Below, piece after piece: positions 1 through 64,000 of a stretch of DNA of 64,000 bases; the stretch's first letter is position 1, and each line of letters starts with the position of its first letter. The DNA comes from Rhodovulum tesquicola (GTDB lineage Bacteria > Pseudomonadota > Alphaproteobacteria > Rhodobacterales > Rhodobacteraceae). The translations under genes and the position numbers were made by a program. The stretch is from NCBI RefSeq assembly GCF_024128855.1, contig NZ_JAMYDV010000001.1:166972-230971 (forward strand), read 5' to 3'. The notes beneath the pieces are model-generated. The model had not been told where the DNA came from. It ran no database searches and saw only the letters and a program-made list of their open reading frames with translations.

Positions 1-10
1 CCCCCCCCCC

Positions 11-61
11 CGCCGGGGGCGCTGCCCCCGGACCCCCGGGATATTTGAGGCCAGAAGAAGG
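11..61. repeat. Interspersed-type palindromic element
   Basis: A perfect inverted repeat CCGGGGGC-GCT-GCCCCCGG lies at 13-31, followed by a second C/G-rich block and then ATATTTGAGGCCAGAAGAAG at 41-60. From memory, similar palindrome-plus-ATATTTG(n)-AGAAGAAG modules recur between genes in Rhodobacterales chromosomes. Only this one copy is visible in the window, so its repetitive nature is inference. It could also act as a transcription stop for a gene lying before the window. Confidence 0.45.
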
Positions 62-178
62 AGGGGGACAGGGTGCGCCCGGGTCACCTGTGCCCTCCGC
101 ACGCATGGTCACGGGCTTGTGGCTTTCGGGATGGCCTGAACCGGGCTTATCCTTTCGCCCGGAAGGAGTCCGGGAAAG

Positions 179-841
179 ATGCGCATGCGTGACACTCTCA
201 AGCCGCTGGTGCTGGCGGCAGCAATCGTTCTGGGCCTGACCGTCAGGCATCCGGGGGCGCAGGCGGGCGAGATGCAGACCGCGATCGTGGCGGGGGGATG
301 TTTCTGGTGCGTCGAGGCCGATTTCGAACGGGTCGCGGGGGTGGCGGAGGTCGTGTCGGGCTATACCGGCGGGACGGTGGCGAACCCGACCTATCGGCAG
401 GTCACCGCGGGCGGCACCGGGCATTACGAGGCGGTCCGCATCGTCTATGACCCGCAGGTGATCAGCTATGAGCAGATCCTGTCGCTGTACTTCCGCTCGG
501 TCGATCCGACCGATGCGGGGGGCCAGTTCTGTGATCGGGGCGAGAGCTATCGGACGGCGGTTTTCGTCTCTGATCCGGCGGAAAGGCGGGTTGCCGAGAC
601 TGCCAAGGCCGAGGCGCAGGCCGCATTGGGGCAATCGGTGGTGACGCCGATCCTGGAGGCCGCGCCCTTCTATCCGGCCGAGGAGTATCATCAGGATTAT
701 TACCGCAAGCGGGACATCGTGATCACCCGCTTCGGCCCGAAATCCAAGGCCGAGGCCTACAAGCTGTATCGCGAGGGCTGCGGGCGCGACGCGCGGGTTC
801 GCGCGCTTTGGGGCGATGCCGCGCCCTTTGCCGGATCCTAG
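179..841 (+). CDS. msrA: Peptide-methionine (S)-S-oxide reductase MsrA, exported
   Basis: It reduces methionine-S-sulfoxide in oxidised proteins. The GCFWC motif gives the catalytic cysteine at about residue 41, and the family motifs GGQFCDRG and EEYHQDYY follow in order. The first 30 or so residues are a positively charged start, a hydrophobic stretch ([11 protein letters not shown]) and an AQA-like cleavage site, so this is a periplasmic form rather than the usual cytosolic one. A cysteine in REGCGRD near the C-terminus is a candidate resolving residue. AAGGAG lies about 10 bases before the ATG at 179. A second ATG at 185 is possible but lies further from the ribosome site. The gene converges on the ribokinase gene with a 4-base overlap. 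Confidence 0.93.
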
Positions 842-1698
842 GCGCGGGCGAGGAACGCCTCGACCTCTGCGCGTGGTGGCATGGCGTCGGCGGTGCCCGG
901 GCGGGTGATCTGGATTGCGGCGGCGGCGCTGGCATAGCGCAGCGCCTCGGGACGGGTGAGGCCGCGATCCAGCGCCGCGACGAGCGAACCGATTAAACAG
1001 TCGCCCGCCCCGGTGGTATCGACCGGGGTTACCGGGAAAGCGGGCATCGAGAGGGTCCGGCCGTCGAACCGCCAGACCGCGCCGCGTGGGCCATCGGTGA
1101 CGATGATCTCTGGCCCGTCGATCCGGCCCGGTGCGGCGCGCATCTGGGCGTCCTCGACCGCGTTGAGCACCAGAAGCGACAGATGCGGCAGGACAGCGCC
1201 CAGCGCCGCCAGATCGAAGGGCGCGGCGGAATAGACCACGCGCAACCCTGAAGCGGTGGCCAGAGCGGCCGCCTCGGCCTGGTGCGAGGTTTCGTTCTGG
1301 AGGAGAAGCGTGTCGTCCCGCCCCGCCCCCGCCAGCGCGTCGGCGATCCGGCCAGCATCCTGCTGCATGTTCGCACCGGGCAGGATCACGATGGCATTCT
1401 CGCCATCGGGTGCGACATTGATGATCGCATGGCCCGTGGGCGCGTCGCAGATCGCGATGTGATCGGTCTCGACCCCGAAGCGCGCCAGCCGCTGCACCGC
1501 CCAGTCGCCATCCGCGCCGACCGCGCCGATATGGACCACGCGGGCCCCTGCCCGTGCCGCGGCGACCGACTGGTTCGCGCCCTTGCCGCCCAGACCGCGC
1601 GTCAGGCCGGTGGCGGCAAGGGTTTCGCCCGGCGCGGGCAGATGCGGGACCGCGTAGACATGGTCCGCGTTGATCGAGCCCAGGCAGTAGACCGTCAC
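838..1698 (-). CDS. rbsK: Ribokinase, PfkB family
   Basis: It phosphorylates D-ribose, or a related sugar or nucleoside, at the expense of ATP. The 286 residues show the PfkB N-terminal signature ([21 protein letters not shown] with [15 protein letters not shown]) and the C-terminal ATP/anion-hole motif DTTGAGDC with its catalytic Asp. The start codon is GTG and shares one base with the TAG stop of maeB. GAGG lies 7 bases upstream inside maeB, so the two are probably translated together. No ribose transporter or repressor is nearby, so the physiological substrate is not settled by context. Adenosine kinase or another PfkB sugar kinase remains possible. Confidence 0.85.
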
Positions 1699-3956
1699 TA
1701 GCCGACCTCGCAGGCGGCCAGAAGCGCCATGTTCAGGATGTCGTTCACCGTCGAGACGGTGCCGCAGACCTGGATCGGCTTGTCGACACCCGCAAGGATC
1801 GGCCCGATCACCGTGGCCCCCGCCATCTCCTGCATCAGCTTGACCGAGATCGAGGCCGAGTGGCGCGCCGGCATCACGAGGATGTTGGCGGGGCCCGTCA
1901 GGCGGCAGAACGGATATCGGGCCATCGCCGCGGGGTTCAGGGCGACGTCCACGGTCATTTCGCCGTCATACTCGAAATCGACGCCGCGCCGGTCCAGCAC
2001 CTGGGGCGCCATGTGCATCTTGGTCGCGCGCTCGGACACCGGATAGCCGAAGGTCGAGAACGACAGGAAGGCGACACGGGGTTCCAGACCCAAGCTGCGC
2101 GCAACATCCGCCGCCCGCTCGGCGATGGTGGCAAGGTCCTCGGGCTCGGGCCATTCATGCACCAGCGTGTCGGCGATGAAGACGATCTTGCCCTTGTTCA
2201 GCAGCGCGGTCACGCCGACCGCCCCGTCCTGCGCCCTAGCGTCGAAGACGTGGTTGATGAGTTCCAGCACATGGGCGGACTTGCGGGTCGCGCCCGTCAC
2301 CAGCGCATCGCCATGGCCATGCGCCAGCATCAGCGCCGAGAACACATGCCGGTCGCGCGTCGCCAGCCGGTGGATGTCGTGGGTGTCGAAGCCCTTGCGC
2401 TGCAGCCGCTGGTAAAGGAACGCGCGATAGGACTCAAGGTGGCGCGTGTTGGCGGCGTTCACCACCTCGAGCTCGCGATAGGCATCTCCCAGCCCGGCCT
2501 GTTTCAGCTTTTCCTTGACGTCATGTTCGCGGCCCACGACCAGCGCCTTGCCATAGCCGGACCGTTGATAGGCGACCGCAGCGCGCAGCACGCGCTCATC
2601 GTCGCCCTCGGCAAAGATCATCCGGGCCTGCGCCGCCTTGGCCCGCGCGGCGATCCCCGACAGCACGGACGCCGTGGGGTCCATCCGCGCCTTGAGGTTG
2701 TGGCGGTAGGTGTCCATGTCGACGATCGGGCGCCGCGCCGCGCCCGTGTCCATGCCCGCGCGGGCGACGGCGGGCGGGATCGTGTAGATCAGCCGCGGGT
2801 CAAAGGGCGTCGGGATGATGTAGTCGCGCCCGAAGCTCAGCTTCTTACCATAGGCCATGGCGACCTCGTCGGGCACGTCCTCGCGGGCAAGCTCGGCCAG
2901 GGCTTCGGCGCAGGCGATCTTCATCTCGTCATTGATGGCGCGGGCATGGATGTCCAGCGCGCCGCGGAAGAGATAGGGAAAGCCCAGGACGTTGTTCACC
3001 TGGTTGGGGTAGTCGGACCGCCCGGTGGCCACGATCGCATCGGGCCGGATCGCATGCGCCTCTTCGGGCGTGATCTCGGGGTCGGGGTTGGCCATGGCGA
3101 AGATCACGGGGTTGTCCGCCATCGAGGCCAGCATTTCGGGCGTCACCGCGCCCTTGACGCTGACGCCCAGGAAGACGTCGGCGCCCACCATCGCCTCTTC
3201 CAGCGTGCGGGCGTCCGTGTTCGCCGCATGGGCCGATTTCCACTGGTTGATGCCCTCGGTGCGGCCCTGCCAGATCACGCCCTTGGTATCGCAGGCGATG
3301 CAGTTGTCGTGCTTCGCCCCCATCGCCTTGATCAGTTCCAGGCAGGCGATGCCCGCCGCCCCCGCCCCGTTCAGGACGATCCGGCAGTCCTCGATCTTCT
3401 TGCCGGTCAGGTGCAGCGCGTTGATCAGCCCCGCCGCACAGATCACCGCCGTTCCGTGCTGGTCGTCGTGGAAAACGGGAATGTCCATCTCTTCCTTGAG
3501 CCGCTGCTCGATGATGAAACATTCCGGTGCCTTGATATCCTCGAGGTTGATGCCCCCGAAGGTCGGCCCCATTAGCTTGATGGCGCGGATGAGCTCCTCG
3601 GGATCCTCGCTGTCCAGTTCGATGTCGATGGCGTTCACGTCGGCGAACCGCTTGAACAGGACCGCCTTGCCCTCCATCACCGGCTTGGCGGCCAGCGCGC
3701 CCAGATTGCCCATGCCAAGGATCGCCGTGCCGTTCGAGATCACCGCCACCATGTTGCCCTTGGTGGTGTAGTCATAGGCGGTTCCGGGTGCGTCCGCGAT
3801 CGCCTGCACGGGCACCGCGACGCCGGGGGAATAGGCCAGGCTCAGATCCCGCTGCGTGGTCATGGGCTTGGTGGCCACGATCTCGTATTTCCCCGGAACG
3901 GGCTCGATATGGTAGCTCAGCGCCTCTTCGGGGGTGACGCGGTTGTTGTTGCTCAA
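1698..3956 (-). CDS. maeB: NADP-dependent malic enzyme, MaeB-type with phosphotransacetylase-like tail
   Basis: It oxidatively decarboxylates malate to pyruvate, supplying NADPH and pyruvate. At 752 residues it is the long fused form. Residues about 1-430 carry the malic and NAD-binding domains (SLAYSPGVAVPV, FHDDQHGTAVICAAGLINAL, VLNGAGAAGIACLELI). Residues about 430-752 resemble phosphotransacetylase, a domain known in MaeB proteins to be regulatory rather than catalytic. The ATG at 3956 shares an ATGA overlap with the stop of the upstream YrbL-like gene, and its stop overlaps the ribokinase start, so three genes form a transcription unit on the minus strand. Confidence 0.95.
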   Translation of the reverse strand: MSNNNRVTPEEALSYHIEPVPGKYEIVATKPMTTQRDLSLAYSPGVAVPVQAIADAPGTAYDYTTKGNMVAVISNGTAILGMGNLGALAAKPVMEGKAVLFKRFADVNAIDIELDSEDPEELIRAIKLMGPTFGGINLEDIKAPECFIIEQRLKEEMDIPVFHDDQHGTAVICAAGLINALHLTGKKIEDCRIVLNGAGAAGIACLELIKAMGAKHDNCIACDTKGVIWQGRTEGINQWKSAHAANTDARTLEEAMVGADVFLGVSVKGAVTPEMLASMADNPVIFAMANPDPEITPEEAHAIRPDAIVATGRSDYPNQVNNVLGFPYLFRGALDIHARAINDEMKIACAEALAELAREDVPDEVAMAYGKKLSFGRDYIIPTPFDPRLIYTIPPAVARAGMDTGAARRPIVDMDTYRHNLKARMDPTASVLSGIAARAKAAQARMIFAEGDDERVLRAAVAYQRSGYGKALVVGREHDVKEKLKQAGLGDAYRELEVVNAANTRHLESYRAFLYQRLQRKGFDTHDIHRLATRDRHVFSALMLAHGHGDALVTGATRKSAHVLELINHVFDARAQDGAVGVTALLNKGKIVFIADTLVHEWPEPEDLATIAERAADVARSLGLEPRVAFLSFSTFGYPVSERATKMHMAPQVLDRRGVDFEYDGEMTVDVALNPAAMARYPFCRLTGPANILVMPARHSASISVKLMQEMAGATVIGPILAGVDKPIQVCGTVSTVNDILNMALLAACEVG

Positions 3957-4654
3957 AGGGCAGTTCCTTCACGACTTTGGGGCAGGCGGAATTCGCGGGT
4001 GCCGACATCCCAAACCAGTCGGCCGGGATTCGTAAGGGCCGCGAAACGGCGGTTGAGGCTTCGGGTATTCATCCAGCGGGCCCAGGACCTGACCGGGATC
4101 AGGTGACTGTCGCCCAGACCGTCGATCAGGACGAATTGCTCCACTCCGCCGCGATGGCCCAGAACGATATTGCCGGGGTTGAGGTCGTTGGCGCGGATGT
4201 GCAGGGTGTAGATGCGGCGTACGAAATTGTTCAACAACTCGAGATGCCGCGCGTCGAACGCGCCAGAGGCCAGCAAGCGGCGCAAGGTCGGGCCCGGATT
4301 TCCGTCACGGTCGCAGACATTCTCGACGATCATCCCCAGCCCCAGATCCGTCTGCACAAGCCCGCGCAGTTCGGAGATCGGAAGCGGTCCGGAATCGTCG
4401 GATTGCGCGATCTTGGCGCGCAGGTAGCAGGCGTATTCGCGGAACAGGAAGCGATAGGCCAGCGACGGGAAAAGCTGCCGGAGAAGGCGCTTGGCGGGCA
4501 TGACCCGCCTCTGGGCGCTGGCGCTCAGCAGCACCTTGACGAGGATCCCCGGATGGTCCTCGACAGGATAGATCGCACGCCGGTTGCCATGTGCAATCGG
4601 TTGCTGCCCCTTCAATTGCAGGGGCTTTTCGACAATCAGCATATCGGATGCCAC
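3953..4654 (-). CDS. YrbL-like protein (PhoP-regulated network family)
   Basis: The 233-residue protein resembles the YrbL family, named from an enteric PhoP-regulated gene and of unknown biochemical role. It has kinase-fold features: LHIRANDLNPGNIVL recalls a catalytic loop and FVLIDGLGD a metal-binding loop, so it may be a small kinase-like enzyme (inference). An open frame continues upstream to 4789, but the only good ribosome site (GAGGAGG) sits about 6 bases before a GTG at 4654, giving the start VASDMLIVEK. The first in-frame ATG is at 4642. It overlaps maeB by 4 bases. Family call is moderate, function unknown. Confidence 0.65.
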   Translation of the reverse strand: MASDMLIVEKPLQLKGQQPIAHGNRRAIYPVEDHPGILVKVLLSASAQRRVMPAKRLLRQLFPSLAYRFLFREYACYLRAKIAQSDDSGPLPISELRGLVQTDLGLGMIVENVCDRDGNPGPTLRRLLASGAFDARHLELLNNFVRRIYTLHIRANDLNPGNIVLGHRGGVEQFVLIDGLGDSHLIPVRSWARWMNTRSLNRRFAALTNPGRLVWDVGTREFRLPQSREGTAL

Positions 4655-4803
4655 GGGCCTCCTCCTCGAACCCGCGGACATTACAATGGGGTCTCGGACG
4701 CGACAACCGACGAAAGGCGGGCCTTGCGCCACCGGCAATGGCGCTTCCCCTTGCAGGGGCTCTTGTCTAGTGTCCCGCCGAACCAGCAATGCGGGAGGGT
4801 CTG

Positions 4804-7461
4804 TTGGATAGCGCGCCGGGCAGCGTCACGCCGATGATGGCGCAATATCTGGAGATAAAGGCGGCGCATCCCGGGGCGCTGTTGTTCTACCGGATGGGCG
4901 ATTTCTACGAGATGTTCTTTGACGACGCCGTGGCGGCGGCCGAGGCGCTGGACATCGCGCTGACGAAACGCGGCAAGCATCAGGGACAGGACATCCCGAT
5001 GTGCGGCGTGCCGGTCCATTCTTCCGAAAGCTACCTGCTGACCCTGATCCGCAAGGGGTTTCGCGTCGCGGTCTGCGAGCAACTGGAGAATCCGGCCGAG
5101 GCGAAGAAGCGCGGCTCCAAGGCGGTCGTGAAACGCGACGTGGTGCGGCTGGTCACCCCCGGCACGCTGACCGAGGAGTCGCTGCTGGAAGCCCGGCGGC
5201 ACAATTTCCTCGCGGCCTTTGCCGAGATGCGGGGCGCGGGGGCGCTGGCCTGGGTCGATATCTCGACAGGTGCCTTCCGGGTGACGGACTGCCCGCCGGT
5301 CCGGCTGGGGCCGGAACTGGCCCGGCTGACCCCGCGCGAGGTGCTGCTGAGCGATCCGTTCGAGCCGGGTTGGGCCGAGATAGTGACTGAATCCGGCGCC
5401 GCGCTGACGCCGCTCTCGCGGGCGAGTTTTGACAGCATGTCGGCCGAAAAACGGTTGGCCGCGTTGTTCGGGGTGGACACGCTGGACGGGTTCGGCGCCT
5501 TCGGCCGGGCGGAACTGTCGGCCATGGGCGCGCTGGTCGATTACCTGGAGATCACCCAGAAGGGCAAGCTGCCGCTGCTGCGCCCGCCGGTGCGCGAGGC
5601 TGCGGGCGGCAGCGTACAGATCGACGCGGCGACGCGGCGCAACTTGGAGCTGACCGCCAGCCTGTCGGGCGGGCGCGACGGCAGCCTGCTGCACGCCATC
5701 GACCGCACCGTGACCGCGCCGGGCGCGCGGCTGCTGGAACGACGGATCTCCAGCCCCTCGCGGGATCTGGCCACGATCCACGCCCGGCTGGCGGCGTTGC
5801 GCTTGCTGGTCGAGGATGCGGGGCTTTGCAATGCGCTGCGCGATGCATTGCGGAGATGCCCCGACATGGACCGCGCGCTGTCCCGCCTTGCGCTGGACCG
5901 GGGCGGCCCGCGCGATCTGGCGGCGATCCGCAACGGTCTGGCGCAGGCGGGCGCGGTGGCCTTGCACCTGTCGGGCGATCTGCCGGGGCTGCTGGCCGAG
6001 GCGCGCGGGGCGCTTCTGGGCCATGACGACCTGCACGATCTGCTGGACGCCGCGCTGATCGCCGAACCGCCGCTTCTGACCCGCGATGGCGGCTTCATCG
6101 CGCCGGGCCACGATGCCGAGCTGGATGAGGCGCGGAAGCTGCGCGACGAGGGGCGCGGGGTGATAGCGGCGATGCAGGCCGAGTTCACGAGGGAAACCGG
6201 GATCGGGTCGCTGAAGGTCAAGCACAACAACGTGCTGGGCTATTTCATCGAGGTCACCGCCACCCATGCCGAGCGGATGCTGTCGCCCCCCATGTCGGAA
6301 CGCTTCATCCACCGCCAGACCACCGCGAATGCGGTGCGGTTCACCACGGTCGAACTGTCCGAACTGGAAACCCGCATCCTGAACGCGGGCAACCGGGCGC
6401 TGGAGATCGAAAAGCGGCTCTATGACGGCCTGAAAGCCGCCATTCTGGCCAAGGCCGGGCCCGTCGCACAGGCCGCCGCGGCGCTGGCCGAGATCGACCT
6501 AGCGGCAGCGCTGGCCGACCTTGCCCGGGGCGAGGACTGGTGCGAGCCCAAGGTGGATGACAGCCGCGCCTTCGCGATCGAGGGCGGGCGGCATCCGGTC
6601 GTGGAGCGGGCGTTGCGGCGGCAGGGCGGCACACCCTTTGTCGCCAATGACTGCGCGCTGTCGGATGGTGCGGAGGGCGCAGCGATCTGGCTGCTGACGG
6701 GGCCGAACATGGCGGGGAAATCGACCTTCCTGCGCCAGAACGCGCTGATCGCGCTCTTGGCGCAGGCGGGCAGTTTCGTGCCTGCGGCCCGCGCCCATAT
6801 CGGGCTGGTCTCGCAATTGTTCAGCCGGGTCGGCGCGTCCGACGATCTGGCGCGGGGGCGGTCGACCTTCATGGTCGAGATGGTGGAAACCGCCGCGATC
6901 CTGAACCAGGCCGATGACCGCGCATTGGTGATCCTGGACGAGATCGGGCGCGGCACGGCGACCTGGGACGGGCTGTCGATCGCCTGGGCGACGCTGGAAC
7001 ATCTGCATGACGCGAACCGCTGCCGCGCGCTGTTCGCCACCCATTACCATGAACTGACCGCGCTGGCGCACCGGCTGGCGGGGGTCGAGAACGCGACCGT
7101 GGCGGTCAAGGAATGGCAGGGCGACGTGATCTTCCTGCACGAGGTGCGCAAGGGGGCGGCGGACCGGTCCTATGGCGTGCAGGTCGCGCGCCTGGCCGGG
7201 TTGCCCGAGACGGTGATCGACCGCGCCCGCACCGTTCTGGACACGCTGGAACGCGGCGAGCGCGAGGGCGGCCGGCCGCAGATTGCGCTGATCGACGACC
7301 TGCCGCTGTTCTCGGCCACGCGCAGCACAGCGCCCGCTGCTGCCCCGAAGGCCCCCTCGCCGCTCGAAGAAAGGCTCGCCGGGGTGCATCCCGACGAGCT
7401 GACACCGAAACAGGCGCTGGAACTGGTCTACGAGCTGAAGGCGCTTGCCCGCGGCGACTAG
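4804..7461 (+). CDS. mutS: DNA mismatch repair ATPase MutS
   Basis: It recognises mismatches and small loops and recruits downstream repair by ATP-driven clamp formation. The protein of about 885 residues carries the mismatch-reading motif [11 protein letters not shown] near the N-terminus, the Walker A loop [14 protein letters not shown], the Walker [17 protein letters not shown], and the ATHYHELT switch. The open frame begins with ATG at 4789, but that codon has no ribosome site. GGGAGG at 4793-4798 is spaced 5 bases from a TTG at 4804, which gives the N-terminus [19 protein letters not shown] expected of relatives. It overlaps grpE tail to tail by 4 bases. No mutL is nearby. Confidence 0.96.
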
Positions 7462-8003
7462 GACGCGGGCGAGGACGAAACGCCGACCTGCGCGGGCCGC
7501 AGCAACCGGTCATGCAGCATGAAGCCCACGGTCATCACCTGGATGATCTCGCCCGCCCTGGTGCCGGGGACCGGCGCCTCGAACATGGCCTGGTGCTGCT
7601 GCGGGTCGAACGGGTCGCCGGGTTCGGGCGAGATCCGCTCGATCCCGTGCTTGGAGAACACGTTCAGCAATTCGCGAAGCGTGAGTTCCACACCTTCGAG
7701 GAACGCCTTCTGCGCCTCGCGCTGTTCCTCGGTCACGATATCCAGCGCGCGCGACAGGTGGTCATAGACCGGCAGGATGTCGCGGGCGAACTTGGCCCCG
7801 CCGTAATTCTCGGCCTCGCGCCGGTCGCGGTCGGCCCGCTTGCGCGAGTTCTCGGCATCGGCCAGCGCCCGCATGAAACGGTCGCGCAGCTCGTCGCGCT
7901 CGGCGCGCAGGGCCTCGATCTCGGCCTCGGGCGCCAGCCCCTCGGCCGCGGCATCCTCGGCGATATCGTCGATCTCGATGTCGGTCTTTTCTGGTTGTGC
8001 CAT
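7458..8003 (-). CDS. grpE: Nucleotide exchange factor GrpE
   Basis: It is the co-chaperone that releases ADP from DnaK. The 181-residue protein has an acidic N-terminal segment, a long central coiled-coil-forming helix ([31 protein letters not shown]) and the beta-rich GrpE head ([32 protein letters not shown]). It lies 3 bases after hrcA on the same strand, so the two form a heat-shock operon. DnaK and DnaJ are not in the window. Confidence 0.95.
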
Positions 8004-8006
8004 GCC

Positions 8007-9077
8007 TTATCCCTTGCCCCGGTCGGAAATCAGCTTTCCGACCAGCTGTGCCGTATAGTCCACGATGGGCACGATCCGCCCGTAGTTCAGCCGGGTCGGC
8101 CCGATCACGCCAACGGCTCCGATGATCTTCCGGTCAGCGTTCATATATGGAGAGACCACCAGAGAGGAACCCGAAAGTGAAAAAAGCTTGTTTTCGGAGC
8201 CGATGAAGATGCGCACGCCCTCGCCTTCCTCGGCAAGCTCAAGGAACTCGACGATGTCGCGCTTGCGTTCCAGATCGTCGAACAGGGTGCGGATGCGGTC
8301 CAGTTCCTCGGCCTCGGCGCTGTCGGCCAGCAGATTCGCCCGGCCACGCACGATCAGCCGCTCATGCGGCTCACCCTCGTTCTCCCAGACGGCAAGCCCG
8401 GCCTCGACCATCACGCGGGCCAGTTCGTTCAACTCGCGGCGACGGCGCGCGATCTCGACCTGCATCACGTCGCGCAACTCGCTGAGCGTCTTGCCGGCGG
8501 CCAGGGCGTTCAGGAAATTCGCCGCTTCGCGCATCGAGGACGGCGTCTGGCCCGGCGCGGGCTGGAAGATGCGATTCTCGACATGGCCATCGGCAAAGAC
8601 CAGAACCGTCAGCGCCCGATCGGGGGCAAGGCTCACGAACTCGATATGCTTGATCGGCGCCTCGTATTTCGGCGCCAGGACCAGCGACGCCCCCCGCGTC
8701 ACGCCCGACAGCGCCGCGCCGACCCGGTCCAGCATCACGCCCACATCGCGTTCGTTGCTGCCCAGCGTCGCGTCGATCTTTTCTCGATCCTCGCTCTCGA
8801 GTTCGCGCATCTCCAGCAGGCCATCGACAAACATGCGCAGGCCCAGCTGCGTCGGTATCCGCCCGGCCGAGACATGCGGGCTGTCCAGCAGTCCCAGGAA
8901 TTCCAGATCCTGCATCACGTTGCGGATGGTGGCGGCGCTGACCTTCTCGCTCATGCTGCGGGTCAGCGTGCGCGAGCCGACCGGATCGCCGGTTTCCAGA
9001 TAGCCCTCGACCACGCGGCGGAACACCTCGCGCGAGCGGTCGTTCATCTCGTCGAGAAGTCTCGGGGTTTCGGTCAC
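8007..9077 (-). CDS. hrcA: Heat-inducible transcription repressor HrcA
   Basis: HrcA binds CIRCE operators before chaperone genes. The protein has an N-terminal winged helix ([31 protein letters not shown], then [30 protein letters not shown]) and the C-terminal ligand-like domain ending in [24 protein letters not shown]. The open frame reaches a TTG at 9107 with no ribosome site. A GTG at 9077 gives [15 protein letters not shown], close to the family N-terminus, with AGGAAAG upstream. I see no CIRCE inverted repeat (TTAGCACTC-N9-GAGTGCTAA) in the 119 bases before it. It is paired with grpE. Confidence 0.93.
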
Positions 9078-9196
9078 CTTGGGCAGCTTTCCTGAGAGGC
9101 GGAGCAATTAAAGGACAGGTCGCGCTTGCGTCAATCGGGCTTGCATCATGGCCCCTCTCATGGGAGCAAAGCGCCGAACCCGAGAGAGGATATCCC

Positions 9197-9913
9197 ATGC
9201 GCCCGTCTGGTCGTGATGTAAGCGAAATGCGCCCCGTTTCAATCGAGACCGGCGTGACGAAACATGCCGAAGGGTCGTGCCTGATCCGGATCGGCGATAC
9301 CCATGTGCTGTGCACCGCCTCTCTGGAAGAGCGCGTGCCGCCCTTCATGAAGAACTCGGGCCTTGGCTGGGTGACGGCGGAATACGGGATGCTGCCGCGC
9401 GCGACCACGACGCGGATGCGGCGCGAGGCGTCGGCGGGCAAGCAGGGCGGGCGCACGGTGGAAATCCAGCGGCTGATCGGGCGGTCCTTGCGGGCCGGTG
9501 TCGACCGGGTCGCGCTGGGCGAGCGGCAGATCACCGTCGATTGCGACGTGATCCAGGCCGATGGCGGCACCCGCTGCGCGGCGATCACCGGCGGCTGGGT
9601 CGCGCTGCGGCTGGCGGTGAACAAGCTGATGAAGACCGGCGAAGTGATCTCGGACCCGATGACCGATCCGGTCGCGGCGGTGTCCTGCGGGATCTATGCC
9701 GGACAAGCCGTGCTGGATCTGGACTATCCCGAGGACAGCGAGGCGGGCGTCGACGGGAATTTCGTGATGACCGGCTCGGGTCGGCTGATCGAGGTGCAGA
9801 TGTCAGCCGAGGGCGCCACCTTCACGCGCGAGCAGATGGACAAGCTGCTGGGGCTGGCCGATGCCGGTGTCGCCCAGCTGGTCGCGGCGCAAAGGGCCGC
9901 GGTCGGAGCCTGA
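9197..9913 (+). CDS. rph: Ribonuclease PH
   Basis: It is a phosphorolytic 3'-5' exoribonuclease that trims tRNA 3' ends. The 238-residue sequence matches the whole family ([74 protein letters not shown]). GAGAGAGGA lies before the ATG. It reads away from hrcA across a 119-base gap that must hold both promoters. rdgB follows after 3 bases, giving the common alphaproteobacterial order rph-rdgB-hemW. Confidence 0.97.
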
Positions 9914-9916
9914 GCG

Positions 9917-10525
9917 ATGCGCCGTTTCACGGGCAACCGGCTGCTGGTGGCGACCCATAACCGGGGCAAGCTGGACGAGATCGCGCATCTGCTGGAGCCG
10001 CACGGCATTTCCGTGGTCGGCGCGGCCGAGATGAACCTGCCCGAACCCCCCGAGACCGAGGACAGTTTCATCGGCAATGCCCGGATCAAGGCCCATGCCG
10101 CCGCCAGGGCAACCGGCCTGCCCGCCCTGGCCGATGACAGCGGACTTTCGGTCGATGCGCTGGGCGGTGCGCCGGGGGTGCATACGGCGGATTGGGCCGA
10201 AACAGGGTCTGGTCGTGACTTCGGAATGGCGATGGAACGGGTCTGGCGCGAGCTTCAGGCAACCGGGACGCCAGCGCCCTACTCCGCGCGGTTTTCCTGC
10301 ACCTTTGTCCTCGCCTGGCCCGATGGGCAGGACGAGGTCTTCGTGGGCGAGGTTCCCGGCCGCATCGTCTGGCCCGGCCGCGGCGATCAGGGGCATGGCT
10401 ATGACCCGATCTTTCAGCCCGACGGGTTCGACGTGACCTTTGCCCAGATGGACCGCTGGGCAAAGAACCGGATCAGCCATCGCGGCCGCGCCTTCGAAAA
10501 ACTGGTGCAGGCCATTGGCGGCTGA
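9917..10525 (+). CDS. rdgB: XTP/dITP pyrophosphatase (Ham1/RdgB)
   Basis: It hydrolyses non-canonical purine triphosphates (XTP, dITP, ITP) to keep them out of DNA and RNA. The 202 residues show the N-terminal THNRGKLDEI substrate loop, ADDSGLSVDALGGAPGVHTADWA with the catalytic acids, and GHGYDPIFQPDG and ISHRGRA near the end. It follows rph by 3 bases, and its last codons overlap the likely start of hemW. Confidence 0.96.
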   Translation: MRRFTGNRLLVATHNRGKLDEIAHLLEPHGISVVGAAEMNLPEPPETEDSFIGNARIKAHAAARATGLPALADDSGLSVDALGGAPGVHTADWAETGSGRDFGMAMERVWRELQATGTPAPYSARFSCTFVLAWPDGQDEVFVGEVPGRIVWPGRGDQGHGYDPIFQPDGFDVTFAQMDRWAKNRISHRGRAFEKLVQAIGG

Positions 10526-11678
10526 GGACTGGCAGGCGGGCGGCTTCGGGCTTTATGTCCACTGGCCGTTCTGCCTGTCGAAATGCCCCTATTGCGACTT
10601 CAACTCCCATGTCGCGGCCAGCATCGACATGGGCGAATGGCAACGCGCCTACCTGTCCGAGATCCGCCGCATCGGCGCAGAAACCGGCTCGCGCACGCTG
10701 AACAGCGTCTTTTTCGGCGGCGGCACGCCCAGCCTGATGGCACCCGACCTGGTGGCCGCGATCCTGGACACCGTGCGCGCGACATGGCCCTGCGCGAACG
10801 ACATGGAAGTGACGCTGGAGGCCAATCCCGGCTCGGTCGAGGCGGGCCGGTTCGCCGGCTATCGCGATGCGGGCGTGAGCCGGGTATCGCTGGGCGTGCA
10901 GGCACTGAACGATGCCGATCTGCACCGCCTGGGCCGGTTGCACTCTGCCGCCGAGGCGCGCGCCGCCTTCGACATCGCGCGCAGCACGTTCGAGCGGGTG
11001 AGTTTCGACCTGATCTATGCAAGGCAGGACCAGACTCTGGCCGATTGGCAGGCGGAACTTGGTCAGGCGCTGGCGATGGCCGTCGATCACCTGTCGCTTT
11101 ACCAGCTGACGATCGAGCCCGGCACGGCCTTCGGCGACCGGCACGCACGGGGCGGGCTGCGCGGCCTTCCCGATGACGACCGCGCCGCCGACATGTATCT
11201 GGCCACGCAGGAGATCTGCGCCGCCGCTGGCCTGCCCGCCTATGAGGTGTCGAACCACGCCCGCCCCGGCGCAGAGTCGCGCCACAACCTGATCTATTGG
11301 CGCTATGGCGATTATGCCGGGATCGGCCCCGGCGCCCATGGCCGCCTTACGTTGGACGGGCAGCGCTGGGCAACGGAAACACCACTTGCCCCGGCCGAGT
11401 GGCTGGACCGTGTGGCGCGCGACGGGCATGGCGAGGCGCCGCGGACAGCGCTTTCCCCGCAGGAACAGGCCACGGAATACCTCATGATGGGGATGCGGCT
11501 GACCGAGGGGCTATCCCTTGTGCGGTATCAGCGCCTTGCCGGGCAGCCGCTGGACGCCAGCCGGATCGCAGGGCTAGAGGCGCTTGGCCTGATCCGATGC
11601 GAGGGCGACCGCTTGCGGACCACAGATGCCGGTCGCGCGGTGCTGAACGCGGTGATCCGCGAGCTTCTGCCGGACTGA
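10515..11678 (+). CDS. hemW: Radical SAM heme chaperone HemW
   Basis: It is a radical SAM protein related to oxygen-independent coproporphyrinogen III oxidase. The family is now regarded as a heme chaperone and often misannotated as HemN. The CX3CX2C cluster motif FCLSKCPYCDFN sits about 20 residues in, followed by FFGGGTPSLM and LEANPGSVE, with a C-terminal HemN-type domain. The open frame extends back to 10440 inside rdgB, but that stretch is unlike the family. A TTG at 10515 gives MAAEDWQAGGFGLYVHWPF, the usual N-terminus, overlapping rdgB by 11 bases. The ribosome site is weak, so the exact start is uncertain. Confidence 0.92.
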   Translation: MAAEDWQAGGFGLYVHWPFCLSKCPYCDFNSHVAASIDMGEWQRAYLSEIRRIGAETGSRTLNSVFFGGGTPSLMAPDLVAAILDTVRATWPCANDMEVTLEANPGSVEAGRFAGYRDAGVSRVSLGVQALNDADLHRLGRLHSAAEARAAFDIARSTFERVSFDLIYARQDQTLADWQAELGQALAMAVDHLSLYQLTIEPGTAFGDRHARGGLRGLPDDDRAADMYLATQEICAAAGLPAYEVSNHARPGAESRHNLIYWRYGDYAGIGPGAHGRLTLDGQRWATETPLAPAEWLDRVARDGHGEAPRTALSPQEQATEYLMMGMRLTEGLSLVRYQRLAGQPLDASRIAGLEALGLIRCEGDRLRTTDAGRAVLNAVIRELLPD

Positions 11679-11684
11679 CCTGCC

Positions 11685-12599
11685 CTAGCCGAAGTCGCTG
11701 CCGCGCGCGGAACTCAGCGCGCCGCAAAGCCGGTCCAGATCGTCGAGACTGCGATAGCCGATCACCAGCCGCCCCGAGCCGTCGGCGGAATGCTCGATCG
11801 AGACCTTCATCCCCAGATTGGCCGACAGATCCTGTTCCAGCGCGCGGGTATCGGCATCCTTTTCCGCCGCCCCGCCCGCCTTGCGCGGCGCGCTGGGCGG
11901 ATCGGCCGTGCGCTTGGCCAGTTTCTCGGTCTCGCGCACCGACAGCCCGCCCGCGATGACCTCTTGCGCCAGCCGCACCGGGTTTTCGGTGGTGATCAGC
12001 GCCCGCGCATGGCCCGCGCTCATCCGCCCATGACGAACATGGTCCAGCACCTCTTCGGGCAGTTGCAGCAGCCGCAACAGGTTGGCGATATGGCTGCGGC
12101 TCTTGCCCAGCGCCTCGGCCACCTTGTCCTGGGTGTGGCCGAACCGGTCCATCAGTTGGCGATAGCCCATCGCCTCTTCGACCGCGTTCAGGTCGGCGCG
12201 CTGGATATTCTCGATGATCGCGATTTCCAGCACCTCGATATCGTCGAGGTCGCGCACGATCACCGGAACCTCGTGGGTCTGCGCCATCTGGCAGGCCCGC
12301 CAGCGGCGTTCGCCCGCCACGATCTCGAATCGCCCCTCGGTCCGCTTGCTGGGGCGGACGATGAGGGGCTGAATTACACCCTTCTCGCGAATCGAGGCGG
12401 CGAGCTCCTGCAACGCCTCGTCCGAGAATTGCCGCCGCGGCTGGTCCGGATTCGGTTCCAGCAGGTCGAGCGTCACGATCTGGTCGGGCTTGCCGCGCGG
12501 CGCCTCGCCCCGCTCCGGCACGGGGTCGATCTGCACATCCGCCATCAGCGCCGACAGACCCCGGCCGAGGCCCCGCTTGCCCGTGTTCTTCAGGGTCAT
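11685..12599 (-). CDS. parB: Chromosome partitioning protein ParB
   Basis: ParB binds parS, spreads as a CTP-gated clamp, and is moved by ParA. The protein of about 304 residues has the N-terminal GLGRGLSALM patch (ParA-interacting region), the CTP-binding motif GERRWRA at about 97-103, the helix-turn-helix HTQDKVAEALGKSRSHIANLLRLL, and a C-terminal dimer domain. A TTG at 12605 is open, but GGGAGA would abut it directly. The ATG at 12599 lies 6 bases after that ribosome site and is preferred. Two perfect parS sites lie 1.4 and 3.3 kb away. It is 16 bases downstream of parA. Confidence 0.96.
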   Translation of the reverse strand: MTLKNTGKRGLGRGLSALMADVQIDPVPERGEAPRGKPDQIVTLDLLEPNPDQPRRQFSDEALQELAASIREKGVIQPLIVRPSKRTEGRFEIVAGERRWRACQMAQTHEVPVIVRDLDDIEVLEIAIIENIQRADLNAVEEAMGYRQLMDRFGHTQDKVAEALGKSRSHIANLLRLLQLPEEVLDHVRHGRMSAGHARALITTENPVRLAQEVIAGGLSVRETEKLAKRTADPPSAPRKAGGAAEKDADTRALEQDLSANLGMKVSIEHSADGSGRLVIGYRSLDDLDRLCGALSSARGSDFG

Positions 12600-12615
12600 C
12601 GGCAATCTCCCAACA

Positions 12616-13425
12616 TCATGCGGTTACCGCTGGTTTAAACCCCAATATCTCGCGTGCCAAGGCCCGGTAGGCCTGCGCGCCCTTGGACATGGGATCGTAG
12701 CTCAACACCGGCATCGAAAACGATGGCGCTTCACTCACCCGCACGTTCCGCGGAATCACGGTCTGGAATACCAGATCCCCCAGATAGGCCCGCGCGTCAT
12801 TCTCGACCTGCTGGGACAGGTTGTTGCGGCGGTCGGTCATTGTCATCACGACCCCCTCGATTCGCAGCGAGGGATTCGCGGTCTGGCGCAGCTCGCGAAT
12901 CGTCAGCATGAGTTGCGACAGCCCCTCGAGCGCGAAGAACTCGCTTTGCAGCGGCACCAGAACCGAATGCGCGGCAACCATCGCGTTCACCGTCAGCAGG
13001 TTCAGCGAGGGCGGGCAATCGATCAGCACGAAATCCAACCCATAGGCGTCGATCGCGGGCTGGCGCAACGCGTCATGCAGCAGGAAACTGCGCTTTTCAT
13101 TCGCGACCATCTCGATATCGGCCGAGCTGAGATCGGTGGTTCCGGGCGCGATCAACAGGCCGTCGATCTCGGTCTTCACCACGATCTGATCCAGCGGTGC
13201 CTCTTCCAGCAGCAGGTCATAGGTGGTGCGCGCGCGCTGTCCGGCCTCGATCCCCAGCCCGGTCGAGGCGTTGCCCTGCGGGTCGATATCGACGATCAGC
13301 GCCTTGCGGCCCTCTTCGACCAGCGCGGCGGCCAGGTTGATCGCGGTCGTGGTCTTGCCGACGCCGCCCTTCTGGTTGGCCACGGCAATGATCTTCGGGC
13401 CTTTGGGACGCGTCGGATCAGACAC
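12616..13425 (-). CDS. parA: Chromosome partitioning ATPase ParA
   Basis: It is the Walker-type ATPase that drives ParB-parS complexes. At 269 residues it shows the deviant Walker A motif KGGVGKTTTAINLAAAL at about residue 19, the ALIVDIDPQGNASTG segment, and FVLIDCPPSLNLLTVNA. Its start overlaps the 3' end of rsmG by 8 bases and parB follows, matching the conserved order rsmG-parA-parB beside alphaproteobacterial origins. Confidence 0.97.
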   Translation of the reverse strand: MSDPTRPKGPKIIAVANQKGGVGKTTTAINLAAALVEEGRKALIVDIDPQGNASTGLGIEAGQRARTTYDLLLEEAPLDQIVVKTEIDGLLIAPGTTDLSSADIEMVANEKRSFLLHDALRQPAIDAYGLDFVLIDCPPSLNLLTVNAMVAAHSVLVPLQSEFFALEGLSQLMLTIRELRQTANPSLRIEGVVMTMTDRRNNLSQQVENDARAYLGDLVFQTVIPRNVRVSEAPSFSMPVLSYDPMSKGAQAYRALAREILGFKPAVTA

Positions 13426-14038
13426 GGGCGATGCCTCCGATTTTCAGGATGACGGCCTGGGGGTCGGTCGTGCTGGGGATCTTCTGAACTTCGAACCGCC
13501 AGGATACAAGCGCCTCGTCCAGTTCTTCGTCATGGCGCGCGCCTTTGGGAAAAAGCGCGATCCCGCCATGCGCCAGATGCCGGTCGGCAAAGTCCAGAAG
13601 CTGGCTCAACGGCGCCAGGGCGCGTGCCGAGATCACGTCCGCCTGTCGCGATGGCACGGTCTCGATCCGGCTTGCGAAAACGGTCACATTATCAAGACCA
13701 AGCTCCTGCGCCGCCGTCCGCAGGAACACGGCCTTGCGCTGATCGCTTTCGATCAGGTCAACCGCCAGATCCGGCGCGCCTTGGGCGGCGAGGATCGCGA
13801 TGACCAGGCCGGGAAAGCCGCCGCCGCTGCCCAAGTCGGTCCAGCGTCGTGCGCCATTCGGTAAATGTCCGAAAAGCTGCGCGGAATCAACGATATGTCG
13901 GATTTCCAGAACGTCGAGCGTTGCGCGCGAAACCAGGTTGATCGCCGGGTTCCACTTCCGCAGCAGAGCAGCAAGGTGGTCAAGCCGGTCCGATGTTTCA
14001 CGTGAAACATCGGAAATCCCCCCGGGCGACGCCATCAT
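13418..14038 (-). CDS. rsmG: 16S rRNA (guanine527-N7)-methyltransferase RsmG (GidB)
   Basis: It methylates G527 of 16S rRNA using SAM. The 206 residues contain the SAM-binding loop [17 protein letters not shown] and [26 protein letters not shown]. Its ATG at 14038 overlaps the mnmG stop as ATGA. A second ATG follows at once. Codons for residues D10-S16 (DVSRETS) are formed by a perfect parS palindrome, so the N-terminus is shaped by a DNA site. Confidence 0.95.
13991..14012. promoter_or_regulatory. parS centromere site 1 (inside rsmG)
   Basis: The 16-base parS consensus TGTTTCACGTGAAACA is present without mismatch at 13994-14009, extended by CGA/TCG to a perfect 22-base palindrome. It lies in the rsmG coding region, in the frame that reads VSRET, about 5.3 kb from the candidate origin and 0.6 kb from parA. 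ParB binding here is inferred from the consensus. Confidence 0.93.
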
Positions 14039-15900
14039 GCCGAGCGCCGGTCGATCTGCCGCAACCGGGCAAGGATCAGCGTCAGGGCGGCCGGTGTCAT
14101 CCCCTCGAGTCGCGCCGCCTGCGCCAGGGTTTCCGGTTGGGCCGCCATCAACTTGCCCTTCAACTCGTTCGACAACCCGTCGATCCGGTCATAGGGGAAA
14201 TCATTCGGCAAGGCATGCGCCTCGTCGCGCCGCATCGCCTGCACGTCCTGTTCCTGACGGCGGATGTAATTCGCATAAAGCGCGTCCCGCTCCAGCTGGG
14301 CCGCAACCTCTGCATCCACCGCTGCAAGGGATGGGTCCAGCGCCAGGAGATCCGCAAAGCGGACGTCAGGAAAGGCCAGCAGGTCGAAGCCGCTGCGCCG
14401 GTTTCCATCGGCATTCACCCTGATTCCGGCCGCCGATATCTCGCGCGGCGTGAGCGACATGGCGTCCAATTGTCCCCGCACCCGCGCCATCCGCTCCATC
14501 TTGTCAGCAAAGACCTGCGCGCGCTCTTCCCCGATGCACCCCAGTTCCAGACCCAGCGGGGTCAGCCGCTGATCGGCATTGTCGGCCCGCAAGGACAGCC
14601 GGAACTCGGCCCGCGAGGTGAACATCCGGTAGGGTTCGCTGACGCCGCGGGTCACGAGATCGTCGATCATCACGCCGATATAGCTGCTTGTCCGGGTGAA
14701 TTGCGCCGGGCCCTCGCCCCGCACATGGCGCGCAGCATTCAGCCCCGCGACCAGCCCCTGCGCCGCGGCCTCTTCATAGCCCGTGGTGCCGTTGATCTGC
14801 CCGGCAAGATACAGCCCCGGCACGTCGCGCAATTCCAGCGTGCTGCGCAGCGCGCGGGGATCGACATAATCATACTCGATCGCGTAACCGGGTTGCAGGA
14901 TCACCGCGTTCTCAAGCCCGGCGATGGAGCGGACATAGGCCTGCTGCACCTCTTCGGGGAGCGAGGTCGAGATACCGTTGGGATAGACGGTCGGATCGTC
15001 CAGCCCCTCGGGTTCGAGGAAGATCTGATGCGAGTCCTTCTCGGCGAACCGCACGATCTTGTCCTCGATCGAGGGGCAATAGCGCGGCCCGACCCCTTCG
15101 ATATGCCCCCCATACATCGCCGAGCGCGACAGGTTCTGCCGGATGATCTCATGCGTTTGCGCATTGGTGTGGGTGATACCGCAGGAGACTTGCGGCAGGC
15201 GCAGCTCTTTGGAAAGAAAAGAGAAAAGCACCGGCTCTTGGTCGCCGGGCTGACCCTCCAGACGATCCCAGTCAATCGTGCGGCCATCCAGGCGCGGCGG
15301 CGTGCCCGTCTTGAGCCGACCCAGCGGCAGGCCGAAACTGTCGATCCTTTCGGCCAATGGCACGGATGGACGGTCGCCCATCCGACCGCCCGGGACCTGC
15401 CGGTCGCCGATATGGATAACTCCGCGCAGGAAAGTGCCTGTGGTCAGAACGACCGCGCCCGCGGCGATCTCCGCCCCATCCGCAAGGCGGAGACCGACGA
15501 TCCGCCCGGCGGCTTCGATCAGGTCCGCAACCTCCGCCTCGAGAATCGTCAGGTTCGGCACGGCGGACAGCGCCGCCTGAACGGCCTCGCGATAGGCCCG
15601 CCGGTCAGCCTGGGCGCGTGGCCCCTGCACGGCCGGCCCCTTGCGGCGGTTCAACAGACGGAACTGGATGCCCGCGCGATCCGCGGCCTGTCCCATGATT
15701 CCGTCCAGCGCATCGACCTCGCGCACCAGATGGCCCTTGCCCAGCCCGCCGATCGCCGGATTGCAGGACATCACGCCAATCGCGTCGCGGCGCAGCGTGA
15801 TCAGCGCGACCCGGACGCCAAGGCGCGCGGCGGCATGGGCGGCCTCGGCCCCGGCATGACCGCCCCCCACGACAACGACATCGAAGTCGCAATGTTTCAC
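14035..15900 (-). CDS. mnmG: tRNA U34 carboxymethylaminomethyl synthesis FAD enzyme MnmG (GidA)
   Basis: With MnmE it builds the cmnm5 group on wobble U34. The protein of about 621 residues begins with the FAD-binding loop [22 protein letters not shown] and has [38 protein letters not shown] and [14 protein letters not shown] at 15909 would give [10 protein letters not shown], but GAGGAG at 15909-15914 is 8 bases from a GTG at 15900, giving [14 protein letters not shown] as in relatives. The 8-base spacer is the first half of a parS palindrome. The mnmE stop overlaps the ribosome site. Confidence 0.95.
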
Positions 15901-15908
15901 GTGAAACA
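15893..15908. promoter_or_regulatory. parS centromere site 2 (at the mnmG start)
   Basis: A second exact TGTTTCACGTGAAACA. Its first half, read on the minus strand, is the spacer between the mnmG ribosome site and start, and the GTG start codon is the first three bases of the second half. It sits 5 bases past the mnmE stop and about 3.4 kb from the candidate origin. Confidence 0.93.
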
Positions 15909-15912
15909 CTCC

Positions 15913-17202
15913 TCACTTCCCCAGGCAGAACCGCGCGAAGATCTCGTCCAGCACCTGCTCCACATCGACACGGCCGACAAGGGAATCAAGAGCACGAATT
16001 GCACGGTGCAGATCCTCGGCGGCCAGTTCCGCCGCGTCCATCCCCAGCGATAGCCGATTCTGCGCCTCGGCAATAGATTCGCCTGCGCGAAGCATCGCCA
16101 GACGATGCCGCTCCCGCGTGGCGGTTTCGGCACGGGCCGCGCGGGTTTCGAGGAATGCGGTGATCCGCGCGACCAGATCGCCAACGCCCTCGCCCGTCTT
16201 GCCGGACACCGCGAACTGCCCAGCCCCGACCAGATCCGCCTTGCCCCGCACGACGATATCCCCGGGCGCCGGTTCCAACCCCTCGATGCGCCCGGCCTCG
16301 TCCAGGAGAAAGACACGCAGATCGGCACTCCGCGCCCGGGCAATCGCACGTTCGATTCCGATCGTCTCGACCGCATCGGCACTGTCGCGCAGCCCGGCCG
16401 TGTCGAGGATCGTCACGGGCAGGCCATTCAGGTCCATCCGAACCTCGATCACATCCCGCGTGGTTCCCGCATGTTCCGACGTGATCGCCGCCTCGCGTCC
16501 GGCCAGATGGTTCAGAAGCGTCGATTTTCCGGCATTCGGCGGACCGACGATGGCGACCTCGAACCCATCGCGGATGCGCTCGGCCGCTGCGACCCCGGCA
16601 ATTTCGGTGTTCAGCGAGCGGGCGACGCCTTGCAAGAGATCCGCCACTTCGGGCGTCACATCGACGGGCACATCCTCGTCTGCAAAGTCGATCACCGCCT
16701 CGAGCAAGGCCGCGGCCCGGATCAATGCCGCGCGCCAACCCTCCGCCTTTTCACCCAGCGCCCCGGACAGAACGCGCAAGGCCTGCCGCCGCTGCGCCTC
16801 GGTCTCGGCCTCCAGCAGATCGCCCAACCCTTCGACCTGGGCAAGATCGAGCACGCCGTTCTCCAGCGCACGGCGGGTGAATTCGCCAGGCTCGGCCATG
16901 CGCAGGCCATCCATTTCGCCCAATGTCCGCAACAGCGCGGTCACGGTCGCCGGGCTGCCATGGCAATGCAGTTCGACCACGTCTTCGCCGGTGAAACTGG
17001 CCCCCTTTTCGAAGCGCAGGACCAGCGCGCTATCCAGCACCTCGCCCTGCGCATCGACCAATCGGCGCAGCCCGGCCAGCCGCGCGGACGGCAGGGTCCC
17101 TGCCAGCGCGCGGGCCGCGTTCGGCGCCTGCGGACCGGAAACGCGGATGACGGCCACGCCGGCCTTTCCGCGCGCCGTCGCCAGAGCGAAGATCGTGTCC
17201 AT
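15913..17202 (-). CDS. mnmE: tRNA modification GTPase MnmE (TrmE)
   Basis: It is the GTPase and formyl-THF-binding partner of MnmG in U34 modification. The 429 residues have the N-terminal TrmE domain ([38 protein letters not shown]), the G domain with [28 protein letters not shown] and the RGKADL base-recognition loop, and the C-terminal FCLGK cysteine motif. It reads into mnmG with only 12 bases between the stop and the likely mnmG start. Confidence 0.97.
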
Positions 17203-17224
17203 TGGTCACCTCCGGGCGCAGCCC

Positions 17225-18496
17225 TCAGGTGTTCATCGAATCGAAGAATTCGGAATTGGTCTTGGTCTGCTTGAGCTTGGAGATCAGGAACTCGATGGCG
17301 TCGGTCGTGCCCATCGGGTTCAGGATACGCCGCAGAACGAAGGTCTTTTGCAGATCCTTCTGATCCACCAGAAGATCCTCTTTCCGCGTGCCGGATTTCA
17401 GGATGTCCATCGCCGGGAAGACGCGCTTGTCCGCCACCTTGCGGTCCAGAACGATCTCGCAGTTGCCGGTGCCCTTGAACTCTTCGAAGATCACCTCGTC
17501 CATGCGGCTACCGGTGTCGATCAGCGCCGTCGCGATGATGGTGAGCGACCCGCCCTCCTCGATATTGCGCGCGGCACCGAAGAACCGTTTCGGGCGTTGC
17601 AGGGCGTTGGCGTCCACACCACCGGTCAGCACCTTGCCTGAGGACGGCACCACGGTGTTGAACGCACGACCAAGTCTTGTGATCGAGTCCAGAAGGATAA
17701 CAACATCTCGCTTGTGCTCGACCAGACGCTTGGCCTTTTCGATCACCATCTCGGCCACCGCGACGTGACGTGTTGCAGGCTCGTCGAAGGTCGAGGAAAT
17801 GACCTCGCCCTTCACGGAACGCTGCATGTCGGTCACCTCTTCGGGGCGTTCGTCGATCAGCAGGACGATCAGATAGGTCTCGGGGTGGTTCGTCTCGATC
17901 GAATGGGCGATGTTCTGCAACAGCACCGTCTTGCCGGTGCGCGGCGGCGCAACGATCAGGGCGCGCTGACCCTTGCCGATGGGGGCCACCAGGTCGATGA
18001 TCCGGGCCGAGCGGTCCTTGATCGTCGGATCCTCGATTTCCATCTTCAGCCGCTCGTCGGGATAGAGCGGCGTCAGGTTGTCGAAGTTGATCTTGTGCCG
18101 CGCGCGGTCGGGATCCTCGAAATTGATGCGCGTGACCTTGGTGATCGCGAAATAGCGCTCGTTCTCGCGCGGAGCGACCATGACGCCATCGACCGTGTCG
18201 CCGGTGCGCAATGAATGCTGCCGGATCATGTCGGGCGAGACATAGATGTCGTCGGGACCGGGCAGATAGTTCGCCTCGGGCGAGCGCAGGAAGCCGAAGC
18301 CGTCCTGCAACACCTCGAGCACGCCCTGGCCCGAGATTTCCCACCCTTCCTCGGCACGCTCCTTCAGGATCGAGAACATCATCTCGCCCTTGCGCATCGT
18401 CGAGGCGTTCTCGATCTCCAGTTCCTCGGCCATGGCGAGGAGATCCTTGGGGCTCTTGGCCTTGAGATCGGCGAGGTTCAGGCTTTCCTGGGTCAT
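17225..18496 (-). CDS. rho: Transcription termination factor Rho
   Basis: It is the hexameric RNA helicase that ends untranslated transcripts. The 423-residue protein has the N-terminal Rho_N helices ([29 protein letters not shown]), the RNA-binding cold-shock-like domain ([15 protein letters not shown]), and the motor with [32 protein letters not shown] and the [30 protein letters not shown] loops. The frame stays open to 18607, but that extension is Arg/Pro-rich and unlike the family, so ATG 18496 is used. It lies between hemJ and mnmE. Confidence 0.97.
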
Positions 18497-18611
18497 GGGA
18501 ATATCGCGACAGGGGCACCCGGAGGCGCGGCTTGCGGAAAAGGGGAATGCGCGTGGCCGGACGGCCCGCTGACCGACGTCAATAGAACCCGGACCGGCCC
18601 GAGTCAATCTT

Positions 18612-19061
18612 TCAGAATTTCAGGACCACCGCGAAGACGATCACGAGCATCAGAAGCGTCGGCACCTCGTTCATCATCCGGTAGCTGCGCCCGGTGCGCG
18701 TGTTGGTGCCCGCGAGGAATTCCTTGCGCCGCAGGCCCAGCCACATGTGGAACCAGGTCATCCCGATCACTGCCGCGCCCTTGGCATAGGGCCAGACCGA
18801 TCCCCAGTCGACGATGCCGGGCGTAAAGACCAGCGCAAGGCCGAACACCCAGACCAGGATGATCGAGGGATTCATGATGTAGCGGTAGAGCTTCATCTCC
18901 ATGACCTTGAAAACCTCGTCGGTCTCGCTGCCCACGGCTGCGCGTTCGACGTGATAGACGAAGATCCGGGGCAGGTAGAAAAGGCCGGCCATCCAGGTCA
19001 GCACCACGATGATGTGCAGCGACTTGGTCCAGGGATAGTAGGACGCCAGGAACTCGGCCAT
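18612..19061 (-). CDS. hemJ: Protoporphyrinogen IX oxidase HemJ
   Basis: HemJ is the membrane-bound, oxygen-independent-type oxidase of the penultimate heme step in many alphaproteobacteria. The 149 residues form about four membrane helices. His16 in [27 protein letters not shown], the segment [17 protein letters not shown] and [19 protein letters not shown] fit the family. It is the last gene before the candidate replication origin, the position that hemE occupies in Caulobacter. Confidence 0.93.
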
Positions 19062-19240
19062 TCTCTCACTCCAGCGCAGGATCCGATCGGGCCCCTTCTA
19101 AGGGAATAAGGAAAGAAAAGAAAAGATGATGTTTCTGTAGGGGCTGTGGGTTGTGGGGATTACCGATCCCTCCCCGACTCTGTCCACAGGGACACGGATG
19201 TTGAAAAGCGTGTTGGTATCTTCGGGACATCGGGGAGACA

Positions 19241-19285
19241 TGATAAAAACCAATCTTTAACAATACTTTAGATATAGTTAATCCG
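19241..19285. other. AT-rich segment, possible DNA-unwinding element
   Basis: 34 of 45 bases are A or T, unlike the GC-rich surroundings, and it sits inside the candidate origin. It contains TTAACAATACTTTAG, one base away from the CtrA full site TTAA-N7-TTAA. The unwinding role is inferred from composition and position only. Confidence 0.5.
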
Positions 19286-19352
19286 ATACGGATCTGTGGA
19301 TGTCGGGGGATTGTTCCGGTCGGGGCGAGTCCCTCACAGGACCGGGATGCGA

Positions 19353-19369
19353 CGATCCACCGTGGATCG
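19353..19369. repeat. Inverted repeat CGATCCAC-C-GTGGATCG in the origin region
   Basis: Two perfect 8-base arms flank a single central base. The arm core GTGGAT also occurs in GATCTGTGGATG at 19291-19302. It may be a protein-binding site of the origin or of the maf promoter. No T-run follows, so it is not a terminator. Confidence 0.6.
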
Positions 19370-19462
19370 ACAGGGCCCTTGGCTTGACTTTTTCCCGACC
19401 GACCGGCACCTCGGAGGCTCTGGGGCGGCTTGTTCCATCACATGCGAAAACCGTTCCTACGC

Positions 19463-19471
19463 TTTTCCACA
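19463..19471 (+). promoter_or_regulatory. DnaA box TTTTCCACA
   Basis: It matches the TTWTNCACA consensus exactly and lies 14 bases before the maf start codon at the right edge of the candidate origin. DnaA bound here could affect both initiation and maf transcription (inference). Confidence 0.6.
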
Positions 19472-19484
19472 GGGTTCTACCGAG

Positions 19485-20087
19485 ATGTCCGAACGCGTGA
19501 TCCTTGCTTCCGGCTCGCCGATCCGGCGACAGCTTCTCGAACGGGCAGGTCTGGTGTTCGAGGCCATGCCGGTTGCCGTCGACGAGGCCGCGATCCGCGA
19601 CGGTCTGGAGGCCGAGGGCGCCGCCCCCGCCGAGATCGCCGAGACGCTGGCCGCCTTCAAGGCCGAACGCGCCGCGGCCAAGGCACCCGAGGCGCTGGTG
19701 ATCGGCTGTGATCAGATTCTGGCCCATCGCGGCCGGGTCCTGGGCAAGCCCGCCTCGATGGACGAGGCGCGCGCGCAATTGCGGGCCTTGCGGGGAGCCC
19801 CCCCGCATGAATTGCTGTCGGCCGTCGTCGTCTATGACGACCTCAAGCCGCTCTGGCGCCATGTCGGCCGGGTCAAGCTGACCATGCGCCCCTTCTCGGA
19901 CGCTTACCTGGAGGACTATCTGAACCGCAACTGGCATGGCGTGCGTGACGCAGTCGGCGCCTACAAGATCGAGGAAGAGGGGATCCGGCTGTTCTCGCGC
20001 ATCGAAGGGGACTATTTCGACATCCTGGGGTTGCCCCTTCTGCCGCTTCTGACCTTTCTGACCACGCGCGGAGCGTTGATGGCATGA
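19485..20087 (+). CDS. maf: Maf-type nucleoside triphosphate pyrophosphatase
   Basis: It hydrolyses abnormal or selected nucleoside triphosphates. The 200-residue protein has the Maf N-terminus VILASGSPIRRQLLERAGL, LVIGCDQILAHRGRVLGKP, and GVRDAVGAYKIEEEGIRLFSRIEGDYFDILGLPLLPL. The open frame continues upstream through the origin to 19296, but that stretch shows no protein character, so ATG 19485 is used. It overlaps aroE by 4 bases and begins the rightward operon maf-aroE-coaE-dnaQ. Confidence 0.94.
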   Translation: MSERVILASGSPIRRQLLERAGLVFEAMPVAVDEAAIRDGLEAEGAAPAEIAETLAAFKAERAAAKAPEALVIGCDQILAHRGRVLGKPASMDEARAQLRALRGAPPHELLSAVVVYDDLKPLWRHVGRVKLTMRPFSDAYLEDYLNRNWHGVRDAVGAYKIEEEGIRLFSRIEGDYFDILGLPLLPLLTFLTTRGALMA

Positions 20088-20917
20088 GTGAAAAGATACC
20101 GCTGGCCGGGCTGATCGGCTCTCCGGTTGACCATTCCAAGTCACCGCTGCTCCATCGGCACTGGCTGGAACGCTACGGGATCCGGGGCTATTACATTCCC
20201 ATGGATGTCGCACAGGCCGACCTGAAGGAGGTTTTGGCCGCCCTGCCGCGCATGGGTTTCGTCGGGGTGAACGTGACCATCCCGCACAAGGAGACGATCC
20301 TGGGCCTTGCCGATCTGGTGTCCGACCGGGCGGCGCTGATCGGGGCGGCGAACACGCTGATCTTCCGCGCCGATGGCAAGGTGCATGCCGATAATACCGA
20401 CGGAATCGGCTTCATCGAGAACCTGCGCCAGGGCGCACCGGGCTGGGATCCGGCGGCGGGGCCGGCCGCGATCCTCGGCGCTGGCGGGGCCGCACGGGCG
20501 GTGATCGCGGCGCTCTCCGAACAGGGGGTGCGCGAGATCCGCGTCAGCAACCGCACCCGATCCCGCGCCGAGGCGCTGCGCGCCGAGTTCGGCCCCAAGA
20601 TCGTCATCCATGACTGGGTGCAGGCTGCCGGAATGATCGAGGGCGCGGCGACCGTGGTCAACACGACCTCGCTGGGCATGGTCGGCAAGTCGGAGTTCCG
20701 CGTGCCGCTGGATGCGCTCAGCCCGGGCGCGGTGGTCTCGGACCTGGTCTACACGCCGCTCGAAACCACATTCCTCGCCGAGGCGCGGGCGCGGGGCTGC
20801 ATCGCGGTGGACGGGCTGGGCATGCTGCTGCACCAGGCCGCGCCCGGTTTCGAACGCTGGTTCGGCCGCCGTCCCGAGGTGGATGCCGCCGCCCGCGCGG
20901 TGTTGCTGGCGGAATGA
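20084..20917 (+). CDS. aroE: Shikimate dehydrogenase
   Basis: It reduces 3-dehydroshikimate to shikimate with NADPH in aromatic amino acid synthesis. The 277 residues include the substrate motif GSPVDHSKSPLLHRHWL, VNVTIPHKET with the catalytic Lys, DNTDGIGF, and the NADP-binding loop ILGAGGAARAVIAAL followed by VSNRTRSRAEAL. Overlaps of 4 bases with both maf and coaE imply translational coupling. Confidence 0.97.
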   Translation: MSEKIPLAGLIGSPVDHSKSPLLHRHWLERYGIRGYYIPMDVAQADLKEVLAALPRMGFVGVNVTIPHKETILGLADLVSDRAALIGAANTLIFRADGKVHADNTDGIGFIENLRQGAPGWDPAAGPAAILGAGGAARAVIAALSEQGVREIRVSNRTRSRAEALRAEFGPKIVIHDWVQAAGMIEGAATVVNTTSLGMVGKSEFRVPLDALSPGAVVSDLVYTPLETTFLAEARARGCIAVDGLGMLLHQAAPGFERWFGRRPEVDAAARAVLLAE

Positions 20918-21513
20918 GCGGGCGTCCTTTCCTGCTGGGCCTGACGGGATCCATCGGGATGGGGAAATCGACGACCGCGGACATCTTCCGCGTGCTGGGC
21001 GTGCCGGTCTGGGATGCCGATGCGGCTGTTCACCGGCTCTATGGCCCGGGCGGAGCCGCCATTCCCGCGATTGCCGCGCTTTGCCCCGACGCGGTCGGCC
21101 AGGCGGGTGTGGACCGTGCCACGCTCAAGGACTGGATCGGGCGCGATCCATCGGCGCTGGCCCGGATCGAGGCGGTGGTGCATCCGCTGGTAGCCGCCGA
21201 CCGGGAAGCGTTCACGAAGGCGCATGCCGACGCGCCGGTGCTGGTGCTGGATATCCCCCTGCTGTTCGAGACCGGTGCCGAGGACTGGCTTGACGCGGTG
21301 CTGGTCGTGACCGCCGCGCCCGAGGTGCAGCGCGCCCGCGTCTTGTCCCGCCCGGGCATGACCGAGGCGCAATTCGACCTTCTGCTGTCGCGGCAGATGC
21401 CCGATGCCGAGAAACGCGCCCGCGCCGACCATGTCATCGAGACGCGCAGCCTTGAACAGACCCGCGCCGAGGTGCAAGCCTTGCTCGACAAGCTGAGGGA
21501 AAACCATGCGTGA
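20914..21513 (+). CDS. coaE: Dephospho-CoA kinase
   Basis: It performs the last step of coenzyme A synthesis, phosphorylating dephospho-CoA with ATP. The 199 residues start with the P-loop LGLTGSIGMGKSTTADIFR, then VWDADAAVHRLY, HPLVAADREAF, DIPLLFETGAE and RVLSRPGMTEAQFDLLLSRQM. It overlaps aroE by 4 bases and dnaQ by 8. Confidence 0.97.
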   Translation: MSGRPFLLGLTGSIGMGKSTTADIFRVLGVPVWDADAAVHRLYGPGGAAIPAIAALCPDAVGQAGVDRATLKDWIGRDPSALARIEAVVHPLVAADREAFTKAHADAPVLVLDIPLLFETGAEDWLDAVLVVTAAPEVQRARVLSRPGMTEAQFDLLLSRQMPDAEKRARADHVIETRSLEQTRAEVQALLDKLRENHA

Positions 21514-22198
21514 GATCGTTCTCGACACCGAGACCACAGGCTTCGAGCCGTCCGAAGGCCATCGCATCGTGGAAATCGGCGCGGTCGAGCTGTGGAACCA
21601 CCTGCCCACGGGGCGGACCTATCACCAGTACATCAATCCCGAACGCCCGATGCCGCCCGAGGCGTTCCAGGTGCATGGGCTGGGCGACGACTTCCTGCGC
21701 GACAAGCCCGTGTTCCGGCTGGTGGCCGCCGAGTTCCTGGAATTCGTCGCCGAGGCGCGGCTGGTGATCCACAACGCCGCCTTCGACATGAAGTTCCTGA
21801 ATGCCGAACTGGGCTGGGTCGGCCTGCCCGCGATCCCGTGGGAACGGGCCCTGGACACGCTGGCGATGGCACGGCAGAAATTTCCGGGCTCGCCCGCCTC
21901 GCTGGATGCGCTGTGCCGACGCTTCGGGATCGACAACTCGGCGCGCGAAAAGCACGGCGCGCTCCTCGATTCCGAGATCCTGGCCGAGGTCTATCTGGAA
22001 CTTGTCGGCGGGCGGCAACCCGACCTTGTGCTGTCTTCAGGTCCGGCGGCCGGGACCGACGCCGCGACGGGCGGAGAATGGCGCCCTCGCCCCCGTCCAA
22101 AATCGCTGCCCCCCCGTCTGACAGAGGAGGAGGCAGCGGCGCATGCCGCCTTTGTCGAGGGTCTGGGTGACAAGGCCCTCTGGCGGCAGTTCGGATAG
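21506..22198 (+). CDS. dnaQ: DNA polymerase III epsilon subunit (3'-5' proofreading exonuclease)
   Basis: It is the proofreading subunit of the replicase. The 230 residues contain Exo I DTETTGFEPSEGHRIVEIGAVE, Exo II HNAAFDMKFLNAEL, and the epsilon-type Exo III HGALLDSEILAEVYLEL. The C-terminal tail (after about 170) is Pro/Arg-rich then helical, consistent with the polymerase-binding tail. It ends 4 bases before the opposing secB stop. Confidence 0.96.
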   Translation: MREIVLDTETTGFEPSEGHRIVEIGAVELWNHLPTGRTYHQYINPERPMPPEAFQVHGLGDDFLRDKPVFRLVAAEFLEFVAEARLVIHNAAFDMKFLNAELGWVGLPAIPWERALDTLAMARQKFPGSPASLDALCRRFGIDNSAREKHGALLDSEILAEVYLELVGGRQPDLVLSSGPAAGTDAATGGEWRPRPRPKSLPPRLTEEEAAAHAAFVEGLGDKALWRQFG

Positions 22199-22202
22199 AC
22201 CG

Positions 22203-22718
22203 TCAGGCCGTTCCGCCATTGCCCACATTCGGGGCCGGCTGGGCCTCCTGCGCCCGGCGGGCGATTTCCTGCCTGTAGAGCGCCACGAAATCCACAGGTT
22301 CCAGGTTCAGCGGCGGGAAGCCGCCATCGCGGGTCATGTCGGACACGATGCGCCGGATATAGGGAAACAACATCCGCGGGCATTCGATCAGCAGGAACGG
22401 GTGAAGCTGGTCTTCGGGCACGTTCTCGACATGGAAGACCCCGCCATAGTCGATCTCCAGCAGGAACAGCGTCGCGCCGTCGTTCTTGTTCTTCGAGTTG
22501 ATCGTGAACTTGCAGATGATCTCGAACTGATGCTCGGTGGGACGCTTGCGTGCATCCAGCCCGACCTGAACGCTGATATCGGGCGTGACCTCCCCCTGCA
22601 CGCCCTTCTGGACAAGGACGTTCTCGAACGAGAGGTCGCGGATATACTGGCCAAGGATTTGCATCCGCACCTGGGGCGGTTGCTGTGCGCCCGCGCCGTT
22701 GCCTTCGGTCTCGCTCAT
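22203..22718 (-). CDS. secB: Protein-export chaperone SecB
   Basis: SecB holds preproteins unfolded and hands them to SecA. The 171 residues show the family core (RMQILGQYIRDLSFENV, PDISVQVGLDARK, HQFEIICKFTINSK, LFLLEIDYGGVFHVENVPEDQLHPFLLIECPRMLFPYIRRIVSDMTRDGGFPPLNLEPVDF). It is convergent with dnaQ and followed upstream by fxsA. Confidence 0.96.
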   Translation of the reverse strand: MSETEGNGAGAQQPPQVRMQILGQYIRDLSFENVLVQKGVQGEVTPDISVQVGLDARKRPTEHQFEIICKFTINSKNKNDGATLFLLEIDYGGVFHVENVPEDQLHPFLLIECPRMLFPYIRRIVSDMTRDGGFPPLNLEPVDFVALYRQEIARRAQEAQPAPNVGNGGTA

Positions 22719-22775
22719 GATGTGCTCCTGGCGAATGTTACGTCGCGATCCGATTAGCAGCTTGGGCGCATCGGC

Positions 22776-23261
22776 TCAATGCTGCGTCCAGCCCGATCGG
22801 CCGCGCGGCTGGTCGTCCCTGGGCTCCAGTTCCTCGAACTCGCCCTCGATCACGTCACCATGGGTCGGTGCGCGGGGCCGGGGGCCGGGGTCCGCGCCAT
22901 ATGTCATGCTCTGGACGACGATCCGTTGCGACAGCCAGCGATAGGCCGCGGCGCGCACGGGCGGCATCAGAAGCGCGAAACCCACGGCATCGGTAAAGAA
23001 ACCGGGCGTCAGCAGCAGCGCGCCGGCGAAGAGAATCATCGCCCCATGGGCCAGCGGCTCGGCCGGATCGCGTAATTCCCGGAACGAATTGCGAAGCTGC
23101 GCCATCGCCATCGCGCCTTGCTGGCGGATCAGCAAGGTGCCGATCACCGCCGTCAGGACGACGATGGCCAGCGTGGCCCACAGGCCGATCGCACCGCCCA
23201 CCTGGATGAACAGGGCGATCTCGATCAGCGGCACACACAGGAAGAGAACGAAAATCCACAT
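22776..23261 (-). CDS. fxsA: FxsA family membrane protein
   Basis: It is a small inner-membrane protein of unclear role, named for suppression of phage F exclusion. The 161 residues have hydrophobic helices at about 1-20 (MWIFVLFLCVPLIEIALFI), 25-46 and 75-95, then the FxsA loop LLLTPGFFTDAVGFALLMPPVR and a charged C-terminal tail. It is divergent from the Tim44-like gene across 105 bases. Confidence 0.9.
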   Translation of the reverse strand: MWIFVLFLCVPLIEIALFIQVGGAIGLWATLAIVVLTAVIGTLLIRQQGAMAMAQLRNSFRELRDPAEPLAHGAMILFAGALLLTPGFFTDAVGFALLMPPVRAAAYRWLSQRIVVQSMTYGADPGPRPRAPTHGDVIEGEFEELEPRDDQPRGRSGWTQH

Positions 23262-23366
23262 GGAGAACCCTCGACGAACCGCGCAGGTGGACTTGACCCG
23301 GCACCTGCCTTACATAAGTCCGGTAATGTTCAGATACAAAGACTGACGGCACGCTGCGAGGTCACC

Positions 23367-24035
23367 ATGGGCTCTGCCATCATCCAACTTCTGGTTCTCG
23401 CGGGAATTGCCGTGTTCCTGATCCTGCGCCTGCGTTCGGTGCTCGGCACGCGCGAGGGTTTCGAGAAGCCGCCACTGTCGATGCCCGACCCCGCCTCGCG
23501 CCGTTCCGATTCGCGCCGCGAATTCGAGGTGATCCAGGGCGGTGTCGACAGCGACATCACCGATCACGTTCCCGATGGCAGCCCGGCGGCCAAGGCGCTT
23601 GCCGCCATGAAGATGGCCGAGCCCGGCTTTTCGGTGGGCGAGTTCCTGCATGGCGCGCGCGGGGCCTATGAAATGATCCTGATGGCCTTCGAGCGGGGCG
23701 AGCTTGAAGATGTCGAGTCCTTCCTCGCCCCCGAGGTTCTGGACAGCTTTGCCGAAGTGGTCCGGCTGCGCGAGGACCAGGGCCTGACGGTCGAGGCGAA
23801 TTTCGTCGGCGTGCGCGAACTTGCACTGAAGGATGCCACCTTCGACCGCGATACCGGCGAGGCCGAACTGGTCGTGAAATTCGTGGGCGAACTGACCTCT
23901 GTCGTGCGCAACCTTTCGGGTGATGTGGTCGAGGGCAGCCCCAGCGAGATCAAGCGCCAGCGCGATATCTGGACCTTCGCCCGGCGGATGGGGGTCGACG
24001 ACCCGAACTGGCAGCTTGTCGCCACGGGCGAATGA
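23367..24035 (+). CDS. Tim44/TimA family putative adaptor protein
   Basis: The 222-residue protein starts with a membrane helix (MGSAIIQLLVLAGIAVFLILRLRSVLG) followed by a linker and a C-terminal Tim44-like domain (GARGAYEMILMAFERGELEDVESFLAPEVLDSF and IWTFARRMGVDDPNWQLVATGE). In mitochondria the related domain tethers the import motor; the bacterial role is not established. An open frame runs back to 23118, but ATG 23367 precedes the helix expected of the family. It overlaps mltA by 4 bases. Confidence 0.87.
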   Translation: MGSAIIQLLVLAGIAVFLILRLRSVLGTREGFEKPPLSMPDPASRRSDSRREFEVIQGGVDSDITDHVPDGSPAAKALAAMKMAEPGFSVGEFLHGARGAYEMILMAFERGELEDVESFLAPEVLDSFAEVVRLREDQGLTVEANFVGVRELALKDATFDRDTGEAELVVKFVGELTSVVRNLSGDVVEGSPSEIKRQRDIWTFARRMGVDDPNWQLVATGE

Positions 24036-25063
24036 TCCGTGGCCTGGGCGCGGTGGCCTGTCTGGCGCTTGCGATGAGCGCGGGGCCCGCGCGGCCCGAT
24101 CTGCCGGTCGAAATCCTGCGGTTCTCCGATCTCAAGGGCTGGGAACGGGACGACCACGCCACCGCGCTGGCCGTCTTTCGCGAAACCTGCCTTGATCTGC
24201 CCGACCTGACCTGGTCATCGCTTTGCGCGGTCGCCGAACACCAGCAGGATGCGCGCCGCTTTTTCGAACTGTTCTTTCGGCCCGTGCTGATCGGCGGCAC
24301 CGGCCCGGCATTGTTTACCGGCTATTTCGAACCCGAACTCGAGGGCGCGCGCCGCCCCGATGCGCGCTTTCGCTACCCGGTCTATCGCACCCCGCCGGAC
24401 CTGATCCAGGGCGAGCCCTGGCATTCCCGGCGCGAGATCGAGGAAGACGGCGTCCTGCGGGGCCGCGGGCTGGAAATCGCCTGGCTCGACGATCCGGTGG
24501 ATGTCTTCTTCCTTCAGGTGCAGGGTTCGGGCCGTATCCGTCTGAAGGACGGCACGACGCTTCGGGTCGGCTATGGCGGCAAGAACGGGCATGAATACCG
24601 CTCGATCGGGCAGGAACTGGTGCGGCGCGGCATCTACGAGCCGCATCAGGTCTCGGCTCAGGTGATCCGGTCCTGGGTGCGCCGCAACCCCGAGCAAGGG
24701 CGCGCGCTGCTGCATCACAACCCCTCCTTCGTGTTCTTCCGCGAACTCGATCAGTTGCCCGCCGACAAGGGGCCGCTGGGCGCGATGAATCGCTCGATCA
24801 CGCCGATGCGCACCATTGCCGTCGATCCCGCCTTTGTGCCGCTGGGCGCGCCCGTGTGGATCGAAAAGGGCGGCCGCGCGCCGCTGCACCGGTTGATGGT
24901 GGCGCAAGACACCGGATCGGCGATCAAGGGGGCGCAGCGGGCGGACATCTTCTATGGCACGGGCAAGGCGGCGGGCGAAAGGGCCGGGCGTATCCGTGAC
25001 CGCGGGCGCATGATCGTGCTCTTGCCGATCGAGACCGCGCTTGCCCTGCTGCCCGAGGGCTAG
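24032..25063 (+). CDS. mltA: Membrane-bound lytic murein transglycosylase A
   Basis: It cleaves peptidoglycan glycan strands to 1,6-anhydro products. The 343 residues begin with an export signal (MIRGLGAVACLALAMSAGPARP). The MltA domain shows LFTGYFEPELEGA and YPVYRTPPDLI, then YGGKNGHEYRSIGQEL, and the 3D domain with its three aspartates spans IAVDPAFVPLGAPVWIE to AQDTGSAIKGAQRADIFYGTGKAAGERAGRI. I see no obvious lipobox. It is coupled to the Tim44-like gene by an ATGA overlap and followed by smr. Confidence 0.95.
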   Translation: MIRGLGAVACLALAMSAGPARPDLPVEILRFSDLKGWERDDHATALAVFRETCLDLPDLTWSSLCAVAEHQQDARRFFELFFRPVLIGGTGPALFTGYFEPELEGARRPDARFRYPVYRTPPDLIQGEPWHSRREIEEDGVLRGRGLEIAWLDDPVDVFFLQVQGSGRIRLKDGTTLRVGYGGKNGHEYRSIGQELVRRGIYEPHQVSAQVIRSWVRRNPEQGRALLHHNPSFVFFRELDQLPADKGPLGAMNRSITPMRTIAVDPAFVPLGAPVWIEKGGRAPLHRLMVAQDTGSAIKGAQRADIFYGTGKAAGERAGRIRDRGRMIVLLPIETALALLPEG

Positions 25064-25067
25064 GCCG

Positions 25068-25646
25068 GTGGCCCGCCGCCGTTCCGGCCAGCTGAGCGGC
25101 GAGGATCGCGCGCTGTGGGATCTCGTCGCCCGACGCACCCGTCCCCTGCCGGGCAAGCGCCCCGGACCCGCGCCCGAACCGGGCGAACGCAAAGAGCCGC
25201 CCGCCGCCCCGCCCCCGGGCCCCGCCCCGATTGCTCCTTTCCGCATCGGGGCGCGCGCGACCGGGACCGCGACATCCGCCCCGCCCTCGGACGCGGCGAT
25301 CCGCATGGACCGCAAGGCGTTCAACCGGCTCAAGGGCGGCAAGCTGTCGCCCGAGGCGCGCATCGACCTGCATGGCATGACGCTGGCCGAGGCGCATCCG
25401 GCGCTGACCGGCTTCATCCTGCGCGCCCAGGCCGAGGGGCGGCGCCTCGTGCTGGTCATCACCGGCAAGGGACAGGGGCCCGAAGGCAATGGCCCGATCC
25501 CCGAGAGACGCGGTGTGCTCAGGCGGCAGGTTCCGCACTGGCTGCACCAGCCGCCGCTGGCCGCCGCGGTGCTGCAGGTCGCGCAGGCGCATCGGCGTCA
25601 TGGCGGCGATGGGGCGGTTTACGTCTACCTGCGCCGCCCCCGCTGA
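25068..25646 (+). CDS. Smr/MutS2 C-terminal domain protein
   Basis: The 192-residue protein has a basic, proline-rich N-terminal half (about 1-85) and a C-terminal Smr domain: ARIDLHGMTLAEAHPALTGFILRAQAEGRRLVLVITGKG, then GVLRRQVPHWLHQPPLAAAVLQVAQAHRRHGGDGAVYVYLRR. Smr domains are nucleases or nucleic-acid binders. The start chosen is GTG at 25068, 4 bases after the mltA stop, giving VARRRSGQLSGEDRALWDLV. It converges with the DUF900 gene. Confidence 0.88.
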   Translation: MARRRSGQLSGEDRALWDLVARRTRPLPGKRPGPAPEPGERKEPPAAPPPGPAPIAPFRIGARATGTATSAPPSDAAIRMDRKAFNRLKGGKLSPEARIDLHGMTLAEAHPALTGFILRAQAEGRRLVLVITGKGQGPEGNGPIPERRGVLRRQVPHWLHQPPLAAAVLQVAQAHRRHGGDGAVYVYLRRPR

Positions 25647-25650
25647 GCCG

Positions 25651-26754
25651 TCATTGCCGGGCCAGCGCGGTCAGCGGCGACAGGATGACCGCGGTTGCGT
25701 TCTGCACGGTGATGACCGTGCCCGGCAACAACCCCGGCCGCCCGGCCGCGCCCGAGTCGAACGCCTGCTGCAGCGTCGGCACGTCGCGCAACAACCGGAA
25801 CAGGTCGGGCGAGGTGCCGGCCGTGAAATGGCCCATCCCGGTCGAGAACCCGGTCACGTCCAGCACGATGACATTCAGATCGGCCACGTCGGCGACACTC
25901 CGGATATTGCCCAGCCGGTCTCGTTGGCCCGACAGCCGGGCAGACAATGACAGAGCCCGGTCGCGTTGCGAGGTGAAGACCACCACGCTTTGCGGCATCG
26001 CGTCGATATCGCGGACCTGCGCGCGGAACACGTCCACGTCGATATCCGGCGAGAGCAGGATCAGCCCGTCGATCTCGCGCGCGACGCGCCCGGGGTTGGC
26101 CAGCGCCATGTGGCGCAGGGTCTCCATCGTCAGCAGGCCGCCCATCGAATGGGCAACGATCAGCAACTCGTCGGGGCGGGCCGCGATCAGCGCCTCCAGC
26201 AATTCGGCGAACCCCCTGCGCGCGAACAGCGCGCTGTCGCGGTCATGGGCATAGCCGAAGGGGCTGGCGGCGCTGGGCCAGGAGTAATGCACCGCGACCC
26301 CCTCGATCCCGAAATCATGCGCCAGCTGCGCCGAGCGATAGAGACCTTCGGCGAAATTCGTGTTGAACCCATGGACGAAAACGACCGCCGCTCGCTTTCC
26401 CCTGGGCCGTGCGGAGATATCGCGGGCCAGTGCCGCGGTGAAAGCGGAGGGGTGATCGAACAATCGGGCCGAACGCATCAGGAACTGGCGCCCTGGATCG
26501 GGCTGGCCCTTGGGATAGGCTATCTCGCCCGGTGCCCGGTTCGGAGGGATGGAAACCGTGAACGCGCCAAAGTCGAGTTCTTCGGACCGGGTATTGGCGA
26601 ACAGCCGCCCGGCATCCGCCATGCGCGTCGTGCCGACATAGACGATCCGCTCGACCGTCCCGGGTGTCGCTTCGGGCGCCATGGCCACCATACCGCGTGC
26701 CGCACAGCCCGCCAGCGCGACAAGGCACAGGAGCATGGCGATCTGTCGCAGCAC
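25651..26754 (-). CDS. DUF900-type alpha/beta hydrolase, lipoprotein
   Basis: The 367 residues start with a lipoprotein signal, LLCLVALAGC, so the product should be membrane-anchored. The body has an alpha/beta hydrolase fold: AAVVFVHGFNTNFAEGLYRSAQLAHDFG and the nucleophile elbow LLIVAHSMGGLLTMETLR, with DIDVDVFRAQ likely carrying an acid residue. This matches the DUF900 family of uncharacterised esterase-like proteins. The substrate is unknown. It lies 21 bases downstream of hslU on the same strand. Confidence 0.85.
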   Translation of the reverse strand: MLRQIAMLLCLVALAGCAARGMVAMAPEATPGTVERIVYVGTTRMADAGRLFANTRSEELDFGAFTVSIPPNRAPGEIAYPKGQPDPGRQFLMRSARLFDHPSAFTAALARDISARPRGKRAAVVFVHGFNTNFAEGLYRSAQLAHDFGIEGVAVHYSWPSAASPFGYAHDRDSALFARRGFAELLEALIAARPDELLIVAHSMGGLLTMETLRHMALANPGRVAREIDGLILLSPDIDVDVFRAQVRDIDAMPQSVVVFTSQRDRALSLSARLSGQRDRLGNIRSVADVADLNVIVLDVTGFSTGMGHFTAGTSPDLFRLLRDVPTLQQAFDSGAAGRPGLLPGTVITVQNATAVILSPLTALARQ

Positions 26755-26775
26755 GGGCAGCCCCAGCGGCCGGGA

Positions 26776-28086
26776 TCAGAGAATGTAGCGCGTCACATCG
26801 GCCGACCGTGTCAGCGCCCCGAGATTCTTCTCGACGAAATCGGAATTCACTTCAACCGCCTCGCCGCCGCGATCGGGGGCGGTGAAGCTCAGTTCCTCGA
26901 ACACCCGCTCCATCACCGTGTAAAGCCGCCGCGCGCCGATATTCTCGACGCTTTCATTTACCTCGGCCGCGATCCGCGCCAGCGCCGCGATGCCATCCTC
27001 GGTGAAGGTGACATTGACCTTCTCGGTCTCCATCAGCGCGGCATATTGCCGGGTCAGCGCGTTTTCGGTCTCGGTCAGGATGCGCACAAAATCGGCTTCG
27101 GTCAGCGCGCGCAGTTCTACCCGGATCGGCAGCCGCCCCTGCAATTCGGGCAACAGGTCGGACGGCTTGGCGATGTGGAAGGCGCCCGAGGCGATGAACA
27201 GGATATGGTCGGTCTTGACCGGGCCGTGCTTGGTGGAAACCGTCGTGCCCTCGATCAGCGGGAGCAGGTCGCGCTGCACCCCCTCGCGGCTGACATCGGC
27301 GCCGCGCGTGTCGGAGCGCGCGCAGACCTTGTCGATCTCGTCCAGGAACACGATCCCGTTTTCCTGTACCGCCTCAAGCGCGGTGCGCGTCACCGTCTCG
27401 TCATCCAGAAGTTTGTCGGCCTCTTCCGAGATCAGGATCTCGTAGCTGTCGCGCACCGTCATCCTGCGCCGCACCCTGCGCCCGCCGAACGCCTTGCCGA
27501 ACAGATCGCCCAGCGACATCATCCCGCCGCCCTGGCCGGGCGGCATTCCGGGGATCTCCATCATCGGCAGCGGGTTCGAGGTATCCGCCACCTCAAGCTC
27601 GATCATCGTCTCGTCCAGCTCGCCGCGTTTCAGCTTGCCGCGAAACATCTCGCGCGTCTGTTCGCGAGCATCCGTCCCGGCGATGGCCTCGATCACCCGT
27701 TCCTCCGCGGCCAGATGCGCCGCGGCCTTGACCTCCTCGCGCATCCAGTCGCGGGTCTGGGCGATCGCGCTGTCCACCAGATCGCGGATGATCTGTTCCA
27801 CGTCGCGCCCGACATAGCCGACCTCGGTGAACTTGGTCGCCTCGACCTTGATGAAGGGTGCGCGGGCCAGCCGGGCAAGGCGGCGCGAGATCTCGGTCTT
27901 GCCGACGCCGGTCGGGCCGATCATCAGGATGTTCTTGGGGTAGACTTCTTCGCGCAGGTCGTCGGCCAACTGCTTGCGCCGCCAGCGATTGCGCAGCGCC
28001 ACCGCAACCGCGCGCTTGGCGTCCTTCTGCCCGATGATGAAGCGATCCAGTTCCGAGACGATCTCGCGGGGGGTCAGGTCGGTCAT
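26776..28086 (-). CDS. hslU: HslUV protease ATPase subunit HslU
   Basis: It is the AAA+ unfoldase that feeds HslV. The 436 residues include [34 protein letters not shown], Walker [20 protein letters not shown], the pore loop region [22 protein letters not shown], the variable I domain (about 135-240, with [13 protein letters not shown]), Walker [13 protein letters not shown], and the C-terminal tail RYIL that inserts into HslV. It overlaps hslV by 4 bases (ATGA). Confidence 0.97.
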
Positions 28087-28643
28087 TTGGAAATCGTCTC
28101 CACCGTCAGGTTGCCATTCGTGTAGACGCAGATATCGGCCGCGATCGCCATGGCCTTGCGGGCGACCTCTTCGGCCGACAACTCGGTGTTCTCGATCAGA
28201 CCGCGGGCGGCGGCCAGCGCGTAATTCCCGCCCGACCCGATGGCCGCCACGTCATGTTCGGGCGACAGCACATCGCCCACGCCGGTGATGACATACAACT
28301 CGGCCCCGTCGCTGACGATCAGCATGGCTTCGAGCTTTTGCAGGTACTTGTCGGTGCGCCAGTCCTTGGCCAGTTCCACCGCCGCGCGCTGCAACTGCCC
28401 GGGCGTCGCCTCCAGTTTGGCCTCGAGGCGTTCCAGCAGGGTAAAGGCATCCGCGGTCGAGCCCGCAAACCCCGCCACCACGTCAAAGCCGCCGGGCGAC
28501 AGGCGCCGCACCTTGCGCGCGGTGCCCTTGATGACGGTCTGGCCCAGGCTCACCTGCCCGTCGCCCGCAATCACCACCTGCCCGCCGCGCTTGACGCCGA
28601 TGATCGTCGTGCCGTGCCAGCCGGGAAACTCGTCTCTTGCCAT
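28083..28643 (-). CDS. hslV: HslUV protease peptidase subunit HslV
   Basis: It is the proteasome-like threonine protease partner of HslU. The 186-residue precursor begins [19 protein letters not shown]. Processing before the first Thr of GTTI would expose the catalytic N-terminal threonine after an 11-residue propeptide, as in other alphaproteobacteria. [21 protein letters not shown] and [16 protein letters not shown] follow. An open frame extends to 28709, but ATG 28643 fits the family. Confidence 0.96.
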
Positions 28644-28712
28644 GGGCGCCCTCCGTGCTTTGCGCTTCGGCGCATATATGTGCCCGATGCTGCCCCACAA
28701 GGCGTGCAACAG

Positions 28713-28733
28713 AAAGGGGCGCCGCAGCGCCCC
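28713..28733 (-). terminator. Intrinsic terminator after trxA
   Basis: On the minus strand GGGGCGC-TGCG-GCGCCCC forms a 7-base-pair hairpin with a 4-base loop, followed by TTTCTGTTG. It lies 27 bases after the trxA stop and before hslV. Confidence 0.7.
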
Positions 28734-28759
28734 ATTGTCTCAGCCCTGGACGCGGTCGT

Positions 28760-29080
28760 TCAGACCGACTCTTCGATCCAGCCTTTCAGCGCGGCCTTGG
28801 GTGCGGCGCCGATCTTGTTGGACACCACCTGCCCGTCCTTGAACAGGAACAGGGCCGGGATGCCGCGCACGCCCATCTGGGCGGGGGTGTTGGGGTTGTC
28901 GTCCACGTTCACCTTGACGATCTTGACCTTGCCCTCGTACTCGTCCGCCAGTTCTTCCAGCGCCGGGCCGATCTGCTTGCAGGGTCCGCACCATTCTGCC
29001 CAGAAATCCACCACCACGGGGATGTCGGAATTGCGCACCTCGGCGTCGAAGGTGTCGTCGGTGACGGAATGGGTCGGCAT
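28760..29080 (-). CDS. trxA: Thioredoxin
   Basis: It is a general dithiol reductant of the cytoplasm. The 106 residues carry [23 protein letters not shown] with the WCGPC active site at about residues 30-34, and the conserved cis-proline segment [19 protein letters not shown] sits 7 bases before the ATG. An intrinsic terminator follows. addA ends 59 bases upstream. Confidence 0.97.
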
Positions 29081-29139
29081 CGGGTCTCTCCTTGGAACCT
29101 GCGATCGTTGCGGGACAGTAAGAAGCGGGGGATGGGCCG

Positions 29140-32100
29140 TCAAGGCAGGGCCGCGCGGGCAAGCGCCGCCTTGCCCAAGGCCTCGGGGATGGGCATCAGC
29201 AGCCCCGTCCGCGTCCACAGGATCGCGGTTTCGATCCGTGTCCCGGGATAGATCCCTGCCAGGGAATGGCCATAGGCGCCCATCTGGCGCAAGAGCCCTT
29301 CGGGCACATCCTCGGGCCGATCGGGGCTCAGGGCATTGGTCTTGAAATCGACCGCGCAAACGTGATCGGCGCCAACGATCAGCCGGTCGATGGTGCCGCG
29401 CAGCGGGCGGCCGTTCAGTTCGGCGGAAAACGGCACCTCGGCCAGCGTGCCGGGGGCAAAGACGGGAGCGAGCCGCGGATCGGCCAGCAGCGCCTCGGCC
29501 TCGGCGCGCAAGCTGTCGATCCCGGCTTCGGGTGCTGGCGGGTCGCAACGGGTCAGCAGCGCATGGGCCAGCGCCGGGCGGTCGGCGGGCGCGGCGGCGG
29601 GCAGGTGTTCCAGCAGCAGGTGCAGCCATGTGCCCCGCGCCATCGCCGCCTCGGCCGCAAGCCCGCCTGCCTCGCCCGCCATCACCTTGGCCCCGCCCAG
29701 ATCAGACGGCGAGAGCGGCTGCGGCGGGCGTGGCGGGCGCTGGGCCTCGCGCTGCGTCCAATCGGGCAGCGCCAGGGCCGGCGCCGGTGCCGGGCGCTCG
29801 TCCGCGGCAGCATCGCCCCAATCGCCCAATTCGTAACGCTGCCCGGTCGCGAAGCCGAAATCCCAGGTCACCGCGCCGGCCCGGTCCAGCCCCGCCGCGA
29901 TCCGGCTGTACCAATCGCTGCCATCCTTGGTCAGCTTGCCCGCCGCGGCGACGATCAGCCATTGCTCGGCCCGCGTCATCGCGACGTAAAGCAGCCGGGC
30001 GCGTTCCTCCTCCTCGCGCCGCACCCGCGCCTCATGCGCCGCAGCCAGCGCGGGCGGGCGGTCCTCGGCGGGCGTCTTCCAGGCGATGCTGCCATTTTCC
30101 AGCAGGTATAGCTGGTCGTGGATGCGCACTTGCCGGGCCGCCGTATCGGGCAGGATCACCACCGGCGCCTCAAGCCCCTTGGCGCCATGCACGGTCATCA
30201 CCCGCAGCCGGTTTCCCGCGGAATCGAGCTGGCGCTTGATCTCGACCTCGTCGCTTTCAAGCCAGCCCAGGAACCCGGTCAGCGAGGGCACCTCGGTCCG
30301 TTCATAGGCCAGCGCCTGCGCCAGCAGCGCGTCGATCCCGTCCTCGGCCTCGTCGCCCAGCCGGGCGATCAGGCGGCGGCGGCCGTCATGCCGGGTCAGG
30401 ATACGTTCCAGCAATTCGTAGGGCCGCAGGAAATCGGCCTCGTCGCGCAGGGCGGTCAGGATGGATTTCGTCTCTGTTCCGGCCCAATCCGCGTCGCGAA
30501 GCGCCTGCCACAGCCAGGCATGGCCTCGCCCCGCGGCCAGCCGGTAAAGTGCTGCCTCGTCCCAGCCGAACAGCGGCGAGCGCAGCGCGCAGGCCAGCGA
30601 CAGGTCGTCCTCGGGCAGCGCGAGAAAGGACAGCAGCGCGGTCAGATCGCGCACCGCCAGTTCGCCGCCGATCTTGAGCCGGTCGGCGCCCGCCACGTCC
30701 AGCCCCTCGGCCTTGCAGGCGCGGATGATCTCGTGGAAAAGGTCCGACCGCCGCTGCACCAGGATCAGAAAATCCCGCTCGCGCAGCTTGCGCCGCCTGA
30801 AGCCGCCCTGCTCCTTGACCGCAATCGTCTCGCCCCGGTCGATCATCCCCCGGATCGCGCCCGCCACCTGCCGGGCCAGCCGGACCGTGTGATGCTCCTC
30901 GGCCAGCATGTCGACCGGCTCTGCCCAGTCGCCCGCCTCGGGCTTTTCGCTGTCCTCGACTACCGGCCAGAGATCGACGCGCCCCGGCAGATCGGCATGG
31001 AACGCCCGGTGCAGCATGTCGCGGTCCAGCCCCTGCCGCGCGCCTTCGGGAAAGGTCAGATCGACCACGTTCAGGATCGCGGGCGAGGAGCGGAAGGAAT
31101 ATTCCAGCGTCAGATCGACCAGCGTGCGGTCGATCCCGCGCAACCGCTCTCCAAAAGCCGCCTTCATCCGGTCGAACCCGCCCGGATCGGCGCCCTGGAA
31201 GGAATAGATCGACTGCTTCTTGTCGCCGACGACGAATATCGTCCGCTCGACCCCTTCGCGCGCCCCGCGCCCGGCGGTGAATTCCTGCGCCAGCAATTCG
31301 ATCACCGCCCATTGCGCGGGGCTTGTGTCCTGCGCCTCGTCCACAAGGATGTGGTCCAGACCGCCATCCAGCCGGAACAGCACCCATTGCGCGACGCCGG
31401 GATCGGTCAGCAACGCGCGGGCCTTCAGGATCAGGTCATCGAAATCCAGCCAGCCATGCGCCTGCTTGCGGCGGGCATAGCGCGGCAGGAAAGCGGCGGC
31501 AAAGCGGTGCAGCGCCAATGTCCGCTCGGCGGCGTCCCGCGCGATACGGGGCGCGCGCGCGCCCTCGACCCGGACCATCAGCGCGTTCAGATCGTCCAGC
31601 GCGGGGCCAAGGGCGGCCTGCGTCGCCTTGGTGGGAAAGGCGCCGATCTTGGCCGAAAACGGCTGCTTGGCGCCCGAGCCGGTCAGGAAGACCGCCTCAA
31701 GCCCGGCCAGAAGCGCCGTATCGGGCCGGGTCAGATCCAGCGCGGCAAGGCGCACCGCATCCTTCTGATCGGTCGAGCTTCCCGCACGCAGGGCGGGCAG
31801 AAGCGATGCCATCAGATCGGCCTCGGCCCCCGTCAGAACCTGCGCCATCAAGGCCGCCGCATCGAACCCCGGCGCCAGCCCGAACAGCCGCCAGATCGCA
31901 TCCGCATCCCCCGCCCCGGAAAAGCGGTCGCGCTGTCCCGCGATCTCGGCGGTCAGGGCGTCTAGGTCTTCGTCGGTGTGGAACCGCGCCAGCCCGGCAA
32001 AGACCGCTGCCTCCGGCCCCTCGGCCATCTCCTCGACGATCTCGGCCCGCAGACGCCGCGCCGCGCGGTCGTCCATCTCGGCGAATTGCGGCGAGACGCC

Positions 32101-32514
32101 CGCCTCCAGCGGGAACCGCCGCAAGAGGGACGCGCAGAAGGAATGGATGGTCTGGATCTTCAGCCCGCCGGGCGTCTCGATTGCGCGCGCGAAAAGCCGC
32201 CGCGCCTCGCGCAGCAGTGCGGCCTCGATCGGGCCGTCCACGCCAAGTTCGTGCAGCGCGCGGCGCAGATCGGCATCGCCCAGCATCGCCCAGCCGCCCA
32301 GCCGTTCGAACAGCCGGTTCTGCATCTCGCTGGCGGCGGCCTTGGTATAGGTCAGGCACAGGATGCGCTGCGGCGGCACCCGGTTCAGCAAGAGCCGCGC
32401 CACCCGGTCGGTCAGCACCCGCGTCTTGCCCGAGCCTGCATTCGCCCCCAGCCAGGTGGAGTTCGCCGGATCCGCCGCCTGGACCTGGCGCTCGGTCGCA
32501 TCATGGCGCCTCAT
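29140..32514 (-). CDS. addA: Double-strand break repair helicase-nuclease AddA
   Basis: AddA is the UvrD-like helicase and nuclease subunit of AddAB, the alphaproteobacterial counterpart of RecBCD. The protein of about 1124 residues has Walker [24 protein letters not shown] near residue 20, [68 protein letters not shown], and a C-terminal PD-(D/E)XK nuclease with CAVDFKTN and [15 protein letters not shown]. The start ATG 32514 overlaps the addB stop as ATGA. The longer open frame to 32556 is not family-like. Confidence 0.96.
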
Positions 32515-35453
32515 CCGCCGACCTCCATCGCGAGGGGGGCGTCGGTCTCGTCCCATTCGCCGAAGCGCGACAGCAGGTCGTAATCGGTCCGATCCGTCCG
32601 CTTCTGCAACCGGCTGCGCGCGGTGTATCCCTGTTCGGGCCGCGCATAATGCGCGATCAGCCGCCCAAGCTCGGCCCAGGTGCGAGCGACCAGCCCGTTT
32701 TCAAGCGGGTTCGTCACGGTTTTCGGCGGGTTGCCCAGGCCCAGATAGCTGACCTCATGCACCGGGGCGGCGGCGATGCCCTCGAACCCGCCGCGTTCGG
32801 CGATGCAGGCTTCCAGCAGCAACTGCTTGTCGAAGACTTCCATCGCCTTCTGGCTGGGCGGCGTGCCGGTCTTGTAATCGTAGATCACCAGCTGCCCGTC
32901 ATCGCGCAGGTCGATCCGGTCGGCATTCGCGGTCAGCCGGAACCCGTCGGGCAGCGCCACCGCCCCGGCACGCTCGCGGGCGATGCACTGCGCAGCGGCT
33001 TGCCGTTTGGCCTCGTCCCGCACGAACCCGGCCGCGACGCGGCCCAACCGCGCCCGCCACAGCGCTCGCGCTGCGGGCCAGGGCGCATCCTCGGCCAGAA
33101 CGGAATCGGCCAGCGCCATCAGGCGCGCCTCGGCCTGGGCCGGATCGGGGTCAAGCGGCTCGGCCAGGAAGCGTTCCAGAACCTTGTGCAGAACCGTGCC
33201 GCGCAGGGGCGCATCGGCCTGGTGGCACAGCGGGTCGAGCGGTTTCAGCCGCAGGATATGGCGCGCATAGACGGCGTAGGGATCGCGGATCAACCGCTCG
33301 ACAGCCGTCACCGACAATTGCGCGGGCCGATCGGCGACGGGCGGCCGGGGCGAGGGGCGCGGGGCGGCCGGGATGGGCGCGGCGGGCCGTTCCAGCGCAT
33401 CGGCAAGGCGCAGCCATTCTGCGCCGCGGGCCCGCATCGCCTTCAGCGCCTCGGGTCCGCCGGTGACCTTCAGCCCGTCCAGCAGGTTGGTCAGCCGGTT
33501 CAGCCAGCGCGCGGGAACGGTCTGTGCCTCGGCATCGCGGATCGCGCGGCTCAGCACGATTTCGGGGGCACAGATCGCCTGCTGGTAGTCATGCGCGGCC
33601 AGCCCGATCCGGCGCTCGGGCAGCAACAGGCCAAGCTGGGCGCGCATCTGGCGATTGAGCCAGGGATCGGGCGCGGGCGTCTCTGGCCAGGAGCCTTCGT
33701 TCAGCCCGGCCAGGATCACCAGATCGGCCCCCTGAACGCGGGCTTCCAGCGTGCCCCAGATCATGATGCCGGGATGCGGTTCGGGGGCCGAGCGGACCTC
33801 GTGCTTGCGCAGGATGGCCTCGAACAGGGCGGCGTAATCGGCGGGCGACATCTCGCCCCCGGCGTCGGCTTCGGCTTGCAGGGCATCGCAGGCCGCGCGC
33901 GCAACCTCGCCTGCCGCCTCGGCCCAAAGCCCCCCGCTGCCCGCGCCCTCCGGCCCACCGGCCAGTGTCTCGGCCAGCGCAAGATGGCGCGCGACATGGG
34001 CCGACAAAGGCTCTGTTCCGGCCCGATCCAGCCCGTCGAGCGCCCCGCCCAGCCATGCGGCCCAGTCAACGCGCCCATCCGTGCGCCCCTTGCCCGCCCA
34101 GTCGCGCAGCGCCGCGCCATCGGGAAAGGCCGGGCCATGGCGGCGCAAATGCAACTCAAGCTCGCGCGTCCAGAGCAGATGCTGCGCCCGCTGGCCCAGG
34201 CCCGAGGCGGTCAGCGGATGCTTGAGCAGCGCCAGCAGCCCCGCCACCGTCAACCGCTGGCCGAACACCCCCGCCACCTGCCGCAGGAACCGGCCCGGCG
34301 GCGACAGCGGCAGCGGCACCCCCCCGCTATCGTCGGGCAGGATGCCCCAGCGGTCCAGCGCGGCGGCGACCTGCCGGGTCAGGGTGCGGTTCGGGGTGAT
34401 GAGCGCCGCATTTCGTCCGGCCTCGGCCGCCTCGCGCAGCCGCAAGGCGACGGCCAGCGCCTCGGCCCGCGGCGAGGCTGCCTCGATCAGGGCCATGCGG
34501 GCGGTGGCCTCGTCCAGATAAGTAAGGCGCGGTCCCTCATCCATCCACTGATCCGTCACCGGTGCAGGCCGCAGCGCGAGCGAGACAAGCCGGTTGCGCG
34601 CCGGGCTTGGCGGCTGGGCATCGGCATCCCAGGGCTGCACCGCCGCCGCGTCCATCTCCAGCGCGTCCAGCAGGCGGCGAAAGCGGTATTGCGGATGATC
34701 CTCGGCCGCCAGCGCCTCGTCGAGGCTGGCCCAGGTCGCGCCCGGCATGTCGAAATCGAAACCCGGCAGGACCACCGCCCCTTGCGGCAGCCGCGCAACC
34801 GCCGCCATGAACAGCGCCGTCGCGCCCCGCGACCCCGTGCTGCCCGCAACGATCACCGGATGCCCGGGCGGATCGGTCCGCCACCGCGCGGCCAGCCGTT
34901 GCGCCGCCATCCGCTGACGGGCGCCGTCATTGCCGCGCGCCGTCGGGTCGGGGCCGAGATAGGCGTCGACAAGGCCAAGAAAGCGCCGCGACCGTGCCCA
35001 ATGCGCCGACAGATCGCCCATGTCGAGACGGTCCAGCGCCTGCGGATCCACGCCTTCGGCCAGCATCTCGTCCATCAGCCGCGCAAGGCTGTCGGCAAGG
35101 TCGAAGATCGAACTGCGCGGCGCGAGATCCGGTTCGATTTCCAGAAGTTTGCCCACAAGCGTCGCAAGTTCCAGCTTGCGGCGCAGCGGCGAGGGGGGCG
35201 CGGGCAGGTCGGCCAGCACCGGATGGCTGCCCAGTTCGGCCACCAGCCGGATGCGGGGCCAAAGCCGCGGGGGGCTGGCGGCCAGCAAATCCTGCAAGCG
35301 CCGCCGCATGCGCTGGGTGTTCACCCATATCTCGGTCCGCGCCCAGGCGTCGGGCGGGGCGTCGGCCAGCCGCTGCTCCAGCCCAGTCAGGAAGGCGGCC
35401 GGGAAATCGGTGCCCGGCGGCAGGCCGAACAGGCGGGGCACGCTGTCAGCCAT
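32511..35453 (-). CDS. addB: Double-strand break repair protein AddB
   Basis: AddB is the partner of AddA. From ATG 35453 it is 980 residues, starting MADSVPRLFGLPPGTDFPAAFLTGLEQRL. It has an inactivated-helicase-like body (VIVAGSTGSRGATALFMAAVARLPQG) and a C-terminal nuclease domain (LSVTAVERLIRDPYAVYARHILRLKPLDPL, then VIYDYKTGTPPSQK). Where Bacillus AddB has the first iron-sulfur cysteine of a CPY motif, this protein reads RDPYAVYAR, so the cluster appears absent. The frame stays open to 35822 but that stretch is not protein-like. It overlaps the next gene upstream by 8 bases. Confidence 0.94.
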   Translation of the reverse strand: MADSVPRLFGLPPGTDFPAAFLTGLEQRLADAPPDAWARTEIWVNTQRMRRRLQDLLAASPPRLWPRIRLVAELGSHPVLADLPAPPSPLRRKLELATLVGKLLEIEPDLAPRSSIFDLADSLARLMDEMLAEGVDPQALDRLDMGDLSAHWARSRRFLGLVDAYLGPDPTARGNDGARQRMAAQRLAARWRTDPPGHPVIVAGSTGSRGATALFMAAVARLPQGAVVLPGFDFDMPGATWASLDEALAAEDHPQYRFRRLLDALEMDAAAVQPWDADAQPPSPARNRLVSLALRPAPVTDQWMDEGPRLTYLDEATARMALIEAASPRAEALAVALRLREAAEAGRNAALITPNRTLTRQVAAALDRWGILPDDSGGVPLPLSPPGRFLRQVAGVFGQRLTVAGLLALLKHPLTASGLGQRAQHLLWTRELELHLRRHGPAFPDGAALRDWAGKGRTDGRVDWAAWLGGALDGLDRAGTEPLSAHVARHLALAETLAGGPEGAGSGGLWAEAAGEVARAACDALQAEADAGGEMSPADYAALFEAILRKHEVRSAPEPHPGIMIWGTLEARVQGADLVILAGLNEGSWPETPAPDPWLNRQMRAQLGLLLPERRIGLAAHDYQQAICAPEIVLSRAIRDAEAQTVPARWLNRLTNLLDGLKVTGGPEALKAMRARGAEWLRLADALERPAAPIPAAPRPSPRPPVADRPAQLSVTAVERLIRDPYAVYARHILRLKPLDPLCHQADAPLRGTVLHKVLERFLAEPLDPDPAQAEARLMALADSVLAEDAPWPAARALWRARLGRVAAGFVRDEAKRQAAAQCIARERAGAVALPDGFRLTANADRIDLRDDGQLVIYDYKTGTPPSQKAMEVFDKQLLLEACIAERGGFEGIAAAPVHEVSYLGLGNPPKTVTNPLENGLVARTWAELGRLIAHYARPEQGYTARSRLQKRTDRTDYDLLSRFGEWDETDAPLAMEVGG

Positions 35454-36132
35454 CGCCCGCCTCGGCCAGCATCGCTTCGGCCTCGGCGATGCCGCCCGGA
35501 TGGCCGACATCGCACCAGCCGCCCCCGTGCAGGATACCGTAAAGCCGCCCCGCGGCGATCGCCCTGTCCCAGATGCAGTTGAGCGAGAATGCCTCCTCGG
35601 CGATCTCGCCCAGCAGTTCCGTCCGGACGATCTGCGCCCCGGTATAGACCGATGGTCCCGCGCGGCTGACCCGGCCTTCGGCGTCCAGCGCGAAATCGCC
35701 CTTGCCGCGATAGCCGCGCGCCGCGTCGGCCGCGACCAGCAGCAAGAGCGCGTCCATGCGGTCCGGATCCCATGCGTCGGCCAGCCGACGCAGCGGGTTC
35801 GGCCCGGTCCAGATCGCGTCACTGTTCAGCGTGAAGACGGTGTCCGCGCCCAGAAGCGGCAGCGCCTTGCGCAGCCCGCCGCCTGTGTCCAGGATCGCGC
35901 CCGCCTCGTGCGAGATCGTGACGCCGCGCCCGGACAGATGGTCATGCAGTTGCTCGGCCCGGTAATGGGTGTTGACCACGATCCGGGCGATCCCGGCATC
36001 CCTTGCCAGATCCAGCGCATGGTCGATCAGCGCGCGGCCCGCGACCGCGATCAGGGGTTTGGGCCGGTCGGCGGTCAGCGCGCCCATGCGCGTGCCGAAC
36101 CCGGCGGCAAACAGCATCAGCGCATCGGGCAT
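35446..36132 (-). CDS. murU: Nucleotidyltransferase, MurU-like (MurNAc-1-phosphate uridylyltransferase)
   Basis: It likely transfers UMP to MurNAc-1-phosphate, making UDP-MurNAc in cell-wall recycling. The 228 residues start with the sugar-nucleotidyltransferase signature LFAAGFGTRMGALTADRPKPLIAVAGRALIDHAL, then IVVNTHYRAEQLHDHL and FTLNSDAIWTG. It lies directly after an AmgK-like kinase gene with a 16-base overlap, the same pairing that defines the AmgK-MurU route in Pseudomonas. Without that neighbour it would be only a generic NDP-sugar pyrophosphorylase. Confidence 0.8.
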   Translation of the reverse strand: MPDALMLFAAGFGTRMGALTADRPKPLIAVAGRALIDHALDLARDAGIARIVVNTHYRAEQLHDHLSGRGVTISHEAGAILDTGGGLRKALPLLGADTVFTLNSDAIWTGPNPLRRLADAWDPDRMDALLLLVAADAARGYRGKGDFALDAEGRVSRAGPSVYTGAQIVRTELLGEIAEEAFSLNCIWDRAIAAGRLYGILHGGGWCDVGHPGGIAEAEAMLAEAGDG

Positions 36133-37133
36133 TTTCGGGCGATCCGGTCGAGAAGGGCGGGTTCGGGCGGCGGGATTAGGTCCAGCACCTGCGCGCGCAA
36201 GGGGGCAAGGTCGGGATGGGACAGGTCGCGCATCAGGTGCCCCCAGACCCGCGGCAGCAGGGGCAGATAGCCGGGCTTGCCGTCGCGCAGGCAGAGCCGG
36301 GCAAAGACGCCCAGGATGCGCAGGTTGCGCTGCGCGCCCAGCAGGGCATAGGCACGCTCGAAGGCATCGGGCGGCGTGCCGGCCGCCGCGACATAGCGCG
36401 CCCGCATCCGCGATTGCAGCGCCGGATCGACATCGCGCCGCGCATCCTCCAGCAGCGAGACCAGATCATAGGCCGGGTGCCCGCGCAGCGCGTCCTGGAA
36501 GTCGAGAAGACCGACCCGCGCAAACCCCTGCCGCGCGGGCAGCCAGATCAGGTTCTCGGCGTGATAGTCGCGCAGGATCAGCACGGAGGGCGACGCATGT
36601 TCGGCCAACATCGTCTCTATTCCGGCCCGAAACGCCTCTGACGTACCATCGGGGGCGGGGGCGGGGGCGTCGATGCCCGGAAGATACCACTCGAAGGGCA
36701 GGCAGGCGAGCCGCGCCATCGCCGCCGCATCATAGGCGCCAAGGCCCGAGGGGGGCGGCGCGCGGTGCAGCTCGGCCAGCAGGTCGACCGCGGCGGCATA
36801 AAGCGTTTCTTCCTGCGCCGGGTCGCGCGCCGCCACCCGCACGAAAAGATCGTCGCCCAGATCCTCCAGCAGCAACAGGCCCGCCCCCGGATCGGCCGAC
36901 AGGATCGTGGGCGCGGACAGACCCAAGCCGGACAGATGCCGCGCGATGGCAAGGAAGGGGCGCACATCCTCGCCCCGCTCGGCGGGCGCATCCATCAGCA
37001 CTGCGGTTCGCAGCCCGTCGGTCAGCCGCTCATAGCGCCGGTTCGAGGCATCACCTGCCAGCGGGCGGCGCGCGGCCCCGCCCCAGCCTGCGCCCGACAG
37101 GAAGGCGGCGATCAATTCGGCCCGCTCAGGCAT
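36117..37133 (-). CDS. amgK: Aminoglycoside-phosphotransferase-fold sugar kinase, AmgK-like
   Basis: It likely phosphorylates the anomeric hydroxyl of MurNAc/GlcNAc. The 338 residues show the kinase N-lobe RRPLAGDASNRRYERL, hinge LLLLEDLGDDLFVRV, catalytic loop LILRDYHAENLIWL, and metal loop VGLLDFQDALRGHPAYDLVSLLEDARRDV. The start ATG 37133 overlaps tsaE by 8 bases. The upstream open extension to 37376 is a shadow of tsaE. The position between tsaE and murU is typical of alphaproteobacteria. Confidence 0.82.
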   Translation of the reverse strand: MPERAELIAAFLSGAGWGGAARRPLAGDASNRRYERLTDGLRTAVLMDAPAERGEDVRPFLAIARHLSGLGLSAPTILSADPGAGLLLLEDLGDDLFVRVAARDPAQEETLYAAAVDLLAELHRAPPPSGLGAYDAAAMARLACLPFEWYLPGIDAPAPAPDGTSEAFRAGIETMLAEHASPSVLILRDYHAENLIWLPARQGFARVGLLDFQDALRGHPAYDLVSLLEDARRDVDPALQSRMRARYVAAAGTPPDAFERAYALLGAQRNLRILGVFARLCLRDGKPGYLPLLPRVWGHLMRDLSHPDLAPLRAQVLDLIPPPEPALLDRIARKCPMR

Positions 37134-37641
37134 CGGCGGCGATCTCGGCAAGGGCGGCATCCAGACGATCCGACCATGCGGGATCGGTGAAGGACAGAAC
37201 CGCCTCGCGACCTTCCTCGTCCGCGCCCTGCGTAAGGCGCAGCCGCAACGCCCCCGCCGGTGCAAGATCGCCCAGCCGGTCCGGCCATTCGACAAGGCAA
37301 AGCGCGGTGCCGAACGCCTCGTCGAGGCCCAGTTCGACCACCTCGTCGGGATGGGACAGGCGGTAAAGATCGGCATGCCAGATCTCGACCGGCCCGACCT
37401 GATAGACCTGAACCAGCGTGAAGGTCGGCGAGGGCACGTCCTCGGGCGGCAGGCCCGCGCGAGTGCGCAGCGCGCCGATCAGCGCCCGGGAAAACGCCGT
37501 CTTGCCCGCGCCGATCGGACCCTCCAGCAGGATCGTGTCGCCCGCGCGCAGCAGCCCGGCCATCCGGTCCGCAAAGGCCCGCATCCCGGCCTCCGAGGCA
37601 AGCGTCAGGCGGATCGCGAAAGGGGCGGGATGGTGCGGCAT
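37126..37641 (-). CDS. tsaE: tRNA t6A biosynthesis ATPase TsaE
   Basis: It supports the TsaB-TsaD complex making N6-threonylcarbamoyladenosine at A37 of ANN-reading tRNAs. The 171 residues hold the P-loop ILLEGPIGAGKTAFSRALIGAL, then PSPTFTLVQVYQV and WHADLYRLSHPDEVVELGLDEAF, and VEWPDRLG. TsaD is encoded about 10.5 kb away in this window. Confidence 0.95.
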   Translation of the reverse strand: MPHHPAPFAIRLTLASEAGMRAFADRMAGLLRAGDTILLEGPIGAGKTAFSRALIGALRTRAGLPPEDVPSPTFTLVQVYQVGPVEIWHADLYRLSHPDEVVELGLDEAFGTALCLVEWPDRLGDLAPAGALRLRLTQGADEEGREAVLSFTDPAWSDRLDAALAEIAADA

Positions 37642-37683
37642 GGGCGCAGTCTTACGCCCCGGGCCGCGACCCGCAAGGCCGGA

Positions 37684-39228
37684 TCAGCCCACCGCGCGCG
37701 AAACCTCGGGCTGTGCGCCCTGGACCTGGCAGTCGGGGCGAAAGCCGACCAGAACCGCCCCGCCGCCCACCGATCGCAGCCGGCAGGCCAGCCTGCGCCC
37801 GTCGTGATGCACAAGGGTGCCCGACCACGGCTTTCTCTGGCGGATCATGCGGGACAGTTCGAGCGTGGTGCCGGTGTCCTCGGGCATGCAGTTCTGCTGC
37901 CAGCGTGCGATGGCTCCGGCGATGTCGGTGGTGCCCATCACCAGCATCGGGTCCTCGCCCCAAAGCTCGGCATAGGCGGCGTTCGACATGATCAGCAGCC
38001 CGGCGCCCGAGAACACGGCGATGGCCTCGTCCAGGCTGTCGATCACCGCCTGCCCGGTCTCGATCTCGCCGCGGAAGCGGCGGGTCAGCGACATCTCGGC
38101 GCTGATATCCTCGAACAGGAAGGCCACGGCACCGTCCGGGTGCGGCCGCCCGGTCACGCGGTAGACCTGCCCGGAAGGCAGGGTCCAGGTGTCGGAATAG
38201 ACGCCGTCCTGCGCGTCGCGTTCCAGCCTCACGATCTGTTCGCGCCAGGTGCGGTAATCCTTGGGCTCGGGCATCATCCGCGTCTCGCGCAGCCGATCCA
38301 GAACCGCGACCAGCGTTGGCCGCGCGGTCAGGAATTCGGGTTCCAGGTTGAACAGATCCAGCATCGCCGGATTGAACAGCACCAGTTCGCGCGCCCGGTT
38401 GAACACCGCCAGCCCGATCGGCAACTCGGCGAAGGTCTTTGTCAGGGTCTGGACGAAATTGCGCAGCGCGGTCTCGGCCCGGACCGCGGCATCCGCAGGC
38501 AGGGCAAAGCGCAGAAGCGCGCCATCGGCCGTCACCGAGACGCAGTCGAACCAGTGCTCGCGGCCGTCGTCGGTCTGGATCACCGCGCGATGCGGTGCGT
38601 TGTCGTCCTTGTCGGGGGGCGAGAACAGCGCCGGCAGCGGCCAGCTCAGCGGCGTGTCCGTGCCCTGGCAGCGGCGGACGAGCGTCAGATAGGCGCTGTT
38701 GGCCCAGGCGACGGCGCCCTCCTCGCCCTCTTGCCAGGCGGGGGTGGGCATTGCCTCGACGACATCGCGCAGCGTGGTCAGTTCCGCCGCCATCGCGGCC
38801 AGGCTTTGCGGATCGGGCGTGTCCTGCGCGCGGACTTCCTCCGGCAGGTGCAGCGACAGGCGCATCACGCCGTCAAGCCATGTCGCGGACAGTTGCGACG
38901 ACCCGCCCGCCTCGGTCAGCAGCGCGCTGCCCTCGCGGTCAAGCCGCGACATCCGATCCCGAAAGCAGGGAAACCGGGGGCCGACCAGCGCGCAAAGCCG
39001 ATGCCAGTCCGACAGTCCCGGCGGCCCGCCCGCCAGAAAGCGCAGCGCCTCGGGCGTCGCATCGACCAGTTGCTCGCCCTCGAACAGGAAAACCATGTCG
39101 GCCTCACCCTGCGCGGCCTTTTCCGGTCGGCCCAGGCGCGGGACGAGAGGCAGCACCAACAGCGCAAGCGCGGCCGTCGCGACCGATGTCGCCCCGAGGA
39201 TCATCGCGAAAACCCAGTCGACCGTCAT
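37684..39228 (-). CDS. Membrane-anchored PAS-domain protein without kinase domain
   Basis: The protein of about 514 residues starts with one membrane helix (WVFAMILGATSVATAALALLVLPLV), then several PAS-like segments (around 165-210, 270-320 with FAELPIGLAVFNRARELVLFNPAMLDLFNLE, and 385-430 with IDSLDEAIAVFSGAGLLIMSNAAYAELWGEDPML). It ends without a His-kinase H-box or ATP-binding domain, and no GGDEF or EAL motif is seen. It precedes regB across 82 bases in reverse order on the same strand and may act with that redox kinase (inference). ATG 39228 is preferred over 39261. Confidence 0.8.
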   Translation of the reverse strand: MTVDWVFAMILGATSVATAALALLVLPLVPRLGRPEKAAQGEADMVFLFEGEQLVDATPEALRFLAGGPPGLSDWHRLCALVGPRFPCFRDRMSRLDREGSALLTEAGGSSQLSATWLDGVMRLSLHLPEEVRAQDTPDPQSLAAMAAELTTLRDVVEAMPTPAWQEGEEGAVAWANSAYLTLVRRCQGTDTPLSWPLPALFSPPDKDDNAPHRAVIQTDDGREHWFDCVSVTADGALLRFALPADAAVRAETALRNFVQTLTKTFAELPIGLAVFNRARELVLFNPAMLDLFNLEPEFLTARPTLVAVLDRLRETRMMPEPKDYRTWREQIVRLERDAQDGVYSDTWTLPSGQVYRVTGRPHPDGAVAFLFEDISAEMSLTRRFRGEIETGQAVIDSLDEAIAVFSGAGLLIMSNAAYAELWGEDPMLVMGTTDIAGAIARWQQNCMPEDTGTTLELSRMIRQRKPWSGTLVHHDGRRLACRLRSVGGGAVLVGFRPDCQVQGAQPEVSRAVG

Positions 39229-39310
39229 GTCCTGTCCCACAGCCCGAAGCCTCGGGATCATGTTTTGGACATTAGGGTTAATGTCACGTTAATGCAGCGA
39301 TTGCCCGCGC

Positions 39311-40714
39311 TCAGGCCTCGATGGGCATGTTCTCGCCCAGCGCCGCCAGCTGGGATTCCGCGCTGACCCCGATGGCCGAGATCGGCCATTTCACCTCGAC
39401 CACGGCGCCGCGCTGGTCCGACCTGTCGGCATCCGTCAGGAACGGATCGGACCCGTTGGCAAAGATGACCTGCGCGCCCGAGCGTTCCAGAAGCGTCTTG
39501 GCGATGAACAGGCCAAGACCCATCCCCTCGTATTCCGGCCGCTTCTTCTGCTGCAGCGGGTTCTTGCGCTGGCGCACGAAGGGATCGCCGATCCGGCCCA
39601 GCAGATGCGGCGGATAGCCCGGCCCGTCATCCATGATGCGGATGGTGATTTCGGCCGGCGTCCATTGCGCCAGCACCCAGACCCGCGCATCGGCGAAATC
39701 GACGGCGTTCTGGATCAGGTTGCGCAGCCCGTGGATGATCTCGGGCCGACGATAGACCACGGGCATGCGCGGCGTGCCGCCATGGATCGGCTCGGAGCGG
39801 AAGATCAGCTCCTTGCCGCGGCTCGAATGCGGCTCGGCCGCCTCCTCCACGATGGCCTCCAGCGGCGCGCTGCGCATGTGCAGGTCATCCTTCCCGGCCC
39901 GGCCCATCGAGCGCATGATGTCGCGGCAGCGGTCGGCCTGGTCGCGGATCAGTTCCATGTCCTCGCGCAGGTCGGGCCGGTCGGCCAGTTCGTCGATCAT
40001 CTCGGAACTGACCAGCTTGATCGTGGCCAGCGGTGTTCCCAGTTCATGCGCCGCCGCCGCCACCACGCCGCCCAGATCGGTCAGCTTCTGTTCCCGCGCC
40101 AGCGCCATCTGCGTCGCCAGAAGCGCGTCCGACATCTTGTTCATCTCCGAGATCACCCGCTCGGCATAAAGCCCCAGGAACGAGATCCCGATCACCAGCG
40201 CCGCCCAGAACCCGAACAGGAAGATCGGCGGCAGGCTCTGCACCGCGCCGTCGGCCGTCACCAGCGGCATGTGGTAGAACGCCAGCAGCGTGAGCAGCGC
40301 AAAGGCCACATGGGCCAGGAACAGGGTCGAGCGCTGGCTGAGCGCGGTGGCCGAGATCGTGACCGGCGTCAGGATCAGCAGCGCAAACGGGTTGTTCAGC
40401 CCGCCCGTCAGGTAAAGCAGCGCCGCAAGCTGGATGATGTCGAACAGCAGCGTCAGCATCGTCTCGGTTTCCGACAGCCGCCGGTTCTCGGGGAAGACGG
40501 CGACCGCGATGATATTCGCCAGAACCGCGGTTCCCACCACCAGAAGGCACAGCCCCAGATCGAGCTGGATCTGGAAATAGACCTCGGCCACCACGATCGC
40601 GATCACCTGCCCTGCGATCGCGGCCCAGCGCAGCAGGATCAGCGTCCTGAGACGGATCCAGTTGCTGCGCTCTGCGGGCGGCACGAGGCCGGGGGCGGGT
40701 ACGGGCTCGGGCAT
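39311..40714 (-). CDS. regB: Redox-sensing histidine kinase RegB/PrrB
   Basis: It is a membrane sensor kinase that controls genes for low-oxygen energy metabolism through RegA. The 467 residues show a six-helix membrane domain (about 25-185) with the quinone-binding GGLNNPF motif at 104-110, the H-box AAAAHELGTPLATIKLVSSEM with His223, and the redox-box DRCRDIMRSMGRAGKDD with Cys263, equivalent to the redox-active Cys265 of Rhodobacter capsulatus RegB. ATP-binding boxes NLIQNAVDFA, DDGPGYP and GMGLGLFIAKTLLE follow. It is divergent from senC. Confidence 0.97.
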   Translation of the reverse strand: MPEPVPAPGLVPPAERSNWIRLRTLILLRWAAIAGQVIAIVVAEVYFQIQLDLGLCLLVVGTAVLANIIAVAVFPENRRLSETETMLTLLFDIIQLAALLYLTGGLNNPFALLILTPVTISATALSQRSTLFLAHVAFALLTLLAFYHMPLVTADGAVQSLPPIFLFGFWAALVIGISFLGLYAERVISEMNKMSDALLATQMALAREQKLTDLGGVVAAAAHELGTPLATIKLVSSEMIDELADRPDLREDMELIRDQADRCRDIMRSMGRAGKDDLHMRSAPLEAIVEEAAEPHSSRGKELIFRSEPIHGGTPRMPVVYRRPEIIHGLRNLIQNAVDFADARVWVLAQWTPAEITIRIMDDGPGYPPHLLGRIGDPFVRQRKNPLQQKKRPEYEGMGLGLFIAKTLLERSGAQVIFANGSDPFLTDADRSDQRGAVVEVKWPISAIGVSAESQLAALGENMPIEA

Positions 40715-40799
40715 GATGGATCCTGTTGCGGGCTTCGCCCTTGTTAATCCGCGCCGGAAGGCCGATCAATGTGCGATGACGCCTCCAGGGAGCCAGGCC

Positions 40800-41444
40800 A
40801 TGAACCGCACAGCCCTAGCCGGGATCGTGTTGATGATTGCCGCTCTTGTCGGCGGCGGGCTTTATCTCTTGCAGATGGGCCCGGCCGACGACCGGTTCGC
40901 CCAATGCCGCAGCGGGCGGATCGGCGGCGATCCGGCGCAATTGGGCGGTCCGTTTACCCTGATCGACGAAACCGGCGCCACCGTGACCGACCGCGACGTG
41001 ATCACCGGGCCGACGCTGATCTATTTCGGCTACAGCTTCTGCCCCGATGTCTGCCCGCTGGACAATGCCCGCAACGCCGAGGCCGTGCATCTGCTGGACG
41101 CACGGGGCTATCAGGTTCTGCCGGTCTTCATCTCGATCGATCCCGGGCGCGACACGCCCGAATTGCTGGCCGAGTTCACTGGCTACATGCACCCCCGGAT
41201 GCTGGGCCTGACCGGCACAGCCGAACAGGTGCGCGCCGCCAGCCGCGCCTATCGCACCTTCTACAGCGTGCAGGACACGGAAGACCCCTATTACCTGATC
41301 GACCATTCCACCTTTACCTACCTCGCCTTTCCGGGCCTTGGTGTGGTCGAGGTCTTCGGCCGCGACATGACGCCCGAGGAAATGGCGGACCGGGTTGCCT
41401 GCTTTGCCGATTCGTTCCGAGTGAAATTGACCCATCCGCGTTAA
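40800..41444 (+). CDS. senC: SCO1/SenC/PrrC family copper chaperone
   Basis: It delivers copper to cytochrome oxidase and, in Rhodobacter, influences Reg signalling. The 214 residues have an N-terminal membrane anchor (ALAGIVLMIAALVGGGLYLL) and a thioredoxin fold with the copper ligands Cys81 and Cys85 (YSFCPDVCPLDNARNAE) and His169 (IDHSTFTYLAFP). It is the first gene of the rightward senC-regA unit, 85 bases from divergent regB. Confidence 0.95.
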   Translation: MNRTALAGIVLMIAALVGGGLYLLQMGPADDRFAQCRSGRIGGDPAQLGGPFTLIDETGATVTDRDVITGPTLIYFGYSFCPDVCPLDNARNAEAVHLLDARGYQVLPVFISIDPGRDTPELLAEFTGYMHPRMLGLTGTAEQVRAASRAYRTFYSVQDTEDPYYLIDHSTFTYLAFPGLGVVEVFGRDMTPEEMADRVACFADSFRVKLTHPR

Positions 41445-41491
41445 CGTCCTACAAGGAAAAAAATGTCTGGCCCCATCAGGAGGTTGCCCCC

Positions 41492-42046
41492 ATGGCCGAC
41501 GGCGAACTGAAGGATCTCGGCCCCGATCCGACCCTGCTTATCGTGGACGATGACGAACCGTTCCTGCGCCGTCTTGCCAAGGCGATGGAAAAGCGCGGGT
41601 TCCAGACGGAAACCGCGGATTCCGTGGCGGCCGGCAAGGCCATCGCGACCGCCCGCCCACCGGCCTATGCGGTGGTCGATCTGCGGCTTGAGGATGGCAA
41701 CGGGCTCGACGTGGTCGAGGTGCTGCGCGAAAAGCGCCCCGATGCCAAGATCGTGGTGCTGACCGGCTATGGCGCCATCGCGACCGCCGTGGCCGCGGTC
41801 AAGATCGGTGCGACAGATTACCTGTCGAAACCGGCCGACGCGAATGATGTGACCGCCGCGCTGCTGTCGGATGGCGAGGCGCTGCCGCCCCCGCCCGAGA
41901 ACCCGATGTCGGCCGATCGCGTGCGGTGGGAGCATATCCAGCGCGTCTACGAGCAATGCGATCGCAACGTGTCGGAAACCGCGCGGCGGCTGAACATGCA
42001 CCGCCGGACGCTGCAACGCATCCTCGCCAAGCGCAGCCCGAGGTGA
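41492..42046 (+). CDS. regA: Response regulator RegA/PrrA (ActR)
   Basis: It is the DNA-binding partner of RegB. The 184 residues have the receiver domain (LLIVDDDEPFLRRLAKAMEKRG) with the phospho-acceptor Asp63 in VVDLRLEDGNGLD, Lys113 in LSKPADA, a four-proline linker (LPPPPENP) and the short Fis-like helix-turn-helix NVSETARRLNMHRRTLQRILAKRSPR. AGGAGG lies 8 bases before ATG 41492. Its TGA stop overlaps a GTG start of the following lipoprotein gene. Confidence 0.97.
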   Translation: MADGELKDLGPDPTLLIVDDDEPFLRRLAKAMEKRGFQTETADSVAAGKAIATARPPAYAVVDLRLEDGNGLDVVEVLREKRPDAKIVVLTGYGAIATAVAAVKIGATDYLSKPADANDVTAALLSDGEALPPPPENPMSADRVRWEHIQRVYEQCDRNVSETARRLNMHRRTLQRILAKRSPR

Positions 42047-42372
42047 GGGCGGGCGCCGCTGCGCTTGCCCTTCTGCTGGCGGGCTGCGTCGCGGCCCCGC
42101 CGCAGGACAGGGTTTCGACCCTGTTCCTGCCCGATGCGGGGGGTCTTGCCGTTTCCGGCAGCGCCCTGCGCGTCGATTTCGGCCGCGCGCCATCAGGCGT
42201 GATCGCGCCGCTCTCCCGCGAATTGGGGCCGCCCCGCAGCCTGCCGCTGACCGGCTGTCCGCAGGGGATCGAGCGGCAACTGGCCTGGGGCGATCTTGTC
42301 CTGACCTTCACCCGCGAACAATTCGTCGGCTGGCGACAGGCCGGGGCCGCGGCCGGGCAGATCTGCGCTTAA
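42043..42372 (+). CDS. Small lipoprotein of unknown function
   Basis: The 109 residues read from a GTG that overlaps the regA stop as GTGA. The N-terminus VRAGAAALALLLAGC is a compact signal peptide with lipobox LAGC and Cys15 as the lipidated residue. The mature part (about 95 residues) has two further cysteines (LTGCPQG and the C-terminal GQICA) that could pair. I recognise no domain. It is co-transcribed with regA by position and converges on the HD gene with a 4-base overlap. Confidence 0.72.
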   Translation: MRAGAAALALLLAGCVAAPPQDRVSTLFLPDAGGLAVSGSALRVDFGRAPSGVIAPLSRELGPPRSLPLTGCPQGIERQLAWGDLVLTFTREQFVGWRQAGAAAGQICA

Positions 42373-42959
42373 AGCAGCGCCAGCAATTCCGCGTGCCGCG
42401 CGGTATAGGCCGCGCGCACCTCGACCGGCGGGCGCAGATGCAGGCAAAGCCCCGCGACCAGTTCGGGTTTCGGCGCGGTGAAGAAGCGGTCCGCCTCCTT
42501 CTCCGAGAACCCGGCCAGTTGCGTCGCCTCCAGCCAGGCGGACATCTGGTCGGCCTTCTTGATCTGGGCCTTGACCGTCTTCGGCACCTCGGCCGGCAGT
42601 CCGAAGCGGATATGGATCGCCGCCGCCAGCCGCTTGTCGAGCTCGCCATAGGCTGGCCCGACCGCGGCCTTCACCGGCGAGATCATGTCGCCGATCACAT
42701 ATTCCGGCGCGTCGTGCAACAAGGCCGCCAGCCGCCATTTCACCGGCGCCTCGGGCATCAGCCGGGCAAAGATCGCCTCGACCAGCAAAGAATGTTCCGC
42801 CACAGAATAGGGCCAGTCGCCCCGCGTCTGCCCGTTCCAGCGCGCAACAAAGGCCAGCCCATGGGCGATGTCCTCGATCTCGATATCCACGGGTGTCGGG
42901 TCCAGCAGGTCCAGCCGCCTGCCCGACAGCATCCTTTGCCACGCGCGCGGTTGCTTCAT
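42369..42959 (-). CDS. HD-domain phosphohydrolase (YfbR-like)
   Basis: The 196 residues carry the HD metal motif: IAHGLAFVARWNGQT, VAEHSLLVEAIFARL and ALLHDAPEYVIGDMISPVK, with a distal ADQM aspartate. This pattern matches the YfbR 5'-deoxynucleotidase-like group. The start ATG 42959 has AAGGAG 7 bases upstream, and the longer open frame to 43067 is not used. It is divergent from ahcY, and the two share the promoter interval. Confidence 0.85.
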   Translation of the reverse strand: MKQPRAWQRMLSGRRLDLLDPTPVDIEIEDIAHGLAFVARWNGQTRGDWPYSVAEHSLLVEAIFARLMPEAPVKWRLAALLHDAPEYVIGDMISPVKAAVGPAYGELDKRLAAAIHIRFGLPAEVPKTVKAQIKKADQMSAWLEATQLAGFSEKEADRFFTAPKPELVAGLCLHLRPPVEVRAAYTARHAELLALL

Positions 42960-43066
42960 TTCCGCTCTCCTTCGGTCGTTCGATTGCCACGGGGCGCGCG
43001 CATTGTCGACCCGGGCGCGCGGTGCTATGTGCCGCCTGAGCTTCGACACACGAGGAGATTGGCGCA

Positions 43067-44461
43067 ATGGCGCAGGACTACATCGTCAAGGACATTTCGC
43101 TGGCCGCGTTCGGTCGCAAGGAACTGGACATCGCCGAGACCGAGATGCCGGGCCTGATGGCGCTGCGCGCCGAATTCGGCGAGACGAAACCGCTGAAAGG
43201 CGCACGCATCGCGGGCAGCCTGCACATGACGATCCAGACCGCGGTCCTGATCGAGACGCTGGTGGCGCTGGGCGCCGATGTGCGCTGGGCGTCGTGCAAC
43301 ATCTTCTCGACCCAGGACCACGCTGCGGCCGCCATCGCCGAGGCGGGCGTGCCCGTCTTCGCCATCAAGGGCGAAACGCTGGTCGATTACTGGGCCTATA
43401 CCGACAGGATCTTCCAGTTCGCGGAGGGCACCGCCAACATGATCCTCGACGATGGCGGGGATGCCACGCTTTACGTCCTGCTCGGCGCGCGTGTCGAGAA
43501 CGGCGAGGAAGACCTGATCGCCGTGCCCACCTCGGAAGAGGAAGAGGCGCTGTTCGCCCAGATCCGCAAGCGCCTGGCCGAAACCCCCGGCTGGTTCACC
43601 CGCCAGCGCGAGGCGATCCGCGGCGTGTCCGAGGAAACGACCACCGGCGTTCACCGCCTTTACGAGCTGCACGCCAAGGGCCTGCTGCCCTTCCCGGCGA
43701 TCAACGTGAACGACAGCGTCACCAAGTCGAAATTCGATAACAAGTATGGCTGCAAGGAAAGCCTCGTCGACGGCATCCGGCGGGCCACCGACACGATGAT
43801 GGCGGGCAAGGTCGCCGTCGTCTGCGGCTATGGCGATGTCGGCAAGGGCTCGGCCGCCTCGCTGCGCGGCGCCGGTGCCCGCGTCAAGGTGACCGAGGTC
43901 GACCCGATCTGCGCGCTTCAGGCCGCGATGGACGGGTTCGAGGTCGTGCTGCTGGAGGATGTGATCGGCACCGCCGACATCTTCATCACCACCACCGGCA
44001 ACAAGGACGTGATCCGCATCGAGCATATGCGCGAGATGAAGGACATGGCGATCGTCGGCAATATCGGCCATTTCGACAACGAGATTCAGGTCGCCGCGCT
44101 GAAGAACCACAAATGGACCAATATCAAGGACCAGGTGGACATGATCGAGATGCCTTCGGGCGCGCGGATCATCCTTCTGTCCGAGGGGCGCCTGCTGAAC
44201 CTCGGCAACGCCACCGGCCATCCGTCCTTCGTGATGTCCGCAAGCTTCACCAACCAGGTTCTGGCGCAGATCGAACTGTGGACCAAGGGCGACGACTACC
44301 AGCCCGGCGTCTACATCCTGCCCAAGCATCTGGATGAAAAGGTCGCCCGCCTGCATCTGGACAGGATCGGCGTCAAGCTGACCCGGCTGTCGCCCGAACA
44401 GGCCGCCTATATCGGCGTCACCCCCGAAGGCCCGTTCAAGCCGGAACATTACCGCTACTGA
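43067..44461 (+). CDS. ahcY: S-adenosylhomocysteine hydrolase
   Basis: It splits S-adenosylhomocysteine to adenosine and homocysteine with bound NAD. The 464 residues include [58 protein letters not shown], the NAD loop [30 protein letters not shown] and the C-terminal KPEHYRY. GAGGAG precedes ATG 43067. The gene's nearness to regA matches R. capsulatus, where ahcY is in the reg locus. A terminator follows. Confidence 0.98.
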
Positions 44462-44485
44462 GATCGGTCCCTTCGCGGGACAGCT

Positions 44486-44520
44486 GCGCCGTCCGGGGAT
44501 ACCGGGCGGCGCGTTTCGTT
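44486..44520 (+). terminator. Intrinsic terminator after ahcY
   Basis: GCGCCGTCCGG, loop GGATA, CCGGGCGGCGC forms an 11-base-pair stem with one G-T pair, followed by GTTTCGTTTC. It lies 24 bases after the ahcY stop. Confidence 0.75.
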
Positions 44521-44558
44521 TCGGCGGGCGTTTTCAGCCGGAACAGGGACTGATCGGC

Positions 44559-45764
44559 CTAAAGGTTCTCGCCGAACCCGTAGGTCTGCGTCACATAGTC
44601 GATATCCTTGTCGCCCCGCCCCGACAGGTTGATCAGGATCGACTTGCCCGGATGGTTCTCCGCCTCGCGCATGGCAAAGGCCACGGCATGCGCGCTTTCC
44701 AGCGCCGGGATGATGCCTTCGTGCCGCGACAGCGCGAAGAAGGCGGCCAGCGCCTCCTTGTCGTCGGCCGCCGTATAGGTGACCCGCCCGGTGCGATGCA
44801 GATGCGCATGTTCCGGCCCCACGCCCGGATAGTCCAGCCCCGAGGCCACGGTATGCACCGGCGCCGGATTGCCCTCCGCATCCTTCAGCACCATGGTCCG
44901 GAACCCGTGGATATCGCCATCCTCGCCATAGGTGATCGTCGCGGCATGGTCGCCCAGCGTCGAGGACGTGCCCAGCGGCTCGACCCCGTAAAGCGCCACG
45001 TCGTCGTCGATGAAGCCCGAGAACAGGCCCATCGCGTTCGAGCCCCCGCCGACGCAGGCCGCCACCATGTCGGGCAGCTCGCCCGTCAGTTCCAGAAACT
45101 GCTCGCGCGCCTCGACGCCCACCACATGCTGGAAGTTCCTGACCATCATCGGAAAGGGATGCGGTCCCACCACCGAGCCGATGGCGAACAGCGCCGTGTC
45201 GGCCTGCCCCAGATAGCTCTGGAAGCACGAATCCACCGCCTCCTTCAGCGACCGCCCGCCAAAGCCCACCGGCACCACCGTCGCGCCCAGCAGCTTCATC
45301 CGGGTGACGTTCGGCGCCTCCTTGGCGATGTCGATCTCGCCCATGTGGATCTCGCAGTCCATGCCGAAATAGGCCGCTGCCGTGGCCAGCGCCACGCCAT
45401 GCTGGCCCGCGCCGGTTTCGGCCATCAGCTTCGTCTTGCCCATGAAGCGCGCCAGCAACCCCTCGGCCATGCAATGGTTCAGCTTGTGCGCGCCGGTATG
45501 GTTCAGATCCTCGCGCTTGGCATAGATCTGCGCGCCGCCGCACAGCGCCGACAGGTTCTTCAGATGCGAGACCGGCGTCGGCCGGCCCTGGAAATGCTTG
45601 CGGATATAGCGCAGCTCGCGGATGAACTCGGCCGACTTGGAAATCCGGTCATAGGCGTCGCGGATCGCCTTGAAATGCGGCTCCAGCGGCGGCGGCAGCA
45701 TCGCGCCGCCATACTCGCCAAACCATCCCTCCCGCGTCGGCGTGGTCTTCAGATAGGACGCCAT
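44559..45764 (-). CDS. Tryptophan synthase beta chain-like enzyme, stand-alone
   Basis: It is a PLP enzyme of the TrpB family. The 401 residues include [32 protein letters not shown] with the PLP Lys94, ETGAGQHG with Glu116, GGGSNAMG for phosphate binding, and the GRGDKD tail. It differs from the usual Rhodobacter TrpB in many flanking positions ([18 protein letters not shown]), and trpA and trpF are absent nearby, so it may be a second copy with altered use. GAGGAGGG lies before ATG 45764. Confidence 0.82.
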
Positions 45765-45947
45765 CCCGTTCCCTCCTCGTCGTGACTGGCGCCGATATGA
45801 CAGCGCCCCGGCGGCGGCCTCAAGGCGTGAAAGCGACACATGCCCGGCCTGCCGCCGGGTCGCCCGGTTTTTCCTTTGTCCCCGATTCGTTTGGGCCTAG
45901 GCTTCGGCCATCCGGAGAAACCGGAACGCCATATGTGGAGGAGCAAG

Positions 45948-46289
45948 ATGGGAAAACGCGAAGAGCTGATCGCACGATATGCCGACGACCTGCGCAACAA
46001 ATGCGGGATCGAACCGGACATGGAACTGCTGACCAAGGTCACCATCGGCTGCGGCCCCGCGATCTACGATGCCGACGCCGCGACCGTCGCCGCCACCCAG
46101 CCGGGAGAGATCGAGACGGTTCGGACCAATTTCCTCATCAAGAAGCTTGGCCTGCCCGACGGTCCCGAACTGACCGAGGCGATCAACGCGGTGATCGAGA
46201 CCTATGGCCAGTCCGAGCGCAACAAGTATCGCGCGGTGGTCTACTACATGCTGACCAAGCATTTCGGCAAGGAACAGATCTACGGCTGA
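45948..46289 (+). CDS. DUF2853 family protein
   Basis: The 113-residue soluble protein (MGKREELIARYADDLRNKCGIEPDMELLTKVTIGCGPAIYDADAATVAATQPGEIETVRTNFLIKKLGL) is mostly helical and has no signal peptide or known catalytic motif. It matches what I recall of DUF2853, a family of unknown function common in Rhodobacterales. GGAGGAG lies 5-10 bases before ATG 45948. It is divergent from the TrpB-like gene. Confidence 0.8.
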   Translation: MGKREELIARYADDLRNKCGIEPDMELLTKVTIGCGPAIYDADAATVAATQPGEIETVRTNFLIKKLGLPDGPELTEAINAVIETYGQSERNKYRAVVYYMLTKHFGKEQIYG

Positions 46290-46375
46290 TCCTTCGCGGC
46301 GCGGATCGGGGGCGCCCCCGGCGGGCGCCCTTAGCGTTCCCTGCCCAGTCGTCTCAAATTGCGGGCACTTGCCCT

Positions 46376-46404
46376 TTGCGCCGAGCGGCAGCCCGGGTTA
46401 AGGT
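46376..46404 (+). promoter_or_regulatory. Candidate sigma-70-type promoter
   Basis: TTGCGC at 46376-46381, a 17-base spacer, and TAAGGT at 46399-46404 give three of six matches in each box with ideal spacing. It would start a transcript near 46411, just before a hairpin-rich segment ending in an intrinsic terminator. Confidence 0.35.
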
Positions 46405-46410
46405 CCGGAC

Positions 46411-46516
46411 ATGCCCTCCAGTATGGTGGGGCCCTCAGATAGGTTCACGTGTGGTGCGCAGGGTGCACGTGGGGTGATGGAGGGTTCCGCATCTGGTGGA
46501 GCCCTCCATTTTTTTC
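46411..46516 (+). ncRNA. Candidate small RNA, about 106 nt
   Basis: The non-coding interval between the DUF2853 and EVE genes contains a promoter-like TTGCGC-N17-TAAGGT ending at 46404 and a strong intrinsic terminator ending at 46516. The span between has no credible ORF and holds two CCCTCC stretches (46414-46419 and 46502-46507), complementary to GGAGG ribosome sites, a feature of some alphaproteobacterial sRNAs. Because DUF2853 ends 188 bases before the terminator, a separate transcript is plausible. It could also be just the 3' end of the DUF2853 mRNA. Confidence 0.45.
46477..46516 (+). terminator. Strong intrinsic terminator
   Basis: ATGGAGGGTTCC pairs with GGAGCCCTCCAT to give a 12-base-pair stem (one G-T pair) around a 9-base loop, followed by seven T at 46509-46515. 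The T-run partly belongs to the stem base. It reads rightward only. Confidence 0.85.
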
Positions 46517-46541
46517 GGAGTGCCGCTGGCGGAAATTCCCG

Positions 46542-46955
46542 CTACAGCCCGCCCATCTCGCAGACGATCCGCCATTCATCGTCCGTCACCGGCTGCACCG
46601 ACAGGCGCGAGTTGTTGACCAGCACCATGTCCGCCAGACGCGGCTCGGCCTTGCACATCTCCAGCGTCACGGGCCGGGGCAGCGGTTGCACCGCCTTGAT
46701 GTCCACGCATTCCCAGCGCGGATCGTCGGCCTTGCTGTCGGGATGGGCCTCGGCGATCACCTCGACGATGCCGACCACCGCCTTTTCGCTGAGCGAGTGG
46801 TAAAAGAACCCCCGATCCCCCAGCCTCATCGCCCGCATGTTGTTGCGCGCCTGATAGTTGCGCACGCCGTCCCATTCCTCGCCCGCATCGCCGCGGGCCA
46901 CCTGGTCGTCCCAGCTCCAGGTGCTGGGCTCGGACTTGAACAGCCAATACGCCAT
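46542..46955 (-). CDS. EVE domain-containing protein
   Basis: The 137 residues begin MAYWLFKSEPSTWSWDDQV and continue with EEWDGVRNYQARNNMRAMRLGDRGFFYHSL and VVGIVEVIAEAHPDS, the hallmark of EVE domains. These are PUA-like folds thought to bind modified bases in RNA or DNA. The ATG shares one base with the YciI stop (TGATG). It is the last gene of the tsaD-gpsA-yciI-EVE run. Confidence 0.93.
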   Translation of the reverse strand: MAYWLFKSEPSTWSWDDQVARGDAGEEWDGVRNYQARNNMRAMRLGDRGFFYHSLSEKAVVGIVEVIAEAHPDSKADDPRWECVDIKAVQPLPRPVTLEMCKAEPRLADMVLVNNSRLSVQPVTDDEWRIVCEMGGL

Positions 46956-47230
46956 CAGCCGATCACCCGTTTCCATTCCTCGATCACGACGCTGTCGAAC
47001 AGCCCCGCCTTGGCGTAAGGGTCGCCCGCCGCCCAGGCCTCGGCCGCCGCGCGGTCGGCCACGTCCAGGATCACCAGCGAGCCGCACATCTGCCCGGCGC
47101 CGTCCAGGAACGGCCCGGCCTGCGCTACCACGCCGGATTGTTCGATATAGCCCAGATGGGCGGCGCGGTTGTCCAGGCGGGTTTGCAGATGGCCGGGCCT
47201 GTCCCGGCAGATCAGCGCGAAAAGCGGCAT
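46955..47230 (-). CDS. YciI family protein
   Basis: The 91 residues form a single YciI (dimeric alpha-beta barrel) domain: LFALICRDRPGHLQTRLDNRAAHLGYIEQSGVVAQAGPFLDG, then GSLVILDVADRAAAEAWAAGDPYAKAGLFDSVVIEEWKRVIG. The conserved His and the DPY aspartate, proposed active-site residues, are present. The function is not settled in the family. It sits 3 bases after gpsA. Confidence 0.92.
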   Translation of the reverse strand: MPLFALICRDRPGHLQTRLDNRAAHLGYIEQSGVVAQAGPFLDGAGQMCGSLVILDVADRAAAEAWAAGDPYAKAGLFDSVVIEEWKRVIG

Positions 47231-47233
47231 GTC

Positions 47234-48199
47234 TCATTCCTCCTTCAGCGGGCGGCTCAAGAGGATCTTGACCGCCTCGGAAATGCTGCGCCGGCCGTCG
47301 ATCACATGGGCGACGCTTTGGGTCACCGGCATGTCGATGCCGCGCGCCGTGGCGATGGCGGCAACGGCGCGGGCGGTGGCCGCGCCCTCGACCGTCACCT
47401 CGGGGTCGAAATATTGACCCTTGCCCAGCGCCACGCCAAAGCTGAAATTGCGCGACTGCGCCGAGGTGCAGGTCAGCACCAGATCGCCGAAGCCCGACAG
47501 CCCTGCCAGCGTTTCGGGGTCCGCGCCATAGACGCGGGCAAAGCGCTGCATCTCGGCAAAGCCCCGCGTGATCAGCGCCGCCCGCGCGCTTTCGCCCAGC
47601 CCCGTTCCGATCACGATGCCCGCCGCAATCGCCATCACGTTCTTCAGCGCGCCGCCCAGTTCCGCCCCCACCGTGTCGGTCGTGCGGTAAAGCCTGAGCG
47701 TCTGGGTCGACAGCCGTTCCTGCAAGGCCACGCCCACGGACGGGTCGGCGCAGGCCAGCGTCAGCGCGGTGGGCAGTCCGCGCGCGATGTCGGTGGCGAA
47801 ACTCGGCCCGGTCAGCACCGCGGGCACCGTCCCGGGGCAATTCTCGGCGATGATCTCCACCGGCCCCCGCCCGGTCGCCAGATCGACGCCCTTGCAACAG
47901 GCCACCATCGCCTTCGCCCCAAGCCGGGGACCAAAGGTTTCCAGCACGCTGGCCAGCACCTGCATCGGCGTTGCCAGCAGCACCAGTTCCGAGCCGCCGA
48001 TCGCGTCGATATCGGAAGTGATCGCCACGTTCGAGGGCAGTTGCACACCCGGCAGGCGGGGGTTTTCGTTGCGCTGCCGGATTTCCTCGGCAAACGCCTC
48101 GTCATGCGCCCAGATCGCCACGTCGCGCCCGGCCTCGGCCAGAACGACGCCCATCGCCGTCCCGAACGCCCCCGCGCCTGCAATCCCGATCACGCTCAT
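47234..48199 (-). CDS. gpsA: Glycerol-3-phosphate dehydrogenase [NAD(P)+]
   Basis: It makes sn-glycerol-3-phosphate for phospholipids. The 321 residues begin with the NAD loop [21 protein letters not shown], then [69 protein letters not shown] with the catalytic Lys, and [24 protein letters not shown] 48199 overlaps the tsaD stop as ATGA. Confidence 0.97.
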
Positions 48200-49281
48200 G
48201 CCTTGGCTCCCCTCTTGCCCGCACCGATCAGGGCGGGTTGTGTCTCGTCCAGTGGCCAGCGCGGCCGGGCGACCAGGTCCATCCCGTCGCGCGCGCCCAG
48301 CCGGAACCGCTCCAGCCCCGCCCAGGCGATCATCGCCGCGTTGTCGGTGCACAAGGCAAGCGGTGGCGCGACAAAGCGCAGCCCCGCATCGCCTGCGACC
48401 TGCTCCAGCGCCGCGCGGATCACGCGGTTCGCGGCGACACCCCCCGCCACCGCCAGCGCGGTTGCGCCGGGGGCCGCCGCCACCGCCCGGGCCGCCTTGC
48501 CCGCCAGCACATCGCGCACCGCCGCCTGGAACGCCGCGCACAGGTCGGCGCGGTCCTGAACGGTGATCCCGCCCTTTTCCGCGATGATGGCATCCCGCGC
48601 CCGCAGCAGCGCGGTCTTCAACCCGGAAAAAGACATGTCGCAGCCCGGCCGGTCCATCAGCGGGCGCGGAAAGGCGAACCGCCCCGGATCGCCCGCCATC
48701 GCCGCACGCTCGACCTCCGGCCCGCCGGGCTGGGGCAGGCCCAGCAGCTTTGCCGTCTTGTCAAACGCCTCGCCCGGTGCGTCGTCGATGGTGCCGCCCA
48801 GCCGCGTGAAATCCTCGACCCCCGCGACCGACAGGAACTGGCAATGCCCGCCCGAGGCCAGAAGCATCAGATAGGGAAAACCCAGCCCATCGGTCAGCCG
48901 CGGGGTCAGCGCGTGCCCCGCCAGGTGGTTCACCCCCACCAGCGGCAGCCCGGTCGCCGCGCAAATCCCCTTGGCGCACATCACGCCCGCCAGCACGCCG
49001 CCGATCAGCCCCGGCCCCGCCGTCACCGCCACCGCGTCCAGATCGCCCAGCCCCACACCCGCAGCGGCCAGCGCCTGCTCCACGCACAGGTCGATCTTCT
49101 CGGCATGCGCGCGGGCCGCAATCTCGGGCACCACGCCGCCAAAGGGCGCGTGCAGCGCGGTCTGCCCCCGCACGACCGAGGACAGGATTTCGGGCAGGCA
49201 CCCGGCGCGCTGGCGCACCACGGCCGCGGCGGTATCGTCGCAGCTGCTTTCCAGCCCCAATACGGTAAGGGTGTCGCCCAT
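48196..49281 (-). CDS. tsaD: tRNA t6A transferase subunit TsaD
   Basis: It transfers the threonylcarbamoyl group to A37 of tRNA. The 361 residues include [45 protein letters not shown] with the metal-binding Hxxx[48 protein letters not shown] and [17 protein letters not shown]. An upstream frame remains open to 50502, but it is the shadow of hemD and the mitofilin gene. The start is ATG 49281. It is divergent from hemD. Confidence 0.97.
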
Positions 49282-49356
49282 GGCTCTGCCGTTGCCTCGT
49301 CTGACCGCGGCAGGTAACACCAGCCCGACCACCGGCACAATCCCGCGAGGCCCGCC

Positions 49357-50079
49357 TTGCCCCATGAACGCCCCCTTCTGCTGCTGACCCGTCCCCGGGC
49401 GCAATCGGCCCGCTTCGCCGACGAGTTCACCGCCCGCTTCGGCACGGGCTTCGACATCCTGACCGCGCCGGTGATGGAAATCGTGCCCGAGGCCGATCCG
49501 ATCCCGCTGGACGGAGTGGCGGCGCTGATCTTCACCTCGGAGAACGGGGTCGCGGCCTTTGCCGCCGTCCAGCCCGACCGCTCGCTTCATGCCTGGTGCG
49601 TGGGCGAGCGGACGGCGGATGCGGCCCGGGCCGCGGGGTTCACCGCCACCGCGTCCGAAGGCACCGCCGAAACCCTGGTGCGCGACCTTGCGGCGGCGGG
49701 GCCAAGCGGCATGCTGCTGCATCTGCGGGGCGAACATGCCGCGGGCGATGTAAAGGGCGATCTGACCGCGCTGGGCTTCGAGATCGAGACGCGCGTGGTC
49801 TACCGGCAGGCGGCGCTGCCCTTCGGCGCGGATGTTCTGGCCCGCGTCGCGCAGGCGCCGCTGACGCTGCTGCCGCTGTTTTCGCCGCGTTCCGCCCGGC
49901 TGGTGGGCGCGCAGCTTGGCGACAGCCCGGCCCGGCTTGCCCTTGTGCCCATGAGCCCTGCGGTCACCGCCGCCTGGACCGGCCCCGCGCCGGTTGTCCT
50001 GTGCCCGGCCGCGCGGCCAGACGGCCCGGCGATGCTGGACGCCCTGGGCGAGGCGATTACCACGGCCCCAGCGTCTTGA
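49357..50079 (+). CDS. hemD: Uroporphyrinogen-III synthase
   Basis: It closes hydroxymethylbilane to uroporphyrinogen III in heme synthesis. The 240 residues match the weakly conserved family: [76 protein letters not shown] and [13 protein letters not shown]. The start is TTG at 49357, with GAGG 6 bases upstream; no ATG is near. hemC, often next to it, is absent here. It is followed by the mitofilin-like gene and hemY. Confidence 0.9.
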
Positions 50080-50158
50080 GACCGCAGGGGCGAGCCAGTA
50101 TGGTTCGCCGCGTCGCCCAGCGCGGCCCAAGGCGTAGCGAATCGAAAGGCGGTTTTCC

Positions 50159-51448
50159 GTGGCAAATACCCCAGACGACAAGGATCCCGTGAAGACCGAC
50201 ACGCTGTCGCAGCCAGAGGCCGAAACCGGCCCCGAACAGCCCGCGCCCACGGAATCCGAGACGCCCCCCGCCACCGACGGCACAGAGACCCAGGGCGACG
50301 CGCCCCGCGATCTGGCCGACACGATCGACGAGGCGACCGCCGCCTGGGAGGATGCCAGGCCGAGCGCCGAGCCCGCACCCGCCGCGGCCCCGAAACCCGC
50401 GAAGCCGGCCCCCGCGCCCCAGGCCCGGGGCGGCTTCCTCGCGCCCGTGATCGGCGGCGTTCTGGCCGCGGGCCTCGGCTTTGCCGCCGCCAATGTCATC
50501 AAGCCCGAGGGCTGGCCCTTCCCCGGATCCGGCGCCGGTCTCGGCGACGAGATGCGCGCCGTCCTGGCCGCCTCGGACGCCCGGCTGGCCGAGACGCAGG
50601 CCCAGATCGCGGCCCTTCAGGACCAGATCGCCGCGCTGGCCGAGGCGGGCAATGCCGGGGCCGAGGCGCTTGCCCCCCAGATCGCCGCCCTGGCCGAGCA
50701 GACCTCCGGGCTATCGGGCCGGACGGCGGATCTTGCCGACCGCCTTGCCGGGCTCGATGCCCGGGTCGAGGATCTTTCCAAGGCCCAGCTTGCCGTGGCC
50801 GGGGAACAGGCCGCCGAGGCCGTCGCCGCCTATGAGCGCGAGATCGCCGCGATGCGCGCGGAACTCGCCACGCAGCGCGACGAGAATGCCCAGCTGGCCG
50901 AGTCGGTGTCTGCCGTCGCCGACCGGGCCGAGGCCGAGGTCGATGCCGCCATGGACCGCGCCGCCCAGATCGAGGCGCGCGCCGCGCTGATGCGGATCGA
51001 CGCCGCGCTGGCCAGCGGTGCCGCCTTCGACGGCGCGCTGGACCAGTTCGCGGGGGTCGAGATGCCCGAGGTGCTGGCGCGCCTCGCCGCACAGGGCGCG
51101 CCCACGCTCGCCACGCTCCAGCGCGATTTCCCGCCCGCCGCGCGCGCGGCGCTGGACGCGGCGCTGCGGGTCGAGGCCGCGGGCAGCGCGGGCGACCGCG
51201 TCAATGCCTTCCTGCGCAGCCAGCTTGGCCTGCGCTCGCTCGCGCCTCGCGAGGGGGATGACGCCGATGCCGTCCTTTCGCGGGCCGAGGCGGCGCTGCG
51301 CGGTGGCGACCTGCGCGCCGCGCTGACCGAGCTTGACGCCCTGCCGGACCCCGCCCGCGACGAGATGTCGGGCTGGATCGCCGCCGCCACGGATCGCGCC
51401 GATGCCCTCGAGGCCGCCCGCGCGCTCGAGCAAAGCCTGAACCAGTAA
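50159..51448 (+). CDS. Mitofilin-like inner-membrane protein (COG4223)
   Basis: The 429 residues have an acidic, Pro/Ala-rich N-terminal domain (1-90), one membrane helix at about 92-113 ([23 protein letters not shown]), a long predicted coiled coil (about 120-290, with repeats such as [14 protein letters not shown]), and a C-terminal helical mitofilin domain. In alphaproteobacteria such proteins shape intracytoplasmic membranes or bridge to the outer membrane. The start is GTG at 50159. It sits between hemD and hemY, as usual. Confidence 0.87.
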
Positions 51449-51461
51449 GGACGCGCGACAC

Positions 51462-52859
51462 ATGCTCTGGTCTATTCTCAAGATCCTCATCTTCGTCGCG
51501 ATCGTCGCGGGCCTGACCTATGGCGCCGGCATCCTGATGGAAAACGCCCCCGGCCTGCGCATCGCGGTGGCCGATATCGAATTCGCCCTCGGCCCGCTGC
51601 AGGCGGTGATCCTCGCGCTGGCGCTGATGGCCGCGGTGTGGCTGTTGCTCAAGCTGGCGGGCTTTCTGGTCGCGCTCCTGCGCTTTCTGAACGGCGACGA
51701 AACCGCGATCTCGCGCTATTTCAACCGCTCGCGCGAACGCCGCGGCTTCCAGGCGCTGGCCGATGGCATGCTGGCGCTGGCCTCGGGCGAATCCCGGCTG
51801 GCGATGTCGAATGCCGCCAAGGCCGAACGCTACCTGCGCCGGCCGGAACTGACCAACCTCCTGTCCGCGCAGGCCGCCGAGATGTCCGGCGACCGCACGC
51901 GCGCCACCGAGATCTACAAGAAGCTCCTGCAGGACGACCGGACCCGCTTCGTCGGCATCCGCGGGCTGATGAAGCAGAAACTGTCCGAGGGCGACACCGA
52001 CACCGCGATGAAGCTGGCCGAAAAGGCGTTCGCGCTGAAACCCCGGCATGAGGAAACCCAGGACACGCTGTTGCAGCTGCAGGCCCGGGCCGAGGACTGG
52101 AAGGGCGCGCGCCAGACCCTGAACGCCAAGCTGCGCCATGGCTCGCTGCCCCGCGACGTCCACAAGCGGCGCGATGCGATCCTCGCGCTGTGCGAGGCGC
52201 GCGACCTGATGGTCGATGGCGAGGGGCCGCGGGCGCGCGACATGGCGATCGAGGCGAACCGGCTGTCGCCCGACCTGATTCCCGCCGCGGCGCTGGCCGC
52301 CCGTGCGCTGGACCAGCAGGACAAGCCGAAACAGGCGCTCAAGGTCCTGAAACGCGCCTGGGATATCCAGCCCCATCCCGACCTCGCCGCCGCCTTCGCC
52401 GAGCTTCAGCCCGACGAGACCCCGGCCGAGCGGGTGGCCCGGTTCGAGACCCTGGCCGCAGGCAAGCCCGACGAGCCCGAAACCCGCATGCTGATGGCCG
52501 AACTGCACATCGCCGCCGAGGATTTCCCCGCCGCCCGCAAGGCGCTGGGCGATCTGGTCGAGACCGACCCCACCGCGCGCGTGCTGACCCTGATGGCCGC
52601 GATCGAGCGCGGCATGGGCGCCGATGACAGCGTGGTGCGCGGCTACCTCGCCCGTGCCCTCAGCGCGCCGCGCGGGTCGCAATGGGTCTGCGACAGCTGC
52701 GGCGCCGCGCATGAAACCTGGGCGCCGGTCTGCACCCGCTGCCACGGCTTCGACACGCTGGCCTGGAAACGCGCCCCCGCGCCCCAGATCGCCCTGCCCG
52801 GCGCGGCCGACATGCTGCCCCTGCTGGTCGGCGGGGCCAAGGGCGGGTCTGCGGGCTAG
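51462..52859 (+). CDS. hemY: HemY domain-containing membrane protein with zinc-ribbon tail
   Basis: The 465 residues have two N-terminal membrane helices (LKILIFVAIVAGLTYGAGILME and LQAVILALALMAAVWLLLKLAGFLVALL), the HemY_N region (FNRSRERRGFQALADGMLALASGE), and TPR-like repeats up to about residue 390. The C-terminus adds WVCDSCGAAHETWAPVCTRCHG, a two-CXXC ribbon resembling the rubredoxin-like piece of LapB. Despite its name, HemY of this family is not an established heme enzyme. It follows the mitofilin gene by 13 bases. Confidence 0.9.
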   Translation: MLWSILKILIFVAIVAGLTYGAGILMENAPGLRIAVADIEFALGPLQAVILALALMAAVWLLLKLAGFLVALLRFLNGDETAISRYFNRSRERRGFQALADGMLALASGESRLAMSNAAKAERYLRRPELTNLLSAQAAEMSGDRTRATEIYKKLLQDDRTRFVGIRGLMKQKLSEGDTDTAMKLAEKAFALKPRHEETQDTLLQLQARAEDWKGARQTLNAKLRHGSLPRDVHKRRDAILALCEARDLMVDGEGPRARDMAIEANRLSPDLIPAAALAARALDQQDKPKQALKVLKRAWDIQPHPDLAAAFAELQPDETPAERVARFETLAAGKPDEPETRMLMAELHIAAEDFPAARKALGDLVETDPTARVLTLMAAIERGMGADDSVVRGYLARALSAPRGSQWVCDSCGAAHETWAPVCTRCHGFDTLAWKRAPAPQIALPGAADMLPLLVGGAKGGSAG

Positions 52860-52917
52860 CTGCGAAAAAAGGGTCTACACACCCCCCCAAGAGGGTGCTA
52901 AAGACCCCGCCACCAGT

Positions 52918-52993
52918 GCCGGTGTAGCTCAGCTGGTAGAGCACGTCATTCGTAATGATGGGGTCGGGGGTTCGAGTCCCTTCACCGGCACCA
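52918..52993 (+). tRNA. tRNA-Thr (CGT anticodon)
   Basis: The cloverleaf is complete: acceptor GCCGGTG/CACCGGC, D arm GCTC/GAGC, anticodon stem CGTCA/TGATG around loop TTCGTAA with anticodon CGT at 52951-52953, T loop TTCGAGT, discriminator A and encoded CCA. The T stem GGGGG/CCCTT contains two G-T pairs. It reads ACG codons. It lies 58 bases after hemY. Confidence 0.96.
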
Positions 52994-53033
52994 GACCTCC
53001 CAGGCGGCGCCCCATCGGGCGCCGCTTGCGGTT

Positions 53034-53954
53034 TCAGGGGTCGAGCGGGACCAGGTCGCGCTCCAGCCGCCCGCGCAGGTGTTCGTGCTGGCGCGGCAGT
53101 TTCAGCGCCTCGCCCAGATGCTCGGGCGCCTCGTCGCGGGTAAAGCCCGGCGCGTTCGTCGCAATCTCGAACAGGACGCCTCCGGGGCTGCGGAAATAGA
53201 TCGCGTGGAAATAGTCGCGGTCGATCGGCGGGGTCGCGCGCAGCCCCTGATCGGCCAGCGCCTGCCGCAGCGCATCCTGCGCCGCCCGGTCGGGCACCGC
53301 GAAGGCGACATGGTGAACCGAACCCGCGCCCTGAACCGCGGGCGCAGCCGCGACCGTTTCCAGATCGACGATCCCGGCCCCGTTATGACGGGCCAGTTCG
53401 AACCGCCGCAGCGCCCGGTCCCGGCCGGTCTCGGCATAGCCCATGGCCTGCAACAGCTCTGCCGTGGGTCCGGCATCGGCCAGCCGCAGCGTCACCGCAT
53501 GAAAGCCCCGGATCGCCATTGCCGCGGCCACGCCGCCCCCGGCCCAGGGCGTGCGCCCGTCCGCCCGTTCGACCAGCGCCAGCCGCTCGCCATCCGGCCC
53601 GTCGAACAGAAGCCGCGCCTCGCCAAAGCGTTCCTCGACCGACAGCCCGGGCACGCCCGCCGCATGCAGCCGCGCCTGCCAGTCCGGCAGGCTGCCCTCG
53701 GGCACCGAGAACGCCGTCACATGCACCTCGCCCGTGCCCCGGCGCCCGCGTCTGGCCCCTTCGTAGGGGAAACAGGTCAGCACGCTGCCCGGCCGCCCGA
53801 CCTCGTCCCCGTAATAGAGGTGATAGACCTCCGGCGCGTCGAAATTCACTGTCGTCTTCACCCGCCGCAGGCCCAGAACCGTCGTGAAGAACGCATTGTT
53901 CGCCACCGCCCCGCTTGCCAGCGAGGTGACATGGTGCAGACCCTCCACCGCCAT
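53034..53954 (-). CDS. Ring-cleaving dioxygenase, glyoxalase/VOC superfamily
   Basis: The 306 residues have two vicinal-oxygen-chelate halves. The first has VEGLHHVTSLASGAVANNAFFTTVLGLRRVKTTVNFD and YHLYYGDEVGRPGSVLTCFPYE; the second IRGFHAVTLRLADAG, SVHHVAFAVPD and the metal Glu region FRSPGGVLFEIATNAPGF. This pattern matches the MhqO/LinE-like group, putatively hydroquinone-cleaving; the substrate is unknown. GGGAGA lies 6 bases before ATG 53954. An ATG at 53972 is a poorer alternative. Confidence 0.88.
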   Translation of the reverse strand: MAVEGLHHVTSLASGAVANNAFFTTVLGLRRVKTTVNFDAPEVYHLYYGDEVGRPGSVLTCFPYEGARRGRRGTGEVHVTAFSVPEGSLPDWQARLHAAGVPGLSVEERFGEARLLFDGPDGERLALVERADGRTPWAGGGVAAAMAIRGFHAVTLRLADAGPTAELLQAMGYAETGRDRALRRFELARHNGAGIVDLETVAAAPAVQGAGSVHHVAFAVPDRAAQDALRQALADQGLRATPPIDRDYFHAIYFRSPGGVLFEIATNAPGFTRDEAPEHLGEALKLPRQHEHLRGRLERDLVPLDP

Positions 53955-54205
53955 CGCGCGTCTCCCTTCCATCGTGTCTTTCCCTCGCACGAAGCTTGGC
54001 GCCGCGACGCCCCGCCGCAAGGGCGGGCCGGAACACCGGCCCTGTGCGCGTCTGCACGTCCAGGCCGCACCAGGCTCGGGACATGCGCGAAAAAAGGCTT
54101 CAGTTCCGCGCGTTACCGCCCGAATTCCGCCAAGTTTCGGCGTTAGCCCGATCGGCATGGCTGCCCACTAGAAAAGCGGTGGGGTACAAATACGAAGGTG
54201 GTGCG

Positions 54206-55069
54206 ATGGCGCATGGTACGAACGCGCCAGTCATCATCAAGCGTAAGAAGGTAGTGGGCGGCGACGGACATCACGGTGGGGCGTGGAAGGTCGCGTATGC
54301 CGACTTCGTGACCGCCATGATGGCCTTCTTCATGCTGATGTGGCTGCTGAACGCGACGACGGAAAAACAACGCAAGGGGATTGCGGACTATTTCAATCCC
54401 ACGATTCCGGTCAACCGGGTCTCCGGTGGCGGCGAGGGCGCCTTCGGCGGGGACAGCGTGTTCTCCGAACGCATCCTGTCCCAGACCGGGACCGGCGCAG
54501 CCCAGCCCAGCCCCACGCCCGAACGGCAGGCCCGCGGCGAGGTCGGCTCGGAGCAGGACGCAAGGCAGAAGAACGACGCGTTGGCCCAGGCCGAGGCCGA
54601 GGCCCTGCGCGAGATCGAGGAACTGCTGAACGGCAAGAGCGGCGAAACCGTCTTCAGCGAGCAATTGCTGCGCCACATCGCGACGCGCCTGACCGACGAG
54701 GGGCTGATCGTCGAGATATTCGACCTCGACGACGCGCCGCTCTTCGTCGGTGACGGCACCGAGCCGATGCCTGTGCTCGACGAACTGATCGCGGTCATCG
54801 GCCAGGCCTTCACGCTGGTGCGCAACGAGGTGGCGGTGGCCGGCCATGTCAGCGCCCGGCCCATCGTTCTGGCCGACAACCCGGTCTGGGATCTCTCGAC
54901 CGCGCGCGCCCATGCGGTCCGCCGCCTGCTCGAGGAGGCCGGGCTGCGCCAGGACCGGTTCGAGCGGATCACCGGCTATGCCGACCGCAAGCCCGCCGTC
55001 TCGGTCGCGATGGCGCCGCGCAACAATCGGCTGGAACTGGTGCTGCTGCGCTCGGACACGGGGAACTAG
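54206..55069 (+). CDS. motB: Flagellar stator protein MotB
   Basis: With MotA it forms the proton-driven stator. The 287 residues have a basic N-terminus, one membrane helix (WKVAYADFVTAMMAFFMLMWLLN) with the proton-carrying Asp33, the plug segment QRKGIADYFNPTIP, and an OmpA-like peptidoglycan-binding domain (VGDGTEPMPVLDELIAVIGQ to VAVAGHVSARPI and LSTARAHAVRRLLEEAG). motA is not in the window. AAGGTGG precedes the ATG. Confidence 0.96.
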   Translation: MAHGTNAPVIIKRKKVVGGDGHHGGAWKVAYADFVTAMMAFFMLMWLLNATTEKQRKGIADYFNPTIPVNRVSGGGEGAFGGDSVFSERILSQTGTGAAQPSPTPERQARGEVGSEQDARQKNDALAQAEAEALREIEELLNGKSGETVFSEQLLRHIATRLTDEGLIVEIFDLDDAPLFVGDGTEPMPVLDELIAVIGQAFTLVRNEVAVAGHVSARPIVLADNPVWDLSTARAHAVRRLLEEAGLRQDRFERITGYADRKPAVSVAMAPRNNRLELVLLRSDTGN

Positions 55070-55155
55070 GTGGGATTTTAGATGTTAGGGGGGCGTTAAA
55101 TGTCGGGGTGTAACGGTGCTGTCGGCTGGGGATCAAGCTGCAGAAAGGCGCTTAC

Positions 55156-56484
55156 ATGACCATTTCCTCCTCGCTTAACGCCGGTGTCTCTGGCCTCGCC
55201 GCCAATGCGAACCGGCTTGCGACCATTGCCGACAACATCGCGAACTCGTCGACCTATGGCTACAAGCGGGCGCAGACCGATTTCCACTCGATGGTGCTGG
55301 ACGGCAACCGCGGGACCTATACCGCCGGCGGCGTGCGGATCACCTCGTCGCGCATGATCGACCAGTCGGGCGCGCTCGAGGCGACGAACAATCCGACCGA
55401 TCTTGCGGTGCGCGGGCGGGGATTTCTGCCGGTGACGCAGGAAACGTCCCTGATCTCGAACACCGACGACTATCCGATGTTTCTTTCAACAACGGGCTCG
55501 TTCCGGACCGATGCCAACGGAATCCTGCGCACCTCGACCGGACTTGTGCTGCTGGGCTGGCCTGCCAACCCCGACGGCACGATCCCGCCCTATCCCCGGG
55601 ACACGTCCGACGGCTTGCGGCCGGTCCAGATCCAGACCAACCAGTTCGCGGCCGAACCGACCACCGAGATCACGCTGGGCGTCAACCTGCCCGCGACCGA
55701 GACCGAGCCCGGCGCCTCCGGGACGCCGCTGAACCTGTCGGTCGAGTATTTCGACAATCTCGGCACCTCCCAGAGCATCGCGGTGACCTATACGCCGGAC
55801 GTTCCCGGCGCAGCTCCCGCCTCCAACAGATGGACGATGGAGTTGCGTGACTCCGCCCAGGGCGGCGCCTTGATCGGCGAATACGAACTGGTCTTCGACG
55901 CAACCCAGGCCAATGGCGGCACGCTCCAGTCGGTCACCCTGACCGCAGCCGGAACCGCGGCCGGTGCGGGGGCATGGAACCCGGTGACGGGGGTTCTGAA
56001 CGTCGATGTGGGCCCGCTTGGCGATACCATGTCGATCAATATCGGCGCCCAGAATGCGGGCGGCATCATGAGCCAGCTTTCCGACAGTTTCGCGCCCACC
56101 TCGATCATCAAGAACGGTTTTCCGGTGGGCAACCTGACCTCGGTCGAGGTCGATGGCAACGGGTTCGTCAAGGCCGTCTTCGACACGGGCATCACCCGGA
56201 CGCTCTACCAGGTGCCGATCGTCGACCTGCCCAATCCGAACGGCCTGATCACGCTGGACAACCAGATCTACACCCTGTCCAGCACCAGCGGCTCGTTCTT
56301 CCTGTGGGATGCCGGTGACGGGCCCACGGGCGATGTCATCGGCTACGCGCTCGAAGGCTCGACGACCGACATCGCCGGCGAACTGACCGACCTGATCCAG
56401 ACCCAGCGCGCCTATTCGTCGAATGCCAAGGTGATCCAGACCGTGGACGAGATGCTGCAGGAAACGACAAACATCAAACGCTAG
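55156..56484 (+). CDS. flgE: Flagellar hook protein FlgE
   Basis: It is the hook subunit. The 442 residues have the rod-family N-terminus SSSLNAGVSGLAANANRLATIADNIANSSTYGYKRAQTDF, a beta-rich middle with FlgE D1/D2-like parts, and the matching C-terminal helix ELTDLIQTQRAYSSNAKVIQTVDEMLQETTNIKR. AGAAAGG lies before ATG 55156. An 86-base gap separates it from motB, and flgK follows 38 bases later. Confidence 0.96.
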   Translation: MTISSSLNAGVSGLAANANRLATIADNIANSSTYGYKRAQTDFHSMVLDGNRGTYTAGGVRITSSRMIDQSGALEATNNPTDLAVRGRGFLPVTQETSLISNTDDYPMFLSTTGSFRTDANGILRTSTGLVLLGWPANPDGTIPPYPRDTSDGLRPVQIQTNQFAAEPTTEITLGVNLPATETEPGASGTPLNLSVEYFDNLGTSQSIAVTYTPDVPGAAPASNRWTMELRDSAQGGALIGEYELVFDATQANGGTLQSVTLTAAGTAAGAGAWNPVTGVLNVDVGPLGDTMSINIGAQNAGGIMSQLSDSFAPTSIIKNGFPVGNLTSVEVDGNGFVKAVFDTGITRTLYQVPIVDLPNPNGLITLDNQIYTLSSTSGSFFLWDAGDGPTGDVIGYALEGSTTDIAGELTDLIQTQRAYSSNAKVIQTVDEMLQETTNIKR

Positions 56485-56522
56485 TCCGGTCGCCCCCGGT
56501 CAGCGTGGAAGCGAGGTGAAAG

Positions 56523-57983
56523 ATGAGCCTGAGTGCAAGCCTGTCCAATGCCCTGTCCGGCCTGAACGCCGCGTCAAGGGGGGCTCAGGTCGTATCCACG
56601 AACATCTCGAACGCGCTGACCGACGGCTATGGCCGCCGTTCCCTCGAAACCTCGACGGTCACGACGGGTGGCGTCCGCGTCGACGGCGTGCGCCGCGACG
56701 TCAACCAGGCGCTGATCTCGGATCGGCAACTTTCCCAGGCCGATACCGGCGGGGCCGGGGTGCGCGCCAACGCGCTCTCGCGGATCGAGGCCGCGCTGGG
56801 CACGCCCGACGATCCAGATTCCATCGCGGCGCGCATCGCCGCGATGGAAACCGCGCTGGTCTCGGCGGCCAGCCGCCCTGACAGCAACACCCGGCTGGCG
56901 GATGTCCTGTCCTCCGCGCAGGCCGTCGCCGGGACCATCCGCGCGGCCGCGAACGACATCCAGGCGGTCCGCATGGACGCCGAGACGGCCATCGCCAACG
57001 ATGTCCAGACCCTGAACGATTCGCTTGCCCGCATCGCGGAGCTCAATGTCGAGATCCGCAGCCATGCCGGCAGCAGGGCCGATTTCAGCGGGCTTTTCGA
57101 CCAGCGCCAGGTCCTGGTCGACCGCATCGCCGAGATCGTCCCGCTGCGTCAGATCCCCCGCGACAACGGCACGATCGCGCTCTACAGCAGCACCGGGGCC
57201 GCCCTCGTCGACGGGCAGGCCTCGGAATTCGGGTTCACCCCCGCGGGCCTCATCGTCTCCGGCATGACCTTCGACGGCGGGGCGCTGTCCGGTCTTACCC
57301 TGAACGGCGAACCTGTTGCCGCCACGGGAAGTTTCGCACCTATGGGCGGTGGCCGCCTGGGAGCCCTGTTCGAGCAGCGCGATATCGTCGCGCCCCAGGC
57401 GCAGGACAGTCTCGACGCCGTTGCCCGCGACCTCGTCGAGCGGTTTCAGGATCCCGCGCTGGATGCGACGCTTCCGGCCGGGGCGGCCGGGCTCTTCACC
57501 ATCGGCGCGAACGCGCCTTTCGATCCCGCGGCCGTTCCGCCGCAGGAACCCGGCCTGTCCGAGCGGATCGCCATCAACACGCTGGTCGATCCGGACAAGG
57601 GCGGCGCGCTCTGGCGGCTGCGCGCCGGTCTCGGCGCCGCGGCGCCCGGCGATGTCGGCGATTCCCGCCTGATCGACGCGTTTTCCGGGGCGCTGGGCGC
57701 GGGCCGGACGATCGCGTCCGGACCGTTGGCCGGGCAGTTCTTCTCGGCCTCCGGCCTCGCTTCCGAAACCGTGTCCCTTGTCTCGGTCAAGGCCCAGCGC
57801 GCGATCGAGAACGAAGGTTTCGCGATGGCCCGCACCAACGCCCTGAAAGAGGCCGAGCTGCAAGGCGGCGTGGACACCGATGCCGAGTTGCAGCGCCTGC
57901 TGATGTACGAACAGGCCTATGCCGCGAATGCGCGCGTCATTCAGACCGTCGACGAGATGATGCGCCGCCTGATGGAGCTTTGA
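56523..57983 (+). CDS. flgK: Flagellar hook-associated protein FlgK (HAP1)
   Basis: It forms the first hook-filament junction ring. The 486 residues start LSASLSNALSGLNAASRGAQVVSTNISNALTDGYGRRSLETS, have the coiled region LADVLSSAQAVAGTIRAAANDIQ with LNDSLARIAELN, and end ELQRLLMYEQAYAANARVIQTVDEMMRRLMEL, the FlgK terminal pattern. flgL follows after 3 bases. Confidence 0.95.
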   Translation: MSLSASLSNALSGLNAASRGAQVVSTNISNALTDGYGRRSLETSTVTTGGVRVDGVRRDVNQALISDRQLSQADTGGAGVRANALSRIEAALGTPDDPDSIAARIAAMETALVSAASRPDSNTRLADVLSSAQAVAGTIRAAANDIQAVRMDAETAIANDVQTLNDSLARIAELNVEIRSHAGSRADFSGLFDQRQVLVDRIAEIVPLRQIPRDNGTIALYSSTGAALVDGQASEFGFTPAGLIVSGMTFDGGALSGLTLNGEPVAATGSFAPMGGGRLGALFEQRDIVAPQAQDSLDAVARDLVERFQDPALDATLPAGAAGLFTIGANAPFDPAAVPPQEPGLSERIAINTLVDPDKGGALWRLRAGLGAAAPGDVGDSRLIDAFSGALGAGRTIASGPLAGQFFSASGLASETVSLVSVKAQRAIENEGFAMARTNALKEAELQGGVDTDAELQRLLMYEQAYAANARVIQTVDEMMRRLMEL

Positions 57984-57986
57984 GCC

Positions 57987-59000
57987 ATGTCCTTCATTTC
58001 CCTGGGCGACCTGTCCCGCGGCTTCGCCCTGCGCGCCCAGAACACCGAGATCAAGGCGCGTCTCACCCGCCTCGGGCAGGAGGTCTCGACCGGGCTCACC
58101 GCCGATCCGGCCGCCCGTCTGCGGGGCGATTTCCGCGCGCTCGGCTCGATCGAGCGCGGGCTCAAGGTCATGGATTCCTACGACATCGCCACCAGGGAGG
58201 CCGCCTTTGCGACCGAGGTGATGCAGAATGCGCTCGGGCAGGTGCATGATGCCGCGCAGAAGGTGGGGTCCGGCCTGCTGACCGCCACGACCATGTTCGA
58301 CGCGGGCACGATCGACCTGCTGGGGATCGAGGCGAAGGGCATGCTTGATCTCTCCGTCGCCGCGCTGAATGCCCAGGCCGGCGGCCGGACGCTGTTCGCC
58401 GGCGCCGCAACCAACGGCCCGGCGCTGGCCTCCGCCCCCGAAATACTCGACGAGGTCAAGGCGGCCGTCGCCGGGCTGACCTCGGTCCAGGATGTGCTTG
58501 ATGCGGTCGACCTCTGGTTCGAGACGCCGGGCGGCGGGTTCGACACCCTGGGCTATCTGGGATCGGACACCCCCGTCGGGCCTGCGCGCCTGAACGACCG
58601 CAACAGCCTGGCCCTCGACGTGACCGCGGCGGACCCGACCATCCGGACCACGCTCAAGCTTCTGGTCGCCGGTGCGCTCCTGTCCGACAATACCGTCCTC
58701 GGCGGCGATCTGGCGCAGCGCAAGGCCCTGGCCGTGGCCGTTGGCGGCGGGCTGTTGACGAATGCCACCGACATGACCACCCTGCGTGGCGAGGTCGGCA
58801 CCGCCCAGGCGCAGGTCGAGACCATCAAGACCGAGAACGCCTCCAGCCGCCAGATGCTGGAGCTTGCCCGGCTCGACATGCTTGCCGTCGACCCCTACGA
58901 CGCGGCAAGCGAACTCAAGGCCGCCGAGACCCAGCTCGAGACGATCTATACCATCACCGCGCGCCTTTCGCGCCTCAAACTGGTGGACTTCCTCAGATGA
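57987..59000 (+). CDS. flgL: Flagellar hook-associated protein FlgL (HAP3)
   Basis: It is the second hook-filament junction protein, flagellin-like. The 337 residues begin SFISLGDLSRGFALRAQNTEIKARLTRLGQEVSTG and include LLGIEAKGMLDLSVAALNAQAGGRTLFAGA, with a C-terminal helix ELKAAETQLETIYTITARLSRLKLVDFL. The family is weakly conserved and the call rests mainly on termini and neighbours. Its stop overlaps the flgI start as ATGA. Confidence 0.92.
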   Translation: MSFISLGDLSRGFALRAQNTEIKARLTRLGQEVSTGLTADPAARLRGDFRALGSIERGLKVMDSYDIATREAAFATEVMQNALGQVHDAAQKVGSGLLTATTMFDAGTIDLLGIEAKGMLDLSVAALNAQAGGRTLFAGAATNGPALASAPEILDEVKAAVAGLTSVQDVLDAVDLWFETPGGGFDTLGYLGSDTPVGPARLNDRNSLALDVTAADPTIRTTLKLLVAGALLSDNTVLGGDLAQRKALAVAVGGGLLTNATDMTTLRGEVGTAQAQVETIKTENASSRQMLELARLDMLAVDPYDAASELKAAETQLETIYTITARLSRLKLVDFLR

Positions 59001-60100
59001 TGCGCGGGATCCTGACCGTTCTTCTTGCCGTCTCCCTGGCCATTCCGGCCTTCGCCTCTCCGATCCGCATCAAGGATCTGGTCGAGTTCGACGGCGTGCG
59101 CGGCAACGATCTGGTGGGCTACGGCCTCGTGGTCGGCCTGAACGGTTCGGGCGACGGCATCCGCAACGCCCCCTTCACCGAAGAGATCATGTCCAGCATC
59201 CTCGAGCGGCTCGGCGTTAACGTTACCGGCGAACAGTTCCGCCCCAAGAACGTCGCCGCGGTTTTCGTCACCGCCGAGTTGCCACCGTTTTCGCGCGCGG
59301 GCTCGCAGATCGACGTGACGGTCTCGGCGATCGGCGATGCCAAGAGCCTGTTGGGCGGAACGCTGGTGATGACCCCGCTGAACGCCGCGGACGGCCAGAT
59401 CTATGCCGTCGCCCAGGGCACCGTGATCGCCGGCGGCGCCGCGGCCGAAGGCGAGGGCGCCACCGTGATCCAGGGGGTTCCGACCTCGGGCGTCATTCCC
59501 TCCGGCGCCCGGGTCGAGCGCGAGATCGATTTCGACTTCAGCACGCTGACCTCGCTGCGGCTTGCGCTGCGCAGTCCCGATTTCACCACCGCCGGCCGGA
59601 TCGAGGCGGCGATCAACAACAATTACGGGCGCGGCGTGGCGCGCATGATCGACTCGGGCACGGTCGTGCTCGACATCCGCGCAACCCAGGCCCCGTCGCC
59701 CGCCCATGCGCTGCAACGCATCGAGGGCATCACCGTCGAGCCGCAGCGCAAGGCCCGCGTCGTCGTCGACCAGAGATCCGGCACGATCGTGATGGGCGAG
59801 GACGTGCGCATCTCGCGCGTGGCCGTCTCGCAGGGCAACCTCACGCTCCGGATCGAGGAAGAGCCGATGGTCGTCCAGCCCAACCCCTTCGCGCCAGGGC
59901 AGACCGTGGTCGTGCCGCGGACCCGGGCCGATATCCGGGAAGAGCCGGGCATCGGCCTTGCGGAGGTGCCTGGCGGCGCCTCGCTCTCCGAGGTTGTGGC
60001 CGGGCTGAACGCGCTGGGCGTGTCGCCGCGCGACATGATCGACATTCTCAAGAGCATCAAGGCCGCCGGTGCGCTGCACGCGGAATTCGTCGTGCGTTGA
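58997..60100 (+). CDS. flgI: Flagellar P-ring protein FlgI
   Basis: It is the periplasmic bushing ring of the basal body. The 367 residues have a signal peptide (MMRGILTVLLAVSLAIPAFAS), then PIRIKDLVEFDGVRGNDLVGYGLVVGLNGSGDG, VNVTGEQFRPKNVAAVFVTAELPPFSRAGSQIDVTVSAIGDA, TGRI-like AGRIEAAINNNYGRGVARMID, and a C-terminal ASLSEVVAGLNALGVSPRDMIDILKSIKAAGALHAEFVVR. The last codons belong to a 25-base tandem repeat that continues past the stop. Confidence 0.97.
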   Translation: MMRGILTVLLAVSLAIPAFASPIRIKDLVEFDGVRGNDLVGYGLVVGLNGSGDGIRNAPFTEEIMSSILERLGVNVTGEQFRPKNVAAVFVTAELPPFSRAGSQIDVTVSAIGDAKSLLGGTLVMTPLNAADGQIYAVAQGTVIAGGAAAEGEGATVIQGVPTSGVIPSGARVEREIDFDFSTLTSLRLALRSPDFTTAGRIEAAINNNYGRGVARMIDSGTVVLDIRATQAPSPAHALQRIEGITVEPQRKARVVVDQRSGTIVMGEDVRISRVAVSQGNLTLRIEEEPMVVQPNPFAPGQTVVVPRTRADIREEPGIGLAEVPGGASLSEVVAGLNALGVSPRDMIDILKSIKAAGALHAEFVVR

Positions 60101-60181
60101 GCGCGCGGGATTCGTCGTGCTTTGAGCGCGGGGAGTTCGTCCTGCGTCGAGCGCGCGGGTTTCGCGGTGCGGCTGACCCTC
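60082..60181 (+). repeat. Imperfect 25-bp tandem repeat, four units
   Basis: TTCGT or a close variant recurs at 60086, 60111, 60136 and 60161, exactly every 25 bases. Units 1-3 (from 60082, 60107 and 60132) share the pattern GGnnTTCGTcsTGCkTyGAGC followed by GCGS; unit 4 is decayed after about 15 bases. Unit 1 encodes the EFVVR-stop end of flgI, and later units are non-coding because 25 is not a multiple of three. Confidence 0.85.
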
Positions 60182-60686
60182 GGCCCGGGCGAACCGGGCC
60201 GGATCGCCCGCCGCGGGCCTGTCCTCTGGCGGAACATCACGCCCCAACCCCTCGCGCCCCATGCGGATGCACCTGCTCCGGCGCGCCCTTGGTGGCATGG
60301 CCCTGCGAAACCACACAGCCCGCCTCGATATCCGCCGGATGCCGGGGTTGTTCCAGGGCCGCGGGGTGGCATCGTCCAGCCCGTTGCCGTCACCCTGCAC
60401 CCCCGGCCGATGCCTTGCGCCGGGTGTGATCGCCTTGCAAGCGCCGCGCCATCCCGCCCCTGTCCTTCGGATCCTTCGTGCAGGCGCGCCCCATGACAGC
60501 AGCTCCCGTCGGGAGTCGGGGACAACCCCTGCAAGAAACGGCGCTTGCCCGAGGGGCCATGCGCGATGCCGAGAGGGCGCCGGGGTCTGCGGGTCGGCGC
60601 GACCGGGCGCGCATTGCAGCCCTCGCGGTCAGAAGTCGATCATGGCCCGTGCGGGCCTGCCCGGTCCCGGCCTTCGGCCCGGCGGT
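60182..60686. other. Non-coding gap between convergent flagellar blocks
   Basis: About 505 bases of GC-rich sequence between flgI and fliP. Open frames exist on both strands, but their products are Arg/Pro-rich and unlike any family I know, and several run on antisense to fliP. Small hairpins without T-runs are present (for example CTCCC-GTC-GGGAG followed by GGGG-ACAA-CCCC near 60507-60535). I see no tRNA, promoter or gene that I can support. Confidence 0.6.
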
Positions 60687-61427
60687 CTATCCGCCCGGGA
60701 AATAACCGCGCACCAGCGCCTCGGAAATCAGCGTCCAGCCATCGGCCACAACGAAGAAGGCCAGCTTGAACGGCATCGAGACCATCACCGGCGGGACCAT
60801 CATCATGCCCATCGACATCAGGATCGCCGCGACCACGAGGTCGATGATCAGGAAGGGCAGGAAGATCAGGAAACCGATCTCGAAGGCCCGGCCGATCTCG
60901 CTCAGCATGAACGAGGGCACCAGGACCGACAGCGGCGCCTCGGCCATCGGCACCTCCGGATCGGTCTGCGGCCGCAATGCGGCCAGCGCGTCGAAGGTGT
61001 CGACCTCGGCCCGGGCCGCCATGAAGGCGCGGAACGGGTCGATGATGCGCGGGATCGCCTCTTCGACCGGCAGCGTCTCCTCGATCAGGGGGGTCACGCC
61101 CTCCTGCCAGGCCAGCGTGAAGGTCGGTTCCATCACGAAATAGGTCAGGAACAGCGCCAGGCTGACCAGCAGCATGTTGGGCGGCGATTGCTGCAACCCG
61201 ATCGCCTGGCGCAGGATCGCCAGCACGGTTACGATGAAGGGAAAGCAGGTCACCATGATCGCCAGCCCGGGTGCCAGGCTCAGCACGGTGATCAGCAGGA
61301 TCAGCTGCACGCCCCGTCCCGCCAGCGAACCGCCCTCGCCGCCGAGCGAGATCGAGATCTCCTGCGCGCCCGCCGGCAGGGCCAGCGCGGCCAGCGCGAT
61401 CGCGGCAAGGACCAGGGGCGCGCGCAT
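60687..61427 (-). CDS. fliP: Flagellar export apparatus protein FliP
   Basis: It is a core channel subunit of the flagellar type III export gate. The 246 residues have a cleavable signal (LVLAAIALAALALPAGAQ), then VQLILLITVLSLAPGLAIMVTCFPFIVTVLAILRQAIGLQQSPPNMLLVSLALFLTYFVM, the central loop, and FMLSEIGRAFEIGFLIFLPFLIIDLVVAAILMSMGMMMVPPVMVSMPFKLAFFVVADGW, the FliP signatures. fliN lies 3 bases upstream. Confidence 0.97.
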   Translation of the reverse strand: MRAPLVLAAIALAALALPAGAQEISISLGGEGGSLAGRGVQLILLITVLSLAPGLAIMVTCFPFIVTVLAILRQAIGLQQSPPNMLLVSLALFLTYFVMEPTFTLAWQEGVTPLIEETLPVEEAIPRIIDPFRAFMAARAEVDTFDALAALRPQTDPEVPMAEAPLSVLVPSFMLSEIGRAFEIGFLIFLPFLIIDLVVAAILMSMGMMMVPPVMVSMPFKLAFFVVADGWTLISEALVRGYFPGG

Positions 61428-61430
61428 CGC

Positions 61431-61724
61431 TCAGCCGCCCGTCACGGTGTCGATGACCTCGGTCAGCCGCACCGCGATCTGGCCGGGCTGCGATCCCTCG
61501 ACCTCCTGCAATTCGCCGCGCGCGATCAGCCGGTCGCCGATGTAAAGCTCGACCGGATCGTCGATCCGCCGGTCCAGCGGCAGCACGCCGCCGCGTTCGA
61601 TTCGCAGCAGGTCGCGCAGCAGCGGGCGGGCCTTGCCGACCGAAACCGTGATCTCGATCGGCACCTGGTCGAGCAGTCTTGCGCCCGGCGCCGCGGCCGG
61701 ATCCTCGGACATGGGGTCAGACAT
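61431..61724 (-). CDS. fliN: Flagellar motor switch protein FliN
   Basis: It is the C-ring component that controls rotation sense and docks the export ATPase complex. The 97 residues form one SpoA domain: LLDQVPIEITVSVGKARPLLRDLLRIERGGVLPLDRRIDDPVELYIGDRLIARGELQEVEG, then IAVRLTEVI. It is a short form with a minimal N-terminal extension. It overlaps fliH by 8 bases. Confidence 0.95.
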   Translation of the reverse strand: MSDPMSEDPAAAPGARLLDQVPIEITVSVGKARPLLRDLLRIERGGVLPLDRRIDDPVELYIGDRLIARGELQEVEGSQPGQIAVRLTEVIDTVTGG

Positions 61725-62310
61725 GGCGGCGGCTCTCCTCTTGGGTGGTCAGGAATTCGTCGAGCGCCGTCCGGATCGCGGACAGCATCCCGTCGATGTC
61801 GATTTCGCTTTCGGCAGTTCCGGCCGAGACCAGCGCCTGGCCCGGGCCCAGCGTGTCGTCCTCGACCACGGCGAGCGGCAGGCCGGGATCGGCCGAGATC
61901 AGGTCTTCCAGCGCCGCCCGGTTCTCGGCGCAGACCCGGATCCGCACGGGCCGGTCGGCTTCGGTCTCGGCGATGCGCATCGCCGTCTCGACCACGGTCC
62001 GGGTGAACCCGGCCGCCGCGAGCTGCGGCATGACCCGCTCGACCATCGCGCTCAGCAGCGGCCCCAGCGCGCCCATCATGTGGGCGCGGGCCTCGTGATA
62101 GCTGAAAGACATTTCCTGCAGGGTCTTGGCAAAATCCGCCGCGATGCGCGCATGCGACTCCGCTTCGGCGGCGGCCGCGTCGTCCCAACCGGCCTTGTAG
62201 CCCTCCTCGAAGGCCTTCAGCCGCACGTCCTGGGCATCGAACGGCTCGGGCCGGGCCACCGGCTCCTCGACCCGCGGGGCCGAGAAATCCTCGAGGTTCA
62301 GTCGGCTCAT
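61717..62310 (-). CDS. fliH: FliH-like flagellar export regulator
   Basis: The 197 residues carry the FliH pattern of FEEGYKAGWDDAAAAEAESHARI, a long alpha-helical stretch, and a C-terminal domain (ADRPVRIRVCAENRAALEDLI, GPGQALVSAGTAESEIDIDGMLSAIRTALDEFL). FliH holds the ATPase FliI and connects it to FliN, and the neighbour fliN agrees. fliI itself is not adjacent. The family is divergent, so position adds much of the support. It overlaps fliF by 4 bases. Confidence 0.85.
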   Translation of the reverse strand: MSRLNLEDFSAPRVEEPVARPEPFDAQDVRLKAFEEGYKAGWDDAAAAEAESHARIAADFAKTLQEMSFSYHEARAHMMGALGPLLSAMVERVMPQLAAAGFTRTVVETAMRIAETEADRPVRIRVCAENRAALEDLISADPGLPLAVVEDDTLGPGQALVSAGTAESEIDIDGMLSAIRTALDEFLTTQEESRRHV

Positions 62311-63959
62311 GACGGCGTCTCCTGCCGTTCCTCCATCCAGCCGCGCAGGATCGCGACCGATTCCTCGCGCCGCTCCTCGATCAGGTCGCGCAGTCGCCCG
62401 ACCGGGTCGGTCGCGGATGCGCCGAAGCCGCCATCGGCAAAGCCGCCGCCGCCAAAGCCGCTATCGGTGAACTCCGCCGGATCGAGCGTGTTCATCGCCA
62501 TCGTGCCCATCGGCAGGCCCGGCGCGAAGCCGTCATCGGGGTCGATCTCGCCGTCAAGCCAGGTCTGCCCCGCCCCCGCACCTTGCGGCGGCGGCAGGCT
62601 TGCGGACGCGCCGCTGGCGCCACCGGCCAGGATCGGGCGGACCACGAACAGCCCCAGGATCAGCGCGACCACCGCCAGAACCGCAAGCTGGATCAGCGTC
62701 AGCGGGTCAAGCAAGACCTCGGAGAACAGGCTGCCCCCGGGACCAGAGCCCAGCGCCTCGACCGGCTCGAACGGCATGGATTTCAGCGTGATGACATCGC
62801 CACGCGAGTCGTCGAACCCGGCCGCCGAGGCGACCAGTTCGCGCAGCGCCTCGATCTCGGCTTCGGGCAGCGGTTCCCAGGTCGGCTTGCCTGCCTCGTC
62901 GCGCCCGGCCACACCGTCGACCAGGACCGCGACGCTCAGCCGCTTGAGCGCGCCCGGGGCCCGCAGGATCTCGCGTTCGGTCTGCGAGACCTCGTAGTTC
63001 ACGCGCTCCTGCGTCTGGTTTTCCTTGCGCTGCGACTGCCGGTCGGATGCGCCCGCGCCCTCGGGCAGGTTGCTTGCCACGGTCACGGCGCCGCCGCCGG
63101 TCTCGCTCGCGCTGGTCGAGCGTTGCTCGTTCTCCGAGCTGATCGCGATCCGGCTCTCGGGGTCGATCCGCCGCTCGCGGATCGATTCGCTTTGCGTTTC
63201 CGTCTCGATGCTGACCTCGACCACGGCGCGTCCCGGACCCAGACGGGCCGCCAGCAGCCGTTCCAGCCGCGCCTTCAGCGCCTCGGCGCGGTCTTCGGCA
63301 TCGCCGCCCAGGCTGGCTGCGCCGTCCTCCGAGACCACGGTGCCGGTATTGGCGTCGATTACCGACACGTCCGCGGGCATCATTCCCGCGACGCTCGCGG
63401 CCACCAGATAGCGCAGCGCCTTGGCCTGGGCGGGCGCCAGCGGGCCACCGGCCGCGCCCACGGTGACCGCCGCCGCCGGCTTGACATTGCGCGCGAAGGG
63501 CCGCGCGCTGGGCGTCGCGATATGCACCCGCGCGCTGCGGAACTGCGGATTGGCCAGGATCGTGCGCGCCAGCTCGCCCTCCTTGGCGCGCCAATAGGCG
63601 GCGTCGAACATCTGCGAGGTGGTGCCGAATCCCGACAGCCCGTCGAGCAGCTCATAGCCCGCCGCGCCATTCGCGGGCAGCCCTTCGCTGGCCAGCGTCA
63701 TGCGCAGCGAATCGCGGTGGCGGGCATCGGCATAGATCGCGGGGCCGCGCACCTCGTAGGCGACGCCGGCCTGGTCGAGGGCGCGGATCACCTCGCCGGC
63801 CGCCGCGGTGTCGAGACCGGAATACAGCAATGCCATGCGCGGGGCCGTGGCCACGCGGGACAGCAACAGGACCGCGGCGAACATCGCGACGGTCGCCAGA
63901 ATCACGATCACCCGGCGGCGCGGGGTCAGCCCGGTCCAAATGGCCATCAGCTGCTGCAA
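62307..63959 (-). CDS. fliF: Flagellar MS-ring protein FliF
   Basis: It is the membrane-embedded ring on which the basal body assembles. The 550 residues have an N-terminal helix (VIVILATVAMFAAVLLLS), the YscJ-like domain with LYSGLDTAAAGEVIRALDQAGVAYEV and YWRAKEGELARTILANPQFRSARVHIATP, a variable loop, a second helix (LIQLAVLAVVALILGLFVVRPIL) and a cytosolic tail that binds FliG. The start is TTG at 63959 with GGGAG 7 bases upstream. The ATG at 63947 is too far from it. Confidence 0.96.
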   Translation of the reverse strand: MQQLMAIWTGLTPRRRVIVILATVAMFAAVLLLSRVATAPRMALLYSGLDTAAAGEVIRALDQAGVAYEVRGPAIYADARHRDSLRMTLASEGLPANGAAGYELLDGLSGFGTTSQMFDAAYWRAKEGELARTILANPQFRSARVHIATPSARPFARNVKPAAAVTVGAAGGPLAPAQAKALRYLVAASVAGMMPADVSVIDANTGTVVSEDGAASLGGDAEDRAEALKARLERLLAARLGPGRAVVEVSIETETQSESIRERRIDPESRIAISSENEQRSTSASETGGGAVTVASNLPEGAGASDRQSQRKENQTQERVNYEVSQTEREILRAPGALKRLSVAVLVDGVAGRDEAGKPTWEPLPEAEIEALRELVASAAGFDDSRGDVITLKSMPFEPVEALGSGPGGSLFSEVLLDPLTLIQLAVLAVVALILGLFVVRPILAGGASGASASLPPPQGAGAGQTWLDGEIDPDDGFAPGLPMGTMAMNTLDPAEFTDSGFGGGGFADGGFGASATDPVGRLRDLIEERREESVAILRGWMEERQETPS

Positions 63960-64000
63960 GTCGGGTCTCCCGATCCTGGGGGCTTCTGCCCCGTTTCTGC

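Follow-up and report, generated by a model that had tools for sequence, protein, structure and literature searches.

A candidate chromosomal replication origin in the hemJ-maf interval of Rhodovulum tesquicola and a reversed strand asymmetry in its surroundings

Introduction

Among described replication origins, the closest points of reference for the locus considered here are Cori of Caulobacter crescentus and the predicted origins of the Rhodobacteraceae. The gene order around Cori is hemE, the origin gap, and a Kinase-PPPase (COG1806) gene, and the cited account places five CtrA sites in it (PMC1914354). Within the Rhodobacteraceae, the predicted oriC of Ketogulonicigenium vulgare Hbe602 is described as adjoining maf, an adjacency that DoriC shows to be conserved in the family (PMC4793288), and oriC has been assigned in 101 chromosomes on the basis of DnaA boxes, skew, and parAB (PMC6699656). 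The parAB genes are reported to be close to ori in nearly all genomes; Rhodobacterales are represented among the exceptions (PMC8116508). Among the matches listed in literature searches, several of them limited to the best 12 to 20 of more, no title named an experimental origin map for Rhodovulum.

Here we describe the interval between hemJ and maf of Rhodovulum tesquicola, which, judging from its sequence and that of its relatives, is very likely the chromosomal oriC. It resembles Cori in its length of about 400 bp, its DnaA boxes, its IHF-like site, and its A+T-rich part; unlike Cori as described, it is not flanked by hemE and the COG1806 gene and has no convincing conserved CtrA sites (PMC1914354). 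With the predicted oriCs of Rhodobacteraceae it shares the maf neighbor and DnaA boxes (PMC4793288); boxes, skew, and parAB proximity, which we also examine, were the criteria used in PMC6699656. Those predictions come from closed genomes by way of DoriC or Ori-Finder, whereas the present case involves a draft genome, a comparison at the level of modules, and a lineage whose local skew is reversed. A maf-adjacent oriC is already known as a kind (PMC4793288), and the site described here is a further species of it.

Genomic context of the interval

The window, that is, the whole 64-kb stretch of DNA that was analyzed, is G000:C1:166972-230971 of a 3.52-Mb draft assembly in 80 contigs. The features that define the locus are as follows, in window coordinates.

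11685 to 12605, minus strand: parB, reaching the curated family cut-off
12616 to 13425, minus strand: parA, under the cut-offs of the listed families
13994 to 14009, no strand: exact parS, inside the opening 15 codons of rsmG
15893 to 15908, no strand: exact parS, among the first codons of mnmG
18612 to 19061, minus strand: hemJ, the left flank, from its ORF and family profile score
19062 to 19484, no strand: candidate chromosomal oriC, the hemJ-maf intergenic interval, 423 bp, 46% A+T versus 32% A+T in the window
19485 to 20087, plus strand: maf, the right flank; aroE, coaE, and dnaQ come next (dnaQ by eye)

The sequence-only reading of this DNA had proposed a gene-free gap of 423 bp between hemJ and maf, and the gene starts (19061 on the minus strand and 19485 on the plus strand) bear this out; the intruding ORFs of at least 90 aa, the size covered by our check, are either extended readings of maf or antisense. 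The gene blocks that it named on either side stand at curated family cut-offs for parB, rsmG, mnmG, mnmE, rho, aroE, and coaE. The identification is less firm for ParA, HemJ, and Maf, which give clear E-values but scores under the family cut-offs (133.1 versus 138.05 for HemJ; 204.5 versus 269 and 116 versus 117.15 for Maf), and the names dnaQ and secB were assigned by eye. Both of the exact parS sites that it had placed within 6 kb are present, 3 and 5 kb from the gap, and they are the only sites within two mismatches in this genome. A parS pair about 1.9 kb apart recurs in 16 of 16 genus genomes (this one included), with one or both sites carrying one mismatch in G001, G002, and G011 and an extra two-mismatch site in G002, G006, and G014. 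Each site falls among the first codons of a gene, rsmG or mnmG, and this placement may account for their constant spacing. The interval thus has the position typical of the maf-adjacent origins of Rhodobacteraceae, directly upstream of maf and near parAB and parS.

We searched 121 genomes of the order Rhodobacterales for this arrangement of genes. Leaving aside the 29 with only a weak hemJ match, hemJ and maf were found to diverge across 392 to 539 bp in 85 of the remaining 92. Six of the other seven lack a strong match to this maf; the seventh, G125, has a 2.3-kb gap. The G125 locus (G125:C33; L083 and L041) reads hemE, a box-bearing interval, a Kinase-PPPase (COG1806) gene, and then maf, with hemJ and rho outside. 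Because this arrangement contains the hemE-gap-COG1806 order seen around Cori, the hemJ-maf gap looks like the positional counterpart of Cori, and comparison with Caulobacter and Rickettsia suggests that the G125 order may be the older of the two. The proposal that hemJ here takes the place of hemE fits G125, where hemE lies between hemJ and the gap. The flanks in our genome are hemJ and maf rather than the hemE and COG1806 genes of the Cori class, and hemE is found on contig C16. In six maf loci from genomes lacking a strong hemJ match, rho takes the flanking place, and the gap keeps between one and four boxes with at most one mismatch.

Anatomy of the interval and enrichment of DnaA boxes

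The interval holds the following elements; mismatches of the IHF-like site were counted against WATCAANNNNTTR, which we take to be the IHF consensus.

19112 to 19131, plus strand: A/G-rich tract AAAGAAAAGAAAAGATGATG, one of the parts of the interval best conserved in the genus, its outline kept in the family; a possible unwinding element
19145 to 19153, minus strand: DnaA-box-like site 1, CAACCCACA, three mismatches
19154 to 19162, minus strand: DnaA-box-like site 2, TAATCCCCA, two mismatches, TAATCCACA in several congeners; abuts site 1
19180 to 19188, plus strand: DnaA-box-like site 3, CTGTCCACA, two mismatches
19199 to 19207, minus strand: DnaA-box-like site 4, TTTTCAACA, two mismatches
19238 to 19282, no strand: segment with 80% A+T, higher than in any other 45 bp of the window; a candidate unwinding region
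19258 to 19270, plus strand: IHF-like site, one mismatch; overlaps near-CtrA sites at 19257 to 19271 and 19267 to 19281
19295 to 19303, minus strand: DnaA-box-like site 5, ACATCCACA, two mismatches; several congeners have TTATCCACA at the same place
19327 to 19331, no strand: GANTC (CcrM-type) site, its position kept in 13 of the 15 genus intervals, this one included
19354 to 19368, no strand: palindrome GATCCACCGTGGATC, two half boxes back to back
19384 to 19389, plus strand: TTGACT, conserved as TTGAC in the genus alignment; probably the -35 element of the maf promoter
19463 to 19471, plus strand: DnaA box 6, TTTTCCACA, one mismatch, the best match in the interval

The 15 aligned genus intervals share the order of these modules. 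From the left, an A/G tract with GATGATG at its end comes first, then a pair of abutting boxes, a third box, repeats resembling TGTTGA, and an A+T-rich stretch that contains the IHF-like site; these are followed by the box at 19295, GANTC, the half-box palindrome, TTGAC, and a last box before maf. One genus genome, G004, had no match to the interval and was left out of this set. For the family, 60 loci yielded 52 intervals, which came to 40 from other genera once identical sequences were counted a single time, for a total of 55 distinct intervals with those of the genus; in other family members, the interval measures 376 to 509 bp. The inverted repeat that had been noted earlier is the palindrome GATCCACCGTGGATC, and the 45-base A+T-rich segment proved stronger than the 76% first given for it.

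Of the 55 distinct intervals, 40 have an A/G tract with GATGAT, or something close to it, at the corresponding place (43 matches, less L024, L031, and L052, where the match falls outside the A-rich position). In the relatives L027, L035, and L079, the GAT unit next to the abutting boxes is present in four or five copies. The arrangement recalls the basal unwinding system (BUS) as described (PMC8287927), with tandem boxes, a short spacer, and A-containing trinucleotides on the fitting strand, a likeness judged by eye on a relaxed (.A.) pattern. Such a pattern is easily matched by A-rich tracts, and it was on this pattern, again by eye, that the BUS definition (a DnaA box, a spacer of at most 16 bp, and at least three DnaA-trios) was applied. 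The DnaA-trio consensus of the BUS is 3'-[G/A]A[T/A]-5', whereas the repeat here is 3'-TAG-5' and departs from the canonical polarity. It is possible that the GAT-repeat tract is a DnaA-trio variant. When the A/G tract and box pair were searched for as a single pattern among 289 genomes of the class, this genome alone was matched, three others of those searched being of the same family; for this reason we judge the pattern narrow as written.

The box TTTTCCACA, which the sequence-only reading had called perfect, fits TTWTNCACA but differs from TTATCCACA at one position. A single match of this kind carries little weight: TTWTNCACA occurs once in the 64 kb with 0.39 expected, which is not rare alone, and the interval has one 9-mer with no more than one mismatch to TTATCCACA, against 0.07 expected (P 0.068). 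It is the cluster that stands out, with five 9-mers of at most two mismatches in the interval against 0.94 in shuffles, a number reached by none of 1,000 shuffles. Boxes with at most one mismatch number 40 against 1.44 expected in the 15 genus intervals (own included) and 97 against 4.92 in the 40 distinct intervals from other genera of the family (100 shuffles each), although these intervals are kin and the counts are not independent events. The boxes sit at conserved offsets in both sets. Thus, a DnaA-box cluster above chance is seen in our interval, the 15 of the genus, and the 40 of the family, and the A+T-rich element expected of an oriC is represented, on composition only, by the 80% A+T over 45 bp.

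The candidate also exceeds all other 430-bp windows sampled in box score: 6 versus 4 on our contig C1 (400 kb sampled), 15 versus 6 in G014 (800 kb, with some overlap), and, in 400 kb each, 15 versus 6 in G008, 8 versus 6 in G009, and 8 versus below 4 in G011, the gap sequences of the last three coming from a separate interval match outside the samples. The score of our own interval is modest, 6 compared with 15 in G014, G008, and G006.

Other motifs contribute unevenly. Both GANTC sites that had been noted are present, one of them at the conserved position given above, but their number is under the shuffle mean of 2.89, and we dropped the count, which is at chance, as support for an origin. 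The near-CtrA site noted earlier turns out to be two overlapping one-mismatch sites (19257 and 19267; P 0.005); the excess is not clear in the genus (5 versus 1.83, P 0.07), and the family has 21 versus 12.9 near sites (P 0.02) and 3 versus 0.69 exact ones (P 0.03), so that CtrA sites lend mixed support to an origin. The one-mismatch IHF-like site here has a P of 0.17; exact IHF sites number two across the genus intervals (P 0.03) and seven in the family set against 1.22 expected (0 of 100 shuffles).

That the flanking genes diverge and that TTGAC is conserved ahead of maf would suit a reading of the interval as a divergent hemJ/maf promoter region, with DnaA- and IHF-regulated promoters and no origin. 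This is scarcely credible in the face of the box enrichment and near-constant length across the family, the survival of gap and boxes through a change of flanks (hemE/COG1806 in G125 and rho/maf in six loci), and the sampled chromosome-wide skew of four congeners, which centers on the gap.

GC skew in congeners and the position of dnaA

Skew was sampled in 20 stretches of 20 kb in each of four near-complete congeners, G011, G008, G014, and G009, some of which contain runs of N (2,500 bases in G011 and 5,000 in G014). In all four, the best-fit range for the origin includes the candidate, whose score equals the highest reached at any position (P 0.002 by permutation in G011; 0 of 2,000 permutations in each of the others). 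Cumulative GC skew, suggested earlier as a check, fits the candidate at the chromosome scale in these congeners but fails locally on our own contig C1. A contiguous 400 kb of G014 places the skew minimum within 20 kb of the candidate, with the right side nearly flat; in G011, skew remains negative 22 to 42 kb to the right, and the dip lies further to the maf side, before +209 kb. Counts of the G-rich GGGNAGGG, the KOPS motif of Escherichia coli, agree with the skew in the congeners; as they share its composition, the two measures are not independent. The recA gene is on contig C2 in our genome and 0.28 to 0.45 of the chromosome away from the candidate in the four congeners. It is reported to lie near ter in Dinoroseobacter shibae (PMC7901474), and its position is compatible with the candidate origin, if weakly so.

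On our contig C1 (where dnaA is at G000:C1:257675-258997) and in G011, dnaA lies about 72 and 75 kb, respectively, to the maf side, where the local skew dip shifts; this would favor an origin beside dnaA, the hemJ-maf interval being merely a par-proximal gap. Elsewhere the distance from the candidate to dnaA is 369 kb in G014 and 112 kb in G003, in both toward par, and 233 kb in G009, toward maf; in G008 it would be 369 kb, again toward maf, if the main contig of that genome is circular. The skew signs sampled between dnaA and the candidate do not fit an origin at dnaA in these four genomes, and we rejected it there. The sampled part of C1 has no window scoring at least 4 near dnaA, and the eight best windows of G014 are all away from it. 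We therefore consider an origin beside dnaA highly improbable. Within this one genus, where dnaA shares a contig with the parS/origin locus, the two are separated by about 64 to 369 kb, with dnaA to one side or the other.

Reversed local strand asymmetry

Our contig C1, sampled in 20 stretches (400 of 537 kb), shows a cumulative skew peak near the candidate and a dip near 375 kb. The replication term at fourfold sites, with genes called by a simple GC3 rule, is +0.11 at 120 to 180 kb and -0.11 at 180 to 240 kb, the opposite of an origin. An artifact of gene orientation was discarded as the cause, since the reversal persists after the fourfold sites are split by coding strand. The shared genes more than 10 kb out give +0.11 on the left and -0.12 on the right, as against -0.01 and +0.07 in G014. 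Those of G012 match our genome (+0.13 on the left, from few genes, and -0.15 on the right), although its whole left 20-kb stretch has a skew near zero. Within 10 kb, the left side of our genome has the normal sign (-0.045 and -0.064 in two gene sets) and the right side is weakly negative (-0.02 to -0.03). The maf side from about +10 to +42 kb is also negative in G013, G003, G007, and G011, and in the first three of these the left side is normal. An inversion of the near flanks was likewise rejected: relative to G014, the blocks spanning about -50 to +34 kb keep their order and strand, and rearrangements lie further out.

The reversed asymmetry lowers our confidence in the origin call. One conjecture, unlikely as it is, holds that in the Rhodovulum steppense lineage the asymmetry around a conserved oriC-parS locus has been turned on both sides across unrearranged genes, either by converging forks from a moved or second origin or by a reversed leading-strand mutation bias. 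Either, if true, would violate the rule by which skew indicates the origin. As a rival to the hemJ-maf origin in that group (this genome and G012), the corresponding claim would be that initiation has moved off the conserved locus or that the nearby leading-strand bias has reversed. It draws on the reversal on both sides beyond 10 kb in genes that are collinear and same-strand with those of G014, and on the weak boxes of our interval; it is very unlikely when set against the modules kept in the interval, its rank as the top box cluster of the sampled C1, the parS that remains beside it, and the normal skew sign within 10 kb to the left.

A model for initiation at the hemJ-maf interval

An origin at hemJ-maf, as first proposed by the sequence-only reading, is backed by the anatomy of the interval, its conservation, the clustering and enrichment of boxes, the adjacent parS, and the sampled chromosome-wide skew in four congeners. 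By analogy with known systems, DnaA would bind the ordered boxes, namely the abutting pair by the A/G tract, the one at 19180, the one at 19295, and the one next to maf, while the IHF-like site may help to fold the interval. The A+T-rich and A/G-rich stretches would then melt, and two forks would depart, one to the left through hemJ-rho-parAB and the other to the right through maf-aroE. ParB would load on the two parS sites 3 to 5 kb to the left and segregate the new origins.

General considerations

In this reading, the origin of a draft genome is narrowed to 423 bp. Its position would tie the site to Cori of Caulobacter across a series in which the flanks vary (hemE/COG1806, hemJ/maf, and rho/maf) and the boxed gap is constant. 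Since the flanks vary while the boxed gap stays, single gene neighbors would be weak guides to alphaproteobacterial origins and the layout of boxes a better one. The reversed local skew in the lineage provides a cheap test case for distinguishing a moved origin from a changed mutation bias.
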